Source: a virus
IMG/VR virus record: IMGVR_UViG_3300044825_000517
Span: 1 to 38,632 of that record
Direction: 5' to 3' (one strand)
DNA length: 38,632 bases
The notes beneath the pieces are model-generated. The model ran no database searches. It had not been told where the DNA came from and was given only the letters and a program-made list of their open reading frames with translations. Both the position numbers and the translations under genes were made by a program. How positions within the stretch are numbered: position 1 is the first letter of the stretch; each line of letters begins with the position of its first letter. Shown here piece after piece: positions 1 through 38,632 of this stretch.

Positions 1-1
1 T

Positions 2-88
2 GTGCTTCCCGGTGGCCGTGAGATTGACGAAGAAACATTAGTGGACGCTGGCGCATTTCAAGCAGCGACGTACTTATGGCCGAGATAA
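2..88 (+). CDS. 3' fragment of small hypothetical protein (paralogue of 1330-1521)
   Basis: An open frame enters at the window edge and ends with TAA at 86-88, giving 28 residues that begin VLPGGRE and end TYLWPR. The gene at 1330-1521 has the same landmarks: VLPGGRE in its middle and SYLWPR just before its end. The first 21 bases also match that gene at DNA level with one difference. This is therefore the tail of a second copy of that family, cut by the window edge. Its stop overlaps the ATG of the next gene at 76. Function unknown. Paralogy is visible; real length is not. Confidence 0.6.
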   Translation: MLPGGREIDEETLVDAGAFQAATYLWPR

Positions 89-417
89 CTTGTAAAACCC
101 ATCCAGATGCACCGCATGGCTTTGATCGCAACGCTTCACATAATGCTGATCGGTATGTGTGTGAGTGCGAGAACTGGGAACCAAAGCCTGTGGCGCATGT
201 TTATCGGATTGAAGCAAATGGTAGACCTTGTGTGGCATGGGATGACGCAAGTGAAATTAAGGTCGGCGCAAAACTTTACGCTGCACCGCGTGAATGGGTT
301 GGGCTGACGGATGAGGAACACGACAGCATAAAACACAATTATCACAACCTGACGTGGACCCTTGAAATGTTCGCCAGAGCCATTGAACAAGCCTTGAAGG
401 AGAAGAATCATGGATAG
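76..417 (+). CDS. hypothetical protein, REWVGLTDEE repeat family, copy A
   Basis: 113 residues, function unknown. The N-terminal 35 residues contain His and Cys (CKTHPDAPHGF, YVCECE). The middle block runs from PVAHVYRIE to LYAAPREWVGLTDEE and is shared with the next gene (410-658). The REWVGLTDEE part is also shared with the gene at the right window end. The C-terminus is helical and charged (EQALKEKNHG). The family is common in small accessory operons of betaproteobacterial phages (general knowledge), with no assigned role. The start at 76 overlaps the upstream stop. The 5' third may belong to a variant assembly branch, because bases 288-364 recur at the window end. Confidence 0.65.
   Translation: MAEITCKTHPDAPHGFDRNASHNADRYVCECENWEPKPVAHVYRIEANGRPCVAWDDASEIKVGAKLYAAPREWVGLTDEEHDSIKHNYHNLTWTLEMFARAIEQALKEKNHG
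187..316 (+). repeat. 130-bp direct repeat, unit 1
   Basis: Aligns without gaps to 431-560 (offset 244) with about eight differences, roughly 94 percent identity. It encodes the PVAHVYRIE to WVGLTD block of copy A. The flanks are unrelated, so a domain rather than a whole gene was duplicated, and recently. Confidence 0.85.
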
Positions 418-658
418 AGACAAACAAGAACCTGTAGCGCATGTTTATCGGATTGAATCAAATGGTAGACCTTGTGTTGCATGGGATAACACAAGTGAAA
501 TTAAGGTTGGCGCAAAACTTTACGCTGCGCCGCGTGAATGGGTTGGGCTGACGGATGGGGAGATTGACATACTGTCGTGCGAGACTGTTAAAGGTAATAA
601 ATCAGTCAACTGGCTATGCAAAGTCCTTGAAGCCAAGCTAAAGGAAAAAAACACATGA
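410..658 (+). CDS. hypothetical protein, REWVGLTDEE repeat family, copy B
   Basis: 82 residues, function unknown. It begins almost directly with the shared block (PVAHVYRIESNGRPC to REWVGLTDGE), followed by a different C-terminal helix (LCKVLEAKLKEKNT). The ATG at 410 overlaps the end of copy A by 8 nt, indicating translational coupling. Compared with copy A it lacks the Cys/His-rich N-terminus. Near-identity of the shared DNA with little drift elsewhere suggests a recent tandem duplication. Confidence 0.75.
   Translation: MDRDKQEPVAHVYRIESNGRPCVAWDNTSEIKVGAKLYAAPREWVGLTDGEIDILSCETVKGNKSVNWLCKVLEAKLKEKNT
431..560 (+). repeat. 130-bp direct repeat, unit 2
   Basis: Second copy of the block at 187-316, ungapped, about 94 percent identical. 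Part of it also resembles the end of the window (38556 onward). Confidence 0.85.
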
Positions 659-975
659 ACCAGCAAGAAGTGTTAATGCTTGCAAAGACGATGGGCGTAA
701 TGGTTTCTGGTCGACCTGAGTTTGAGCAATCGGTTGCGAGGTTTGGCAAGCGAATCATCAAGCGCTTTAGACCGCTGACAAAAACCCAGAGGATTTACCT
801 AGACGCGCTGGTTGAGCCTAAGTCACTGCAAAACTTAGCCGACCAGTTTGGATGCACAACGCAGAACGCGCTCAAGATGATTAGGGCGCTAGAGGCTCGC
901 AAGCTGATCTCGAAAGAGAAACTATTCAAGCAACACGTTGGGGCTTGGTCTTACTTCTACCAAAGAAAATCATGA
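655..975 (+). CDS. winged helix-turn-helix protein
   Basis: 106 residues. The centre (about residues 50-85) reads as a winged helix: SLQNLADQFGCTTQNALKMI is a helix-turn-helix with a recognition helix, followed by RALEARKLISKEK, the usual wing lead-in of MarR-like and similar domains. Predicted role is DNA binding or regulation, inferred from the fold only. The ATG at 655 overlaps the upstream stop (ATGA). The N-terminal 45 residues are basic and show no known domain. It is followed, also with an ATGA overlap, by a second winged-helix protein, so the two may act on the same circuit. Confidence 0.75.
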   Translation: MNQQEVLMLAKTMGVMVSGRPEFEQSVARFGKRIIKRFRPLTKTQRIYLDALVEPKSLQNLADQFGCTTQNALKMIRALEARKLISKEKLFKQHVGAWSYFYQRKS

Positions 976-1328
976 GCGGCGATCACAATCTCCACGATTC
1001 CATCAAATGGAAATCCACGCAAACCGACAAGCAAACAAAAATCTTGAATTACCTAAAGAAACGCAAGACACCGGCGACGCTGAAACAGGTTTGCTTACAG
1101 GTCAGAATGGAAAAGAGGCCATGCGATCAAGCGCTCAGGCAGCTTGTAAACAAAGGATTCCTGAAAACATGGCTGTCGATGGATACGTTTGTAAAAGAGC
1201 GCTTGTACGAGTTTTCAACCGATAAAGTGGCAGAAAAACCGGTGATAAAACAGCCGCCAAAGTTTCACAAAAGCAGAGTCACCGTAGAACCGAAGTTTTA
1301 TAACAACCCTTTTGGTATAGGACAATGA
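972..1328 (+). CDS. winged-helix-like hypothetical protein
   Basis: 118 residues from the ATG at 972, which overlaps the previous stop as ATGA. An earlier in-frame start at 945 would add nine residues inside the upstream gene and is less likely. Residues about 15-65 (TDKQTKILNYLKKRKTPATL, then VCLQVRMEKRPCDQALRQLV and NKGFLK) look like a winged helix: helix, short turn, recognition helix, wing. The C-terminal 45 residues are basic and probably disordered. DNA binding is inferred; the target is unknown. Confidence 0.7.
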   Translation: MSGDHNLHDSIKWKSTQTDKQTKILNYLKKRKTPATLKQVCLQVRMEKRPCDQALRQLVNKGFLKTWLSMDTFVKERLYEFSTDKVAEKPVIKQPPKFHKSRVTVEPKFYNNPFGIGQ

Positions 1329-1329
1329 C

Positions 1330-1521
1330 ATGAAAATAGAAGCAAAGATGCAGGAACATGATTGGGTAAACGTTTACTACGCGCACGAAATTATGATCGT
1401 TCCGCACTACAGCAAAAAGAAAGTGTTTGTGCTTCCGGGTGGCCGTGAAGTCAAAGAACAGACGTTGATCGATAAAGGCTACAAGCCGGCAACTTCTTAC
1501 TTGTGGCCGAGGCCGGCATGA
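1330..1521 (+). CDS. small hypothetical protein with VLPGGRE motif
   Basis: 63 residues, function unknown. Contains VFVLPGGREVKEQTLIDKGY and ends SYLWPRPA. A paralogous fragment is present at 2-88. The pattern of short beta strands and a terminal tryptophan suggests a compact single domain, but there is no recognisable family. The ATG at 1330 lies one base after the upstream stop, and its own stop is coupled to the next gene by ATGA at 1518. Confidence 0.65.
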   Translation: MKIEAKMQEHDWVNVYYAHEIMIVPHYSKKKVFVLPGGREVKEQTLIDKGYKPATSYLWPRPA

Positions 1522-1790
1522 ACCGCGAGGACATCATCCGCATGGCGCGGGAGGCTGGATTGGTTTACGGGACTGACGAAAAGCCATTGCGCTCTGTAAA
1601 ACGATTTGCCGCCCTTGTTGCCGAGAATGAAAGAAAAGTCTGGGTTGAAAAGAGACAGGTCGCGTGGCATGAAGGTTTTGATGCAGGGCGAAAAACAGCG
1701 CATCATATTTGTGCGTCGGTGGCTGAGCGGACACCGGATGAAACGGGTACGGCACATAAGATTGCTACCGCTATACGAGCAAGGATATGA
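1518..1790 (+). CDS. hypothetical phage protein (IIRMAREAGL family)
   Basis: 90 residues from the ATG at 1518 (ATGA overlap with the preceding gene); the longer frame from 1503 is less likely. It opens MNREDIIRMAREAGL, a start seen in many small proteins of betaproteobacterial phages (general recollection), then a helical region FAALVAENERKVWVEKRQ and a His-containing stretch AWHEGFDAGRKTAHH. No function is known. The gene at 1993-2214 is a diverged relative with the same opening pattern. Confidence 0.7.
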   Translation: MNREDIIRMAREAGLVYGTDEKPLRSVKRFAALVAENERKVWVEKRQVAWHEGFDAGRKTAHHICASVAERTPDETGTAHKIATAIRARI

Positions 1791-1993
1791 AAGAGTATTT
1801 GGCCGGTAATGCAGTCTGGCGTACACCAGACGATGAAACGCCGCCGCGAGGGGTAAAGATGCTTTTACTTAACGCTGGTGGTGTTTGCGTAATCGGAACC
1901 TGGACAGACTGGGCTGTGGCATGGGCTCCGCTGCCCAAGGTTCCCGAGCATATAAAAACGATTCTTATGTCAAAGCATTTGAAAGGAATGTGA
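1787..1993 (+). CDS. DUF551-like small protein
   Basis: 68 residues. The pattern VWRTPDDETPPRGVKMLLL, then GGVCVIGTWTDWAVAWAPLP, resembles the DUF551 family of phage and bacterial proteins, in which a P..G..V stretch is followed by a terminal W.PLP. The family has no known biochemical role. A Shine-Dalgarno AAGGA lies just upstream of the ATG at 1787. The start overlaps the upstream stop, and the stop at 1991-1993 overlaps the next ATG at 1993 (TGATG). Family assignment is from motif memory, not a search. Confidence 0.65.
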   Translation: MKEYLAGNAVWRTPDDETPPRGVKMLLLNAGGVCVIGTWTDWAVAWAPLPKVPEHIKTILMSKHLKGM

Positions 1994-2214
1994 TGATTTC
2001 AGAGATAAGACAAGACGAGGTAATTAGGATGGCAAAGATTGCCAAACTGCCAACCTACTTTAGGACAGGCGAACTGGTGAATCTAAAAGAGTTAGAGGAT
2101 TTCGCTGAGCTTGTAAGGTTCAATGTAGGAGAGGCAAGGCTCAATCACTGTATTGAGCTTTTAGAGAAACGTGGTCATAAAGACGCAGCAGACTTACTTA
2201 GGGGCGAAGGATGA
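1993..2214 (+). CDS. hypothetical protein, diverged paralogue of 1518-1790
   Basis: 73 residues from the ATG at 1993, chosen because it overlaps the upstream stop (TGATG). The frame is open further upstream but that part is out-of-frame shadow of the preceding gene. It starts MISEIRQDEVIRMAKIAKLP, matching the REDIIRMAREAGL opening of 1518-1790, and then has LKELEDFAELVR where the relative has VKRFAALVAENER. The C-terminus is helical (NHCIELLEKRGHKDAADLL). Function unknown; duplication and divergence is inferred. Confidence 0.65.
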   Translation: MISEIRQDEVIRMAKIAKLPTYFRTGELVNLKELEDFAELVRFNVGEARLNHCIELLEKRGHKDAADLLRGEG

Positions 2215-2558
2215 TTCCATTTACTTTTCCAACGGCACGACGAACAGATCCGCTAACCTCACATATGGCGGCGATTGACGCAAGGTTTAAGGCTAGCAAC
2301 CACAGACGAACTGCCCTGCTTGCTTTACTGGAGCACAATAACCTCACCGATTATGAGTTAGCAGAAAAAACCGGCTTACAGCAGAACAGCATCGGCAAGC
2401 GCAGGAAAGACTGTCAGGATGCGGGATTGGTAACTCACTACCGAGACGACGACGGGAACAAGGTAAAGAGACCCGCTCCGTCTGGAAGCAAGGCTTATGT
2501 GTGGATGCTTACTGATCGCGGCGAAGAGCTAGCAAAGCAAATTAAGAGGGAACTATGA
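2211..2558 (+). CDS. winged helix-turn-helix protein
   Basis: 115 residues. It begins with an extended segment ARRTDPLTSHMAA, typical of a phage HTH family, then HRRTALLALLEHNNLTDYEL, AEKTGLQQNSIGKRRKDCQD, AGLVTHYRDD, and a wing ending in VWMLTDRGEELAKQ. The last part is the usual end of a MarR/PadR-like wing and helix. Predicted DNA binding; whether it acts on phage or host promoters cannot be told. ATGA overlaps join it to both neighbours. Confidence 0.75.
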   Translation: MIPFTFPTARRTDPLTSHMAAIDARFKASNHRRTALLALLEHNNLTDYELAEKTGLQQNSIGKRRKDCQDAGLVTHYRDDDGNKVKRPAPSGSKAYVWMLTDRGEELAKQIKREL

Positions 2559-2737
2559 ACATTAACGACATGGCAAGGCAAGCATTCCTAAACTCGCTGA
2601 CAGAAAACCTCAGCGACTTCGACAAACTTATGCTTCAGATGGACGAGCTGTGCGACATGGCTGAAGATCTAGCGGCACGAGCAAAACAGTTAGCCTACGA
2701 AGCAGAAGAGCAGCTTAGGAGGGCTCGCGGTGAGTGA
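2555..2737 (+). CDS. small coiled-coil hypothetical protein
   Basis: 60 residues, mainly helical and acidic, with a run of Ala/Glu-rich heptads at about residues 25-58 (DELCDMAEDLAARAKQLAYE) that can form a coiled coil. No family recognised. The ATG at 2555 overlaps the upstream stop. The 3' end overlaps the next gene by 8 nt. Confidence 0.6.
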   Translation: MNINDMARQAFLNSLTENLSDFDKLMLQMDELCDMAEDLAARAKQLAYEAEEQLRRARGE

Positions 2738-2921
2738 ATGGGAATCTGTAAAAGGTATCGTGGAGCCGTGGAGAAGGCTTACAGTCGAAGAAATGAAGTC
2801 TGTGGGTAGAAACCTACTTACAAAGCAAAACGAGGCTGAAATGCTCATATTTGCCACGAGAATTGAGGCGTACATCATGGCATTGAATTCGTCAAGAAGT
2901 GGGAGTAAACTCAAAAAGTGA
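2730..2921 (+). CDS. small hypothetical protein
   Basis: 63 residues starting at GTG 2730, with a good Shine-Dalgarno (AGGAGGG at about 2717-2723). The frame begins MSEWESVKGIVEPW and continues as an amphipathic helix (KQNEAEMLIFATRIEAYIMA). No known family. It is the last gene before the terminator at 2937 and so closes the accessory operon. Confidence 0.55.
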   Translation: MSEWESVKGIVEPWRRLTVEEMKSVGRNLLTKQNEAEMLIFATRIEAYIMALNSSRSGSKLKK

Positions 2922-2936
2922 CTCCTTCCCCTGGTT

Positions 2937-2960
2937 GCCCTCTCCACGAGGGCTTTTTTT
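2937..2960 (+). terminator. Rho-independent terminator of the accessory operon
   Basis: Perfect 6-bp GC-rich stem GCCCTC (2937-2942) with GAGGGC (2948-2953), 5-nt loop TCCAC, followed by seven T (2954-2960). It sits 16 nt after the last accessory gene and 10 nt before the structural-side gene at 2970, so it separates the two transcription blocks. Confidence 0.9.
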
Positions 2961-2969
2961 GGAGCGCTT

Positions 2970-3647
2970 ATGCCAGTTCCTAACGATGCGATGGTTGCCG
3001 AGGCTAAGAAAGGTTTAGCTTGGCGAGAAGAATTTAGCCGTGGTGGAACGGCCATAGGCGTAGCGAGAGCCCGAGACATCATCAACAAAGCCGATCTTCC
3101 GCAACAAACAATCAGCCGAATGATTAGCTACTTTGCGAGGCACGAGGTTGATAAGCAGGGCGAGGGATGGTCTCCAGGCGAAGATGGTTACCCATCAGCA
3201 GGGCGAATAGCCTGGGCATTGTGGGGCGGCGATGCAGGAAAGAGTTGGGCGAATGCAAACAAAAAAGAGCAAGCGCAGCCGCAAGAAGTCTATACACCGG
3301 GCAGATTCATTATGTGTCTGCTTCACGCCGTAACTAACGCACACATACTTCATCTGCAAAGCCAAAGTTACGCCCAACACAAAGCGCTTGGCAGTTTCTA
3401 CGAAGATCTGGGCGACTTAGTGGATTCCGTGGTTGAGCAATGGCAGGGTCTCAATGGCAAGCTAATGAATTACCCCATCGAGTACAGACCGCCAGAAAGT
3501 ACGGCTAAGTCTGAGCTGGAGTACATGTTGGCTTATGTATCTGACTATAGAAGCTCAATGGGCGATGATTCGGCGATACAGAACGGCATCGACGAGATTG
3601 CAGCGCTTATGCAATCGACGCTTTATAAGCTGACGTTTCTTAAGTAA
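2970..3647 (+). CDS. two-domain phage protein: GGTAxGVARARD domain plus DUF5856-like domain
   Basis: 225 residues. The N-terminal domain (about 1-93) carries EFSRGGTAIGVARARDI, FARHEVDK and EDGYPSAGRIAWALWGGDAG, a signature found in other phage proteins, sometimes attached to unrelated domains (general knowledge). The C-terminal half (about 107-225) reads LLHAVTNAHILHLQSQSYAQ, HKALGSFYEDLGDLVDSVVE and later EYMLAYVSDYRSS. This matches the DUF5856 pattern, a predicted four-helix ferritin-like phage protein. The function of either part is unproven. Shine-Dalgarno GGAG lies at 2961-2964. Its stop overlaps the next ATG (TAATG). Confidence 0.7.
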   Translation: MPVPNDAMVAEAKKGLAWREEFSRGGTAIGVARARDIINKADLPQQTISRMISYFARHEVDKQGEGWSPGEDGYPSAGRIAWALWGGDAGKSWANANKKEQAQPQEVYTPGRFIMCLLHAVTNAHILHLQSQSYAQHKALGSFYEDLGDLVDSVVEQWQGLNGKLMNYPIEYRPPESTAKSELEYMLAYVSDYRSSMGDDSAIQNGIDEIAALMQSTLYKLTFLK

Positions 3648-3832
3648 TGCCGTATCGCAAGACAACAAAGGGATGGTTTTGGGGAAGTAAGGGACCATTC
3701 CCAACACTACAGAAAGCTCAGGCAGTAGCAAGAGCAGCATATGCTGGAGGTTATCGTGAGGATCGTGAAAGCACTGGAGCATTTAGCCAACGAAAAGGAT
3801 TTCATCTTCCAGGCCGTGTTCAACCAAGATGA
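3647..3832 (+). CDS. small phage protein (PYRKTKxGWxWGSKGPFP family)
   Basis: 61 residues. The first 40 match a small basic phage protein family: MPYRKTTKGWFWGSKGPFP, then an Ala-rich helix ending AAYAGGY. No biochemical function is known. The ATG is coupled to the preceding stop. The last 20 residues lie in DNA that also encodes the next gene in another frame and look like read-through sequence. Family members usually end near the GGY position, so a single-base change may have removed an earlier stop. Confidence 0.65.
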   Translation: MPYRKTTKGWFWGSKGPFPTLQKAQAVARAAYAGGYREDRESTGAFSQRKGFHLPGRVQPR

Positions 3833-3992
3833 TCTGCCCTACTCACTCTATTGTTTATTCAACGCGCTTATGGAGCGTGAACAGTTAGAGTCAATCACAA
3901 GGCATATGACTCGCAAAGAGTCAGATCTATTCTTAGACTTAGCCACATACTCATGCCACGAACGCCCAAGCAGACAACCTGTCGGGAGTTAG
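3756..3992 (+). CDS. hypothetical protein
   Basis: 78 residues from GTG 3756, preceded by GGAGG at 3746-3750 with a 5-nt spacer. An ATG at 3741 in the same frame would add five residues but lacks that spacing. Helical and acidic: IVKALEHLANEKDFIFQAVF, then YSLYCLFNALMEREQL and TRKESDLFLDLA. No known family. It overlaps the previous gene by about 75 nt and the following HNH gene by 40 nt, unusually dense packing. Confidence 0.55.
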   Translation: MRIVKALEHLANEKDFIFQAVFNQDDLPYSLYCLFNALMEREQLESITRHMTRKESDLFLDLATYSCHERPSRQPVGS

Positions 3993-4339
3993 GCTGTACA
4001 AATCCCAAGGTCAACGGCTCGACGTTCTGCAACCAGCATGGCGGCGCAATATCTACAGACCGCAAGGCTTTCAATAAACTGTACGGTACTAAGCAATGGC
4101 AACAATTCAGGCAGATCCAACTGTCAAAGCATCCGATCTGCGCTAGATGCCAAAGCCTCGGAAAAATTACGCCAGCTCACCACGTTGACCACATCTTCCC
4201 GCACAGAATGAACAGAGATAAGTGGATGGGCAACCGCTTCCAGTCGCTCTGCGCTGAGTGCCACTCCATAAAGACAGGGCTTGAAAAGAAAGGCGAGGCG
4301 CACGATTATGTTGCGGGCGAGATACACTTGATTTCATAA
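3953..4339 (+). CDS. HNH endonuclease
   Basis: 128 residues. An N-terminal Cys/His cluster (CRELGCTNPKVNGSTFCNQH) precedes the HNH core: CARC, HHVDHIFPHRMNRDKW with the catalytic-type His and Asp, then LCAECHSIKTG closing the zinc site. HNH proteins beside terminase genes in HK97-like cos phages assist terminase cleavage at the packaging site (established for that group). Here two genes separate it from the small terminase, so the same role is plausible but inferred. It starts inside the preceding gene; the stop shares bases with a small ORF at 4339. Confidence 0.88.
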   Translation: MPRTPKQTTCRELGCTNPKVNGSTFCNQHGGAISTDRKAFNKLYGTKQWQQFRQIQLSKHPICARCQSLGKITPAHHVDHIFPHRMNRDKWMGNRFQSLCAECHSIKTGLEKKGEAHDYVAGEIHLIS

Positions 4340-4428
4340 TGCGGAATGACTTAAAAATTGACGCGCGGGAGATGAGCAAGCGCGCCCCTAACTTTCTGCA
4401 AAAGGATTATTCCAATTGGGTAGCTTAA
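4339..4428 (+). CDS. possible 29-residue small ORF
   Basis: Start ATG at 4339 shares a base with the HNH stop (TAATG), and the frame runs MRNDLKIDAREMSKRAPNFL to DYSNWVA before TAA at 4426-4428. It fills the only gap between the HNH gene and the methyltransferase and overlaps the latter's TTG start by 13 nt. No family is known. Coupled start and gap filling support it; the small size keeps confidence low. Confidence 0.4.
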   Translation: MRNDLKIDAREMSKRAPNFLQKDYSNWVA

Positions 4429-5690
4429 AAAACCAGGGAATTCCCCGCGTGGTCATGACTCGCGTGGGGGATCTTACCCCTTACGCAAGAAACGCAAGAA
4501 CGCATTCAGACGAGCAGGTCGCGCAGATCGCTGCGTCGATAAAAGAGTTTGGTTGGACGAACCCGATCTTGGTTGATGGCGAGAAGGGTTTGATTGCCGG
4601 CCACGGAAGATTGGCTGCGGCTCGGAAACTTGGGATGGAAGAAGTTCCGGTGATAGAACTAACTCACCTTTCCGAGACTCAAAAGAAAGCGCTGATTCTT
4701 GCTGACAACAAACTAGCGCTGAATGCCGGATGGGATGCAGAGCTTTTGAACCTTGAGCTCGAAGAATTGGAGCTTGAGGGCGTAGATCTAAACCTAGTTG
4801 GTTTTGGCGAAGAGGAAAGAGACGCGCTAAGGCCGGAGGTTGTAAACGAAGGGCTTACAGACGAGGATGCCGTACCTGAGACACCAGAGGACCCTATTAC
4901 CAAGCCTGGGGATATTTGGATACTAGGCAAGCACAGGCTTATGTGCGGTGATAGTACGAGCATAGATGCGGTGGATAAGCTCATGAACGGCGATCAGGTA
5001 GATTTTATGTTTACCAGTCCGCCTTACAACGCAGGAGATTCGGAAAAGTTATCTGGCAATACGCATACAACCGACAACAAATATGCAACATATAGAGATG
5101 ACAAAACGCAAGATGATTATCTGGAATTTTTGTGTGGATTTACTAACGCATGGATGTGGGTAAGTAGTTGCATGGCGATAAACATTCAGCAATTAGCCGG
5201 CAATAAAATCGCTTTTATAGATTACCTTTCAACTTACAAGAATCATTTAATTGACATTGCCATTTGGGACAAAAAACATGGTGCGCCACAAATAGCAAAA
5301 AACGTTATGTCTAATAGGTTTGAATACATTGTTTTTTTAGGGCAAACAGAAAATCCATCAAGATCCATTCCGACGGCAGACTTTCAGGGGACAATTCAAA
5401 ATGTCTACGAAGGTCATCCGAATAGAAATAATGAATTCGCAAACATTCATGCGGCGACATTTCCAGTTGATTTCCCCGAGTGGGCTATCAATTCATTCAC
5501 AAAGAAAAATATGTTTATTGGAGATGCTTTTGGCGGAACTGGGACAACCTTAATTGCTTGCGAAAAAACAGGTCGCTCTTGTCGGATGATGGAACTAGAC
5601 CCAAAATACTGCGATGTCATCGTTAAGCGATGGGAAGAATTTACCGGACAGAAAGCGAGGCTCGAAAATGCAGAGGAAATATCCACCTGA
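4416..5690 (+). CDS. ParB-like domain fused to DNA methyltransferase
   Basis: 424 residues from TTG 4416, preceded by AAAAGGA at 4400-4406. GTG 4449 or ATG 4455 are alternative starts and keep both domains. Residues 17-110 form a ParB/Srx-like domain (NPILVDGEKGLIAGHGRLAA, then LADNKLAL). Residues about 165-420 form an N4/N6-type methyltransferase of beta order: catalytic SPPY at 201-204 comes before the AdoMet-binding GDAFGGTGTT at about 369-378. SPPY is common in N4-cytosine enzymes, although N6-adenine cannot be excluded. Such fusions are frequent near phage terminases. Likely roles are protection from restriction or marking DNA for packaging. Confidence 0.88.
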   Translation: MGSLKNQGIPRVVMTRVGDLTPYARNARTHSDEQVAQIAASIKEFGWTNPILVDGEKGLIAGHGRLAAARKLGMEEVPVIELTHLSETQKKALILADNKLALNAGWDAELLNLELEELELEGVDLNLVGFGEEERDALRPEVVNEGLTDEDAVPETPEDPITKPGDIWILGKHRLMCGDSTSIDAVDKLMNGDQVDFMFTSPPYNAGDSEKLSGNTHTTDNKYATYRDDKTQDDYLEFLCGFTNAWMWVSSCMAINIQQLAGNKIAFIDYLSTYKNHLIDIAIWDKKHGAPQIAKNVMSNRFEYIVFLGQTENPSRSIPTADFQGTIQNVYEGHPNRNNEFANIHAATFPVDFPEWAINSFTKKNMFIGDAFGGTGTTLIACEKTGRSCRMMELDPKYCDVIVKRWEEFTGQKARLENAEEIST

Positions 5691-6141
5691 AGTTCATTTG
5701 GTACACGGCACAAAAGGCGAGAACACCGGCGTACCGCTTCCAGAAAAAATCAAGATCCGCGTACCGTTTGCAGAATGGGCGGACGATCCAACCCTCTTTA
5801 GCCGAGAGCGGTTTGTGCGCGAGACTGCGGATTATCTATACACCGTCTACGGTATCGGCTCCGATCAGGATCGCCACACGCTGATGATGCTTGCCGATCA
5901 AGTGCAGCTTTATATTGACGCTCGGAAAGAACAAGCAAAGCATCCGCTGGTGGTAAAGACTAACGGCGGCAAGACACATGCCCCTAACCCTTACATATCC
6001 CTTGCTAACAAAGCGATGGAAAACGCAGTCAAGCTGATGAACGAAATGGGGCTCACGCCTCGCTCGAGGCTAGCTGCAAACAAACTTGAGGATGGCAGCA
6101 AGATGGGCGAATTCCTTTCCGGTCCTAAATTCGGAACATGA
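5668..6141 (+). CDS. terS: terminase small subunit (P27-like)
   Basis: 157 residues from ATG 5668; the frame is open earlier but that part is shadow of the methyltransferase. It overlaps that gene by 23 nt. It opens QRKYPPEVHLVHGTKGENTG, typical of P27-family small terminases, followed by a helical core with LFSRERFVRETADYLYTVYG and a C-terminal AANKLEDGSKMGEFL region. The role is recognition of the packaging start site and recruitment of the large subunit. Position directly before the large terminase, with an ATGA overlap, supports the call. Confidence 0.85.
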   Translation: MQRKYPPEVHLVHGTKGENTGVPLPEKIKIRVPFAEWADDPTLFSRERFVRETADYLYTVYGIGSDQDRHTLMMLADQVQLYIDARKEQAKHPLVVKTNGGKTHAPNPYISLANKAMENAVKLMNEMGLTPRSRLAANKLEDGSKMGEFLSGPKFGT

Positions 6142-7796
6142 GATTAGAAGATGGCATTACTTACGCGGCAGCGGTAGCGAAAGGCGAGATCAATGCTTGC
6201 CGAAACGTCCGTCTTGCTTGCCAGCGGTTTTTAAACCACCTCGAAAACAAAGAATGGGAATGGGTATTCGACCCTGGGCCAGTAAATCACTTCCTACAAT
6301 TCACAAGTCTTTGCCGGCATGTAAAGGGTCAGTGGGCTAATCAGCCTGTAAACCTTGAGCCCTTTCAAATCCTCATCATCTGCGCGATCTACGGTTTCCG
6401 TCTCAAACGGGATCGGTCTAAGCGCATGGTGCAAGACGTAATCGTTTACATCCCGCGCAAAGCTGGAAAGTCAACGCTTACCGCTCTGATCGCGCTTTAC
6501 GAGCTTGCCTTTGGCGATGCTGGCGCAGAGGTCTACACAGTCGCTACTAATCGAGATCAGGCAAGCATTGTTTTCACGACTGCTAAGGGATTTATCGAAA
6601 CCCTTCCCCGAGAGGTCTCTGGTCTCTTCATTCCTGGCAAGTTCACGATAGTAAAGAACGGCGACTCTCAATCGGTGTTCAAAGCGCTCAGCAGGGATAC
6701 CAAGCGTACGGGTGACGGGCTCAATCCGTCTTGCGCGATTATTGACGAGGCTTCGCAGATCATCGACAGGAATACGATTGAGGTCTTGCATTCTGGGATG
6801 GTAGCGCGAGCGAATCCGCTGCGGCTATATATAACCACTGCTTCTTTTACACGCGACACAAAGTTCTTTGAAGATCTCCAGGTGATGGAGCATATTCTTC
6901 ACCAAGACGTTCCCGATAATCCGCGATGGTTTGGGCTTCTTTATTCGCTGGATGCTGGCGACGATTGGCGAGACCCGACGGTCTGGCATAAAGCCAATCC
7001 GATGCACAATATCTCGGTTTCGCACGATGCGATTGCCGCTCGATGCGAGGAAGCCAAGATCAAGCCGGCAGCGCTTAACGAGTTTCTCTGCAAGACATTA
7101 AACGTTTACGTTTCCGCCGAAACCGCGTGGGTAGATCGGTCACATTGGGATGAAGCCGTGGGTCTTACAGACCGTGAACCAGAGGCGGTATTTATCGGTT
7201 TTGACTTGGCAGCAACGCGAGATCTCAACGCGGTATGTACGCTCAAGCGTTACGCCGAGGATGATTACGAAGCCGAGTGGAAGTTCTTTCTTCCCGAGGA
7301 TGGGTTTGATTTATTGCCAGCGCATTACCAGGATATTTTCCGACAGGCTATTAATTCGGGCATTTTGCATCTGACCGAAGGCAATGTTATGGACGACCGC
7401 GAGATTTCGGAGTATATTCTGGGACAAAGCCAGAAATACGACGTTCGTGAGGTTGGCTACGACGCATATAATGCGGCTGCGCTGGTTGCGCGACTATACG
7501 AAGCTGGGATGCCGGTTAAAAAAGTTGGGCAGGGTATGGCGGTACTTTCTAACCCTTCCAAACATGTAGAGCGGCTTATTTTAGGCCACAAAATCAAACA
7601 CGATGGCAACCCGTTTTTAGGCCACCAATTGGGAAACTGCGAAGTGTTTGTAGATGTGCAGGGCAACATCAAGGTCAAGAAGGCCGGAGTTGACCGACAC
7701 GCGAAGGTCGATGGGATCGTTGCCCTTATTATCGCCATGCACTGCTCTCTTGACAATCCGATGCCGTCTGAATCATACGGATTCAGGGTGTTTTAG
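6138..7796 (+). CDS. terL: terminase large subunit
   Basis: 552 residues, a normal length for the HK97-like Terminase_1 family. ATPase part: Walker A PRKAGKST at 106-113, Walker B CAIIDEAS with Asp-Glu at about 203-204, and the coupling-like stretch YITTAS at about 231-236. Nuclease part: FIGFDLAATRDLNAV with the first metal-binding Asp at about 356, then EVGYDAYNAAALVARL, and a C-terminal KVDGIVALIIAMHC with another acidic residue. It pumps DNA into the prohead at the portal and cuts concatemers. Relatedness to HK97-type terminases together with the nearby HNH suggests cos packaging, an inference. Confidence 0.95.
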   Translation: MRLEDGITYAAAVAKGEINACRNVRLACQRFLNHLENKEWEWVFDPGPVNHFLQFTSLCRHVKGQWANQPVNLEPFQILIICAIYGFRLKRDRSKRMVQDVIVYIPRKAGKSTLTALIALYELAFGDAGAEVYTVATNRDQASIVFTTAKGFIETLPREVSGLFIPGKFTIVKNGDSQSVFKALSRDTKRTGDGLNPSCAIIDEASQIIDRNTIEVLHSGMVARANPLRLYITTASFTRDTKFFEDLQVMEHILHQDVPDNPRWFGLLYSLDAGDDWRDPTVWHKANPMHNISVSHDAIAARCEEAKIKPAALNEFLCKTLNVYVSAETAWVDRSHWDEAVGLTDREPEAVFIGFDLAATRDLNAVCTLKRYAEDDYEAEWKFFLPEDGFDLLPAHYQDIFRQAINSGILHLTEGNVMDDREISEYILGQSQKYDVREVGYDAYNAAALVARLYEAGMPVKKVGQGMAVLSNPSKHVERLILGHKIKHDGNPFLGHQLGNCEVFVDVQGNIKVKKAGVDRHAKVDGIVALIIAMHCSLDNPMPSESYGFRVF

Positions 7797-7804
7797 GGCT
7801 AAAA

Positions 7805-9202
7805 ATGGGCATATTCGACAAATTCCGCAAGAAACCAACCCAAAATGAGTCGAATTCGTTGTTCGGCAACACTGTTTTGGGTAATAACGTCATGCTCCGA
7901 GGTAAGGGGCAAGGCTACGGATCTAATCAGCTTCTCTATGTAACAACCTCCGCTGTCAACGAAGCTGGACGTTCGCTTGACATTACAACGCTTGCCAGAA
8001 ACTCGACAGTCATGGCTTGCGTCGGAACCAAGGCCAGAGCGCTCGCACAATTGCCGGTAAAGATCATGTCTCGGCAAGCTGACGGTACTTTGGTCGATAC
8101 GCAGACGGAACCTGGGGTTCCAGAGCGCGAAAAGAACCGCGCAAAGTCGATTCTTAACCTTCTTGCTCAGCCTAACAACTTCCAGAGTCAATACGAGTTT
8201 TGGTATCAGTTCACAATGTGGCATGAGCTGGCCGGTGAGACTTTTGTATTGCTCTGGAGAAAGAACGAAGCCGATCCTCAGCAGGTTCCGCTTGAAGTCT
8301 ACGTTCTTGATTCGACGCTAATTGTTCCGCGTATCTCTGAGACGAGATACCCGTTTTACACGCTTACAAGCTCAAGTTACGGGTTTAACAAAGACGAACC
8401 GCTGCAATACTTTCAGGTTATGCACGTTAAGAGCGAACCTTGGCAGGGTTCTTCTTCGTTTAACCGTCTCCAGGCTGTCGAGCTCATTTCGCTAGATCAA
8501 GACATTGATCTTTACTCAAACTTCATCATGCTTAACGGCGCAAAGCCTTCTGGTTTGTTCCGTACTGAGCAAGTCATACCCGATTCCAAGTTCAAAGAGA
8601 TCGCAGCGCGGTTAAAAGAAGCATGGACAAACATGCTCAACAGCCAGCCCTCAGACTTGAGCAAACCTGGGCAGTCGATGCTATTAGACCAAGGTATGAT
8701 GTACGAAAGTATTAAGCCTTTGACGCTGCAAGACGTAGATGCGCGAGAGCTGAAGAAACAAACGATGGCGCGAATTGCTGGCTTGTTTGGTGTTCCGCCG
8801 GCGATGATCGGCGTGGGTGAGTCGAAGTACAACAATACGCAGACAATGCTCGACGAGTTTTATAAATCCACGATGATGCCGTTCATCACCAATATTGAGC
8901 AGAAGCTAAAGACAAGCCTTCTTGGTGGCTATCCCAATCTGTATGTGCAGTTTCAGACTCAGGATTTCCTGAAGGGCGCTCCGCTGGATCAAATGAACTA
9001 TGTGGTGGCGGGGGTTAAGAATGGAATTCTCACGCCAAACGAAGCTAGAGACTATCTTGGGCTTGACAGCGTGGATGATGGTGATTCTCTGCTTGCTGCC
9101 GGTGGCGTTGATAAGCCTATTCCCGGCTCTTCGCCGCAGGATACTGGCGGTGGCGGCAATCTTAAGGTCATAGGTAAAACCGGGCGAGCTGGTAATGCTT
9201 AA
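7805..9202 (+). CDS. portal protein (HK97 type)
   Basis: 465 residues. Shows the HK97-type portal layout: an early segment with STVMACVGTKARALAQLPVK, then VYVLDSTLIVPRI, the LISLDQDIDLYSNFIMLNGA helix region, and ARIAGLFGVPPAMIGVGES followed by NNTQTMLDEFYKSTMMPFI, the classic portal clip and stem signature. It forms the dodecameric DNA channel at one capsid vertex and docks the terminase. The C-terminus is Gly/Pro-rich and probably disordered. Eight bases separate it from the terminase stop. Confidence 0.93.
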   Translation: MGIFDKFRKKPTQNESNSLFGNTVLGNNVMLRGKGQGYGSNQLLYVTTSAVNEAGRSLDITTLARNSTVMACVGTKARALAQLPVKIMSRQADGTLVDTQTEPGVPEREKNRAKSILNLLAQPNNFQSQYEFWYQFTMWHELAGETFVLLWRKNEADPQQVPLEVYVLDSTLIVPRISETRYPFYTLTSSSYGFNKDEPLQYFQVMHVKSEPWQGSSSFNRLQAVELISLDQDIDLYSNFIMLNGAKPSGLFRTEQVIPDSKFKEIAARLKEAWTNMLNSQPSDLSKPGQSMLLDQGMMYESIKPLTLQDVDARELKKQTMARIAGLFGVPPAMIGVGESKYNNTQTMLDEFYKSTMMPFITNIEQKLKTSLLGGYPNLYVQFQTQDFLKGAPLDQMNYVVAGVKNGILTPNEARDYLGLDSVDDGDSLLAAGGVDKPIPGSSPQDTGGGGNLKVIGKTGRAGNA

Positions 9203-9302
9203 GGATGTTTTGAAGCGGTTAAAGGAACAGGCCGACAAGAGAAAGCCGAAGCCTAAACCCGAAGATGGGAAAATGAAGGAAAAGGAACCGATACATGGCT
9301 AA
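9195..9302 (+). CDS. small Lys-rich ORF between portal and protease
   Basis: 35 residues from ATG 9195 (overlapping the portal end by 8 nt) to TAA 9300-9302 (overlapping the protease start by 8 nt). The sequence starts MLKDVLKRLKEQADKRKPKP and is strongly charged. Overlaps on both sides make it an exact bridge, which argues for translational coupling. Short ORFs at this place occur in other HK97-like phages. A scaffold or assembly accessory role would be speculation. Confidence 0.5.
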   Translation: MLKDVLKRLKEQADKRKPKPKPEDGKMKEKEPIHG

Positions 9303-10062
9303 GCACATTCAATTCTTCACTGAGGCAAAGGTTGAGCTTGGCCGTATGGCTGACGAGGCAACCGGCGAACCTACCGGCGAGATCGAAGCAACCCTGACAA
9401 CCTGGGGCGCGAGAGAAGGCGCAGATGGTCGGCGTTTTTTCTACACACCAGCGGCGTTCGAGATGTGGCACGAAGGCTGGATGGAAGCCGGCAGACCGTT
9501 GCCGATGTACTTCCAGCACAGCTCAGACATGATGCCCGTGGGCGAATGGTCTAAGTTCGACATTACCGACGAAGGCATGACGGGAACCGGGAAACTTTTC
9601 CTGAATACCACGGCAGGATCGGATCTTTATACGATCATGAAGGAATCGCCTCGCATGGTTGGTGGTGTTTCTGTTGGCGCGTATGCTGACGAATATCAAA
9701 TGGTCGATGAGAACGGCGAGCCAACAGACGATCCTGACAGCTTCTTTCAGATCATGAAAGGCGGATTGGCTGAGGTTTCGATTGTGATGAACCCCAACAA
9801 TCCCAAAGCTGAAATCTCAAGACTTGAATACTGGATGGGGGATAAACCAAACCCCAGAACGATTGAAAAAGCACTGCGTGATGCTGGGCTTTCTCGAAAG
9901 GATGCAGCCGCTGCATCCGGCTTGTTGAAGTCGATCATAGAGCAGCGTGATGCTGCCGTGACAACTTCTCAACCCGCTAATCCGAGTGAGTCGGACGCAG
10001 CGGTGAAACTGCTTGAAGCACTCCAATACCGCGAGCTGCTGAAGGCAATCGCAACCCGATAA
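9295..10062 (+). CDS. prohead protease (S78 / HK97 family)
   Basis: 255 residues. Catalytic His at about residue 75 in MYFQHSSDMMPVGEW and catalytic Ser at about 126 in MVGGVSVGAYA, followed by LAEVSIVMNPNNPKAEI, the usual arrangement for S78 assembly proteases. It cleaves the N-terminal delta region of the major capsid protein during maturation. The C-terminal 80 residues contain a DAGLSRKDAAAASGLLKSI helix. Shine-Dalgarno GGAA precedes the ATG. It lies immediately before the capsid gene, as expected. Confidence 0.92.
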   Translation: MAKHIQFFTEAKVELGRMADEATGEPTGEIEATLTTWGAREGADGRRFFYTPAAFEMWHEGWMEAGRPLPMYFQHSSDMMPVGEWSKFDITDEGMTGTGKLFLNTTAGSDLYTIMKESPRMVGGVSVGAYADEYQMVDENGEPTDDPDSFFQIMKGGLAEVSIVMNPNNPKAEISRLEYWMGDKPNPRTIEKALRDAGLSRKDAAAASGLLKSIIEQRDAAVTTSQPANPSESDAAVKLLEALQYRELLKAIATR

Positions 10063-10072
10063 AGGAACTATC

Positions 10073-11422
10073 ATGCTTGAAAAAGTCATTGAAAAACTGG
10101 ACGCAATCGAAGCGTCTAACGCTGCAAAACTTGCTGAGACCGCCGAGGCTGTAAAGACTCAAGTTACCGAAGCTGTTCAGGCAGTTAAAGCAGAAACCGA
10201 GCAAAAACTTGCCGCTCTTGAGGCAAAAATTGCCGCTCCGTCAATCATTCGCCCGATCCACAAGACTGTTCGTGGCGAAGCAAACCGTCGCTTCCGCGAT
10301 GTGCTCAAAGAGTACATGAAGGGCGGCAATCAAGTTGAGCGCGAAGTAAAGATCTTTGAATCAGTCGATCAGTTCGACGGGTACATTCGTGAAGCATCTG
10401 CGCTTACCGGTTCTGGTTACGACGTTGGTGGCCGTACCGCTTACGATCCCGTGTTTGCTGCTAAGCGTCTTGGCAATCCGATGATGGATCTTTCCCGCAT
10501 TGTCGCAACCGACGGTTCTGCTTACCAGTTCCGCGTAAAGACCGGAAACGCTGGCGCTCAGTGGGGCTACACGGTTCAGAACAACGGCGCATCAACGACT
10601 GAAGCAACGTCGATTTGGCAGGTGATCCTCAAAGACTTGAATGCACAGTTCCCGATTCGTACTGCTGCGCTCGACGATATTGACGGTCTTGAGCCCAACG
10701 TTGTTGACGATATGCTGATGGAATTCCAACAGGCAATGGCAACATCGATGATCCAGAACAACGATCAATCGGGAACCGGAACCTCGGTATCGACGGGCGG
10801 AGCTGATGGTCTGCGCGGTTTGGATCAGTATGCGGGCGCAAATGCGACCTACACGGGCGGTACAGTTTCCACGGCTTCTTTCGGAACCTCGGGAACCGCA
10901 ACGACCAACGGTTTGCATAGCCTTGCAACGTATGACCAGCTAACCACGAACGCAAACACTGTTGGTGCAAATAACATTGTCTATAAAGACGTTGTTAACT
11001 TCATCTACAGCTTGCCGCAGCAATACTGGACCCCGACTGCTCGCTTCATGATTAACCCAATCTTGTTGCAGGGCATCCGTGGTTTGGTTGACGATCAGAA
11101 GCGCCCAATCTACATCGACGGTTTGAGCCGTGACGATGGCATCGTTGGCAAGTTGCTTGGCTTTGACGTTGTGGTTAACAAGTACGTTGACAATCCTTCT
11201 CAGCCCACAACCGGCGCGGCAGGTACAACGTCTTATTACCCAATGTACTTTGCCGACTTCCAGCAGTTCCACACCATCGTTATGCGTCTAAGCATGGTTC
11301 TGCGTCGTTATGACCAGACGCTCCCAGGCTCGATCACGTTCTACGGCGAGACTCGCGCGGCAACTTCTGTGCGCGATCCTAACGCTGGTGTACGTTATCG
11401 CTCGACCGGCACTGCGGCTTAA
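10073..11422 (+). CDS. major capsid protein 1 with N-terminal delta domain
   Basis: 449 residues. Residues 1-55 form a coiled-coil scaffolding-like delta domain rich in Ala, Glu and Lys (KLAETAEAVKTQVTEAVQAV). A basic linker follows at about 60-105, the likely region of protease cleavage. From EASALTGSG (107) onward comes the HK97 fold: WGYTVQNNG, QFPIRTAALDDIDGLEPNVV, FMINPILLQGIRGL, and a terminal VRDPNAGVRYRSTG. Cleavage near 100-106 would leave about 345 residues. It is paralogous to the next gene. A Shine-Dalgarno AAAGGAA lies just upstream. Forms the capsid shell. Confidence 0.95.
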   Translation: MLEKVIEKLDAIEASNAAKLAETAEAVKTQVTEAVQAVKAETEQKLAALEAKIAAPSIIRPIHKTVRGEANRRFRDVLKEYMKGGNQVEREVKIFESVDQFDGYIREASALTGSGYDVGGRTAYDPVFAAKRLGNPMMDLSRIVATDGSAYQFRVKTGNAGAQWGYTVQNNGASTTEATSIWQVILKDLNAQFPIRTAALDDIDGLEPNVVDDMLMEFQQAMATSMIQNNDQSGTGTSVSTGGADGLRGLDQYAGANATYTGGTVSTASFGTSGTATTNGLHSLATYDQLTTNANTVGANNIVYKDVVNFIYSLPQQYWTPTARFMINPILLQGIRGLVDDQKRPIYIDGLSRDDGIVGKLLGFDVVVNKYVDNPSQPTTGAAGTTSYYPMYFADFQQFHTIVMRLSMVLRRYDQTLPGSITFYGETRAATSVRDPNAGVRYRSTGTAA

Positions 11423-11426
11423 TTTA

Positions 11427-11444
11427 AGAGGGCGAAAGCCCTCT
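11427..11444 (+). promoter_or_regulatory. GNRA-capped hairpin between the two capsid genes
   Basis: Perfect 7-bp stem AGAGGGC (11427-11433) with GCCCTCT (11438-11444) closed by GAAA, a stable tetraloop. No T-run follows (next bases are CCCTCT), so it is not a strong terminator. It lies between the stop of capsid gene 1 and the ribosome site of capsid gene 2. Likely roles are mRNA stabilisation, processing or partial termination that sets the ratio of the two proteins (inference). Confidence 0.7.
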
Positions 11445-11461
11445 CCCTCTATGGAGAGACT

Positions 11462-12490
11462 ATGAAACAAGTTATTTTAGAAGGGCTTAAGCAGGCTCTC
11501 CACGAGGGCAAAGCCACGGTGAACCTCGCTGAAGCCTCAGCCCTTACGGGCTCGGGCTCCGGCGTTGGTGGCCGGGTCTACAACGAAGATGTATTTGCAA
11601 GTCTGCGTTATTGGAACCCGTTCAGGGTTTACGCTAACCAGACGATGACCGCAGATTCGGATATTCAGTTCACGGTCAAGACTGGTAACGCTGCAAACAG
11701 CACAAACCCTTGGGGCTACACGGTAAACGCTAACAGCGGATCGCCCAACATTGCCACAAGCATTTGGCAGCTTCCGATGCGCGTTATCAGCGCTCAGATG
11801 CCTATTCGCGCGGCAGCGATGGATGACATCAACGGATTAGATGCAGCTTTAGCCGAAGATCTTGCGATGGAATTTAGCCAGATCGAAGCCGCGTCAATGG
11901 CAATTAATAACGATCAGGCAGGATCAACCACCACAAGCACAGGCGCAACTAATGGTCTGCGCGGTCTTAAGATGTACGCAGGAACCGCTGGATCTACGGC
12001 GGCTTACGGTAGCTCGGGAACGGCTATTACTAATGGTATTCACACGCTCAACACGGTCGGCTATACGCATAGCGGCGGCATTGAGTGGGAAAGCCTTGTT
12101 GACGTTGCTAACGCTCTTCCAGGTCAGTTTTGGAGAATGCCTGGGACCGCGTGGATGATGCACCCAACGGCATTACAGACTCTGCGTGAATACACCCATG
12201 CAAGTAATTCCTACGCGTTGGTTGAGACTGGCGAAAAAGACGAAGGCCCAGGTGTCAACATCATGGGCTGGCCGGTTATTGTGAATCCGTACTTAGATGC
12301 TCCTGCAATTGGGGCTTCTCCCATTTACCTAGCCAACTGGCCTCGGTTTATGTGGATCGTTGACCATTCAGAAATGACGCTGCAACGCATGGAACAAACG
12401 CAGCCTGGGACAATCACGATCTACGCTGAAAAGCGTTTGGTCTCGACTGTACGTGATGTAACCGCTGGTGTCCGCTTGATCGGGGCTTGA
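11462..12490 (+). CDS. second major capsid-like protein without delta domain
   Basis: 342 residues. Aligns with capsid protein 1 from EASALTGSG (residue 24 here, 107 there) to the end: WGYTVNANSG, AQMPIRAAAMDDINGLDAAL, INNDQAG, TNGLRGLKMYAGT, AWMMHPTALQTLREY and VRDVTAGVRLIG. Only about 23 residues precede the shared part, so there is no room for a scaffolding delta domain. Its size resembles the mature form of capsid protein 1. It may be a minor shell subunit, a penton-like variant or a replaced copy. Shine-Dalgarno GGAGAG lies at 11453-11458. Confidence 0.88.
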   Translation: MKQVILEGLKQALHEGKATVNLAEASALTGSGSGVGGRVYNEDVFASLRYWNPFRVYANQTMTADSDIQFTVKTGNAANSTNPWGYTVNANSGSPNIATSIWQLPMRVISAQMPIRAAAMDDINGLDAALAEDLAMEFSQIEAASMAINNDQAGSTTTSTGATNGLRGLKMYAGTAGSTAAYGSSGTAITNGIHTLNTVGYTHSGGIEWESLVDVANALPGQFWRMPGTAWMMHPTALQTLREYTHASNSYALVETGEKDEGPGVNIMGWPVIVNPYLDAPAIGASPIYLANWPRFMWIVDHSEMTLQRMEQTQPGTITIYAEKRLVSTVRDVTAGVRLIGA

Positions 12491-12491
12491 T

Positions 12492-13136
12492 ATGCCAAGT
12501 CAGCTACAGGGTAATTTCGGAGCGGGTTCGCGTAACCCGTTCAACTATTCGAAAGTCATTCAGAGTAACCGAGACCCGGTTACGCAATGGCTTACGCTTG
12601 ACGAAATCACCAATCAGCTCAATTTGTTTGCGGATGAATCTCAAGACGAGTTTTTATCTCAGCTTGAGCTGGCAGCTCGGATGGCAATTGAGGATTATTT
12701 AGGTGTTCCAATCTTCAATGTAACGTATCAGGCTTCGTACTTGATCTCGGGTTTGATGGCAGCTCCGGTTTCGCTAGATCTCCCCGAGGTCTCGCAAAAT
12801 GGCGTAACGATCAACTGGGTCAAGTATTACAACGACCTAAACCCTCCGGTTCTCACGACGATTGCAAGCAACCAGTATTACTACGACCCGACGGGAAACA
12901 AGTTAGTTCTTTTCGAGGTTCCTAATAACGTCAACACCTACATGACCGCTCCGATGCTTTGCCAGTACACACTACAAGGCAGCGTCATTGGTCAGTATCC
13001 CGTGGTTAAGCAAGCGGGGCTGATGTTGCTCACGCATTTCTACAATAACCGGTCTGCCATCTCTGAGGCTAAGCAGTATCAGCTTCCCTGGGCGATTGAC
13101 CAGTTGTTGCGACCATACAAGACTTTGGTGATGTGA
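12492..13136 (+). CDS. head-tail connector (gp6-like adaptor)
   Basis: 214 residues. The N-terminal helical part TLDEITNQLNLFADESQDEF, then LELAARMAIEDYLG and later LLTHFYNNRSAISE with a C-terminal AIDQLLRPYKTLVM, is the pattern of gp6-like DNA packaging and connector proteins. It forms the ring below the portal. The beta-rich middle (about 70-155) is longer than in minimal gp6 proteins. It starts two bases after the capsid stop and is coupled to the next gene by TGATG. Confidence 0.8.
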   Translation: MPSQLQGNFGAGSRNPFNYSKVIQSNRDPVTQWLTLDEITNQLNLFADESQDEFLSQLELAARMAIEDYLGVPIFNVTYQASYLISGLMAAPVSLDLPEVSQNGVTINWVKYYNDLNPPVLTTIASNQYYYDPTGNKLVLFEVPNNVNTYMTAPMLCQYTLQGSVIGQYPVVKQAGLMLLTHFYNNRSAISEAKQYQLPWAIDQLLRPYKTLVM

Positions 13137-13477
13137 TGGTTTTACGCGTCGACCAAATCACCATCAACAATCTGACGTTTGGGCTTACCAATCTTGGCGA
13201 GCAGACAACGACAGAGACCGCATGGTTTCAGACGCGAGCAAAAACCAAGTCTGTGCATAACCGCATTCGGACGCTTGAGAAGTTTCGTCAGTACGACAAC
13301 ATGATTGAGTTCACGGTGAATTACACGCCCAACATGCGTACGATTTCCGATGCTCAAGAGGCTTACAGCATTTCCTTCCGCGATAAATCATGGCGGATCG
13401 CTGAGGTTTACGAGCATGACGATAGGCAGTGGGTAACGTTTACTTGTTACCGTAACGAACCAACGGTTGCAGTCTGA
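13136..13477 (+). CDS. head closure / head-tail joining protein
   Basis: 113 residues from ATG 13136 (GTG 13133 in the same frame is less likely). Beta-rich small protein with WFQTRAKTKSVHNRIRTLEK, YDNMIEFTVNYTPNMRTI, then DKSWRIAEVYEHDDRQWVTF, fitting the SPP1 gp16 / Phage_H_T_join type of head closure protein, in which a W.I..V segment lies near the C-terminus. It seals the connector for tail attachment. Context right after the gp6-like gene supports this. Confidence 0.75.
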   Translation: MVLRVDQITINNLTFGLTNLGEQTTTETAWFQTRAKTKSVHNRIRTLEKFRQYDNMIEFTVNYTPNMRTISDAQEAYSISFRDKSWRIAEVYEHDDRQWVTFTCYRNEPTVAV

Positions 13478-13881
13478 TGGGCCAAAATTCAGCCGTTACC
13501 TATGCTCAAGCGATACAGGCGCAGCTAACCTCGGTTTGTACGCCCACGCCAGTTTATGCTGTGTTTAACCGCAACTTCGCAACCGAGCCGACTTTTGTTA
13601 CTTGGCAACTTAGAGATGTTCATCAGCCGGTTTATACAGGTCCGCAGTCGGTTAAGGGTATAGATCGACCTGTCTTTCAAGCGACAGTCTTTGCTCAGCA
13701 AATGGCAAATTGTTACTCGAAGGCTCAGCAGATTGTCGACGCGCTCCACGGCTATCAGGGAACATTTGGCGGCTTATTTTTTGTGGCGAAAGTAGACGTT
13801 GATTGGCTTTTCCACACATACGATAATGACAGCAAGCTACACCAGATTGTTTTGGATTCAACTTTGGACATTCCTTCGTGA
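13477..13881 (+). CDS. tail completion protein (DUF3168-like)
   Basis: 134 residues. The layout (N-terminal helix YAQAIQAQLTSVC, then strand PTFVTWQLRD, central helix CYSKAQQIVDALHGYQGTFG, and C-terminal strands ending HQIVLDSTLDIPS) resembles DUF3168-type tail terminator proteins that cap the tail tube at the neck. Its position after head closure and before the tail tube gene is the usual one. Its start overlaps the previous stop (TGATG). Motif-level call. Confidence 0.65.
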   Translation: MGQNSAVTYAQAIQAQLTSVCTPTPVYAVFNRNFATEPTFVTWQLRDVHQPVYTGPQSVKGIDRPVFQATVFAQQMANCYSKAQQIVDALHGYQGTFGGLFFVAKVDVDWLFHTYDNDSKLHQIVLDSTLDIPS

Positions 13882-13889
13882 GGTGAAAA

Positions 13890-14384
13890 ATGGCTCTCCC
13901 TAATAAAGTTTTACCCGGCTTTTCAGCCTCTCTATACTGCCAGCCGGGGGCTGCTCCAACTCCTTTAACGACTGCCAACCTTAGCGTTTACGCGTCGGTT
14001 TCGGCTATTGCAGTTTCTGCTCAGCTTGTACCCGTTGAAGCAATTCCTGCTTTTGGTCAAGATGATGCGGTCGCTAACTTTTCGGTTGCTGGTTCGCGTC
14101 AGTCTGACAAGATCCCGGTTCAGTCTGCGCCAACTTCCATGACTGTCGTGGCCGCATGGAACCCATCAGACACAAACCTTCTTTTGCTCCGAGCAGATGC
14201 TTACAACGGTACGATTGACCGGACTTTTGTAATTGCCGCCACAGACGGAACCAATTACGTCTATTACGCCTTCAATGGCCGTGTATCGCAGTGGACGATT
14301 GACCCCGCTCCTGGCGCAGAAGCTCAGGTTACTTTTACGATTCATCCGCGAGGCAATCAATATGGCTGGTCAAACAACACTTGA
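13890..14384 (+). CDS. major tail tube protein
   Basis: 164 residues, beta-rich. Begins MALPNKVLPGFSASLYCQPG and contains QSDKIPVQSAPTSMTVVAAW, NYVYYAFNGRVSQWTIDP and AEAQVTFTIHPRGNQYG, the last being the usual end of tube subunits. Hexameric rings of it build the tail tube. The call rests on size, fold pattern and position between the tail completion and chaperone genes. A Shine-Dalgarno GAGG precedes the start. Confidence 0.75.
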   Translation: MALPNKVLPGFSASLYCQPGAAPTPLTTANLSVYASVSAIAVSAQLVPVEAIPAFGQDDAVANFSVAGSRQSDKIPVQSAPTSMTVVAAWNPSDTNLLLLRADAYNGTIDRTFVIAATDGTNYVYYAFNGRVSQWTIDPAPGAEAQVTFTIHPRGNQYGWSNNT

Positions 14385-14550
14385 TGAATTAGTGGCGCTG
14401 ATGGCGGAATTCAGGGGCGACCTTCATGCAATGGCAAAAGGGCATCCCTTTACCTTACAAGAGGTGGATGCCGCCCTACAGGAAGCCAGCCCCGGCGGGG
14501 CCGAAGCAGTCTGTCTATCTGTGCTAAGAGCTCATGCAAAGAGCGAGTGA
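14362..14550 (+). CDS. small hypothetical protein in tail module
   Basis: 62 residues from ATG 14362, overlapping the tail tube gene by 23 nt. The frame is open earlier but that part is shadow. Helical: MAGQTTLDELVALMAEFRGD, then HPFTLQEVDAALQEASPGG and a final AVCLSVLRAHAKSE. No family recognised. Placed between tube and chaperone genes, so an assembly role is possible. Confidence 0.55.
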   Translation: MAGQTTLDELVALMAEFRGDLHAMAKGHPFTLQEVDAALQEASPGGAEAVCLSVLRAHAKSE

Positions 14551-14758
14551 CGATCTGCTGGCTTACTTAGTCACGCAAGCCCAAACTGGTTCTAAAAACT
14601 GGTTTGGGTATCCTCAACAAAGGCTCATCAACATTAGTCTTTGCCACAAGATTGCAGAGAATCATGCGCCAGATATGACACCAGACGAAGTTGTAAATTA
14701 TGTGATTCGTCTTAACGATCTGATCTTCAAAAAGATCGTGACCAATGGGAAAGATTGA
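14534..14758 (+). CDS. small hypothetical protein in tail module
   Basis: 74 residues, mostly helical: SDDLLAYLVTQAQTGSKNWF, RLINISLCHKIAENHAP and TPDEVVNYVIRLNDLIFKKI. It overlaps the preceding gene by 17 nt and the following one by 14 nt. No known family. Dense overlap with structural genes supports that it is expressed. Confidence 0.6.
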   Translation: MQRASDDLLAYLVTQAQTGSKNWFGYPQQRLINISLCHKIAENHAPDMTPDEVVNYVIRLNDLIFKKIVTNGKD

Positions 14759-15221
14759 GGTTAAGGGTTTCCGAGAATTTGAGGATTCGCTTTTAGAATT
14801 AGCTCAAGAGTTCGGCACGACCAAAGCCCGTCGGTCTTTACTTCCTGGCCTCAAATCTGCGATGGAGCCCGTAAAAGCGGCGATCCGAGCAAGAGTTCCT
14901 GTCGATACTGGAAAGCTGCAACTCAAGGTTCGCAACGGCGCAAAGGTTGCAACGCGCAAAGACAAATCTAAAAAGTATCTTAGCCGCGATACAGTTGCTT
15001 TCGGGTTTGTCGACGTTGGTGTTGGTTATAAAGATGCTAAAGGTGAGTACAGGCCAGCAGCAGAGGCTATAGAATTCGGTACGGCAGAGGTTCCTGCTAG
15101 ACCGTTCATCCGAAACAGTTTTCAATCAATGGCAAGCTCCGCTCTTGATCGGTTAGCGTCTCTCATGAGCGCTCACATGGATCTCTGGGCGGCAAAACAA
15201 CGAGCAAAGGTTAGAAAATGA
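14745..15221 (+). CDS. HK97 gp10-like tail/neck protein
   Basis: 158 residues. Pattern of the HK97 gp10 family: N-terminal IEVKGFREFEDSLLELAQEF, helix RSLLPGLKSAMEPVKAAIRA, the conserved RVPVDTGKLQLKVRN turn, and AIEFGTAEVPARPFIRNSF near the end. The family acts at the head-tail junction. In HK97-like genomes it usually lies between head closure and DUF3168-type genes; here it comes after the tail tube gene, a displaced position. Coupled to the next gene by ATGA. Confidence 0.85.
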   Translation: MGKIEVKGFREFEDSLLELAQEFGTTKARRSLLPGLKSAMEPVKAAIRARVPVDTGKLQLKVRNGAKVATRKDKSKKYLSRDTVAFGFVDVGVGYKDAKGEYRPAAEAIEFGTAEVPARPFIRNSFQSMASSALDRLASLMSAHMDLWAAKQRAKVRK

Positions 15222-15685
15222 GATTACAAGACAAGTTTGGTTCTTCGTTCCAAAGACAGAAATACGCAGACATTGATTTCGCTGGTCATGCGCTAAAGGT
15301 CTATCTTCCCACCAGGAAGGAAATGCTTGAGCTTGAGGGCAAAATCAAAAACCCTCCTGATGCTCTGTTAGAACAGGAATACACAAAGCTAGTCGATACG
15401 TTTGAGAAGCTCTACAAGATCAATAAAACTGTAGAGGTTGAGCGTAAAGACGATGACATTGTGGTCGAGGGCCGAAGCCTAAAAGAAGCATCACGGTTTA
15501 AGGCCCAAGAGATCATGCGCGAAATTGCGCTTATAAATTTAGTCGGTTTTGAGGAAGGGCAAGAGCTTTTTGCGCTTTCCTATGAAGATATTTCTGAAGC
15601 CTTCTCTCCAGCGCAGATTAAGCATCTAACTGAGTTGATCGAAAAGGCAGTAAACCCAGACTATAAGGAAGTCGAAAAAAACTGA
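15218..15685 (+). CDS. tail assembly chaperone, upstream product (G-like)
   Basis: 155 residues. Helical acidic protein (LPTRKEMLELEGKIKNPPDA, RFKAQEIMREIALINLVGFE) of the size and place of lambda G-like chaperones. The 3' end carries the slippery heptamer AAAAAAC at 15676-15682 directly before the TGA, and the -1 frame continues open into the next ORF. Most ribosomes would make this short form; a fraction would make the fused form. Together they coat the tape measure during tail assembly (known for the lambda system). Confidence 0.85.
   Translation: MRLQDKFGSSFQRQKYADIDFAGHALKVYLPTRKEMLELEGKIKNPPDALLEQEYTKLVDTFEKLYKINKTVEVERKDDDIVVEGRSLKEASRFKAQEIMREIALINLVGFEEGQELFALSYEDISEAFSPAQIKHLTELIEKAVNPDYKEVEKN
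15676..15682 (+). promoter_or_regulatory. -1 ribosomal frameshift site
   Basis: Slippery heptamer A AAA AAC in the correct phase (codons AAA at 15677-15679 and AAC at 15680-15682), followed immediately by the TGA stop. Slippage by -1 continues at CTG 15682 and joins the downstream frame without another stop before 16035. Classic G/GT arrangement. Confidence 0.88.
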
Positions 15686-16035
15686 AGCGGTCACTATATC
15701 GGCAAATCCGGGCGGCAATGATCTTTAACGGTCAGTCTCCCGAGGTCATTGAAAGCCTTGATGTAGTGACCACGCGAGAGTTAGAATTGATGTACCGCGA
15801 TGGCATGATTGGCGCGAGACAAAACTTAATGTTGATCTCGCATTTGATGGCAATTGTTTACAACGCGTTGTCTAAAAACCCAATCAAGAGCCGTGAGTTT
15901 TTCCCGCACCTGGAGGAGTATTTCGTCCCTCCAAACTACATGACAAGACAAGAGCGAGACTTCCTGGCGTTTACAAGTCTGCCGGGGTTCAAGTCAGAGT
16001 TTTTAGACATCTTAGGGGGAAACAATGGCCGGTAA
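15682..16035 (+). CDS. tail assembly chaperone, frameshift extension (T-like)
   Basis: The -1 frame from 15682 gives 117 residues, beginning LKRSLYRQIRAAMIFNGQSP. Joined to the upstream frame it makes a product of about 272 residues. An ATG at 15718 exists, but no clear ribosome site precedes it and the open frame upstream of it supports frameshift translation. Contains ELMYRDGMIGARQNLMLISH and FFPHLEEYFVPP, helical segments typical of the T part. It overlaps the tape measure start by 11 nt. Confidence 0.82.
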   Translation: MKRSLYRQIRAAMIFNGQSPEVIESLDVVTTRELELMYRDGMIGARQNLMLISHLMAIVYNALSKNPIKSREFFPHLEEYFVPPNYMTRQERDFLAFTSLPGFKSEFLDILGGNNGR

Positions 16036-17761
16036 GCTAATCGCAGCCCTACAAGTCGCGCTAGGTCTTGAGAGCGCAAAGTTCGTTCAAGAGATCGACA
16101 GGGCCAAAGCCAAAACCCGCGAAATGAAAGTCAGTGTCGATGTTCTCGGCACTGCCATGGGCGCTTTGCGCCAGCCTATGTTGCTTGCCGCTGCCGCTGC
16201 GGGAGCGTTTGCCACTTCGTTTTTCAAAGCTGCGGATGCGGTTAACGACTTCGCTGAGGGTTCGGGTTTAGCGATTGAGGAAGTCTTAGCTTTACAAAGC
16301 GCGATGGTTCAATCGGGAAAAGAAGCCGATAACGCCGCGCAGATGTGGGATCGGTTCTCGGTAACGCTTGGTGCTGCCGCTGATGGTCAAAAAGAGCAGG
16401 CCGATCTGTTTAAAGAATTGGGCGTAAGTATTGCCGACGCTGGTGGTTTGTTAAGACCAGAGATTGACATCTTCCGAGACCTAACGTCGGTTCTTTCTGG
16501 CATGAGCGCAGGCGCGGAACGCGCTCGATTACAAGTGCAGCTTTTTGGAAAACAGTTTGGCAATCTTGATATAACTAAGATTGACCAGCTTTCAAGAAAC
16601 ACCGATAAGTTCTCTGGCGAAGCAAAGAAGGGTGTATTGGCTATCGGTGAGATAGGCGACGCTATCGACCAGATGACTGAGAAGGCAAAGATCGGCTTTC
16701 TAACGCTGATGGGTAAAGCGCGTGACGCGTACATGGGCGTTAAAAAGTTCCTCGGATTTGGCGAAGAGGAGCCCGCGGTTCCTGCTCCGGTGGTTGGTGT
16801 CACGCAGGGCGGCAGGCAGTCAGGAACAAGGGTAAAGGCTGTAAAAGACTCGGGCGCTGATTCTGCTGCGAAAGCACTTAAGACTTATCTCGAAGGCTTA
16901 GACGCGCAGATTCTTAAGCTAAAAGAAGGCGAAGAAGCGGCGTTGCGGTTCGAGGCTGCAAAGCAAGGTGGCCCTGCTGGTCTTGCAAAGATGGAAGAGA
17001 TTATCCGTCTGCGCCGCGAGGAGGCAGAGCAACAAGAAGAGATGATGAGGCTTACAAAAGAAGCCAATCAAGAGCTGGCCGCGATGGAAGATCTCCGCAA
17101 GATGCGCCAAGACCAGATCGTTAAAGATTACGAGCGCGAAGTTGAGATCGAAAAAGAGCGTATGCAAGTCATGCTTGATCTTAGCCAGCAAGCAGAAGTC
17201 ACTGCAAACAAAGAACTAGAGGCAATGGATCTGACGAAAAAAGCAAGCGAGGAACAACTAGAGCTTTTGGAAGATATTAGAGACGGGTTCAAATCAGTTG
17301 GCTCAACGATTGTCGAGGCTTTTATGTCTGGCAAGTCTGCCGCGCAGGCATTCAAGTCAGCCCTTTCCTCTTTACTGCAAAAGCTAGCTTCTCGCTCGCT
17401 GGATAAGTTTCTAGACACAATTTTTAAATCGGATATGAAGGGCGCTCCCTCATTGTTTGAAAACTTTATGTCTAACGTTCCCGTTCTTGGTGGTCTCTTT
17501 GGTAAGCGAGCCGGCGGCGGTCCGGTTAACTCTGGAGCTCCGTATCTTGTAGGGGAAAGAGGGCCGGAACTATTTGTTCCAAGCATGGCCGGTCAGGTTG
17601 TTCCGTCTTACGCAATGAGCGGAACATCGACAGTCAATAACTACAACATACAAGCAATCGACGTTAAGTCTTTCGAGGAAAGAATCATGGGCAGCAATCG
17701 AGCGGTCTGGGCGGCTAACTCCTACGCCCAGAAATCGCTCTCACCGCGAGGCAGAGCATGA
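16025..17761 (+). CDS. tape measure protein
   Basis: 578 residues. N-terminal IAALQVALGLESAKFVQEID and a hydrophobic Ala-rich helix (about 53-68), long helical middle, a Glu/Arg-rich coiled coil at about 290-410, and the C-terminal signature GAPYLVGERGPELFVPS with a preceding RAGGGPVNSG, which is typical of tape measures. It sets tail length. At roughly 0.15 nm per residue the tail would be about 85 nm. Shine-Dalgarno AGGGGG precedes the start. Confidence 0.93.
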   Translation: MAGKLIAALQVALGLESAKFVQEIDRAKAKTREMKVSVDVLGTAMGALRQPMLLAAAAAGAFATSFFKAADAVNDFAEGSGLAIEEVLALQSAMVQSGKEADNAAQMWDRFSVTLGAAADGQKEQADLFKELGVSIADAGGLLRPEIDIFRDLTSVLSGMSAGAERARLQVQLFGKQFGNLDITKIDQLSRNTDKFSGEAKKGVLAIGEIGDAIDQMTEKAKIGFLTLMGKARDAYMGVKKFLGFGEEEPAVPAPVVGVTQGGRQSGTRVKAVKDSGADSAAKALKTYLEGLDAQILKLKEGEEAALRFEAAKQGGPAGLAKMEEIIRLRREEAEQQEEMMRLTKEANQELAAMEDLRKMRQDQIVKDYEREVEIEKERMQVMLDLSQQAEVTANKELEAMDLTKKASEEQLELLEDIRDGFKSVGSTIVEAFMSGKSAAQAFKSALSSLLQKLASRSLDKFLDTIFKSDMKGAPSLFENFMSNVPVLGGLFGKRAGGGPVNSGAPYLVGERGPELFVPSMAGQVVPSYAMSGTSTVNNYNIQAIDVKSFEERIMGSNRAVWAANSYAQKSLSPRGRA

Positions 17762-18405
17762 GCTTCCAAACCATTTTAGACATCAGCCAAACAATCACGG
17801 TTAACAACCGGCGGATGGTTGGGCAGCAATACTCAAGATCAGGGCAAGTAAGAACGGCGCTTTACGTTACATCCGTTCCTTGGGTATTCACAGTTAAGCC
17901 ACATTCGTTTCTTTACTATCCCCAGGTTCGAGATGTAATCCAGACCATCGACAACCTTGACCGGCAAACAGCGGCAACGATTACGTTTAGCTCCACAAAC
18001 CTTCAATGGTTTACCGCTTACCAAGGGCAGCTTAGCGGAGCTCAGGCCGCAGCGCTTACGCTTGCCTCATTACCGGCTGGCAACGCCACACAGATCGCTA
18101 TAGGTAATCTTCCGGCGGTCAGTAGCGGAACTATTGTGTTTAAGGCTGGCGACTTCATACAGCTTGGCAGTTACCCCTACAAAATTACGACTCAAGTTTT
18201 AAGGGGTTCGGGTTCGACTGTTAATGCAACGCTTCATCGACCAATTATTGGAACGCCAACAGTTGGAACGCTTACTGCGGTCGGATCTGCTTGCACGTTC
18301 TCAGTAGTCGCTGAAGTTTGTCCAACGTATACGTTAAGACCTATGACTAACGGAGCCTTTGTTGACTGGGACGCTGATTTTGTCTTTAGGGAGAATGTGC
18401 AATGA
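17758..18405 (+). CDS. tail protein, probably distal tail or tip
   Basis: 215 residues, beta-rich. Begins SFQTILDISQTITVNNRRMV and includes SSTNLQWFTAYQGQLSGAQ, FKAGDFIQLGSYPYKITTQV and a final FVDWDADFVFRENV. Order after the tape measure and before the hub-like gene is the usual place of a distal tail protein. Family not recognised with certainty. ATGA coupling on both sides indicates one tail operon. Confidence 0.65.
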   Translation: MSFQTILDISQTITVNNRRMVGQQYSRSGQVRTALYVTSVPWVFTVKPHSFLYYPQVRDVIQTIDNLDRQTAATITFSSTNLQWFTAYQGQLSGAQAAALTLASLPAGNATQIAIGNLPAVSSGTIVFKAGDFIQLGSYPYKITTQVLRGSGSTVNATLHRPIIGTPTVGTLTAVGSACTFSVVAEVCPTYTLRPMTNGAFVDWDADFVFRENVQ

Positions 18406-19058
18406 GTACCCCTATGGCAGCGCTTAGTAGCGCAAGCATTACCCACGGCGAATTTGTCAGACTCACGACCTCTACGGCAACTTACACATTTTGCAATGCA
18501 GCGGCTCCAGTGGTTGCCGATGGTATTTCTTTCACTGGATTAGGCAGCCTTCTTTCTGTTGGCGCAGTCAATCGAGAAATTAAAGCAACTTCGATTGATA
18601 TGATTATTGGATTGATTGGCATAGACCCAACAAATGTTTTTTTAGTTTTGGGATCTAACATCAAAGGCTCAACAGTAGAAGTTTGGCGCGGATTTTTTGA
18701 CTCCAACTATCAGATCATTACAAGCCCGTCTACACAGTTCTTCAAACGCTATCAGGGCATCGTATCCAACATTTCAATCACTGAAGATTGGAACGACAAC
18801 ATTCGAAGCCGTACCGCTACCGCGTCAATTTCTTGCACTTCTTTTCGGGCGGTCTTGGAAAGCAGGATTGCAGGCATCAAAACCAATCTTTCGACATGGC
18901 AACAGCGATACGCATCAGATACAAGCATGAGTCGGGTGGCTGCAATCTCTGGGCAATATTTTGACTTTGGAGCGCCGCCGAAATCAGGCTCGCAGTCAGA
19001 TCCGGGAACCGTTCAACCAGCACAAGCAGACATTAACGATATAAGCCAAGCAGGATGA
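18402..19058 (+). CDS. DUF2163-like tail hub protein
   Basis: 218 residues. Pattern of DUF2163-type baseplate hub proteins: ISFTGLGSLLSVGAVNREIK, then SIDMIIGLIGIDPTNVFLVL, VEVWRGFFDSNY, a middle ATASISCTSFRAVLESRIAG, and TNLSTWQQRYASDTSMSRVA. The family lies between tape measure and tip proteins in siphoviruses. Structural role inferred from pattern and order. The C-terminal 35 residues are Gly/Pro/Gln-rich. Confidence 0.65.
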   Translation: MSTPMAALSSASITHGEFVRLTTSTATYTFCNAAAPVVADGISFTGLGSLLSVGAVNREIKATSIDMIIGLIGIDPTNVFLVLGSNIKGSTVEVWRGFFDSNYQIITSPSTQFFKRYQGIVSNISITEDWNDNIRSRTATASISCTSFRAVLESRIAGIKTNLSTWQQRYASDTSMSRVAAISGQYFDFGAPPKSGSQSDPGTVQPAQADINDISQAG

Positions 19059-19492
19059 GATACGCCACAAAATACGACATGCCTCATTTGATTGACATGA
19101 TGAAGGCATACGCAGACGAAGCAGGTATAGAAACACTAAAGCAAAACCAGAATGAGGGGCATGTAAAAACGCTCTTTTACGAGATGATAAAAGGCCGGGG
19201 TTTTGTTCTGATAGATGATCAGTTTCGAGGGTTCTTGGCAGCTTATGTAACAAGAAACCTTTGGAACAGTTCGGTCAAAGAGCTTCACGAGGTGGCGTGG
19301 TGGGTTGTCCCAGAATTTAGAGATACATTTGTTGGCGGGAAATTGTGGTTGAGATTTAACAAGCTCGCGCAAGACATGCTAGATCAAAAGCGGGTTCAAA
19401 TTGTTTGCACAAGCCTAATGCCTAATTCGCCCAATATTGATTACACAAGATACAAGTTTAAGCCCATGCAAGCGACGTTCTTTCGAGAGTAG
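19055..19492 (+). CDS. GNAT-like N-acetyltransferase in the tail operon
   Basis: 145 residues. Reads as a small GNAT fold: MRYATKYDMPHLIDMMKAYA at the N-terminus, central strand GRGFVLIDDQFRGFLAAYV, then VKELHEVAWWVVPEFRDTFV with the usual V.P..R approach to the AcCoA site, GGKLWLRFNKLAQDML, and a final VQIVCTSLMPNSPNIDYTRY-type segment. It probably transfers an acetyl group, substrate unknown. Coupled by ATGA to the hub gene and three bases upstream of the tip gene, so it is co-expressed with tail proteins. Similar genes sit at this spot in other phages. Confidence 0.75.
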   Translation: MRYATKYDMPHLIDMMKAYADEAGIETLKQNQNEGHVKTLFYEMIKGRGFVLIDDQFRGFLAAYVTRNLWNSSVKELHEVAWWVVPEFRDTFVGGKLWLRFNKLAQDMLDQKRVQIVCTSLMPNSPNIDYTRYKFKPMQATFFRE

Positions 19493-19495
19493 ATC

Positions 19496-22400
19496 ATGCC
19501 AGCATCAATTATTCTTCAGGCTATAGGCGTAACGCTAACTGGATTGCCGTTAGCTGCCGCGACGTTTGCGATTAACTTTGCGGTTTCTTATGTTGTTACT
19601 CGGGCATTCGGATCTAAGCCGCCGCAGTCTCAAGACACAGGCGCGAGGCAACAGGTTCCGCCAGCCAGCAACAACTCAATTCCCGTGGTGTACGGCGACG
19701 CATGGTTGGGCGGTACGTTTGTTGATGCGGTTCTGTCTACCGATCAAAAAACGATGTATTACGTCATGGCGATCTCTTCCATTTCGTCTGATGCTTCTGC
19801 AACATTCTCATATGACCGCACCAAGTTTTACTATGGCGACCGTTTGGTTAATTTTGACGCAACAGATCAAACAAAAGTTATATCGCTTACAGATGGCGAT
19901 GGGAATGTAGATACAAAGATAAACGGCAATCTTTACATCAGCCTTTATACGTCTACCAATGCTGGCGTTATAACTTCAATCAACGGAACTGCTCCCAACG
20001 TGACAATGGGCGGCGCGGATATTCCTGTTGCTTTACGCTGGCCGGCATCTGGCCGACAGATGAATGGGTTGGCGTTTGCGATTGTCAAGTTGGTTTACAA
20101 CGCTGACGCGGGAACGACAGGGCTTCAGCCAATTACGTTTTATTGCAAGCATTACCCCAAGGGCGGAACGGTAGCAAAGCCTGGGGATGTTTGGTACGAC
20201 TACATGACCGATACGCGGTACGGCGCTGGCATGACGGGATTGGTTGATTCTGCAAGCGCAACCGCTCTTAATACCTACTCCGATCAGACAATTACCTACA
20301 CGCCAGCGGGAGGCGGTTCTTCCACTCAGGCTCGATACAGAATCAACGGCGTAATTGATACGGGCAAACCCGTTCTTGATAACGTCGAGAAGATGCTAGA
20401 GTGTTGTGACTCTTGGATGGCATACAACGCGGCATCCGGTCTCTGGTCGGTGGTTATCAATAAAGCAGAGACCTCTTCATTTTCTTTCAACGATACAAAT
20501 CTTATCGGTGAAATCAGAGTCTCTGCTGTAGACATCAATCAGCAGATCAACCAGATTCAGATTGAGTTTCCTTCTAAGCTAAACCGAGACCAACCTGATC
20601 TGGTTTACATGGAAACACCGGCGGGGCTTTTGTATCCAAACGAGCCTCCAAATAGACAGACCACGACGCTAGAGTTTACGAATGACTCTGTACAGGCTCA
20701 ATACTTAGGAAACCGAAGGCTAGAGCAAGCGCGAGAAGATCTGATTGTTACGATTACTTCTTCGTATCCTGGCATCCAAGTTGATGCTGGGGATGTAGTT
20801 GACATCACCAATGCAGACTACGGATGGACAAACAAACTTTTCCGCGTCATGAAAGTCTCGGAGGCAACCGTTGATGATGGGAACCTTGGCGCAACGCTAG
20901 AGCTTTCAGAGTACAACGCACAGGTTTACGACGACGCAAATATCACCGCGTTCACCGCTGCGCCTAATTCGTCGCTTCCTTCTCCTAATTACTTCTCAAG
21001 CCTTAATGCTCCAGTTATTGGAGACATAAACCCTAGCGTCGCACCTCCAACATTCTCGGCTACTTGCACGATGCCAGCAGTTGGCAGGGTTACAAAAATA
21101 ACACTGTTCTATACATCATCTGCCACGCCTTCCGCGACGGATTGGAAAACATGGGGCACATCTATTCTTTCTAATGGTGCGACATTTGGCAATAGCACGA
21201 GCTTTAAGTTCGACAGTATTAGCTTGGCTTCTGATAACTGGTACTTTGCTTTCTCTGTAGAGAATGATTCTGCCAAGAGCTCGCTATCTGCGACGAGCGC
21301 GGTCTTGAATTGGCTACCCACAACACCGGTCGGACCTACAGGGCCAACCGGAACGGGCGGGCCTACAGGGGCGCAGGGCCCTACAGGGGATCAGGGGCCT
21401 ACGGGAAATCAGGGCGCGACGGGGCCTACAGGGGCTTCTGTAACAGGTCCGACGGGAAGCACGGGCTTGATAGGGATTGCATTTTTAAATGCCTACTTAG
21501 TCCAGGCACAAACGGCAGCCGCACCAACATTTACAACACCAACAACTGGTTCGGCTGTTCCTGCTGGATGGTCAGCAACTACTCCAGCGGTGGCTATCGG
21601 TCAGGTTCTCTGGTATATCCAAGGTCGCTATAACGCGAACGCTGTAACGGTTGATGGAGTTCCTGCTAACTCGACCGCATGGACGGGGCCAATCGCTGCG
21701 TCAATCTTCCAGAGTATTAGGTCCGATAACTACAACGGGCCGACTCCTCCGACAACATCAAACTTTGGAACGGCTGGTTGGTATCTCGATCAACCCTCTG
21801 GCAACCTCTACGCAAATGCCGCGTATTTGCGCGGCGAGCTGGTAACGGGTGTTAGCGGAGCTCAGCGGGTCGAGATCAATAAAGGTGTTTCAAATAAAGT
21901 CGCGGTCTACAACTCAAGCAATACATTGCTTGCAACGTTTGGAGGAACCGGAACAAGTACCGATGCGTTGTTGATTCTTAATCCGGTTTTGACGGGAACG
22001 ACTGCTGTAGGCGCAAATGCTGAAATTCCAAACGTAACCGGTTTATCAAACAGCGCTTATGGGTTTTATGCAAAAACAGTTGATTCTTCCATAGAAGGAA
22101 CCCTTGGTGGCTGGGTAGGTACAGGTTCAACAAATATAAGAGCGGGTGCAAGCGGAACGCGTGATTACGGTTCGGGTGTTGTTAGTGGCTTTTTAGGCTA
22201 TCAAGACGGATCTTATTCGGCGGCGGTTCGTGGGTATAACACTTCTGGCGGTACAGAAGTCTCTATCGCTGACTCATCTGGCTATGCAATCAATGTCAGA
22301 AGCGGTTCAATCCGATACGGGTCTTACACGTTCCCGGCTTTTAACGGAAATGCCTCGCAATTTTTAACTGGTAATGCGACGTTCGCAGCTTTGACAGCAA

Positions 22401-23002
22401 GCGATATACCTAATCTTCCTGGTAGCAAAATCACAAGCGGATTGATTTCGGAAACGTACGTTACAGGTTTCAAGAACGGATCTACAAGCGTAGTCGGGTT
22501 TGCTGGAACGGGTTCGACAGCAACACTTCAAACACATATTGGGTCAGAGAGTACAAACCTTACGACGGGGAACATGGTTTTTTACACTCTGTCGGGCAGT
22601 ACTTATGCCGGCGTGTATATCAATCAAAGAGGGTCGACGGCCACTTGGTCAACCTTTACTTCTGATGCTCGGATGAAGGATGTATTGGGCGAGATTCCTG
22701 TGCCTAATGCGCTAGAAGCAATAAAGGCTATCGGTAAACCGGTCATTTGGAAATGGAAGCACGAAGAATCAAATCCAGTTTGGGGCTATACAGCGCAGCA
22801 AGTTGGGCAAGGCTTGCCTTCAGCCCTGATTGAGTCACCGCTATTACCAAACGGCGAATATCAAAAAGTCCCAGGAACAGAAGACCGAGTTCTTACTTTT
22901 GACAATACAAAATTTCAAATGTTGAAAGACATAGCCATTTGGGAACTTATTAACAAGGTTGAGGCTTTAGAGGCAAGAATTGCCGCTTTGGAGGCAAAAT
23001 GA
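19496..23002 (+). CDS. tail tip / fibre protein with collagen-like stretch and S74 chaperone
   Basis: 1168 residues. N-terminal 500 residues resemble a J-like tip protein: hydrophobic start, [33 protein letters not shown] and a long beta region. Residues about 613-657 are Gly-X-X collagen-like repeats ([19 protein letters not shown]). Then a beta-rich fibre shaft, and from about 1050 a peptidase S74 intramolecular chaperone with the Ser-Lys dyad in TSDARMKD (Ser 1056, Lys 1061). It ends in a coiled coil ([16 protein letters not shown]). Self-cleavage releases the trimeric fibre in known members. Host binding role inferred. Confidence 0.87.
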
Positions 23003-23301
23003 TCTGGTCAGTCACAAAACTGGAAGTCACAACCTACGAAGGTTTGGCAGATGTTGTTATCTCGGTCGGTTGGTCAGTGACGGATACTCAGCAAGGCGTT
23101 ACCGAGACGTTTACTGGCGTTACGCTAGTTGAGCCTCCAGGCGATAATTTCACACCTTACGATCAGCTTACAGAAGCTCAGGTTTTAGAATGGGTTTTTA
23201 AGAAGGTGAGCCAAGCAGGAACGGAAGCTATAGTTACTCAGCGCATACAAGACAAGATTTCTCCGGCGGTCGATCCGCCGCTACCTTGGAACAAGACATG
23301 A
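22999..23301 (+). CDS. DUF7936-like small tail-associated protein
   Basis: 100 residues: [20 protein letters not shown] followed by [19 protein letters not shown] and [18 protein letters not shown]. Two facing strands, a Thr-rich strand, then a helix after PYD.LTEAQV, the pattern of a small phage family found near tail fibres. Function unknown. ATGA overlap with the fibre gene and with the glycosyltransferase start at 23298. Confidence 0.7.
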
Positions 23302-24362
23302 AAATTTGCGTTTACGCAATCGCAAAAAACGAAGAGCAATTTGTAAAAAGATTCTGTGATTCAGCAAAAGATGCTGATCTCATTTTGATTGCTGATACAG
23401 GGTCAACGGATAGCACTGCAAGCGTTGCTAGAGAGTGCGGAGCAACCGTTTACGATATATCGGTCAAGCCTTGGCGCTTTGATATGGCGCGAGACGCGGC
23501 GCTGTGTCTTATTCCTGGCGATTACGATGTTTGTGTGTCACTAGACTTAGACGAAGTTTTAGAACCGGGCTGGCGCGAAGAAATTGAGCGTGTATGGAAA
23601 CCCGAGACAACTAGACTTAGGTATAAGTTTAACTGGGGCCATAACATTGTTTTTTACTACGAAAAGATCCATCATCGAGCTGGCTACCGCTGGCATCATG
23701 CGGTCCATGAATACCCAAGGGCTGATTTGCGAATCAAAGAAGTCTACGCACACACCGACAAACTCTTAGTTTCGCACCATCCAGACTCGACAAAAAGCCG
23801 TGGGCAGTATTTAGATCTTCTTAGAATGGCAGTGAAAGAAGATCCGCGGTGTCCAAGAAACGCGTTTTACTTTGCGCGTGAGCTGACGTTCTACAAGCTA
23901 TGGGATGAAGCAATAACAGCTCTAAATGCTTATCTCAACATGCCAGAAGCGACATGGCAAAACGAGCGATGCTATGCCATGCGTCTTTTAGGTAAGGCTT
24001 ACGACGAGAAGCTGGAATATTGGCAAGCGCTGAAGTGGTTTAGAACGGCTATAGCTGAAGCTCCAGGAACAAGGGAGCCGTGGGTAGATTTCGCTATGTC
24101 TGCATACCGAAAGCATATGTGGAAAGAATGCTTTCACGCGTCTACAATGGCGCTAGAGATCAAAGATAGAGAGTTGGTTTACACCTGCGACCCCGAGGTA
24201 TGGGGATCTAAGCCTTATGATTTAGCAGCAATCTCTGCTCACAATCTTGGGCTTAAAGACGAAGCAATACGTTATGGGCAAATAGCTTGTGACTTGTCGC
24301 CAGAAGATGAAAGGCTAAAAAACAATCTAGCTTTTTACAAAGAAGCAATGGTAGAATCATAA
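23298..24362 (+). CDS. family 2-like glycosyltransferase with TPR-like C-terminus
   Basis: 354 residues from ATG 23298, which overlaps the upstream stop (ATGA); ATG 23286 adds four residues and is less likely. N-terminal GT-A fold: ICVYAIAKNEEQFVKRFCDS, LIADTGSTDSTASVAREC, and the metal-binding DLD at residues 83-85 within VCVSLDLDEVLEPGW. The C-terminal 170 residues look like tetratricopeptide repeats (LWDEAITALNAYLNM, EYWQALKWFRTAIAEAPGT, LKDEAIRYGQIACDLSPED). It could glycosylate a tail protein or a host surface sugar. Placement amid tail genes favours phage structural or receptor modification. Confidence 0.85.
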   Translation: MKICVYAIAKNEEQFVKRFCDSAKDADLILIADTGSTDSTASVARECGATVYDISVKPWRFDMARDAALCLIPGDYDVCVSLDLDEVLEPGWREEIERVWKPETTRLRYKFNWGHNIVFYYEKIHHRAGYRWHHAVHEYPRADLRIKEVYAHTDKLLVSHHPDSTKSRGQYLDLLRMAVKEDPRCPRNAFYFARELTFYKLWDEAITALNAYLNMPEATWQNERCYAMRLLGKAYDEKLEYWQALKWFRTAIAEAPGTREPWVDFAMSAYRKHMWKECFHASTMALEIKDRELVYTCDPEVWGSKPYDLAAISAHNLGLKDEAIRYGQIACDLSPEDERLKNNLAFYKEAMVES

Positions 24363-24379
24363 AAAGACACGATAGCCAT

Positions 24380-24408
24380 ACGTTCTGCCGAGAGTGCTTA
24401 GCGAACGT
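24380..24408 (+). repeat. inverted repeat in the gap after the glycosyltransferase
   Basis: ACGTTC at 24380-24385 is perfectly complementary to GAACGT at 24403-24408, with a 17-nt loop and no T-run. It lies in a 67-nt gap, the widest in the tail block. It may be a weak terminator, a processing site or an operator. Confidence 0.4.
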
Positions 24409-24429
24409 CAATTTACCGAGTGAGGGAAC

Positions 24430-24912
24430 ATGGCCGTCTTTAACAAGAACACGCTTACGCAGGTTAGCGGGTTCGATAATCAAATTATTGCCGGTGAGCT
24501 GGTCTTCAACCAAAAGACTTACTGGAACTTAACGCTTAATAATTCCGATGGTACGCCACGCAATCTCACGGGCGCGACCATTACTAGCCAAATTATCCGT
24601 CGCCAGCTTTCAAACGTCAGAGACTCTCGATATGGGCTCACGTTTGACATAGCCGATTATTCGCCGCCGCCCTCTCCGATAAGTCTTACGATTGCAAATC
24701 AAAATCTTTCTGGCGGATCGTTTACTTTAGTAATTGACGAATCCGCGTGGTCTGTCGTTTCCACGGACACACAGTTAGATATAAACGCTTCTAATCCAGT
24801 CGGTTTCTCTGGAAACATTACGGTTGCCATTCCCGCAAGCGGTTCAACGCCAGCGCAAGACTTAATCATCTTCTTGCTGTTCTTGGTGAGATCGAATGGA
24901 GTAACGAATTGA
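24430..24912 (+). CDS. tail-associated beta-rich protein
   Basis: 160 residues. Starts AVFNKNTLTQVSGFDNQIIA, then LVFNQKTYWNLTLNNSDGTP, NLTGATITSQIIRRQLSNVR, and DESAWSVVSTDTQLDINASN, alternating short strands as in upper-baseplate or fibre-base proteins. No certain family. It heads the block of fibre and receptor-binding genes and is joined to the next by a TTGA overlap. Shine-Dalgarno GAGGGAA precedes the start. Confidence 0.6.
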   Translation: MAVFNKNTLTQVSGFDNQIIAGELVFNQKTYWNLTLNNSDGTPRNLTGATITSQIIRRQLSNVRDSRYGLTFDIADYSPPPSPISLTIANQNLSGGSFTLVIDESAWSVVSTDTQLDINASNPVGFSGNITVAIPASGSTPAQDLIIFLLFLVRSNGVTN

Positions 24913-25583
24913 CTACGACAGTAACAGGCGCAAATCAGATTACACTGGTCTTGGACCAAGGCGTAATTGGCCCCACGGGACCAGCGGGTCCATCAGGTGG
25001 GCCTACAGGCCCAACGGGTCCGGCAGGGGGTGTTGGTAGTGTGAGCTGGACAGGGGGCATTGTTTCGATTGCGAACCCTACGACAAGCCCAGTATTTTCA
25101 GTGGCGGGAACTACCGGTGGTATGCCTTACTTTGTTTCGGGGACTGAGTGGGCATCATCTGGAGCGCTAGGCACGAACGTTTTAACGGCGCTGCAAGTCA
25201 ATTTGAACGCCACGGGCGGAATAGTAACCAGTGATGGAGCCGCGACGCTGACAAGCAAACGCATTGATCCGCGAGTCAATAGTGTTGCTACAGCAAGCAC
25301 TCTTACGCCTTCGATAGCAGACTATGACCAATATGTCATTACCGCGCTGGCATCAGGTCTGTCTATTTTGGCTCCGACAGGATCGCCGCAAAACGGCGAC
25401 AAATTGATCTTCAGAATTCTCGACGATGGAACACCTAGAGCATTGACTTGGAATTCTGTGTATCGAGAAATAAGCACTTTGCTGCCAGCGGCAACGATTG
25501 CCAACAAAGTGATTTATGTGGGCTGCATCTACAATAGTAATAGTTCTTATTGGGATGTTATCGCCGTTGCTATTCAAACTTGA
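24909..25583 (+). CDS. collagen-like tail fibre protein
   Basis: 224 residues from TTG 24909 (TTGA overlap). After a short N-terminal strand (NQITLVLDQGV) a collagen-like Gly-Pro-Thr/Ala stretch occupies about residues 20-42. Then comes a globular part with VNSVATASTLTPSIADYDQY, NGDKLIFRILDDGTPRALTW and VIYVGCIYNSNSSYWDVIAV, a pattern common at the C-terminus of phage fibre proteins. Likely forms a trimer. Receptor binding is inferred. Confidence 0.75.
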   Translation: MTTTVTGANQITLVLDQGVIGPTGPAGPSGGPTGPTGPAGGVGSVSWTGGIVSIANPTTSPVFSVAGTTGGMPYFVSGTEWASSGALGTNVLTALQVNLNATGGIVTSDGAATLTSKRIDPRVNSVATASTLTPSIADYDQYVITALASGLSILAPTGSPQNGDKLIFRILDDGTPRALTWNSVYREISTLLPAATIANKVIYVGCIYNSNSSYWDVIAVAIQT

Positions 25584-25592
25584 GGAATTATC

Positions 25593-26162
25593 ATGGAAAT
25601 TGCAAAATCTGTTGACATTGTTTCTAGCGACTTGATTTGCCGCTCGCAGTATGGAGAGGGCTTAGTTGCGATGGGTAAATATTTTGTCGAGTGTTTTGAC
25701 AAAGATGGCAATCTAAAGTGGGCTGATGAGGCTCCTAATCTTGTTGTAAACACGGGCCTTCAGTACATGGCCGGAACGTCTTTAGACGGTGCAACTGCCA
25801 GGATCACCGCTTGGTATGTTGGCCTGATTACGGGTCCAGGCAGCGGTACAACGTTTGCAGCGGGCGATACGCTTGCTTCTCATGCAGGATGGACTGAGAG
25901 CACTGCTTACTCAGGCACTCGACCAGCGGCAACGTTTGCAGCGGCAACAACGGCTAATCCTTCTGTCGTCACTAACTCTGCTTCTAAAGCATCGTTCAGT
26001 ATCAACGCGACTGCAACCATTGCCGGTGCATTTTTGTGTAGCGTGGCTTCTGGTACGTCTGGCACATTGTTCTCTGCTGCTGACTTTACCGGCGGTGATC
26101 GCTCTGTAGCGAACGGCGACACTTTGCAAGTCACCTACACATTCAGCTTAGCGGCGGCATAA
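25593..26162 (+). CDS. phage tail-associated structural protein
   Basis: 189 residues, start chosen for GAGGAA at 25582-25587 before ATG 25593; an internal ATG at 25671 starts the conserved-looking part MGKYFVECFDKDGNLKWADE. Then APNLVVNTGLQYMAGTSLDG, ITAWYVGLI and an Ala/Thr-rich beta part. This pattern (V.C.DKDG..KW.DE..N.V...GL) recurs in phage fibre modules. Function unproven. Confidence 0.7.
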   Translation: MEIAKSVDIVSSDLICRSQYGEGLVAMGKYFVECFDKDGNLKWADEAPNLVVNTGLQYMAGTSLDGATARITAWYVGLITGPGSGTTFAAGDTLASHAGWTESTAYSGTRPAATFAAATTANPSVVTNSASKASFSINATATIAGAFLCSVASGTSGTLFSAADFTGGDRSVANGDTLQVTYTFSLAAA

Positions 26163-26163
26163 C

Positions 26164-26511
26164 ATGGCTTTCGTTCTTGCTGATCGAGTTCAAGAAACGA
26201 CCGCAACAACCGGCACAGGGACCATCACCCTTGCCGGTGCTGCCACAGGTTTTCAATCATTTTCTGTGATTGGTAACGGTAATACGACTTTCTACACCAT
26301 TGCAGATCAATCTGGGTCGAATTGGGAAGTCGGAATTGGAACGTACACATCAGCCGGGACAACGCTAAGCCGAAACACAGTGCTTTCGTCTAGCAACTCA
26401 GGAAGTCTAGTTAATTTTGGCGCTGGGACTAAAAATGTGTTCGTGACTTATCCGGCAGGAAAAGCGGTTTATGGTGTGAATGGCGTTACTGCCGCAATGA
26501 TTTGGGGATAA
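26164..26511 (+). CDS. small fibre-module protein
   Basis: 115 residues: FVLADRVQETTATTGTGTIT, GAATGFQSFSVIGNGNTTFY, WEVGIGTYTSAGTTLSRNTV, then VNFGAGTKNVFVTYPAGKAV. The DRV.ETT.TTGTG.. and WEVG.GTY....TLSR motifs mark a widespread phage protein of fibre clusters, probably a structural repeat domain. No enzymatic residues. It starts one base after the previous stop. Confidence 0.75.
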   Translation: MAFVLADRVQETTATTGTGTITLAGAATGFQSFSVIGNGNTTFYTIADQSGSNWEVGIGTYTSAGTTLSRNTVLSSSNSGSLVNFGAGTKNVFVTYPAGKAVYGVNGVTAAMIWG

Positions 26512-26513
26512 AC

Positions 26514-26885
26514 ATGGCTGCGCCTAATTTACTTTCACCGACAACTATTACGGGTAAGACCGTCACGGTCAATTTGACAACAACAAGCGCGACATCTGTG
26601 CTTAGCAATGCTGCAAGCTCTGGTAAAGCATTAAAGATCAATTCTCTTTACGTTGCTAACACCACGGCTTCCGCTGCGAACATCACAATCAATCAGTATT
26701 CAGCAGCGGCGTTGGGCGGTACGGCGTTTCCGATTGCGTCAACAATTGCTGTTCCTGGAAACGCTACGTTAGTAGTGATTGACAAAGACGCTTATGTCTA
26801 CTTAGAAGAAAACACGAGCTTAGGAGCGACTGCTGGAACGTCTAGCGCGTTACAGATTGTTTGTTCTTACGAAGATATTTCTTAG
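26514..26885 (+). CDS. small beta-sandwich-like fibre-module protein
   Basis: 123 residues from ATG 26514 (the TTG at 26502 lies before the previous stop and is not used). Ser/Thr/Ala-rich strands: NLTTTSATSVLSNAASSGKA, LKINSLYVANTTASAANITI, FPIASTIAVPGNATLVVIDK, and a final ALQIVCSYEDIS. Looks like a small jelly-roll or immunoglobulin-like fold. No family assigned. Expressed with the fibre genes. Confidence 0.65.
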   Translation: MAAPNLLSPTTITGKTVTVNLTTTSATSVLSNAASSGKALKINSLYVANTTASAANITINQYSAAALGGTAFPIASTIAVPGNATLVVIDKDAYVYLEENTSLGATAGTSSALQIVCSYEDIS

Positions 26886-26893
26886 GAGCCGAC

Positions 26894-29023
26894 ATGCCCA
26901 GAGGTAACGGCGGGGTTATAGGCCCAGCAAATATTCCGACAACCGCATCTGCAAAGGGCGTTTGGTCACTTGTAGAGCAGATGATTGCCAAAAGTCAGGG
27001 CATCTGGCCTCCCTCTGTTTTGCCCGACCCTTATTTCGACTACACCACGCTATTGCTCCCAGGCAACGGAACCAACGGCGCACAAAACAACACGTTCTTA
27101 GATAGCTCTACCAATAACTTCACCATCACCCGTAACGGCAATACGACACAAGGTACGTTCTCACCGTTCTCGCAGACGGGGTGGGGGAATTATTTTGATG
27201 GGAGTGCGGATTATTGCAGAATTGCCTCAGCTCAAACTGGGCTTCAGTTTGGAACTGGAGACTTTACCGTTGAAGGATGGGTTTTCTCTACAAACGGAAC
27301 GGGAACCTATCAACACGTTTTAACTGGTGGAACATCTTGGGCGAGTGGTAGCGGAGGGATTTTTTGGTATTACAACAGCGGCTCCCCTCAGATTGGAGCT
27401 GCGTGGAATCAAGTAGCTACCAATCCTGCCCTTAACTCTGGGACGTTAGCTACAAATACATGGCATCATTTTGCTGTTGTTCGCAGCGTGAACACATTAA
27501 CTTTATATGTTAATGGCACATCCGTTGATACGCTTGATGTAACTGGAATTAGTCTTGCAGTTAATAACCAAAGCCAAACAAATATTGGAGGCGGTGGTTG
27601 GGATCAAGATTACGCTGGATACTTGAGCAATCTGCGAGTAGTAAAAGGCACAGCCGTCTACACCAGCAACTTCACACCACCAACCGCCCCACTCACTGCT
27701 ATCTCTGGCACAAGTCTCCTGACCTGCCAATCCAACCGCTTCGTAGACAACAGCGCATCACCGCTAACCATCACAGTCAACGGCTCTCCCTCCGTACAAG
27801 CCTTCTCTCCATTCAACCCCAGTGCTAGCTGGTCTGCTGCGACTTATGGTGGGTCAGGGTATTTTGATGGGACTGGGGATTATTTGAGCTGTGGTTCAGC
27901 ATCTGATTGGACATTCATGTCTAACACGACTGCTTTGTGGTCGGTTGAGATGTGGATATACACTTCAGTAAGCGGAACTAATCAAATCATCTTAGATAAT
28001 TACAATCTAAATTCGGCTGCGATTGGTGTAAACGTATACAAAGACACAAGTAATGCGATTAGAGTAAATATTGCCAGAGGTGTTGGTGGTTCGCCTGTCG
28101 TTTCTTTTACATCTACAGGCACATTAGTTATCAATGCGTGGAATCATATTCTGATAACGTATGACCAAAGCCTTGCTTCCCAAAACTTAAAGGTATATTT
28201 AAACGGTGGTAGTGCAGAAACAGCCACTAAGAATGCTGTCACTCCATCTAGCTCGGACCCTCCTTTTGCGTTAACCGTTGGGCGGTATGCAAATGCAAGC
28301 GGGGATAATGTTAATGGCTATATTGGGAGTCTGCGAATTTCAAATGTTGTTAGATCGCCTGGCGTTCCAACATCGCCATACACAAACGATTCTAATACCA
28401 AACTCCTCCTAAACTACACTAACGCTGGTATTTACGATGCTACTAGCAAGAATGATCTGGAGACGGTGGACGGTGCGAAGATCAGTACGGCGCAGAGCAA
28501 GTGGGGTGGTAGCTCTATGGCGTTTGATGGGACGGGGGATTATTTAAATGGATTTAACAACGGTGTTTTGTTTTACCTTGATACAACCTATACGATTGAA
28601 TTTTGGGTGCGTTTAAATACTGTAAGCGGAACTCAAAACTTTGTTATTCTTTCAGCCGCAAACAATTCTAATCAAGGTATAAATTTTTATACTGTTGGCA
28701 CTACCGTTACCGTAAATGATGGTAACAGCGCTGGAACAGGTCCTAGTGGTGGAACGCTTGCAGCTAATACATGGTATTACTTAGCTCTTGTGGCAAATGG
28801 AACAAATACTAAATTATTTATAGATGGGAATTTGATTAGCACATACGCAGGTATTACTCGTTACACCGCCGCAGGTGCGTGGAAATATATAACTATTGGT
28901 GTAGACGGAGGTAAAACAGCATCGTATTTGAATGGTTATATCAACGATTTACGAATCACAAATAGTATCGCTCGTTACACGGCCAACTTCACGCCACCAA
29001 CAGCAGCCTTCCCAACCCTATAA
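26894..29023 (+). CDS. adhesin with three LamG-like lectin domains
   Basis: 709 residues from ATG 26894 (Shine-Dalgarno AGGAG at 26884-26888). Three concanavalin/LamG-type domains at about 97-260, 315-495 and 536-706. Each opens with a YFDGxxDY or AFDGTGDY strand and contains FTVEGWV, WSVEMWIY or YTIEFWVR, a NTWHHFAVV-like strand, and a YxGYLSNLRVVKGTAVYTSN-like end (variants). They likely bind carbohydrate on the host surface. The linkers are strikingly C-rich and codon-shifted relative to the domains, suggesting domain shuffling. Confidence 0.85.
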   Translation: MPRGNGGVIGPANIPTTASAKGVWSLVEQMIAKSQGIWPPSVLPDPYFDYTTLLLPGNGTNGAQNNTFLDSSTNNFTITRNGNTTQGTFSPFSQTGWGNYFDGSADYCRIASAQTGLQFGTGDFTVEGWVFSTNGTGTYQHVLTGGTSWASGSGGIFWYYNSGSPQIGAAWNQVATNPALNSGTLATNTWHHFAVVRSVNTLTLYVNGTSVDTLDVTGISLAVNNQSQTNIGGGGWDQDYAGYLSNLRVVKGTAVYTSNFTPPTAPLTAISGTSLLTCQSNRFVDNSASPLTITVNGSPSVQAFSPFNPSASWSAATYGGSGYFDGTGDYLSCGSASDWTFMSNTTALWSVEMWIYTSVSGTNQIILDNYNLNSAAIGVNVYKDTSNAIRVNIARGVGGSPVVSFTSTGTLVINAWNHILITYDQSLASQNLKVYLNGGSAETATKNAVTPSSSDPPFALTVGRYANASGDNVNGYIGSLRISNVVRSPGVPTSPYTNDSNTKLLLNYTNAGIYDATSKNDLETVDGAKISTAQSKWGGSSMAFDGTGDYLNGFNNGVLFYLDTTYTIEFWVRLNTVSGTQNFVILSAANNSNQGINFYTVGTTVTVNDGNSAGTGPSGGTLAANTWYYLALVANGTNTKLFIDGNLISTYAGITRYTAAGAWKYITIGVDGGKTASYLNGYINDLRITNSIARYTANFTPPTAAFPTL

Positions 29024-29031
29024 GGATAGAT

Positions 29032-29343
29032 ATGTACTGGACTAAGAACGGGTCTATCCCATCACAAGAAACCGACGGCACAGAGGGTTGGCAACAGGCC
29101 CCATCACCTCCTACAGACATCCCTGAAGGCAAGGAACTGGTGTGGCTAAATTGGGAATGGATCGTAAGAGACCCTAAGCCACAAGACAGAGCAGGCTATC
29201 AGTGGAACTGGAACCATGCAGACAAGGCTTGGGTAGAAAGCGCCTGGGGCAACGAACCTACTATTGAAGCCCTCACCACCATTCAACTAGACAGCTTCAC
29301 ATCTTCACAAATCACTAACCTGACAACAGCGCAGCTTTCATAA
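29032..29343 (+). CDS. hypothetical protein of the fibre block
   Basis: 103 residues. Tryptophan-rich: MYWTKNGSIPSQETDGTEGW, VWLNWEWIVRDPKPQDRAGY, QWNWNHADKAWVESAWG, then a Thr/Ser tail with LDSFTSSQITNLTTAQLS. The last part resembles the repeated tail segments of phage fibres. No catalytic motif. Possibly a small fibre component or assembly factor. Confidence 0.6.
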   Translation: MYWTKNGSIPSQETDGTEGWQQAPSPPTDIPEGKELVWLNWEWIVRDPKPQDRAGYQWNWNHADKAWVESAWGNEPTIEALTTIQLDSFTSSQITNLTTAQLS

Positions 29344-29352
29344 GGCGACAAT

Positions 29353-31257
29353 GTGTACGGGATCAACTCTTTTGCTTCTGCGCCGTTCTCGGATACCGGA
29401 ACCCCGGTTATACCGAGCAATGACAACGTTATCGCGGAGTATGCAACTGGGTCTGATGCTTTATCTAGTTTAGGAAATTTTCAAGCCACAGTTAGCGAAA
29501 GCGCTAACGCGACAGACACACTTGCAAGCTCAAGTGTTTTGCAAGCATCTGTTTCTGAATCTGCGTCGGTATCTGATGCGAATGTCGGCACTGACTTCTC
29601 TGTTTCTTATTTAGTAGTTGGTGGCGGCGGCGGGGCCGGAAGTGGTTCCGGCGGTGGCGGTGGTGCAGGCGGTGTTGTCGAGGCTATCAATAGCGTCATT
29701 TACAACCTAAGCACTTCCTACACGGTTGCGGTCGGCACTGGTGGTGCTGGTCAAAATTATTTTTCTTCGACCGGTAGTGGTCAAAATGGCAATCAGTCGC
29801 AATTTGCATCTGTCATAGGTTACGGTGGCGGTTATGGCGGTGGTTTCCTTTCAAACGGGACCACTTATGCAAATGGCGGTACTGGTGCAAGCGGCGGTGG
29901 CGGTAACGGCTTCTCTGGTTCTGGCGGTGGTGCTACGCAAGGCAACCCTGGCGGTGCTGGTGGTGGCGTAGGAGCTGGCAGGGGCGGTGGTGGTGGCGGC
30001 GCGGGAGGTGCGGGAGGTTCTGCGGCAAGCCCAGCAACTACTGGCGGTAATGGTGGTATCGGCGTTCAATCTGCAATCACGGGTTCTTACTACGGCGGTG
30101 GCGGTGGTGGTGCGTCTAGCGTTGCTGGCGTAGGTGGTCTTGGCGGCGGCGGTAATGGTCGAGGAACCGCACAAAGCCCAACGGATGGATCGCCAAACAC
30201 TGGTGGCGGCGGTGGTGGCGACAGCGGGACAAATAACGGTCGATCCGGTGGTTCTGGCGTTGTTGTTCTACGCGTCAAAGATGCTTATGTCGCTACCTTT
30301 ACAGGCGTAACTTCATCGCTTGTTTCGTCGGGCGGTTTTAATACCTACACGATCACAAGCGGTAGCGGAACCGTTACGTTTGCAGAAAGTGGATTCCAGG
30401 CTGCGGTTGGTGAGAGCGCAAATGCTTCTGATAGCACTAGTAGCGATCAAGTAAAAGCCGGTTTTGAAGATGAAAGCGCAACAGCTACAGATTCAATCGC
30501 TTCTGTTCAAAACTTATTAGCTACAGTCAGCGAGAGCGCGTCAGCGACTGATGTTGTCGATCCTACACTCAATACTAGTAATTCAATTGCAGAATCAGCG
30601 ACTATCACCGATCAAAATGCGGGTGGTGCAGACTATCAATCAAATGTAGATGAAAGCGCTACAGGCTCGGACGCTATCAATAGCGAGCAAGTAAAGGTCG
30701 GAGCAATAGCCGAGGCTTCTACCGTAAGCGACAGCTCAGACTCACTGCAAACACTTGCAGCAAATACATCTGAATCAGCCACGCTTGAAGATCTAACGAG
30801 CGCCACAAGCAATCTAGAGGCTAGCGTAAGTGACTCAGCAGTTATCGCAGACGTAACTGGTCTGGATGATAAGGTTGATGAATCAGCAACGGCTAGCGGC
30901 AGTTTTGCTGCGATACAGAGTTATTCAAGTGAGGTTAGCGAATCGGCTAACGCGACCGATTCCGTTTCATCTGGCAGCGTTATCCAAGCAAGCGTCACGG
31001 AAAATGCAAGCGCTAGCGATGCTACAGATAGATCCATTCTGTATCTTGCACAAATCGCAGAAGCTGCAAGCGGTCAAGACGTAACAAGTTCAGAGAAGGT
31101 TATTCTTGCAACCGTTTCTGAGTCTTGTACGATTAGCGATCAGACCATTACAGTATGCGCGTTTGATACGGTCACCATAGAATCCTGTACGATCATTTCG
31201 TCAGCAATTAGCGACGGTGTGACACCATCTCAAAGTTTCTTACTGTTCTTCACATAG
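29353..31257 (+). CDS. repeat adhesin with inserted glycine-rich domain
   Basis: 634 residues from GTG 29353; residues 2-12 (YGINSFASAPF) match a common phage fibre start. Residues 28-75 hold repeats of a 20-residue unit with consensus xESAxAxDSxxSxxxLxAxV. Then a glycine-rich domain of about 230 residues (YLVVGGGGGAG onward), as in receptor-recognising polyglycine modules. Then about 13 more 20-residue repeats from residue 353 to near the end. The repeats probably form an elongated rod and the Gly-rich part the binding tip. Host specificity role inferred. Confidence 0.85.
   Translation: MYGINSFASAPFSDTGTPVIPSNDNVIAEYATGSDALSSLGNFQATVSESANATDTLASSSVLQASVSESASVSDANVGTDFSVSYLVVGGGGGAGSGSGGGGGAGGVVEAINSVIYNLSTSYTVAVGTGGAGQNYFSSTGSGQNGNQSQFASVIGYGGGYGGGFLSNGTTYANGGTGASGGGGNGFSGSGGGATQGNPGGAGGGVGAGRGGGGGGAGGAGGSAASPATTGGNGGIGVQSAITGSYYGGGGGGASSVAGVGGLGGGGNGRGTAQSPTDGSPNTGGGGGGDSGTNNGRSGGSGVVVLRVKDAYVATFTGVTSSLVSSGGFNTYTITSGSGTVTFAESGFQAAVGESANASDSTSSDQVKAGFEDESATATDSIASVQNLLATVSESASATDVVDPTLNTSNSIAESATITDQNAGGADYQSNVDESATGSDAINSEQVKVGAIAEASTVSDSSDSLQTLAANTSESATLEDLTSATSNLEASVSDSAVIADVTGLDDKVDESATASGSFAAIQSYSSEVSESANATDSVSSGSVIQASVTENASASDATDRSILYLAQIAEAASGQDVTSSEKVILATVSESCTISDQTITVCAFDTVTIESCTIISSAISDGVTPSQSFLLFFT
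30409..31150 (+). repeat. tandem 20-residue (60-nt) coding repeats
   Basis: About 13 units, each 60 nt, phase kept over almost the whole span; one unit is shorter. Units start with a GES, DES, SES, AES or SDS triplet followed by A and end with a hydrophobic V or I. They have diverged at DNA level, so the array is old rather than a recent slippage product. Confidence 0.85.
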
Positions 31258-31264
31258 GTTTGAT

Positions 31265-31498
31265 ATGGACTCTCAAACGCTTCTAAATATTCTTTTTGGG
31301 GCTGTTTCAGCAATGTTCGGCTGGATTTTTCGCATCATTTGGGAAGCCGTGAAAGAGATGCAGCGCGATCTTAGAGACCTAGAAAAAGATTTACCGCACA
31401 GTTATGCGTTGAAAAAAGACTATGAGGCAGACATACACGAGATAAAAGTTATGCTTGGAAAAATTTTCGACAAACTCGATAGCAAGCAAGACAAATGA
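31265..31498 (+). CDS. small membrane protein of lysis region
   Basis: 77 residues. N-terminal hydrophobic segment (about 5-27, LLNILFGAVSAMFGWIFRII), then a charged coiled coil (WEAVKEMQRDLRDLEKDLP) and YEADIHEIKVMLGKIFDKLD. Similar short proteins with one membrane helix plus coiled coil sit beside holins in many phages. It could be a holin, antiholin or assembly helper. Six bases follow the fibre stop. ATGA-type overlap with the next gene. Confidence 0.6.
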   Translation: MDSQTLLNILFGAVSAMFGWIFRIIWEAVKEMQRDLRDLEKDLPHSYALKKDYEADIHEIKVMLGKIFDKLDSKQDK

Positions 31499-31764
31499 AT
31501 TGGTCAGACGTTCTTAAGGCAGTCATTCCTGTAATCGTTGCATCACTTGCTTGGTTGCTAGGTCAGGTTGCAGACTTCTCGACACGGCTAACAAAGATAG
31601 AAGGTTCAATGCCGGCGCTCATCACGAAGGAAGGCGTTCCTACTGACAGCCCGATCAGCGCAGAGAAACGGGCGATGCAAAAAGAGCAACTGATGCAGCA
31701 TATCAACGAGCTGCAAGTAAAAGTCAGGCTTTTGGAAGAGCGCGAGAGGTTAACCAAAAAATGA
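31495..31764 (+). CDS. second small membrane protein of lysis region
   Basis: 89 residues. One membrane helix (about 5-25, VLKAVIPVIVASLAWLLGQV), then a long charged helix ending LQVKVRLLEERERLTKK. Same design as its upstream neighbour (one helix plus coiled coil), which suggests a cooperating pair or a holin/antiholin set. No distinctive family seen. Confidence 0.6.
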   Translation: MNWSDVLKAVIPVIVASLAWLLGQVADFSTRLTKIEGSMPALITKEGVPTDSPISAEKRAMQKEQLMQHINELQVKVRLLEERERLTKK

Positions 31765-32243
31765 TGACTTTGCTTTCGTCGCTTCTTTCCTTCCTGGCCG
31801 GCGGCGTTCCCAGGTTGCTCGACATATGGCAAGACTCAAAAGATAAGGCTCACGAGCTACAGCTTGCTCAGATGCAGATTGAGCGCGAGTTAGAGCTTGC
31901 AAAAGAAGGCTTTGCAGCTCAACAGCGGGTCGAGGAGATACGAACGGAACAGGTACAGATACAAGCTCAAGCAGACGAGATGAAAGCGCTCTACGCGCAC
32001 GATATAGCCCTTGGCGACGGTGTTTCGCAATGGGTAAAGAATCTTCGTGCTCTTGTTAGACCCGTGATTACTTACGGCATGTTTGCATTACTTGTCTTTG
32101 TTGACGTTGCTGGCTTTTGGTACGCGTGGACAATGAACGTACCGTTCGATCAAATGCTCAATCAGCTTTGGGATAATGAGACGCAGCAGATCTGGGCTGC
32201 AATCATTGCATTCCACTTTGGAAGCCGAGCATTTGCAAAGTAA
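31761..32243 (+). CDS. holin of GTA three-helix type (Holin_3TM)
   Basis: 160 residues. An N-terminal hydrophobic segment (LLSSLLSFLAGGVPRLLDIW), a long charged coiled coil (about 30-85), and two hydrophobic segments near the end: RPVITYGMFALLVFVDVAGF and QQIWAAIIAFHFGSRAF. This matches the holin family first described for gene transfer agent release. It permits endolysin to cross the inner membrane. It precedes a lysozyme gene, as expected. Confidence 0.85.
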   Translation: MMTLLSSLLSFLAGGVPRLLDIWQDSKDKAHELQLAQMQIERELELAKEGFAAQQRVEEIRTEQVQIQAQADEMKALYAHDIALGDGVSQWVKNLRALVRPVITYGMFALLVFVDVAGFWYAWTMNVPFDQMLNQLWDNETQQIWAAIIAFHFGSRAFAK

Positions 32244-32706
32244 ATCTCTTGAGATGCTCAAGCATCACGAAGGCGTAAGGCTTAGACCTTACCGCTGCCC
32301 AGCGAGACTGTGGACAATCGGCGTAGGCCACGTTATCGACCCATCACACATAAGGGTGAAGTATGAAGAGAGGCTCTCTTTACCGATCCCGAGCGGATGG
32401 GATCGAACGCTCACGATGGCAGAAGTCGATGAGATTCTTGCGGCTGATCTACAGACATTTGAGGCTGGCGTACGCCGATTATGTCCTGCTGGCCTTACTC
32501 CTAATCGCACTGATGCACTCACCAGCTTTGGGTTTAATGTTGGATTAGGAAACCTTCAAAGGTCAACGATCCGAATGCGGCATAACCGAGGTGACTATGC
32601 TGGAGCCGCGCAAGCCTTCATGATGTGGACAAAAGCTGCTGGCAAAGAATTACCAGGATTGGTAAAGCGTAGGCGCGATGAGTCTATGCTTTATTCAGCC
32701 GGATAA
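32233..32706 (+). CDS. endolysin, T4-type lysozyme (GH24)
   Basis: 157 residues from TTG 32233 (GGAAG about 8 nt upstream; overlaps the holin by 11 nt). ATG 32254 would remove seven residues but keep the catalytic part. Catalytic set Glu13-Cys22-Thr28 in HHEGVRLRPYRCPARLWTIG, the same 9 and 6 spacing as Glu11-Asp20-Thr26 of T4 lysozyme, with Cys in place of Asp as in many phage enzymes. Later FGFNVGLGNLQRSTIRMRHN and KELPGLVKRRRDESMLY are family typical. Cleaves peptidoglycan. No signal anchor is seen, so it depends on the holin. Confidence 0.93.
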   Translation: MQSKSLEMLKHHEGVRLRPYRCPARLWTIGVGHVIDPSHIRVKYEERLSLPIPSGWDRTLTMAEVDEILAADLQTFEAGVRRLCPAGLTPNRTDALTSFGFNVGLGNLQRSTIRMRHNRGDYAGAAQAFMMWTKAAGKELPGLVKRRRDESMLYSAG

Positions 32707-32881
32707 GAGCGTCTTTGACCATCTGGCCGACGCTCTCTCCGTGATGTTTTGCAATTAGCTCAATGAGCGGAAGCCGCCGAGTCTTAGGCTTCGACAAAAG
32801 CCAGTAAGCCCAATCCTTGACGACCAGCGGCATAACTTTCTCATAAGCTGCCGCAATTTCCTGTCGATCACTGCTCTTCAC
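32684..32881 (-). CDS. hypothetical protein, end of leftward operon
   Basis: 65 residues from GTG 32881, overlapping its upstream neighbour by 14 nt. The same frame is open further (to 33040), but that part is Pro/Ser-rich shadow of the neighbour. Helical: SSDRQEIAAAYEKVMPLVVK, DWAYWLLSKPKTRRLPLIEL, IAKHHGESVGQMVKDALIRL. The spacing of VV.DW..WL and RLP.IE recalls a small family at the end of phage recombination operons, but the family is unnamed. It ends 23 nt inside the lysozyme gene (tail to tail). Start is uncertain. Confidence 0.6.
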   Translation of the reverse strand: MKSSDRQEIAAAYEKVMPLVVKDWAYWLLSKPKTRRLPLIELIAKHHGESVGQMVKDALIRLNKA

Positions 32882-33059
32882 TTCCTTGATGATCGAAAGC
32901 CAGTTCTCCGAGTGACCACGCTCGAAATGCTTTATGTTTTTCGATGGTGTCTTCGCACTCTGTGGAGGGCGGCTTCCAGCCGTACTGTCGCCAGATTTCC
33001 TCGACGGGCTTGAAGGTTCTGGGGGTTCTTTGCTCTGCAATCAACTCTCTCCAGCTCAT
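32868..33059 (-). CDS. hypothetical protein coupled to the exonuclease
   Basis: 63 residues. ATG 33059 overlaps the exonuclease stop (ATGA), so translation is coupled. Reads SWRELIAEQRTPRTFKPVEE then IWRQYGWKPPST, an EEIW.QYGW.PPS motif of small phage proteins next to recombination genes, and a helical tail. Function unknown. The next gene lies in a +1 frame, so a frameshifted larger protein is an alternative. Confidence 0.6.
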   Translation of the reverse strand: MSWRELIAEQRTPRTFKPVEEIWRQYGWKPPSTECEDTIEKHKAFRAWSLGELAFDHQGSEEQ

Positions 33060-33646
33060 CCTAATTTCCTTTGCATTGTGTCAACTTCCATTAAAAAAGT
33101 CATTACGTCTTTCTCTAGGTCTTCAATGTCTTTGCGCTCTGGTTGAAAACGAACAACAAACAACTGGAGATGCTCGGGCAACCGTGGATCGAACGATACA
33201 AAATCAACCCACTCTCTACCGGTACAAGCGAGCTGTGCAAGCATCTGGTGTTTGTGCTCGGAAGGTGGTTCGCCTTTCATCATCCAATTTAGATGCGTGG
33301 ATGTTTTCGGGCATTTGATTTCTAGTAACCCGTCTGTCCATACAAGACCATCTGGCGATGCTGCAAAGTTTGGAATTGTCGGGTGATTGACGATAGCAAC
33401 CTGCTCGACCCAGATGCCCGTTTTGATCTCATACGCAGCCCTTGCAAGCGGTTCGTTGGCCGTTCCCCATTCCATATAAGCGTTCGTAAAAGACTCGATT
33501 GGTGAGCCTGTAAGACGCTCTGTAATAATGTCTGCGATGTAGTCGGCTCGAGTTGCCGTTCCTTTTTTTGCTCGGGCAGCGGAGACACGGGAAGCTGTCA
33601 CTTTCCCGAGCCGAGCAAGTTTCCATTCCTCGGTTCCCTGCTCCAT
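33056..33646 (-). CDS. YqaJ-like viral recombinase exonuclease
   Basis: 196 residues. PD-(D/E)XK core of the lambda exonuclease/YqaJ type: EQGTEEWKLARLGKVTASR at the start, then MEWGTANEPLARAAYEIKTG, Asp99 in AASPDGL, and Glu109-x-Lys111 in LEIKCPK, followed by HLNWMMKGEPPSEHKHQMLA and QLACTGREWVDFVSFD. It digests one strand of dsDNA ends to expose ssDNA for annealing. Its pairing with SSB and ERF in one operon makes a complete recombination set. TGATG coupling to SSB. Confidence 0.92.
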   Translation of the reverse strand: MEQGTEEWKLARLGKVTASRVSAARAKKGTATRADYIADIITERLTGSPIESFTNAYMEWGTANEPLARAAYEIKTGIWVEQVAIVNHPTIPNFAASPDGLVWTDGLLEIKCPKTSTHLNWMMKGEPPSEHKHQMLAQLACTGREWVDFVSFDPRLPEHLQLFVVRFQPERKDIEDLEKDVMTFLMEVDTMQRKLG

Positions 33647-34017
33647 CAGAACGGAACCTCATCATCGTTATCGACCTCGGCTTTTGGTCTGCCGCTTAAC
33701 ATCTGCATCTGGTCAGCAACAATCTCGGTGGTGTACTTGTCGTGGCCGTTTTTGTCTGTCCATTTTCGAGTTTCTATCCTTCCCTCGACGTAAACCTGAG
33801 ATCCCTTCTTAACGTACTTGTCGACAATTTCAGCTAGCTTTCCCCAAAAGACAATGCGATGCCATTCTGTCTTTTCCTGGCGAGTACCGTCTTGCTGCTT
33901 CCAAGAGTGTTTTGTTGCTAACACCAGGGTACATACCGCAACCCCGGCATCTGTGTATTTGGTTTCCGGATCTTTTCCTGCGTTACCGATGATGATCGCT
34001 TTATTCACTGAACCCAT
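33646..34017 (-). CDS. ssb: single-stranded DNA-binding protein
   Basis: 123 residues. OB-fold SSB: SVNKAIIIGNAGKDPETKYT, VCTLVLATKHSW, TEWHRIVFWGKLAEIVDKYV, KKGSQVYVEGRIETRKW, then TTEIVADQMQML. The acidic C-terminal tip DNDDEVPF matches the DDDIPF-type tail with which bacterial SSBs recruit partner proteins. Short linker compared with host SSBs. It coats ssDNA produced by the exonuclease and replication. Confidence 0.94.
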   Translation of the reverse strand: MGSVNKAIIIGNAGKDPETKYTDAGVAVCTLVLATKHSWKQQDGTRQEKTEWHRIVFWGKLAEIVDKYVKKGSQVYVEGRIETRKWTDKNGHDKYTTEIVADQMQMLSGRPKAEVDNDDEVPF

Positions 34018-34295
34018 AACTTTCCTCTTTCAAATAAGTAACCGATTGTTTTGCGGTGGGCTTCTTCCCACATCGCTTCTTTCTCTTGTTTGTTCATACG
34101 ATGCCCTTGGTCTATAGCCATGTGACAGCGATAACACAGGGCGGCAATCCTGTAATCATGAGCTTTTATCCCTTTACCTTTTCCGTCGCGCAGCTGGTTG
34201 CTGTGCGCGGCCACGACGGTTCCATCTTCTGCGCCGCACAAAACACACTCAAACTCACGAACGATTTCCAATAGTTTTTGGTTTCTGTACATCAT
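34005..34295 (-). CDS. YbcO/DUF1364-like HNH-type nuclease
   Basis: 96 residues. Zinc-site cysteines CVLCG (about 17-21) and CYRCH (about 54-58) flank VVAAHSNQLRDGKGKGIKAH and DYRIAAL, the AHSNQ..GKG.G.KA pattern of the YbcO (DUF1364) family of phage nuclease-like proteins related in fold to Ref-type HNH enzymes. Probable role is a recombination-linked nuclease, inferred. Starts ATGATG overlapping the previous stop and overlaps the SSB start by 13 nt. Confidence 0.82.
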   Translation of the reverse strand: MMYRNQKLLEIVREFECVLCGAEDGTVVAAHSNQLRDGKGKGIKAHDYRIAALCYRCHMAIDQGHRMNKQEKEAMWEEAHRKTIGYLFERGKLWVQ

Positions 34296-34615
34296 TGGGT
34301 GTTCCTAATCTCTGCTCTGGCGTTTGCTTGCTCTGAGCGCCAAATTTCAATTCGCGCTTGAGCGGCAATAAGATCCCATCGTAACTTTTCTTCTATCGCC
34401 ACGGCTATTTTTAAGCCCTCTAGGAGCTCTAAATACTCAGGGTGAGCGTACGCATCACGCTCCTGAGCCGAGATCGGCTGAGCGGTGTTTAGCTGCATCA
34501 GCAGGGCTTTTTTGCTCTTTCTAAACTCTTCTAGGTACACGCGTTGAGCTCTAGCGTCTGCAAACTTTTCAGCATGTTTTAGGATGTAATCAACCGCCGC
34601 GTGAGGGTCTCTCAT
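34292..34615 (-). CDS. conserved phage protein with EEFRKSKKALLM motif
   Basis: 107 residues, almost all helix. MRDPHAAVDYILKHAEKFAD, ARAQRVYLEEFRKSKKALLM, and DAYAHPEYLELLEGLKIAVA are seen in a small protein that accompanies ERF-type recombination genes in betaproteobacterial phages (general recollection). The C-terminus is a long coiled coil with Arg/Ala. It probably assists recombination or replication; biochemical role unknown. TAATG coupling to ERF. Confidence 0.75.
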   Translation of the reverse strand: MRDPHAAVDYILKHAEKFADARAQRVYLEEFRKSKKALLMQLNTAQPISAQERDAYAHPEYLELLEGLKIAVAIEEKLRWDLIAAQARIEIWRSEQANARAEIRNTQ

Positions 34616-35214
34616 TACTTGATTCCCAATGCAGTTTTACGCTGATCTTTAGCGGCCACAATTGCTTTCTGTAATTCAGGCTGGCCTTTGTATTCAGTGT
34701 GTAACGCTTCGTAGACTTCTCTCAGCGTTTCTTTTGTGGCTCCGGCGATCAGCATCAGTTTGTCGGTGAATTCAGGCGTATGCGCTTTTACTTCATGCGT
34801 GGTTGCGTCAGCGTCGTTATCGCCTTCTGTAGGAATGCAAAAAGTCTGAAACGCTGCGTACTTGTAAGCTGCGCTCATCGCTTTATTCGTCGCTTTGTCG
34901 CCGCTATCCATTGCTTCGCCAAACGTTTTAACTGTGTGTTTTGTTCCATCGTGTGACGAGACAAAATCAAACTCAACCTCGACCACGACATAGAACAGCG
35001 AAGATCCGCTTTTGCCCATACGCTCGCTAACCTCACGAGCAATCACACGAGGCAGGATTACTAACCCATGCTTGCTGATGATCGGAGCAAGCGCGTTGTA
35101 AACATCATCTATCCCGCGAAACCCGTATCCCTGCTGAGTGTTTCTGCGGTCTTTAGCGATGCCTTGCTGGCAAAGGTCAGCAGAGACTTTTGCGATTAAG
35201 TTGTAGACGTTCAT
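34615..35214 (-). CDS. erf: ERF-family ssDNA annealing protein
   Basis: 199 residues from ATG 35214, with AAGGAA seven bases upstream; the longer frame to 35289 crosses a separate small gene. ERF features: QGIAKDRRNTQQGYGFRGID, DVYNALAPIISKHGLVILP, then VVEVEFDFVSSHDG, and the conserved GEAMDSGDKATNKAMSAAYK, YAAFQTFCIPTEGDNDAD. It anneals complementary ssDNA. Downstream it is coupled to the other recombination genes. The C-terminal 60 residues are variable and helical. Confidence 0.92.
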   Translation of the reverse strand: MNVYNLIAKVSADLCQQGIAKDRRNTQQGYGFRGIDDVYNALAPIISKHGLVILPRVIAREVSERMGKSGSSLFYVVVEVEFDFVSSHDGTKHTVKTFGEAMDSGDKATNKAMSAAYKYAAFQTFCIPTEGDNDADATTHEVKAHTPEFTDKLMLIAGATKETLREVYEALHTEYKGQPELQKAIVAAKDQRKTALGIK

Positions 35215-35225
35215 GTTTGGTTCCT

Positions 35226-35303
35226 TCACTTGACGAACAGGAACATTAGAACTCCGTAAAACATCCCCAATGCTATGTAAGCCAGCCATTCGATTTTCCT
35301 CAT
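35226..35303 (-). CDS. 25-residue single-pass membrane peptide
   Basis: From ATG 35303 to TGA at 35226 (minus strand) the frame reads MRKIEWLAYIALGMFYGVLM then FLFVK: a positively charged start, one hydrophobic helix of about 19 residues, and a charged end. AGGA lies about 8 bases before the start. It lies 11 nt upstream of the ERF start in the same operon and occupies otherwise empty DNA. It is a small membrane peptide of unknown role; superinfection or lysis control would be guesswork. Confidence 0.5.
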   Translation of the reverse strand: MRKIEWLAYIALGMFYGVLMFLFVK

Positions 35304-35318
35304 GATTGTTTCCTAGTA

Positions 35319-35332
35319 GGGGCCGAAGCCCC
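35319..35332 (-). promoter_or_regulatory. C(UUCG)G-capped intercistronic hairpin
   Basis: On the minus strand GGGGC-TTCG-GCCCC forms a perfect 5-bp stem with the very stable UUCG tetraloop. It sits between the stop of the first leftward gene (35338) and the small membrane peptide. No T-run follows, so it is more likely a stability or processing element or a weak attenuator than a terminator. Confidence 0.7.
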
Positions 35333-35337
35333 GGTTG

Positions 35338-35613
35338 TTAAATTTCGACCCAAGCCAATGTGCTTTTTGCTTTTTCTATTGCTTCTTCCCAATTTGCTAC
35401 CCAAGTAAAAGAATATGTTTCAATATCACTTGTCTGTAGCTGTCCAACACGACCTTTTGCAAAACAAAAGGATTTGTTGTCTCTAGTTATTTTTACCCAG
35501 TAATTTTCGCTGCGTACATAGCGTACTTTGCGTTCTATTTGACTTTTAATTACTGACATATTTGCCATAACAATTTGGCGTCTTGCTTGCAGTTCTTCAT
35601 GCGCTGTTGTCAT
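35338..35613 (-). CDS. hypothetical protein, first of leftward operon
   Basis: 91 residues from ATG 35613, preceded by GGAG; an earlier ATG at 35655 exists without a good site. TTAHEELQARRQIVMANMSV then VRYVRSENYWVKITRDNKSF, CFAKGRVGQLQ and a helical end WEEAIEKAKSTLAWVEI. The central part looks like a small beta fold. No family. DNA is more A/T-rich than its neighbours, hinting at a recent arrival. Confidence 0.6.
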   Translation of the reverse strand: MTTAHEELQARRQIVMANMSVIKSQIERKVRYVRSENYWVKITRDNKSFCFAKGRVGQLQTSDIETYSFTWVANWEEAIEKAKSTLAWVEI

Positions 35614-35703
35614 TTGTTTCTCCGTTGTTTGTTGCGTGAAAGTAATGTTATACATATCCCTAACTAAGTCACCATCCAGCAGACGAAAGGCAGGTTCTAG
35701 CAG
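35614..35703. promoter_or_regulatory. divergent intergenic region, likely early promoters
   Basis: Ninety bases between the leftward recombination operon and the rightward gene at 35704. It is the only divergent gap in the window, so both promoters are expected here. A TATAAC-like -10 (minus strand, 35647-35652) and a TATACA (plus strand, 35649-35654) can be seen, but matching -35 boxes are poor, and no clear operator palindrome is visible. Confidence 0.4.
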
Positions 35704-36018
35704 ATGAGCGGTAAATCCCCGACGCAACGGTCATTAGAAAAGCTACGTGCTGAGGGTTATCTCTGTCAAATCGTGGAGCGCTGGAACCCTCATGCCAAGA
35801 TCAGGCAAGACCTATTCGGGATAGGCGACATACTGGCTATAAAGGCCGGGGAAACGCTACTGGTACAAACCACAAGCCGAGGTAACGTTGCTGCCAGAGT
35901 AACCAAAATACAAGAATCCGAGCATCTGTCTACGATCCTGGCGGCAGGCTGGAAGATCACCGTTCACGGATGGGGAAAGCTAAAGGCAGGATGGACTTGC
36001 AAGATTGTGGATTTCTAA
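35704..36018 (+). CDS. PD-(D/E)XK-like nuclease-fold phage protein
   Basis: 104 residues. SPTQRSLEKLRAEGYLCQIV, ERWNPHAKIRQDLFGIGDIL and AIKAGETLLVQTTSRGNVAA with ARVTKI. The order D..GxxD.LA followed by a strand with VQTT is the pattern of small PD-(D/E)XK phage nuclease-like proteins in which the usual ExK is replaced by QxT. The replacement makes catalysis uncertain. Starts the rightward early block. Its stop codon is directly followed by the -10 box of a promoter for the small RNA. Confidence 0.65.
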   Translation: MSGKSPTQRSLEKLRAEGYLCQIVERWNPHAKIRQDLFGIGDILAIKAGETLLVQTTSRGNVAARVTKIQESEHLSTILAAGWKITVHGWGKLKAGWTCKIVDF

Positions 36019-36024
36019 TACAAT
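35997..36024 (+). promoter_or_regulatory. sigma70-like promoter for the small RNA
   Basis: -35 TTGCAA at 35997-36002 and -10 TACAAT at 36019-36024, spaced 16 bp. The -10 has five of six consensus bases, the -35 four of six. Predicted start is near 36031, at GTCGG. The box lies immediately after the stop of the upstream gene, so this is a separate start for the RNA unit. Confidence 0.55.
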
Positions 36025-36030
36025 AAAAGG

Positions 36031-36176
36031 GTCGGTGTGGCAACCGGCAGAGCTGAGTACAACCCCAGAGTATTTAGGTGGGGCTTGTGTGGTCACAAGG
36101 TCTTACTCAGCAGACTGCGTGATTGCCCAACGCCAAAGGGCCTTGCCCCTCCTAAGTGTTCTGGGGTTTTTCTTTT
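36031..36176 (+). ncRNA. structured small RNA, C4-antisense-like architecture
   Basis: About 146 nt with promoter, fold and terminator. P1: GCTGAGTA (36052-36059) with TACTCAGC (36104-36111), 8 bp perfect. Inside it P2: CCCCA (36063-36067) with TGGGG (36079-36083), 11-nt loop; P3: CTTGTG (36084-36089) with CACAAG (36094-36099), 4-nt loop. P2 and P3 adjoin without a gap, so they may stack. Segment 36061-36083 is complementary to 36146-36168 in 22 of 23 positions (three G-U). A closing stem with two hairpins plus a downstream complement is how phage C4 antisense RNAs are built; family membership is unproven. No convincing coding frame fits. Confidence 0.7.
36146..36176 (+). terminator. terminator of the small RNA, loop complementary to P2 loop
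   Basis: CCCC (36146-36149) with GGGG (36163-36166), 13-nt loop, then TTTTTCTTTT (36167-36176). The loop is complementary to the P2 loop at 36068-36078 over 11 positions. The whole element can pair instead with 36061-36083, so folding of the RNA and termination may be linked. Confidence 0.7.
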
Positions 36177-36359
36177 GGTAGCCGACCGTACTCCGAGCGT
36201 TATCAAGATCCTGCATGGGATGCGCGGAAGAAAACACCGGCTGGCGAAACACCCCGTTTCATGCCGATCCAGACTGTCAGTGAGGTACTGGGCGAAGCCT
36301 CTTGTTCATGGGTGGGACAAGCAAGAGGTGGAGAGAATCGCTGGCTTCGGCTGTACTAG
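36156..36359 (+). CDS. doubtful small ORF overlapping the RNA terminator
   Basis: 67 codons from GTG 36156, which lies inside the terminator loop and has no ribosome site. From residue 9 it reads SRPYSERYQDPAWDARKKTP, AGETPRFMPIQTVSEVLGEA and ends GGENRWLRLY. Composition is protein-like, but no family was recognised and the start is poor. If real it might begin elsewhere, for example downstream of the terminator by an unusual start. Confidence 0.25.
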   Translation: MFWGFSFGSRPYSERYQDPAWDARKKTPAGETPRFMPIQTVSEVLGEASCSWVGQARGGENRWLRLY

Positions 36360-36422
36360 GCAGGGAACATCCAGAAGCGACCCCTGCTGGGTAAGGTGAT
36401 GGCTACCACCCTTGGGGGAACT
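36177..36422. other. 246 bases without a well supported gene
   Basis: Contains inverted repeat CCTCTTG (36298-36304) with CAAGAGG (36322-36328), which can alternatively pair through CTTGT (36301-36305) with ACAAG (36317-36321). Two competing weak reading frames cross it (36037-36399 and 36156-36359). It lies just before replication-type genes, so an origin or a regulatory leader is possible; nothing is decisive. Confidence 0.4.
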
Positions 36423-36596
36423 ATGCCCAAAACTAAAGAAATACGCTTATCTGCTGAAATCAACCATTCATCAGCCCAAGAAACAAAACTAAACACTGCT
36501 CCTAAATTCCGATCTAGACTTTCTTTGTCGCAACTACCGGGAGAAATAAATTGGAAGGTTTCGAGGAGTTCTGGCAACAGTACCCACGAAAGGTAG
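36423..36596 (+). CDS. possible small hypothetical protein
   Basis: 57 residues from ATG 36423 with GGGGGAA at 36413-36419. PKTKEIRLSAEINHSSAQET and LNTAPKFRSRLSLSQLPGEI, Ser/Lys-rich, no family. The last 15 codons overlap the next gene in another frame. A good ribosome site is the main support; it may be only a leader for the next gene. Confidence 0.35.
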   Translation: MPKTKEIRLSAEINHSSAQETKLNTAPKFRSRLSLSQLPGEINWKVSRSSGNSTHER

Positions 36597-36916
36597 CCAA
36601 GAGAGCAGCGCAAAAGGCTTGGCTAAAGATGAGCTATCAAGAGCGGCAAGACGCAATACAAGCAGTCAAGAATCACAAGCGGTACTGGACGATTAAATCG
36701 ACTGCAAGTGAATTTATGCCACATCCCGCTACATGGCTTAATCAAGCTCGATGGGAAGATGAGCTAGACATGACCCACCACGAGAAAGCAGTTAACTGGT
36801 GGGCAACAGAAAAAGGTACCGCTGAAATGGCGGAGAAAATAGGATGCCCCGCAAGGCCGGGAGAGGATTGGAACCAATGGAAAACACGGATTTCGGAAAA
36901 GCTGAAAAGCGCATAG
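36551..36916 (+). CDS. replication-type protein domain (FWxxYPRKxxKxxAxKAW)
   Basis: 121 residues from TTG 36551, with GGGAG about eight bases upstream; the frame closes at 36515 and has no ATG. FEEFWQQYPRKVAKRAAQKA and WLKMSYQERQDAIQAVKNHK then FMPHPATWLNQARWEDEL form the module usually found at the C-terminus of phage replication or helicase-loading proteins. Here it stands alone with a short C-terminal extension, so this may be a reduced initiator or accessory. No polymerase or helicase is present nearby. Confidence 0.7.
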   Translation: MEGFEEFWQQYPRKVAKRAAQKAWLKMSYQERQDAIQAVKNHKRYWTIKSTASEFMPHPATWLNQARWEDELDMTHHEKAVNWWATEKGTAEMAEKIGCPARPGEDWNQWKTRISEKLKSA

Positions 36917-37041
36917 ACCAAACGATCAAGAAAGCGGTTAAGGCTGGCAAATGGCCTTTCGCTGCATTCGTTGGCAACAAATGGGTCAAACCAAAAAAGA
37001 TTAAGCCTGAGCCTGTCCCTTTTGAACCAGCGCCGTGGTGA
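36877..37041 (+). CDS. small basic hypothetical protein
   Basis: 54 residues from ATG 36877 (GGAA upstream); the earlier ATG 36844 lies deeper in the preceding gene. ENTDFGKAEKRIDQTIKKAV, KAGKWPFAAFVGNKWVKPKK, then a Pro-rich end. Strongly basic in the middle, possibly nucleic-acid binding. It overlaps the replication-type gene by 40 nt and is coupled to the methyltransferase by TGATG. Confidence 0.5.
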   Translation: MENTDFGKAEKRIDQTIKKAVKAGKWPFAAFVGNKWVKPKKIKPEPVPFEPAPW

Positions 37042-37937
37042 TGAATGAGCTGGCTCTTTTCGCGGGCGCTGGTGGAGGAATACTCGGAGGGCATCTCCTT
37101 GGATGGCGCACAGTCTGCGCTGTCGAGTGGGAACCCTACGCAGCTTGCGTACTTGCCGCCAGACAAAATGATGGCGTTCTCCCGCCTTTCCCGATTTGGG
37201 ATGACATTCAAACCTTTAACGGCAGACTGTGGCGAGGCCGTGTTGATGTCGTATCTGGAGGCTTTCCCTGTCAAGACATCTCCGCAGCAGGAAAAGGAGC
37301 CGGAATCGAAGGAGAGCGATCTGGCATGTGGCGAGAAATGGCACGGGTGGTCAGCGAAGTTCGACCCGCATACGTCTACGTTGAGAACAGCCCAATGCTC
37401 ACTACTCGAGGAGGAACCCGAGTTATTGCAGACCTTACCTCGCTCGGGTATGACGCGCAGTGGGATGTTATGGGAGCGGCAGACGTTGGTGCTCCGCACC
37501 AGCGAGACAGAATCTGGATTGTGGCCTACACCATGTCTACCTGGGAATGGCGGGACGAATGGCAAAGCAAAACTAAAAGAAATGCTGAAATGGCCTACTC
37601 CAATGAGTTCAGAATACAAAGCGAACAAGAATTATCGACTTGGAAGGCAAAACGGATTGACTCAGGCTGTAATGAAATGGCCCACGCCAGTCAAATCAGA
37701 TTCTCAGGCTTGCAGACCGAGCAAAGGATGGAAAGGGGATTCCGATCTTCCTTCTGTAGTTTGGACGGAAAGTGGTGGCAAAGAGAACCCGAATCTACCT
37801 CCCGCACAATTGAACCCAACGTGGGTCGAGTGGCTGATGGGGTGGCCTCTAGGGTGGACAGACTTAAAGCCATTGGAAATGGACAAGTTCCAGCAGTGGC
37901 AGCAACAGCATGGAAGTTACTAACGGAGAGCATATGA
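37041..37937 (+). CDS. dcm: cytosine-C5 DNA methyltransferase
   Basis: 298 residues from ATG 37041 (TGATG overlap; GTG 37035 in frame is less likely). Motif I ALFAGAGGG at 5-13; motif IV GGFPCQDIS with catalytic Cys77; motif VI YVENSP at 113-118 (ENV in most members); motif VIII QRDRIWIVA at 154-162; motif X RLKAIGNGQVPAVAATAW near the end. The region between 165 and 255 is the likely target recognition part. It methylates cytosine and probably protects phage DNA. The whole gene is also read in the +1 frame by 37045-37923. Confidence 0.93.
   Translation: MNELALFAGAGGGILGGHLLGWRTVCAVEWEPYAACVLAARQNDGVLPPFPIWDDIQTFNGRLWRGRVDVVSGGFPCQDISAAGKGAGIEGERSGMWREMARVVSEVRPAYVYVENSPMLTTRGGTRVIADLTSLGYDAQWDVMGAADVGAPHQRDRIWIVAYTMSTWEWRDEWQSKTKRNAEMAYSNEFRIQSEQELSTWKAKRIDSGCNEMAHASQIRFSGLQTEQRMERGFRSSFCSLDGKWWQREPESTSRTIEPNVGRVADGVASRVDRLKAIGNGQVPAVAATAWKLLTESI
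37045..37923 (+). CDS. overlapping gene: WPTP-repeat phage protein
   Basis: 292 residues in the +1 frame, contained almost wholly within the methyltransferase gene. It is not a mere shadow: its opening MSWLFSRALVEEYS, the middle SRFGMTFKPLT and LPRSGMTRSGMLWER, three WPTP motifs (LWPTPCL, KWPTPMSSEY, KWPTPVKSDS) and the end LNPTWVEWLMGWPLGWTDLK form a family familiar from phage genomes, in my recollection at least partly at this same locus. Function unknown. Its ATG at 37045 lies four bases after the methyltransferase start, so both would share one ribosome site. Confidence 0.75.
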   Translation: MSWLFSRALVEEYSEGISLDGAQSALSSGNPTQLAYLPPDKMMAFSRLSRFGMTFKPLTADCGEAVLMSYLEAFPVKTSPQQEKEPESKESDLACGEKWHGWSAKFDPHTSTLRTAQCSLLEEEPELLQTLPRSGMTRSGMLWERQTLVLRTSETESGLWPTPCLPGNGGTNGKAKLKEMLKWPTPMSSEYKANKNYRLGRQNGLTQAVMKWPTPVKSDSQACRPSKGWKGDSDLPSVVWTESGGKENPNLPPAQLNPTWVEWLMGWPLGWTDLKPLEMDKFQQWQQQHGSY

Positions 37938-38335
37938 AAGAACACAAGAAATTAGTTTTTGAACTTGCAAAACCAGGGCAAGACATTGTTGACGAGCTGA
38001 CACCTATGCAAGCATTTGCTTTGCACATGGCTATAGGTGTGTCTGGTGAGGCTGGTGAGCTACTAGACACCATCAAAAAGTTTGCGATCTACCAAAAGCC
38101 GTTAGACCTGGAGAATGTTGTAGAAGAGCTTGGAGACATCGAGTTCTATCTACAAGGCATTCGGCAAGCATTCTGCATAGACCGCGAATACGTTCTGCAA
38201 CAGAACATAGAAAAGCTGAGAAAACGTTACGGCGAGAAGTATACGAATGCGGCAGCGCAACGCAGAGCGGATAAATGCCCACCGTGTAACGATGTTTGTG
38301 AGCAAGGAAGACTATGCCCAGCGAGGAAATTATGA
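37934..38335 (+). CDS. MazG-like nucleotide pyrophosphohydrolase
   Basis: 133 residues from ATG 37934, with GGAGAG upstream and an ATGA overlap with the methyltransferase stop. The metal-binding pattern ExxE (Glu39, Glu42 in GVSGEAGELL) and ExxD (Glu65, Asp68 in VVEELGDIE), 22 residues apart, is that of MazG/dUTPase-like all-alpha NTP pyrophosphatases. It hydrolyses NTPs or alarmone-like nucleotides; the phage role is nucleotide pool control (inferred). The Cys-rich tail CPPCNDVCEQGRLCP is unusual and may bind metal. Confidence 0.85.
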   Translation: MKEHKKLVFELAKPGQDIVDELTPMQAFALHMAIGVSGEAGELLDTIKKFAIYQKPLDLENVVEELGDIEFYLQGIRQAFCIDREYVLQQNIEKLRKRYGEKYTNAAAQRRADKCPPCNDVCEQGRLCPARKL

Positions 38336-38632
38336 GCAGAGAAGCTATGCAGATTGCTTTAGATGCACTGGAAGCTAATTTAGGCAATTGGGCGGCAAAA
38401 ACAAAAGCCGTAAAGGTGTTGCGCCAAGCACTGGAGACAGAGCAAGAGCCAGTGGCGTGGATGTTTGTCAATGAAGACGGTGAATGTGAGCAGATTGAGT
38501 ACGGCCCTGTATTTGATGATCCTGGGGTAACGCCGCTTTACGCTTCACCACCAAAGCGTGAATGGGTTGGGCTGACGGATGAGGAACACGACAGCATAAA
38601 ACACAATTATCACAACCTGACGTGGACCCTTG
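38332..38632 (+). CDS. hypothetical protein, REWVGLTDEE family, cut by window end
   Basis: 100 codons from ATG 38332 (ATGA overlap with the preceding stop), open to the window edge. MSREAMQIALDALEANLGNW is a helical start, QEPVAWMFVNEDGECEQIEY and TPLYASPPKREWVGLTDEEH the family block. Its last 77 bases equal 288-364 in the same frame. Joining there would add EMFARAIEQALKEKNHG and give a complete protein of 117 residues. Function unknown. Confidence 0.75.
   Translation, partial: MSREAMQIALDALEANLGNWAAKTKAVKVLRQALETEQEPVAWMFVNEDGECEQIEYGPVFDDPGVTPLYASPPKREWVGLTDEEHDSIKHNYHNLTWTL
38556..38632 (+). repeat. 77-bp terminal sequence identical to 288-364
   Basis: Exact 77-base match with 288-364; the bases immediately upstream differ. 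It does not match the window start, so it is not a simple terminal repeat. Best read as an assembly overlap closing the circle onto an internal point, or as a true second copy of the repeat. Confidence 0.9.

Follow-up and report, generated by a model that had tools for sequence, protein, structure and literature searches.

Why a small phage should maintain two adjacent genes for HK97-fold capsid proteins, only one of which carries a scaffolding-type domain, is the question raised by the 38,632-base virus record analysed here (IMG/VR record IMGVR_UViG_3300044825_000517, referred to in its full length as the window), which belongs to a small freshwater phage. Its genes are arranged in the order small and large terminase, portal protein (positions 7805–9202, identified by profile matches), prohead serine protease of the Peptidase_S78 type (9295–10062; 38.3 bits versus a cut-off of 21), a major capsid protein of 449 residues with an N-terminal delta-type domain (MCP1, 10073–11422), a second HK97-fold capsid protein of 342 residues which we propose to be a minor or vertex subunit (MCP2, 11462–12490), an Ad1-like head-tail adaptor (12492–13136), head completion and tail genes. 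The features of this head module given here with coordinates lie on the plus strand, and the positions and reading frames of the two capsid genes are correct in the initial annotation. The S78 protease gene is located directly upstream of MCP1, as in HK97-type self-scaffolding systems, and the capsid pair is flanked by terminase, portal and tail genes, unlike the shells of two-component encapsulins, which come without these.

Several other genes of the window could be assigned to protein families. The gene at 4416–5690 encodes a ParB-like N-terminal domain fused to an N6/N4 DNA methyltransferase, and adjoins the small terminase gene and an apparent HNH-type endonuclease gene (3953–4339). A match to glycosyltransferase family 2 was found within the tail fibre region (23286–24362). 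A recombination block on the minus strand (33056–35289) comprises a YqaJ nuclease, an apparent single-strand binding protein and an ERF recombinase, and a C5 cytosine DNA methyltransferase is encoded at the right end of the window (37035–37937).

The two capsid proteins are clearly paralogous. They share 42% identity and 58% similarity over 344 columns (BLASTP, E = 1e-67), and the alignment begins at the motif EASALTGSG, confirming the proposal that both genes align over the full HK97 fold from this point on. With the motif starting at residue 107 of MCP1 and residue 24 of MCP2, the extra N-terminal residues number 106 and 23, as originally counted. Both proteins match Pfam family PF05065 (Phage_capsid; 79.9 bits for MCP1 and 75.7 bits for MCP2, cut-off 24.2) and PHROG 10, 'major head protein' (83 and 55 bits, respectively). 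Their AlphaFold2 models, which are monomers of moderate confidence (mean pLDDT 72) made from 59-row alignments, are structurally most similar to the capsid protein of the Rhodobacter gene transfer agent (RcGTA; PDB 6tb9), followed by HK97 and other HK97-fold capsid proteins, with a Foldseek probability of 1.00 to both HK97 and RcGTA; no T4 chain occurs among the best 50 structural matches listed. The RcGTA capsid protein Rcc01687 (6tb9, 6tba) is also the nearest solved structure by profile (E-values of 1.8e-9 for MCP1 and 0.0084 for MCP2), and a single-sequence search of the PDB gave no matches. As MCP1 is closer to these outside families, judged by both the PHROG 10 scores and the RcGTA E-values, MCP2 looks like the derived copy.

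To see whether the pair is conserved, as the initial annotation had suggested should be surveyed, relatives were collected from viral contigs, using as queries the two window proteins, MCP2 of phage P19250A, a divergent MCP2 and an alignment of MCP2 sequences; genome contigs, searched once, provided additional relatives, giving more than 300 loci in total. MCP1 followed by MCP2, both with open reading frames, was found in 309 loci. In 19 loci only one of the genes is present, and there the contig end cuts the locus next to that gene. Frameshifts occur in four loci and in either gene (MCP2 in L117 and L320, MCP1 in L307 and L281), and look like sequencing errors. Loss of one capsid gene in relatives was therefore rejected, as all seeming cases trace back to contig ends or frameshifts. 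Since the loci overlap, the complete pairs correspond to 187 distinct DNA sequences, from which 60 representatives with less than 90% identity were chosen. The protease gene lies 5' of MCP1 in all 60, and the adaptor gene directly 3' of MCP2 in all 53 with downstream DNA, so the order protease-MCP1-MCP2-adaptor is kept in each of the 53 readable relatives. One locus (L258, JAHEYD010000010) is a bacterial-type phage module on a contig of a metagenome-assembled genome named Candidatus Nitrosotalea, an archaeon; this placement is probably a binning error.

The same pair in the same order is found in an isolate, Methylophilaceae phage P19250A (KX815270), with 58% identity to the window in MCP1 and 53% in MCP2. 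There, MCP1 is annotated as 'gene transfer agent capsid protein' and MCP2 as 'hypothetical protein'. No other full-length relative was found among 50,697 phage records. Five distantly related phages whose module is similar (KS9, PHB09, RHph_Y3_1, YPHTV-1 and NatCom_9287) have one capsid gene behind the protease gene, with no second one annotated, so that MCP2 is an extra gene. A survey of 398 genomes found no other full-length tandem PF05065 pairs among the matches listed, but it overlooked the second copy known from G001 as well, and is therefore not taken as evidence of rarity. Phage Venkman (MT375522), published as a relative of P19250A, was dropped from the comparison; its head module is a different one, annotated with a scaffolding gene separate from the capsid gene, and neither capsid protein of the window has a match in its genome. 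Two capsid proteins have been annotated in the Bacillus phages B450T/C (PMC12786184).

Family tree analysis of 34 pairs, rooted with five single-MCP phages on long outgroup branches, places each paralog in one clade and the two clades as sisters (support 88 and 86, outgroup 99). This topology suggests that the duplication was probably a single and old event, and a recent duplication or gene conversion was rejected on the same grounds. Within the window's clade the two genes are under equal constraint, with median dN/dS values of 0.055 for MCP1 and 0.052 for MCP2. The distance matrices of MCP1 and MCP2 are correlated (r = 0.63, compared to a maximum of 0.19 in 2,000 permutations). Random decay of the second gene, named at the outset as an observation that would speak against a capsid role, was looked for in the relatives and not found: the gene is intact in nearly all of them. 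The frameshifted copies in a few contigs could be read as signs that MCP2 has no function and is a recent, selfish or decaying copy, but the strong purifying selection on MCP2, the hundreds of loci with both genes open, the similar frameshifts in MCP1 and the single old duplication make this reading practically negligible.

The N-terminal regions differ in a way that bears on assembly. In the MCP1 model, residues 2–53 form one long helix of 52 residues and a further helix spans residues 66–83, which is consistent with the delta-type domain plus linker ascribed to this protein; the MCP2 model has an N-terminal helix of only 14 residues. Thus, the helical delta domain typical of HK97-type self-scaffolding systems is present in MCP1 and absent from MCP2. 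The second protein had been described as resembling the processed form of the first and as needing no protease step. The former is not simply so, as MCP2 of all relatives retains a leader of 22–41 residues before the motif, with a conserved helix ILxGIKxALxEG. The latter is not supported by the residues at the start of the common region, where Glu occupies P1 and Ile, Leu, Met or Val occupies P3 in 60 of 60 divergent relatives for MCP1 and likewise for MCP2, and where P1' is mostly Ala (49/60 and 59/60, respectively). We predict that this invariant [ILMV]-x-E is a Glu-type prohead-protease site in both paralogs. The MCP1 propeptide (residues 1–107, 10073–10393), consisting of the long helix and linker, would then be removed after Glu107, and the short MCP2 leader (residues 1–24, 11462–11533) after Glu24. 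Because the site is common to both paralogs, MCP2 is probably processed too, as is T4 gp24.

Prohead proteases of T4 and of giant phages cut after Glu behind a short motif (PMC9026906, PMC10052503), and in T4 the capsid protein gp23 loses 65 residues and the vertex protein gp24 loses 10 (PMC9958956), to which the predicted removal of about 107 and 24 residues here is a close parallel. Co-variation of the whole EASALTGSG motif between the paralogs was also considered as proof of a common protease site and rejected: only P19250A alters both copies (GLQGSG), and the motif is altered in MCP1 alone in L150, L295, L309 and L329–L332. As the rest of the motif does not co-vary tightly, only [ILMV]-x-E is used for the processing argument.

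In HK97-type shells, much of the subunit-subunit contact is provided by the N-arm, the E-loop and the spine helix, and the A domain lies at the centre of the capsomer. With domain limits that are approximate, MCP1 and MCP2 of the same genome are 58% identical in the N-arm, 43% in the E-loop and 52% in the spine helix, and 31% identical in the second block of the A domain and the residues that follow it. Segments conserved in MCP1 (around residues 256–264 and 289–299) are also missing from MCP2. Such divergence, greatest in the A domain, is suggestive of a protein tuned for five-fold over six-fold rings. In T4, some mutations that bypass gp24 are located in the A domain (PMC9958956).

In three lineages, MCP2 (L329:3995-5242, L331:3995-5233 and L332:4013-5248) is interrupted in the E-loop region by an insert of roughly 70 residues (SGTGxxAGTYISxLGTGTGGxGTY..) that has no counterpart in the MCP1 of the respective genome. 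No Pfam match was found within the insert of L332. It may be a surface-display domain.

The initial annotation also proposed that the second gene could be a repurposed copy. Capsid-derived proteins can indeed take on other roles, and MCP2 might serve as a decoy, decoration or regulatory protein outside the shell lattice; the lattice-contact regions are, however, among the best conserved parts between the paralogs, the protease site is kept and both proteins are equally constrained, so that this reading is disfavoured and appears very unlikely. MCP2 is very probably a functional shell-type protein.

A stem-loop (AGAGGGC-GAAA-GCCCTCT, 11427–11444, plus strand) is located just past the MCP1 stop codon of the window, at the site of a terminator-like hairpin in nearly all relatives. 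Over the 60 representatives the median distance from the stop codon is 13 bases and the median energy –15.9 kcal/mol. A stem-loop below –10 kcal/mol is present in 98% of these lineages (9% in shuffles), and is followed by a T-run (at least five T in nine bases) in 73% (1% in shuffles); at eleven other junctions of the same operon a stem-loop occurs in at most 26%, and one with a T-run in at most 8%. Pairing is kept while the stem sequences vary widely between lineages. In one lineage (L264, L265, L268 and L269) a small gene is present between the capsid genes, and the hairpin remains directly behind MCP1. This small gene resembles the N-terminal part of a window protein (2970–3647, MPVPNDAMVAEAKKGLAWR...), the C-terminal half of which is DUF5856, and seems to be mobile within these genomes.

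With its GC-rich stem-loop and T-run, conserved across lineages, the putative regulatory element has the form of an intrinsic terminator, and transcription of MCP1 should therefore exceed that of MCP2 and everything downstream. In the window's own clade the stem is present and the T-run behind it is weak or degenerate (TCCCTCTATG), so that termination may be poor there; in this clade the hairpin may act as a weak terminator, as a stabiliser of the RNA 3' end or on the ribosome site of MCP2. The T-run of the P19250A intergenic hairpin is better than that of the window. A generic scan of the window for promoters and terminators gave results not above shuffles. A promoter for MCP2 within the end of MCP1 is possible and would uncouple the level of MCP2 from the hairpin. 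Partial pairing could also form in the window's clade between GGAGAG, the ribosome-binding site of MCP2, and a CTCT upstream of it, just behind the main hairpin (11447–11458), and might provide translational control of MCP2.

Codon bias, which is only a proxy, also ranks the two proteins. Median values of the effective number of codons (Nc) are 36.7 for MCP1, 39.0 for the major tail protein, 39.5 for MCP2, 43.5 for the portal, 43.9 for the adaptor and 44.9 for the protease. The Nc of MCP1 is lower than that of MCP2 in 52 of 60 genomes (Wilcoxon p = 7e-9, which is optimistic since the genomes are related), and MCP2 is more biased than the portal gene in 42 of 44. If bias follows demand, MCP2 is needed in more copies than the portal and in fewer than MCP1. 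A minor role of MCP2 relative to MCP1 is thus supported by two independent proxies.

Together, the hairpin, the codon bias, the linkage of the genes and the domain-wise divergence support the original suggestion that the shell is mixed and that the second protein is a minor subunit or one specific to the vertices. By economy and by analogy with T4, pentameric vertices are the best single explanation for MCP2, and it is reasonably probable that MCP1 forms the hexamers and MCP2 the vertex pentamers, like gp23 and gp24.

MCP2 could instead be mixed irregularly into the shell or occupy other defined sites, such as the surroundings of the portal or mixed hexamers. Family 2B two-component encapsulins, which have the HK97 fold, show such variable composition and irregular tiling (PMC12407261), and the expression evidence places MCP2 only below MCP1 and above the portal; the invariant linkage, the strict separation into two clades and the lost A-domain segments nevertheless suggest one fixed, symmetry-linked position, and we regard these arrangements as unlikely. 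Highly improbable is an alternative particle, i.e. a smaller or transfer-agent-like head, or a protein that serves only under some conditions: the closest solved structure of both proteins is from a gene transfer agent, but MCP2, with its short leader and no delta-type scaffold domain, is unlikely to assemble proheads alone, and profile searches of the head module revealed no second portal or protease.

We propose that both genes encode building blocks of one capsid shell. MCP1, located before the terminator-like hairpin, would be made in excess, and with its fused delta-type scaffold domain would drive prohead assembly and form the hexamers. MCP2, presumably translated from mRNA that reads through the hairpin, would be made at a lower level, co-assemble into the same lattice through the common N-arm, E-loop and spine, and as pentamers fill the eleven non-portal five-fold vertices. 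Within the prohead, the S78 protease would cut both proteins after the Glu of [ILMV]-x-E. A head with a putative triangulation number of T=7 would need about 360 copies of MCP1 and 55 of MCP2. The literature search found no virion protein data or cryo-EM for any member of this group and no capsid study of P19250A.

The T4 pair gp23/gp24 resembles the present one in consisting of two adjacent HK97-fold paralogs, with a long and a short N-terminal peptide and a Glu-type cleavage motif, here predicted in every representative of both paralogs; the T4 genes are likewise neighbours and lie near the protease gene. T4 gp24 is a probable duplicate of gp23, to which it is only about 20% identical (PMC9958956), compared to 42% for MCP1 and MCP2. 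T4 differs from the 38.6-kb phage described here in its genome of about 170 kb, its large prolate head and its use of a separate core scaffold; the present pair differs further in its GTA/HK97-type capsid proteins, the delta-type domain fused to MCP1 and the terminator-like hairpin between the genes. From the tree and the nearest families, the pair is probably independent of gp23/gp24 in origin, and we classify it as analogous in its presumed working, not as a member of the T4 system.

Other known systems share single features with the pair. RcGTA, the nearest in profile and fold, has a single capsid protein. HK97 gp5 has the same fold, an N-terminal delta-type domain, as on MCP1, and an S78 protease, but is encoded by one capsid gene instead of two, and its product forms both hexamers and pentamers (PMC13185644). 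In T7, the sole terminator of the phage polymerase (T-phi) lies directly after the capsid gene, gene 10, and the genes behind it depend on read-through for their expression (PMC5592923), similar to the arrangement proposed here; T7 differs in using a phage polymerase and in its minor capsid protein 10B, which is a frameshift product and not a paralog. Family 2B encapsulins have two HK97-fold proteins in one shell, without a phage head and with irregular composition (PMC12407261).

A 2026 review names T4 as a phage whose hexons and pentons are encoded by different genes, and attributes the use of one shell gene by 40-kb phages to the need to save genome space (PMC13185644). This reasoning does not accommodate a 38-kb lineage in which a second shell protein, taking up more than 1 kb, is retained throughout, and a separate hexon and penton in such a phage, if true, would contradict the one-gene generalisation for small phages (PMC13185644). 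On balance, we slightly favour the view that the hexon/penton division has a second origin, separate from that in T4, among small phages of the HK97/GTA type (about 38 kb), a widespread lineage known mostly from environmental contigs, with the ratio of the two proteins set by a conserved terminator and one Glu-specific protease maturing both. The isolate P19250A makes such a two-protein shell directly testable. The pair would offer a small natural system in which to study how HK97-fold proteins become specialised for five-fold vertices, and for what reason, and suggests a likely role for a 'hypothetical protein' encoded on hundreds of phage contigs from the environment.

Follow-up and report, generated by a model that had tools for sequence, protein, structure and literature searches.

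The region between positions 36031 and 36176 of the window, the whole of a 38.6-kb tailed-phage record, specifies an RNA, element A, that sequence comparison confirmed to be real and conserved. The fold that its homologues appear to conserve is a long branched terminator hairpin, followed by a U-tract, whose apical loop holds a hypervariable segment, x'. A second hypervariable segment, x, lies upstream of this hairpin and is matched in each homologue by that homologue's own x'. Directly downstream is another structured RNA, X, to which A is coupled. The reading that we tentatively prefer is that A may act as an attenuator of transcription and form the 5' domain of a phage noncoding RNA locus in two parts (promoter, A, and X), with type-specific self-recognition.

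RESULTS

Setting and parts of element A

The nearest isolate by terminase is Methylophilaceae phage P19250A (66% identity). Its operon layout is similar to that of the window; no A-type match was found in it, and its small gene at the matching place has no similarity to the window gene next to element A. In the window, leftward recombination genes (ERF, SSB, and YqaJ nuclease) occupy 33.0 to 35.3 kb, and a rightward unit begins with a 104-codon open reading frame (ORF) at 35704-36018 that is conserved in 201 viral stretches. Element A, which a preliminary description had placed between two operons, is located directly 3' of this first rightward ORF. The ORF is small, has no Pfam match, and looks by eye like a PD-(D/E)XK type nuclease. 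At least four kinds of RNA cassettes are exchanged at the site immediately 3' of it. The genes 3' of the cassettes are exchanged as well (L181, L182, and L122), and several of them resemble, by eye, HNH endonucleases or replication proteins.

The promoter-like box, closing stem, pairing over 22 of 23 positions, and hairpin with T-run that had been described from the window sequence are all present where they were placed (Table 1). The 8-bp closing stem is exact, and the 22 paired positions of the longer helix include three G-U pairs. The MFE of the element is -67.9 kcal/mol, compared with -47.7 ± 3.9 kcal/mol for its shuffles (z = -5.1; 0 of 200 as low). The P1 loop, UGGC, could pair by eye with GCCA in the loop of S5; both are invariant.

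Table 1. Features of element A and the adjoining 5' part of X
Feature	Position	Strand	Remarks
Promoter-like site TTGCAA-16-TACAAT	35997-36024	+	9/12 matches; RNA start expected near 36030-36031
P0, 5' strand, GGTCGGT	36030-36036	+	Complementary to 36181-36187; overlaps 5' strand of P1
Hairpin P1 (GUCGGU/ACCGGC)	36031-36048	+	2/6 pairs with two-sided changes
Segment x, GCTGAGTA	36052-36059	+	Hypervariable; complementary to x'
Long terminator stem S1/S2, 5' strand	36061-36083	+	7/22 pairs with two-sided changes in alignment A4
Inner hairpin S3/S4	36091-36124	+	36091-36096 with 36119-36124, 36099-36103 with 36112-36116; 4/11 pairs with two-sided changes
Segment x', TACTCAGC	36104-36111	+	Entire apical loop of S4; complement of x
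Hairpin S5 (GCCC/GGGC)	36125-36141	+	Inner three-way junction; 1/4 pairs with two-sided changes
Long terminator stem S1/S2, 3' strand	36146-36168	+	Pairs with 36061-36083
U-tract TTTTTCTTTT	36167-36176	+	Putative termination site, directly 3' of hairpin
P0, 3' strand, GCCGACC	36181-36187	+	5' edge of X; pairs with 36030-36036
Structured RNA region X, alpha type	36187-36425	+	~240 nt, directly 3' of U-tract; not in Rfam

By itself, the promoter-like site is weak evidence, because shuffles of the 1-kb region yield 0.8 such sites on average. A transcript start near 36030-36031 is plausible on comparative grounds, since homologues with other flanks show a -10-like box approximately 10 to 15 nt upstream of the element wherever the flank was inspected, with one criterion applied loosely. 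At the other end, the element has the stable hairpin and following U-tract of an intrinsic terminator. This arrangement is conserved in alignment A1 of the class-A homologues, and GGGGTTTT of the U-tract is invariant in 14 of 14 A1 sequences. A simple terminator scan listed nothing on the plus strand; in our reading, its loop limit of 3 to 8 nt excludes a branched hairpin such as this one. Together, these features support the claim of an undescribed structured phage RNA with its own promoter-like box and a terminator-like end within the fold. Within the RNA, A1 contains indels of 1 and 2 nt, which rule out a protein frame.

Homologues conserve a branched terminator hairpin

Pattern scans of IMG/VR yielded 14 distinct full-length versions of the element, the window's included, which we call class A. 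For this set, identical copies were collapsed, L259, L268, and L269 were dropped as partial, and L266, which matched the pattern and was unrelated, was also dropped. The pattern GCTGAGTANAACCCC occurred in at least 119 stretches, and 7 of those listed have the closing stem. The class-A unit spans approximately 146 nt, from GTCGG to the U-tract, and its flanks vary.

Comparison of these sequences and their relatives indicates that what they conserve is the long, branched fold of the terminator hairpin, in which x' forms the apical loop: 14 of its 43 pairs change on both sides in alignment A4, against 5.1 ± 1.4 pairs in shuffles (0 of 500 reach 14) and 1 to 3 pairs in slid structures. A4 comprises 23 distinct rows, five F types (see below) among them, and was fitted to the model, so that it leans towards the model's structure. 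In A1 alone, whose 14 sequences are close to one another, two-sided changes outside x:x' occur in 3 of the 43 pairs. Covariation, the preliminary description's own criterion, was thus found.

It was not seen in the two hairpins, P2 and P3, that had been drawn inside the closing stem. Among the 14 homologues, two-sided changes occur in 0 of 23 pairs of these C4-like arms; P2 is invariant and so carries no information, and in 4 of 14 homologues the outermost pair of P3 is disrupted. The loops of P2 and the terminator, proposed to kiss, are in fact parts of the two strands of the one conserved long stem. The suggestion of two competing pairings holds, as x:x' versus the long stem. When pseudoknots are ignored, the closed terminator is more stable, by 6 to 18 kcal/mol, than the best nested fold that contains x:x' in each of the 14 homologues.

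The segments x and x' are hypervariable and change together

What had been described as the closing stem, x with x', is the most variable part of an element whose background is approximately 93% identical. Its complementarity stands, being kept in the homologues; its hypervariability had been missed. The mean pairwise difference in class A is 0.54 in x and 0.30 in x', compared with 0.068 elsewhere. Segment x, which sits 3' of the first hairpin, has 8 different sequences among the 14 homologues, and every one is matched by its own x', which lies between an invariant GTCT and an invariant AGAC; both segments are swapped wholesale. The x/x' types are GCTGAGTA/TACTCAGC, GAACGAAGAA/TTCTTCGTTC, GAATCGAGAA/TTCTCGATTC, GAGCGAAGA/TTTTCGCTC, GAGTGAAGGA/TTCTTCACTC, GCTAAGG/CCTTAGC, GAAACAAGA/TCTTGTTTC, and CCCCTGCAAG/TTTGTAGGGG, with some G-U pairs among the eight. 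Permutation of the partners equaled the observed pairing in 0 of 20,000 trials; this count covers 11 combinations, including misread x' strings of L255 and L258, which leave the best pairing unaffected.

Relatives with the same plan form a large, diverse set

The preliminary description missed both the large and diverse set to which the element belongs and its coupling to a second RNA immediately downstream. A covariance model of class A, the E-values of which are rough, matched elements that we call F type at E values of 3e-13 to 7e-10 and others, E type, at 6e-7 to 1e-2. The same model also matches the reverse strand of class-A elements at 5e-8 to 3e-2, because the long stem is nearly palindromic. 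Since these reverse-strand matches score as well as those to the E type, the kinship of the E type rests on position and plan and not on E-values, whereas the F-type values stand above this noise. Alignment A3, which mixes matches from both strands, was excluded from all counts.

Two more types, B and C, in which the class-A model finds nothing, occur behind the same upstream gene. In the best 80 of the 201 loci with that gene, an A element directly follows it in 5, a B element in 15 (one cut short), and a C element in 6; an int-alpA-like RNA follows in 52, nothing in 1, and 1 locus is cut off. The 52 comprise 50 assigned by script and 2 assigned by eye (L159 and L162), and 8 of them were confirmed with Rfam. 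The same principle recurs in B and C, where the terminator hairpin contains an internal segment that is the complement of the first hairpin's loop, again with many different matching pairs.

The diverse relatives keep a common plan: a promoter-like box, a leader segment, a terminator hairpin containing the complement of the leader, and a U-tract. We compared the leader with the interior of its own terminator hairpin in 34 distinct pairs, which derive from 61 loci with a recognized start and U-tract. A score of at least 7 was reached by 32 of the 34 (mean, 8.6), compared with 32% when leaders were exchanged (mean, 6.1) and 33% when they were shuffled. The start motifs were written after the loci had been viewed, and 6 of 67 loci were omitted (L352, L368, L369, L379, L381, and L396).

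In the finished RNA, both segments are predicted to be accessible, because the fold with x:x' is less stable and because the mean unpaired probabilities of the two segments in the 34 pairs are 0.71 and 0.76, against 0.33 for the whole RNA. The segments are predicted to be more unpaired than their RNA's own mean in 33 and 31 of the 34 pairs, respectively. In class A alone, x is predicted to be less exposed (0.32 to 0.65) than x' (0.44 to 1.00).

Element A is coupled to a second structured RNA, X

Scans for two X patterns returned 59 and 32 stretches. Of 111 pattern places, 13 were dropped, the start of X being unrecognized or the upstream sequence too short; 98 were kept, giving 67 distinct loci, many of them near relatives. 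A recognized start and U-tract lie upstream of X in 61 of these loci. Among the other six, L352 has such an element by eye, and none was recognized in L368, L369, L379, L381, and L396.

X occurs in an alpha type, found in the window, and a beta type, which by eye have their 5' edge in common. Two-sided changes occur in 14 of 50 predicted pairs of X alpha (9 sequences) and in 12 of 26 pairs of X beta (30 sequences; alignment A2, which holds 30 of 33 X sequences and omits L302, L387, and L398). The MFE of the X stretch alone is ordinary (z = +0.5). X beta contains an invariant hairpin, CCGGUGCAAAUCCG (CCGGTGCAAATCCG), that in our own reading has the look of a T-loop. Further examples of X are found at L193:4433-4682, L250:3287-3536, and L381:8594-8843.

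The first nucleotides of the element and the 5' edge of X can form a helix, P0. They are complementary with a score of at least 6 in 46 of the 67 loci, compared with 12.7% when the edge was taken from another locus and 12.6% when it was shuffled; the same score is reached by 23 of 36 distinct segment pairs. These numbers argue that A and X belong together. Three X sequences without an A-type element (L368, L381, and L387) have, by eye, a short hairpin at the same place, so that, in view of this hairpin and the P0 complementarity, A looks like an insert within the first helix of a longer RNA. A-, B-, and E-type elements also precede noncoding-looking stretches other than X alpha and beta (by eye, at L182:4290, L254:5561, and L249:3290), and there the downstream stretch is again complementary, by eye, to the 5' end of the element.

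The unit is gained and lost at a second site

The unit also occurs next to the terminase gene terL. Of 261 relatives by terL, the best 80 were compared; in 40 of these, 30 to 45 nt separate terL from the start of the next large gene. An A+X unit lies between terL and the next gene in L270, L303, L304, L329, and L335 (by script) and in L310 (by eye), and an F-type unit does so in L302, L322, and L323; several of these loci are contigs already found by pattern. The gap is therefore filled in some relatives and empty in others. Its edges differ between filled and empty sites, and hence no precise insertion boundary can be drawn. Where it was read, the unit at this site has the orientation opposite to that of the late genes. 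Its own strand showed no gene downstream in this setting, which would leave X as its sole possible output there.

Beyond IMG/VR, exact patterns for A and X gave 0 matches in 84,980 bacterial species genomes, a search that diverged copies would escape. Searches of INPHARED cultured phages and of plasmids with blastn returned nothing for X beta and X gamma and only short, chance-level matches (E values of 0.4 to 6) for A with X alpha and for B.

Comparison with known RNAs

A and X had no Rfam match in the stretches searched; in 35950-36450, the sole hit at an E value of ≤10 was a plant microRNA model on the A hairpin. A full-text literature search with a conserved 11-mer of X returned unrelated subjects only, and one on terminator or pseudoknot phage RNAs gave no title describing the element, which does not prove that no such description exists.

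The preliminary description had suggested kinship with the C4 antisense RNAs. The Rfam C4 model (RF01695) found no match in the window at the gathering threshold or at an E value of ≤10, and none in G000; in the P1 control it scored 68.8 bits. The c4-a1b1 model (RF03163) likewise found no match at gathering or at an E value of ≤10 in 35950-36450, and its P1 control scored 51 bits. The C4 RNAs of P1 and P7 are like element A in their type-specific pairing. They and c4-a1b1 have in common with it that they are phage RNAs with self-complementary segments in one transcript; they differ in that the conserved fold of the element is a branched terminator hairpin, with the complement placed within the terminator. 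In P1, the antisense RNA C4 is described as regulating ant (PMC8201110), and both c4 antisense RNA and c4-a1b1 are listed by Weinberg 2010 (PMC2864571). We looked for a C4-style downstream target as exact 8-mers of the x' complement, on either strand, in the loci of 13 elements. Besides x itself, such sites were scattered and about as frequent as expected by chance (sense-strand examples are L260:72 and L257:2526 and 13077), and no ant/icd-like target was found.

The int-alpA RNA model (RF02996) had no match in the window and matched 10 of 17 relatives in the same search. The int-alpA-like RNAs occupy the same place behind the same gene (see above), with a different fold and no terminator seen. 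In these RNAs (L120 to L199; e.g., L130, L129, and L152), a variable loop has its complement a short way downstream; the score is at least 6 in 18 of 18 distinct cases (mean, 7.3), compared with 37% and a mean of 5.1 when loops are exchanged. In a second window further downstream, the score was not above the control (5.4 versus 5.0). By eye, this complement often coincides in part with the next gene's ribosome-binding site, which would make the RNA a C4-like translational regulator.

GOLLD and ROOL are large structured RNAs with no known protein partner and are much bigger than A or X; neither is among the Rfam matches to these stretches. The idea that X is an omega RNA was examined with the HEARO model (RF02033). 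It had no match in the window, but control genomes gave none either, and none was found at an E value of ≤1 in 8 X-bearing loci.

DISCUSSION

If element A is an attenuator, the promoter at 36 kb would start a transcript whose first part folds into P1, followed by x and then by the branched terminator hairpin that presents x' at its tip. In the growing chain, x could pair with the emerging x'; closure of the long stem would then be hindered, and polymerase would read into X and, where genes follow, beyond it. In the released 146-nt RNA the long stem would be closed, leaving both x and x' exposed. Such a short RNA could bind x or x' of nascent chains of its own type, which would free the terminator and turn X off. 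The level of this RNA, and thus the number of phage genomes of the same type, would set the expression of X, and other x/x' types would be undisturbed. We consider it unlikely that the locus goes further and is an exchangeable system of two RNAs that has no protein to itself, in which a self-recognizing attenuator and its output X would make up a protein-free quorum or superinfection sensor; with sense and antisense in one RNA, each phage type would then count only its own genomes.

Several observations are in keeping with attenuation: the long terminator stem covaries, x:x' complementarity is well above controls, both segments are predicted to be exposed, and the unit behaves as a cassette both behind the same upstream gene and at the terL site. 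Plasmid pT181 offers a precedent. Its antisense RNA is transcribed from the other strand, whereas in the element sense and antisense would be one RNA; the likeness lies in the proposed logic. In both cases, matching RNA segments would decide whether a leader terminator closes, and specificity can diverge. The pT181 work (PMC3753616) describes transcription attenuators switched by matching RNA, of which mutually independent sets can be made. It also reports that altered loop-linear contacts, which have the geometry of x-x', gave no mutually independent attenuators; on this account we weighed attenuation lower and its structural rival, described below, higher. Further points count against an attenuator. 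P0 can form only in the read-through RNA, an indication that this molecule has a function of its own, and 21 of the 67 loci fall below the P0 threshold. Types B and C differ in geometry: the 5' hairpin loop holds the variable segment, and an internal bulge holds its partner. No two-sided changes in P2 or P3 support the x:x' state, and the energy comparison that disfavors it ignores pseudoknots.

The structural rival, which we regard as possible though somewhat unlikely, is that A is the folded 5' domain of a single structural RNA, A-X, of approximately 395 nt, inserted in the loop of P0, the first helix of X. On this reading, x:x' and the P1-loop contact would be tertiary contacts within an RNA that is compact or oligomeric, with the U-rich stretch serving as a linker or a weak terminator. 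The P0 complementarity, the two-sided changes in X, and the small hairpin seen by eye in L387, L381, and L368 where the A-type element is missing all speak for such an RNA. Against it, the two segments lie at opposite ends of a stem that we estimate at about 35 bp, x at its base and x' at its tip, so x:x' and the stem could not both form in one molecule unless the inner hairpin folds back. Moreover, a U-tract follows the strong stem in all A1 sequences, and hypervariability is unexpected for a mere scaffold.

It is quite doubtful that A is instead a free-standing, trans-acting small RNA that makes its host immune to superinfecting phages when their x/x' type is the same, in the manner of the C4 of P1 and P7 without being one, with X simply a neighbor. 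The promoter-like box, the terminator-like end, the exposed hypervariable segments, and the exchangeability of the cassette would all suit such an RNA. Against it, the 8-mer search in the loci of 13 elements gave, besides x, scattered sites at about chance level; A is tied to X; and neither an integrase nor a repressor was present among the 10 window ORFs scanned with Pfam, in a record that may be incomplete.

That A does no more than terminate the upstream gene, as a plain if uncommonly elaborate intrinsic terminator whose complementarity is neutral or due to chance, would fit its position 3' of ORF 35704-36018 and its terminal U-tract. We consider this very improbable: the promoter-like box is kept in other gene settings, such as between terL and the next gene, and x:x' complementarity is well above the exchange controls. 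For membership in the C4 or c4-a1b1 family speaks a closing stem with two hairpins that is drawable in this one sequence. At the level of the Rfam models, this reading can be dismissed almost entirely, since neither model matched 35950-36450 even at an E value of ≤10, both recognized P1, and the arms lack two-sided changes.

If the attenuator reading is true, these elements would constitute a natural family of RNA attenuators in uncultured phages, represented in this sample alone by 34 distinct complementary pairs, and the sensing by a phage of its own kind through RNA alone would become directly testable. Even if the regulation proves to be different, A-type elements and X are two covarying RNA families, absent from Rfam 15, that occur in many viral contigs.
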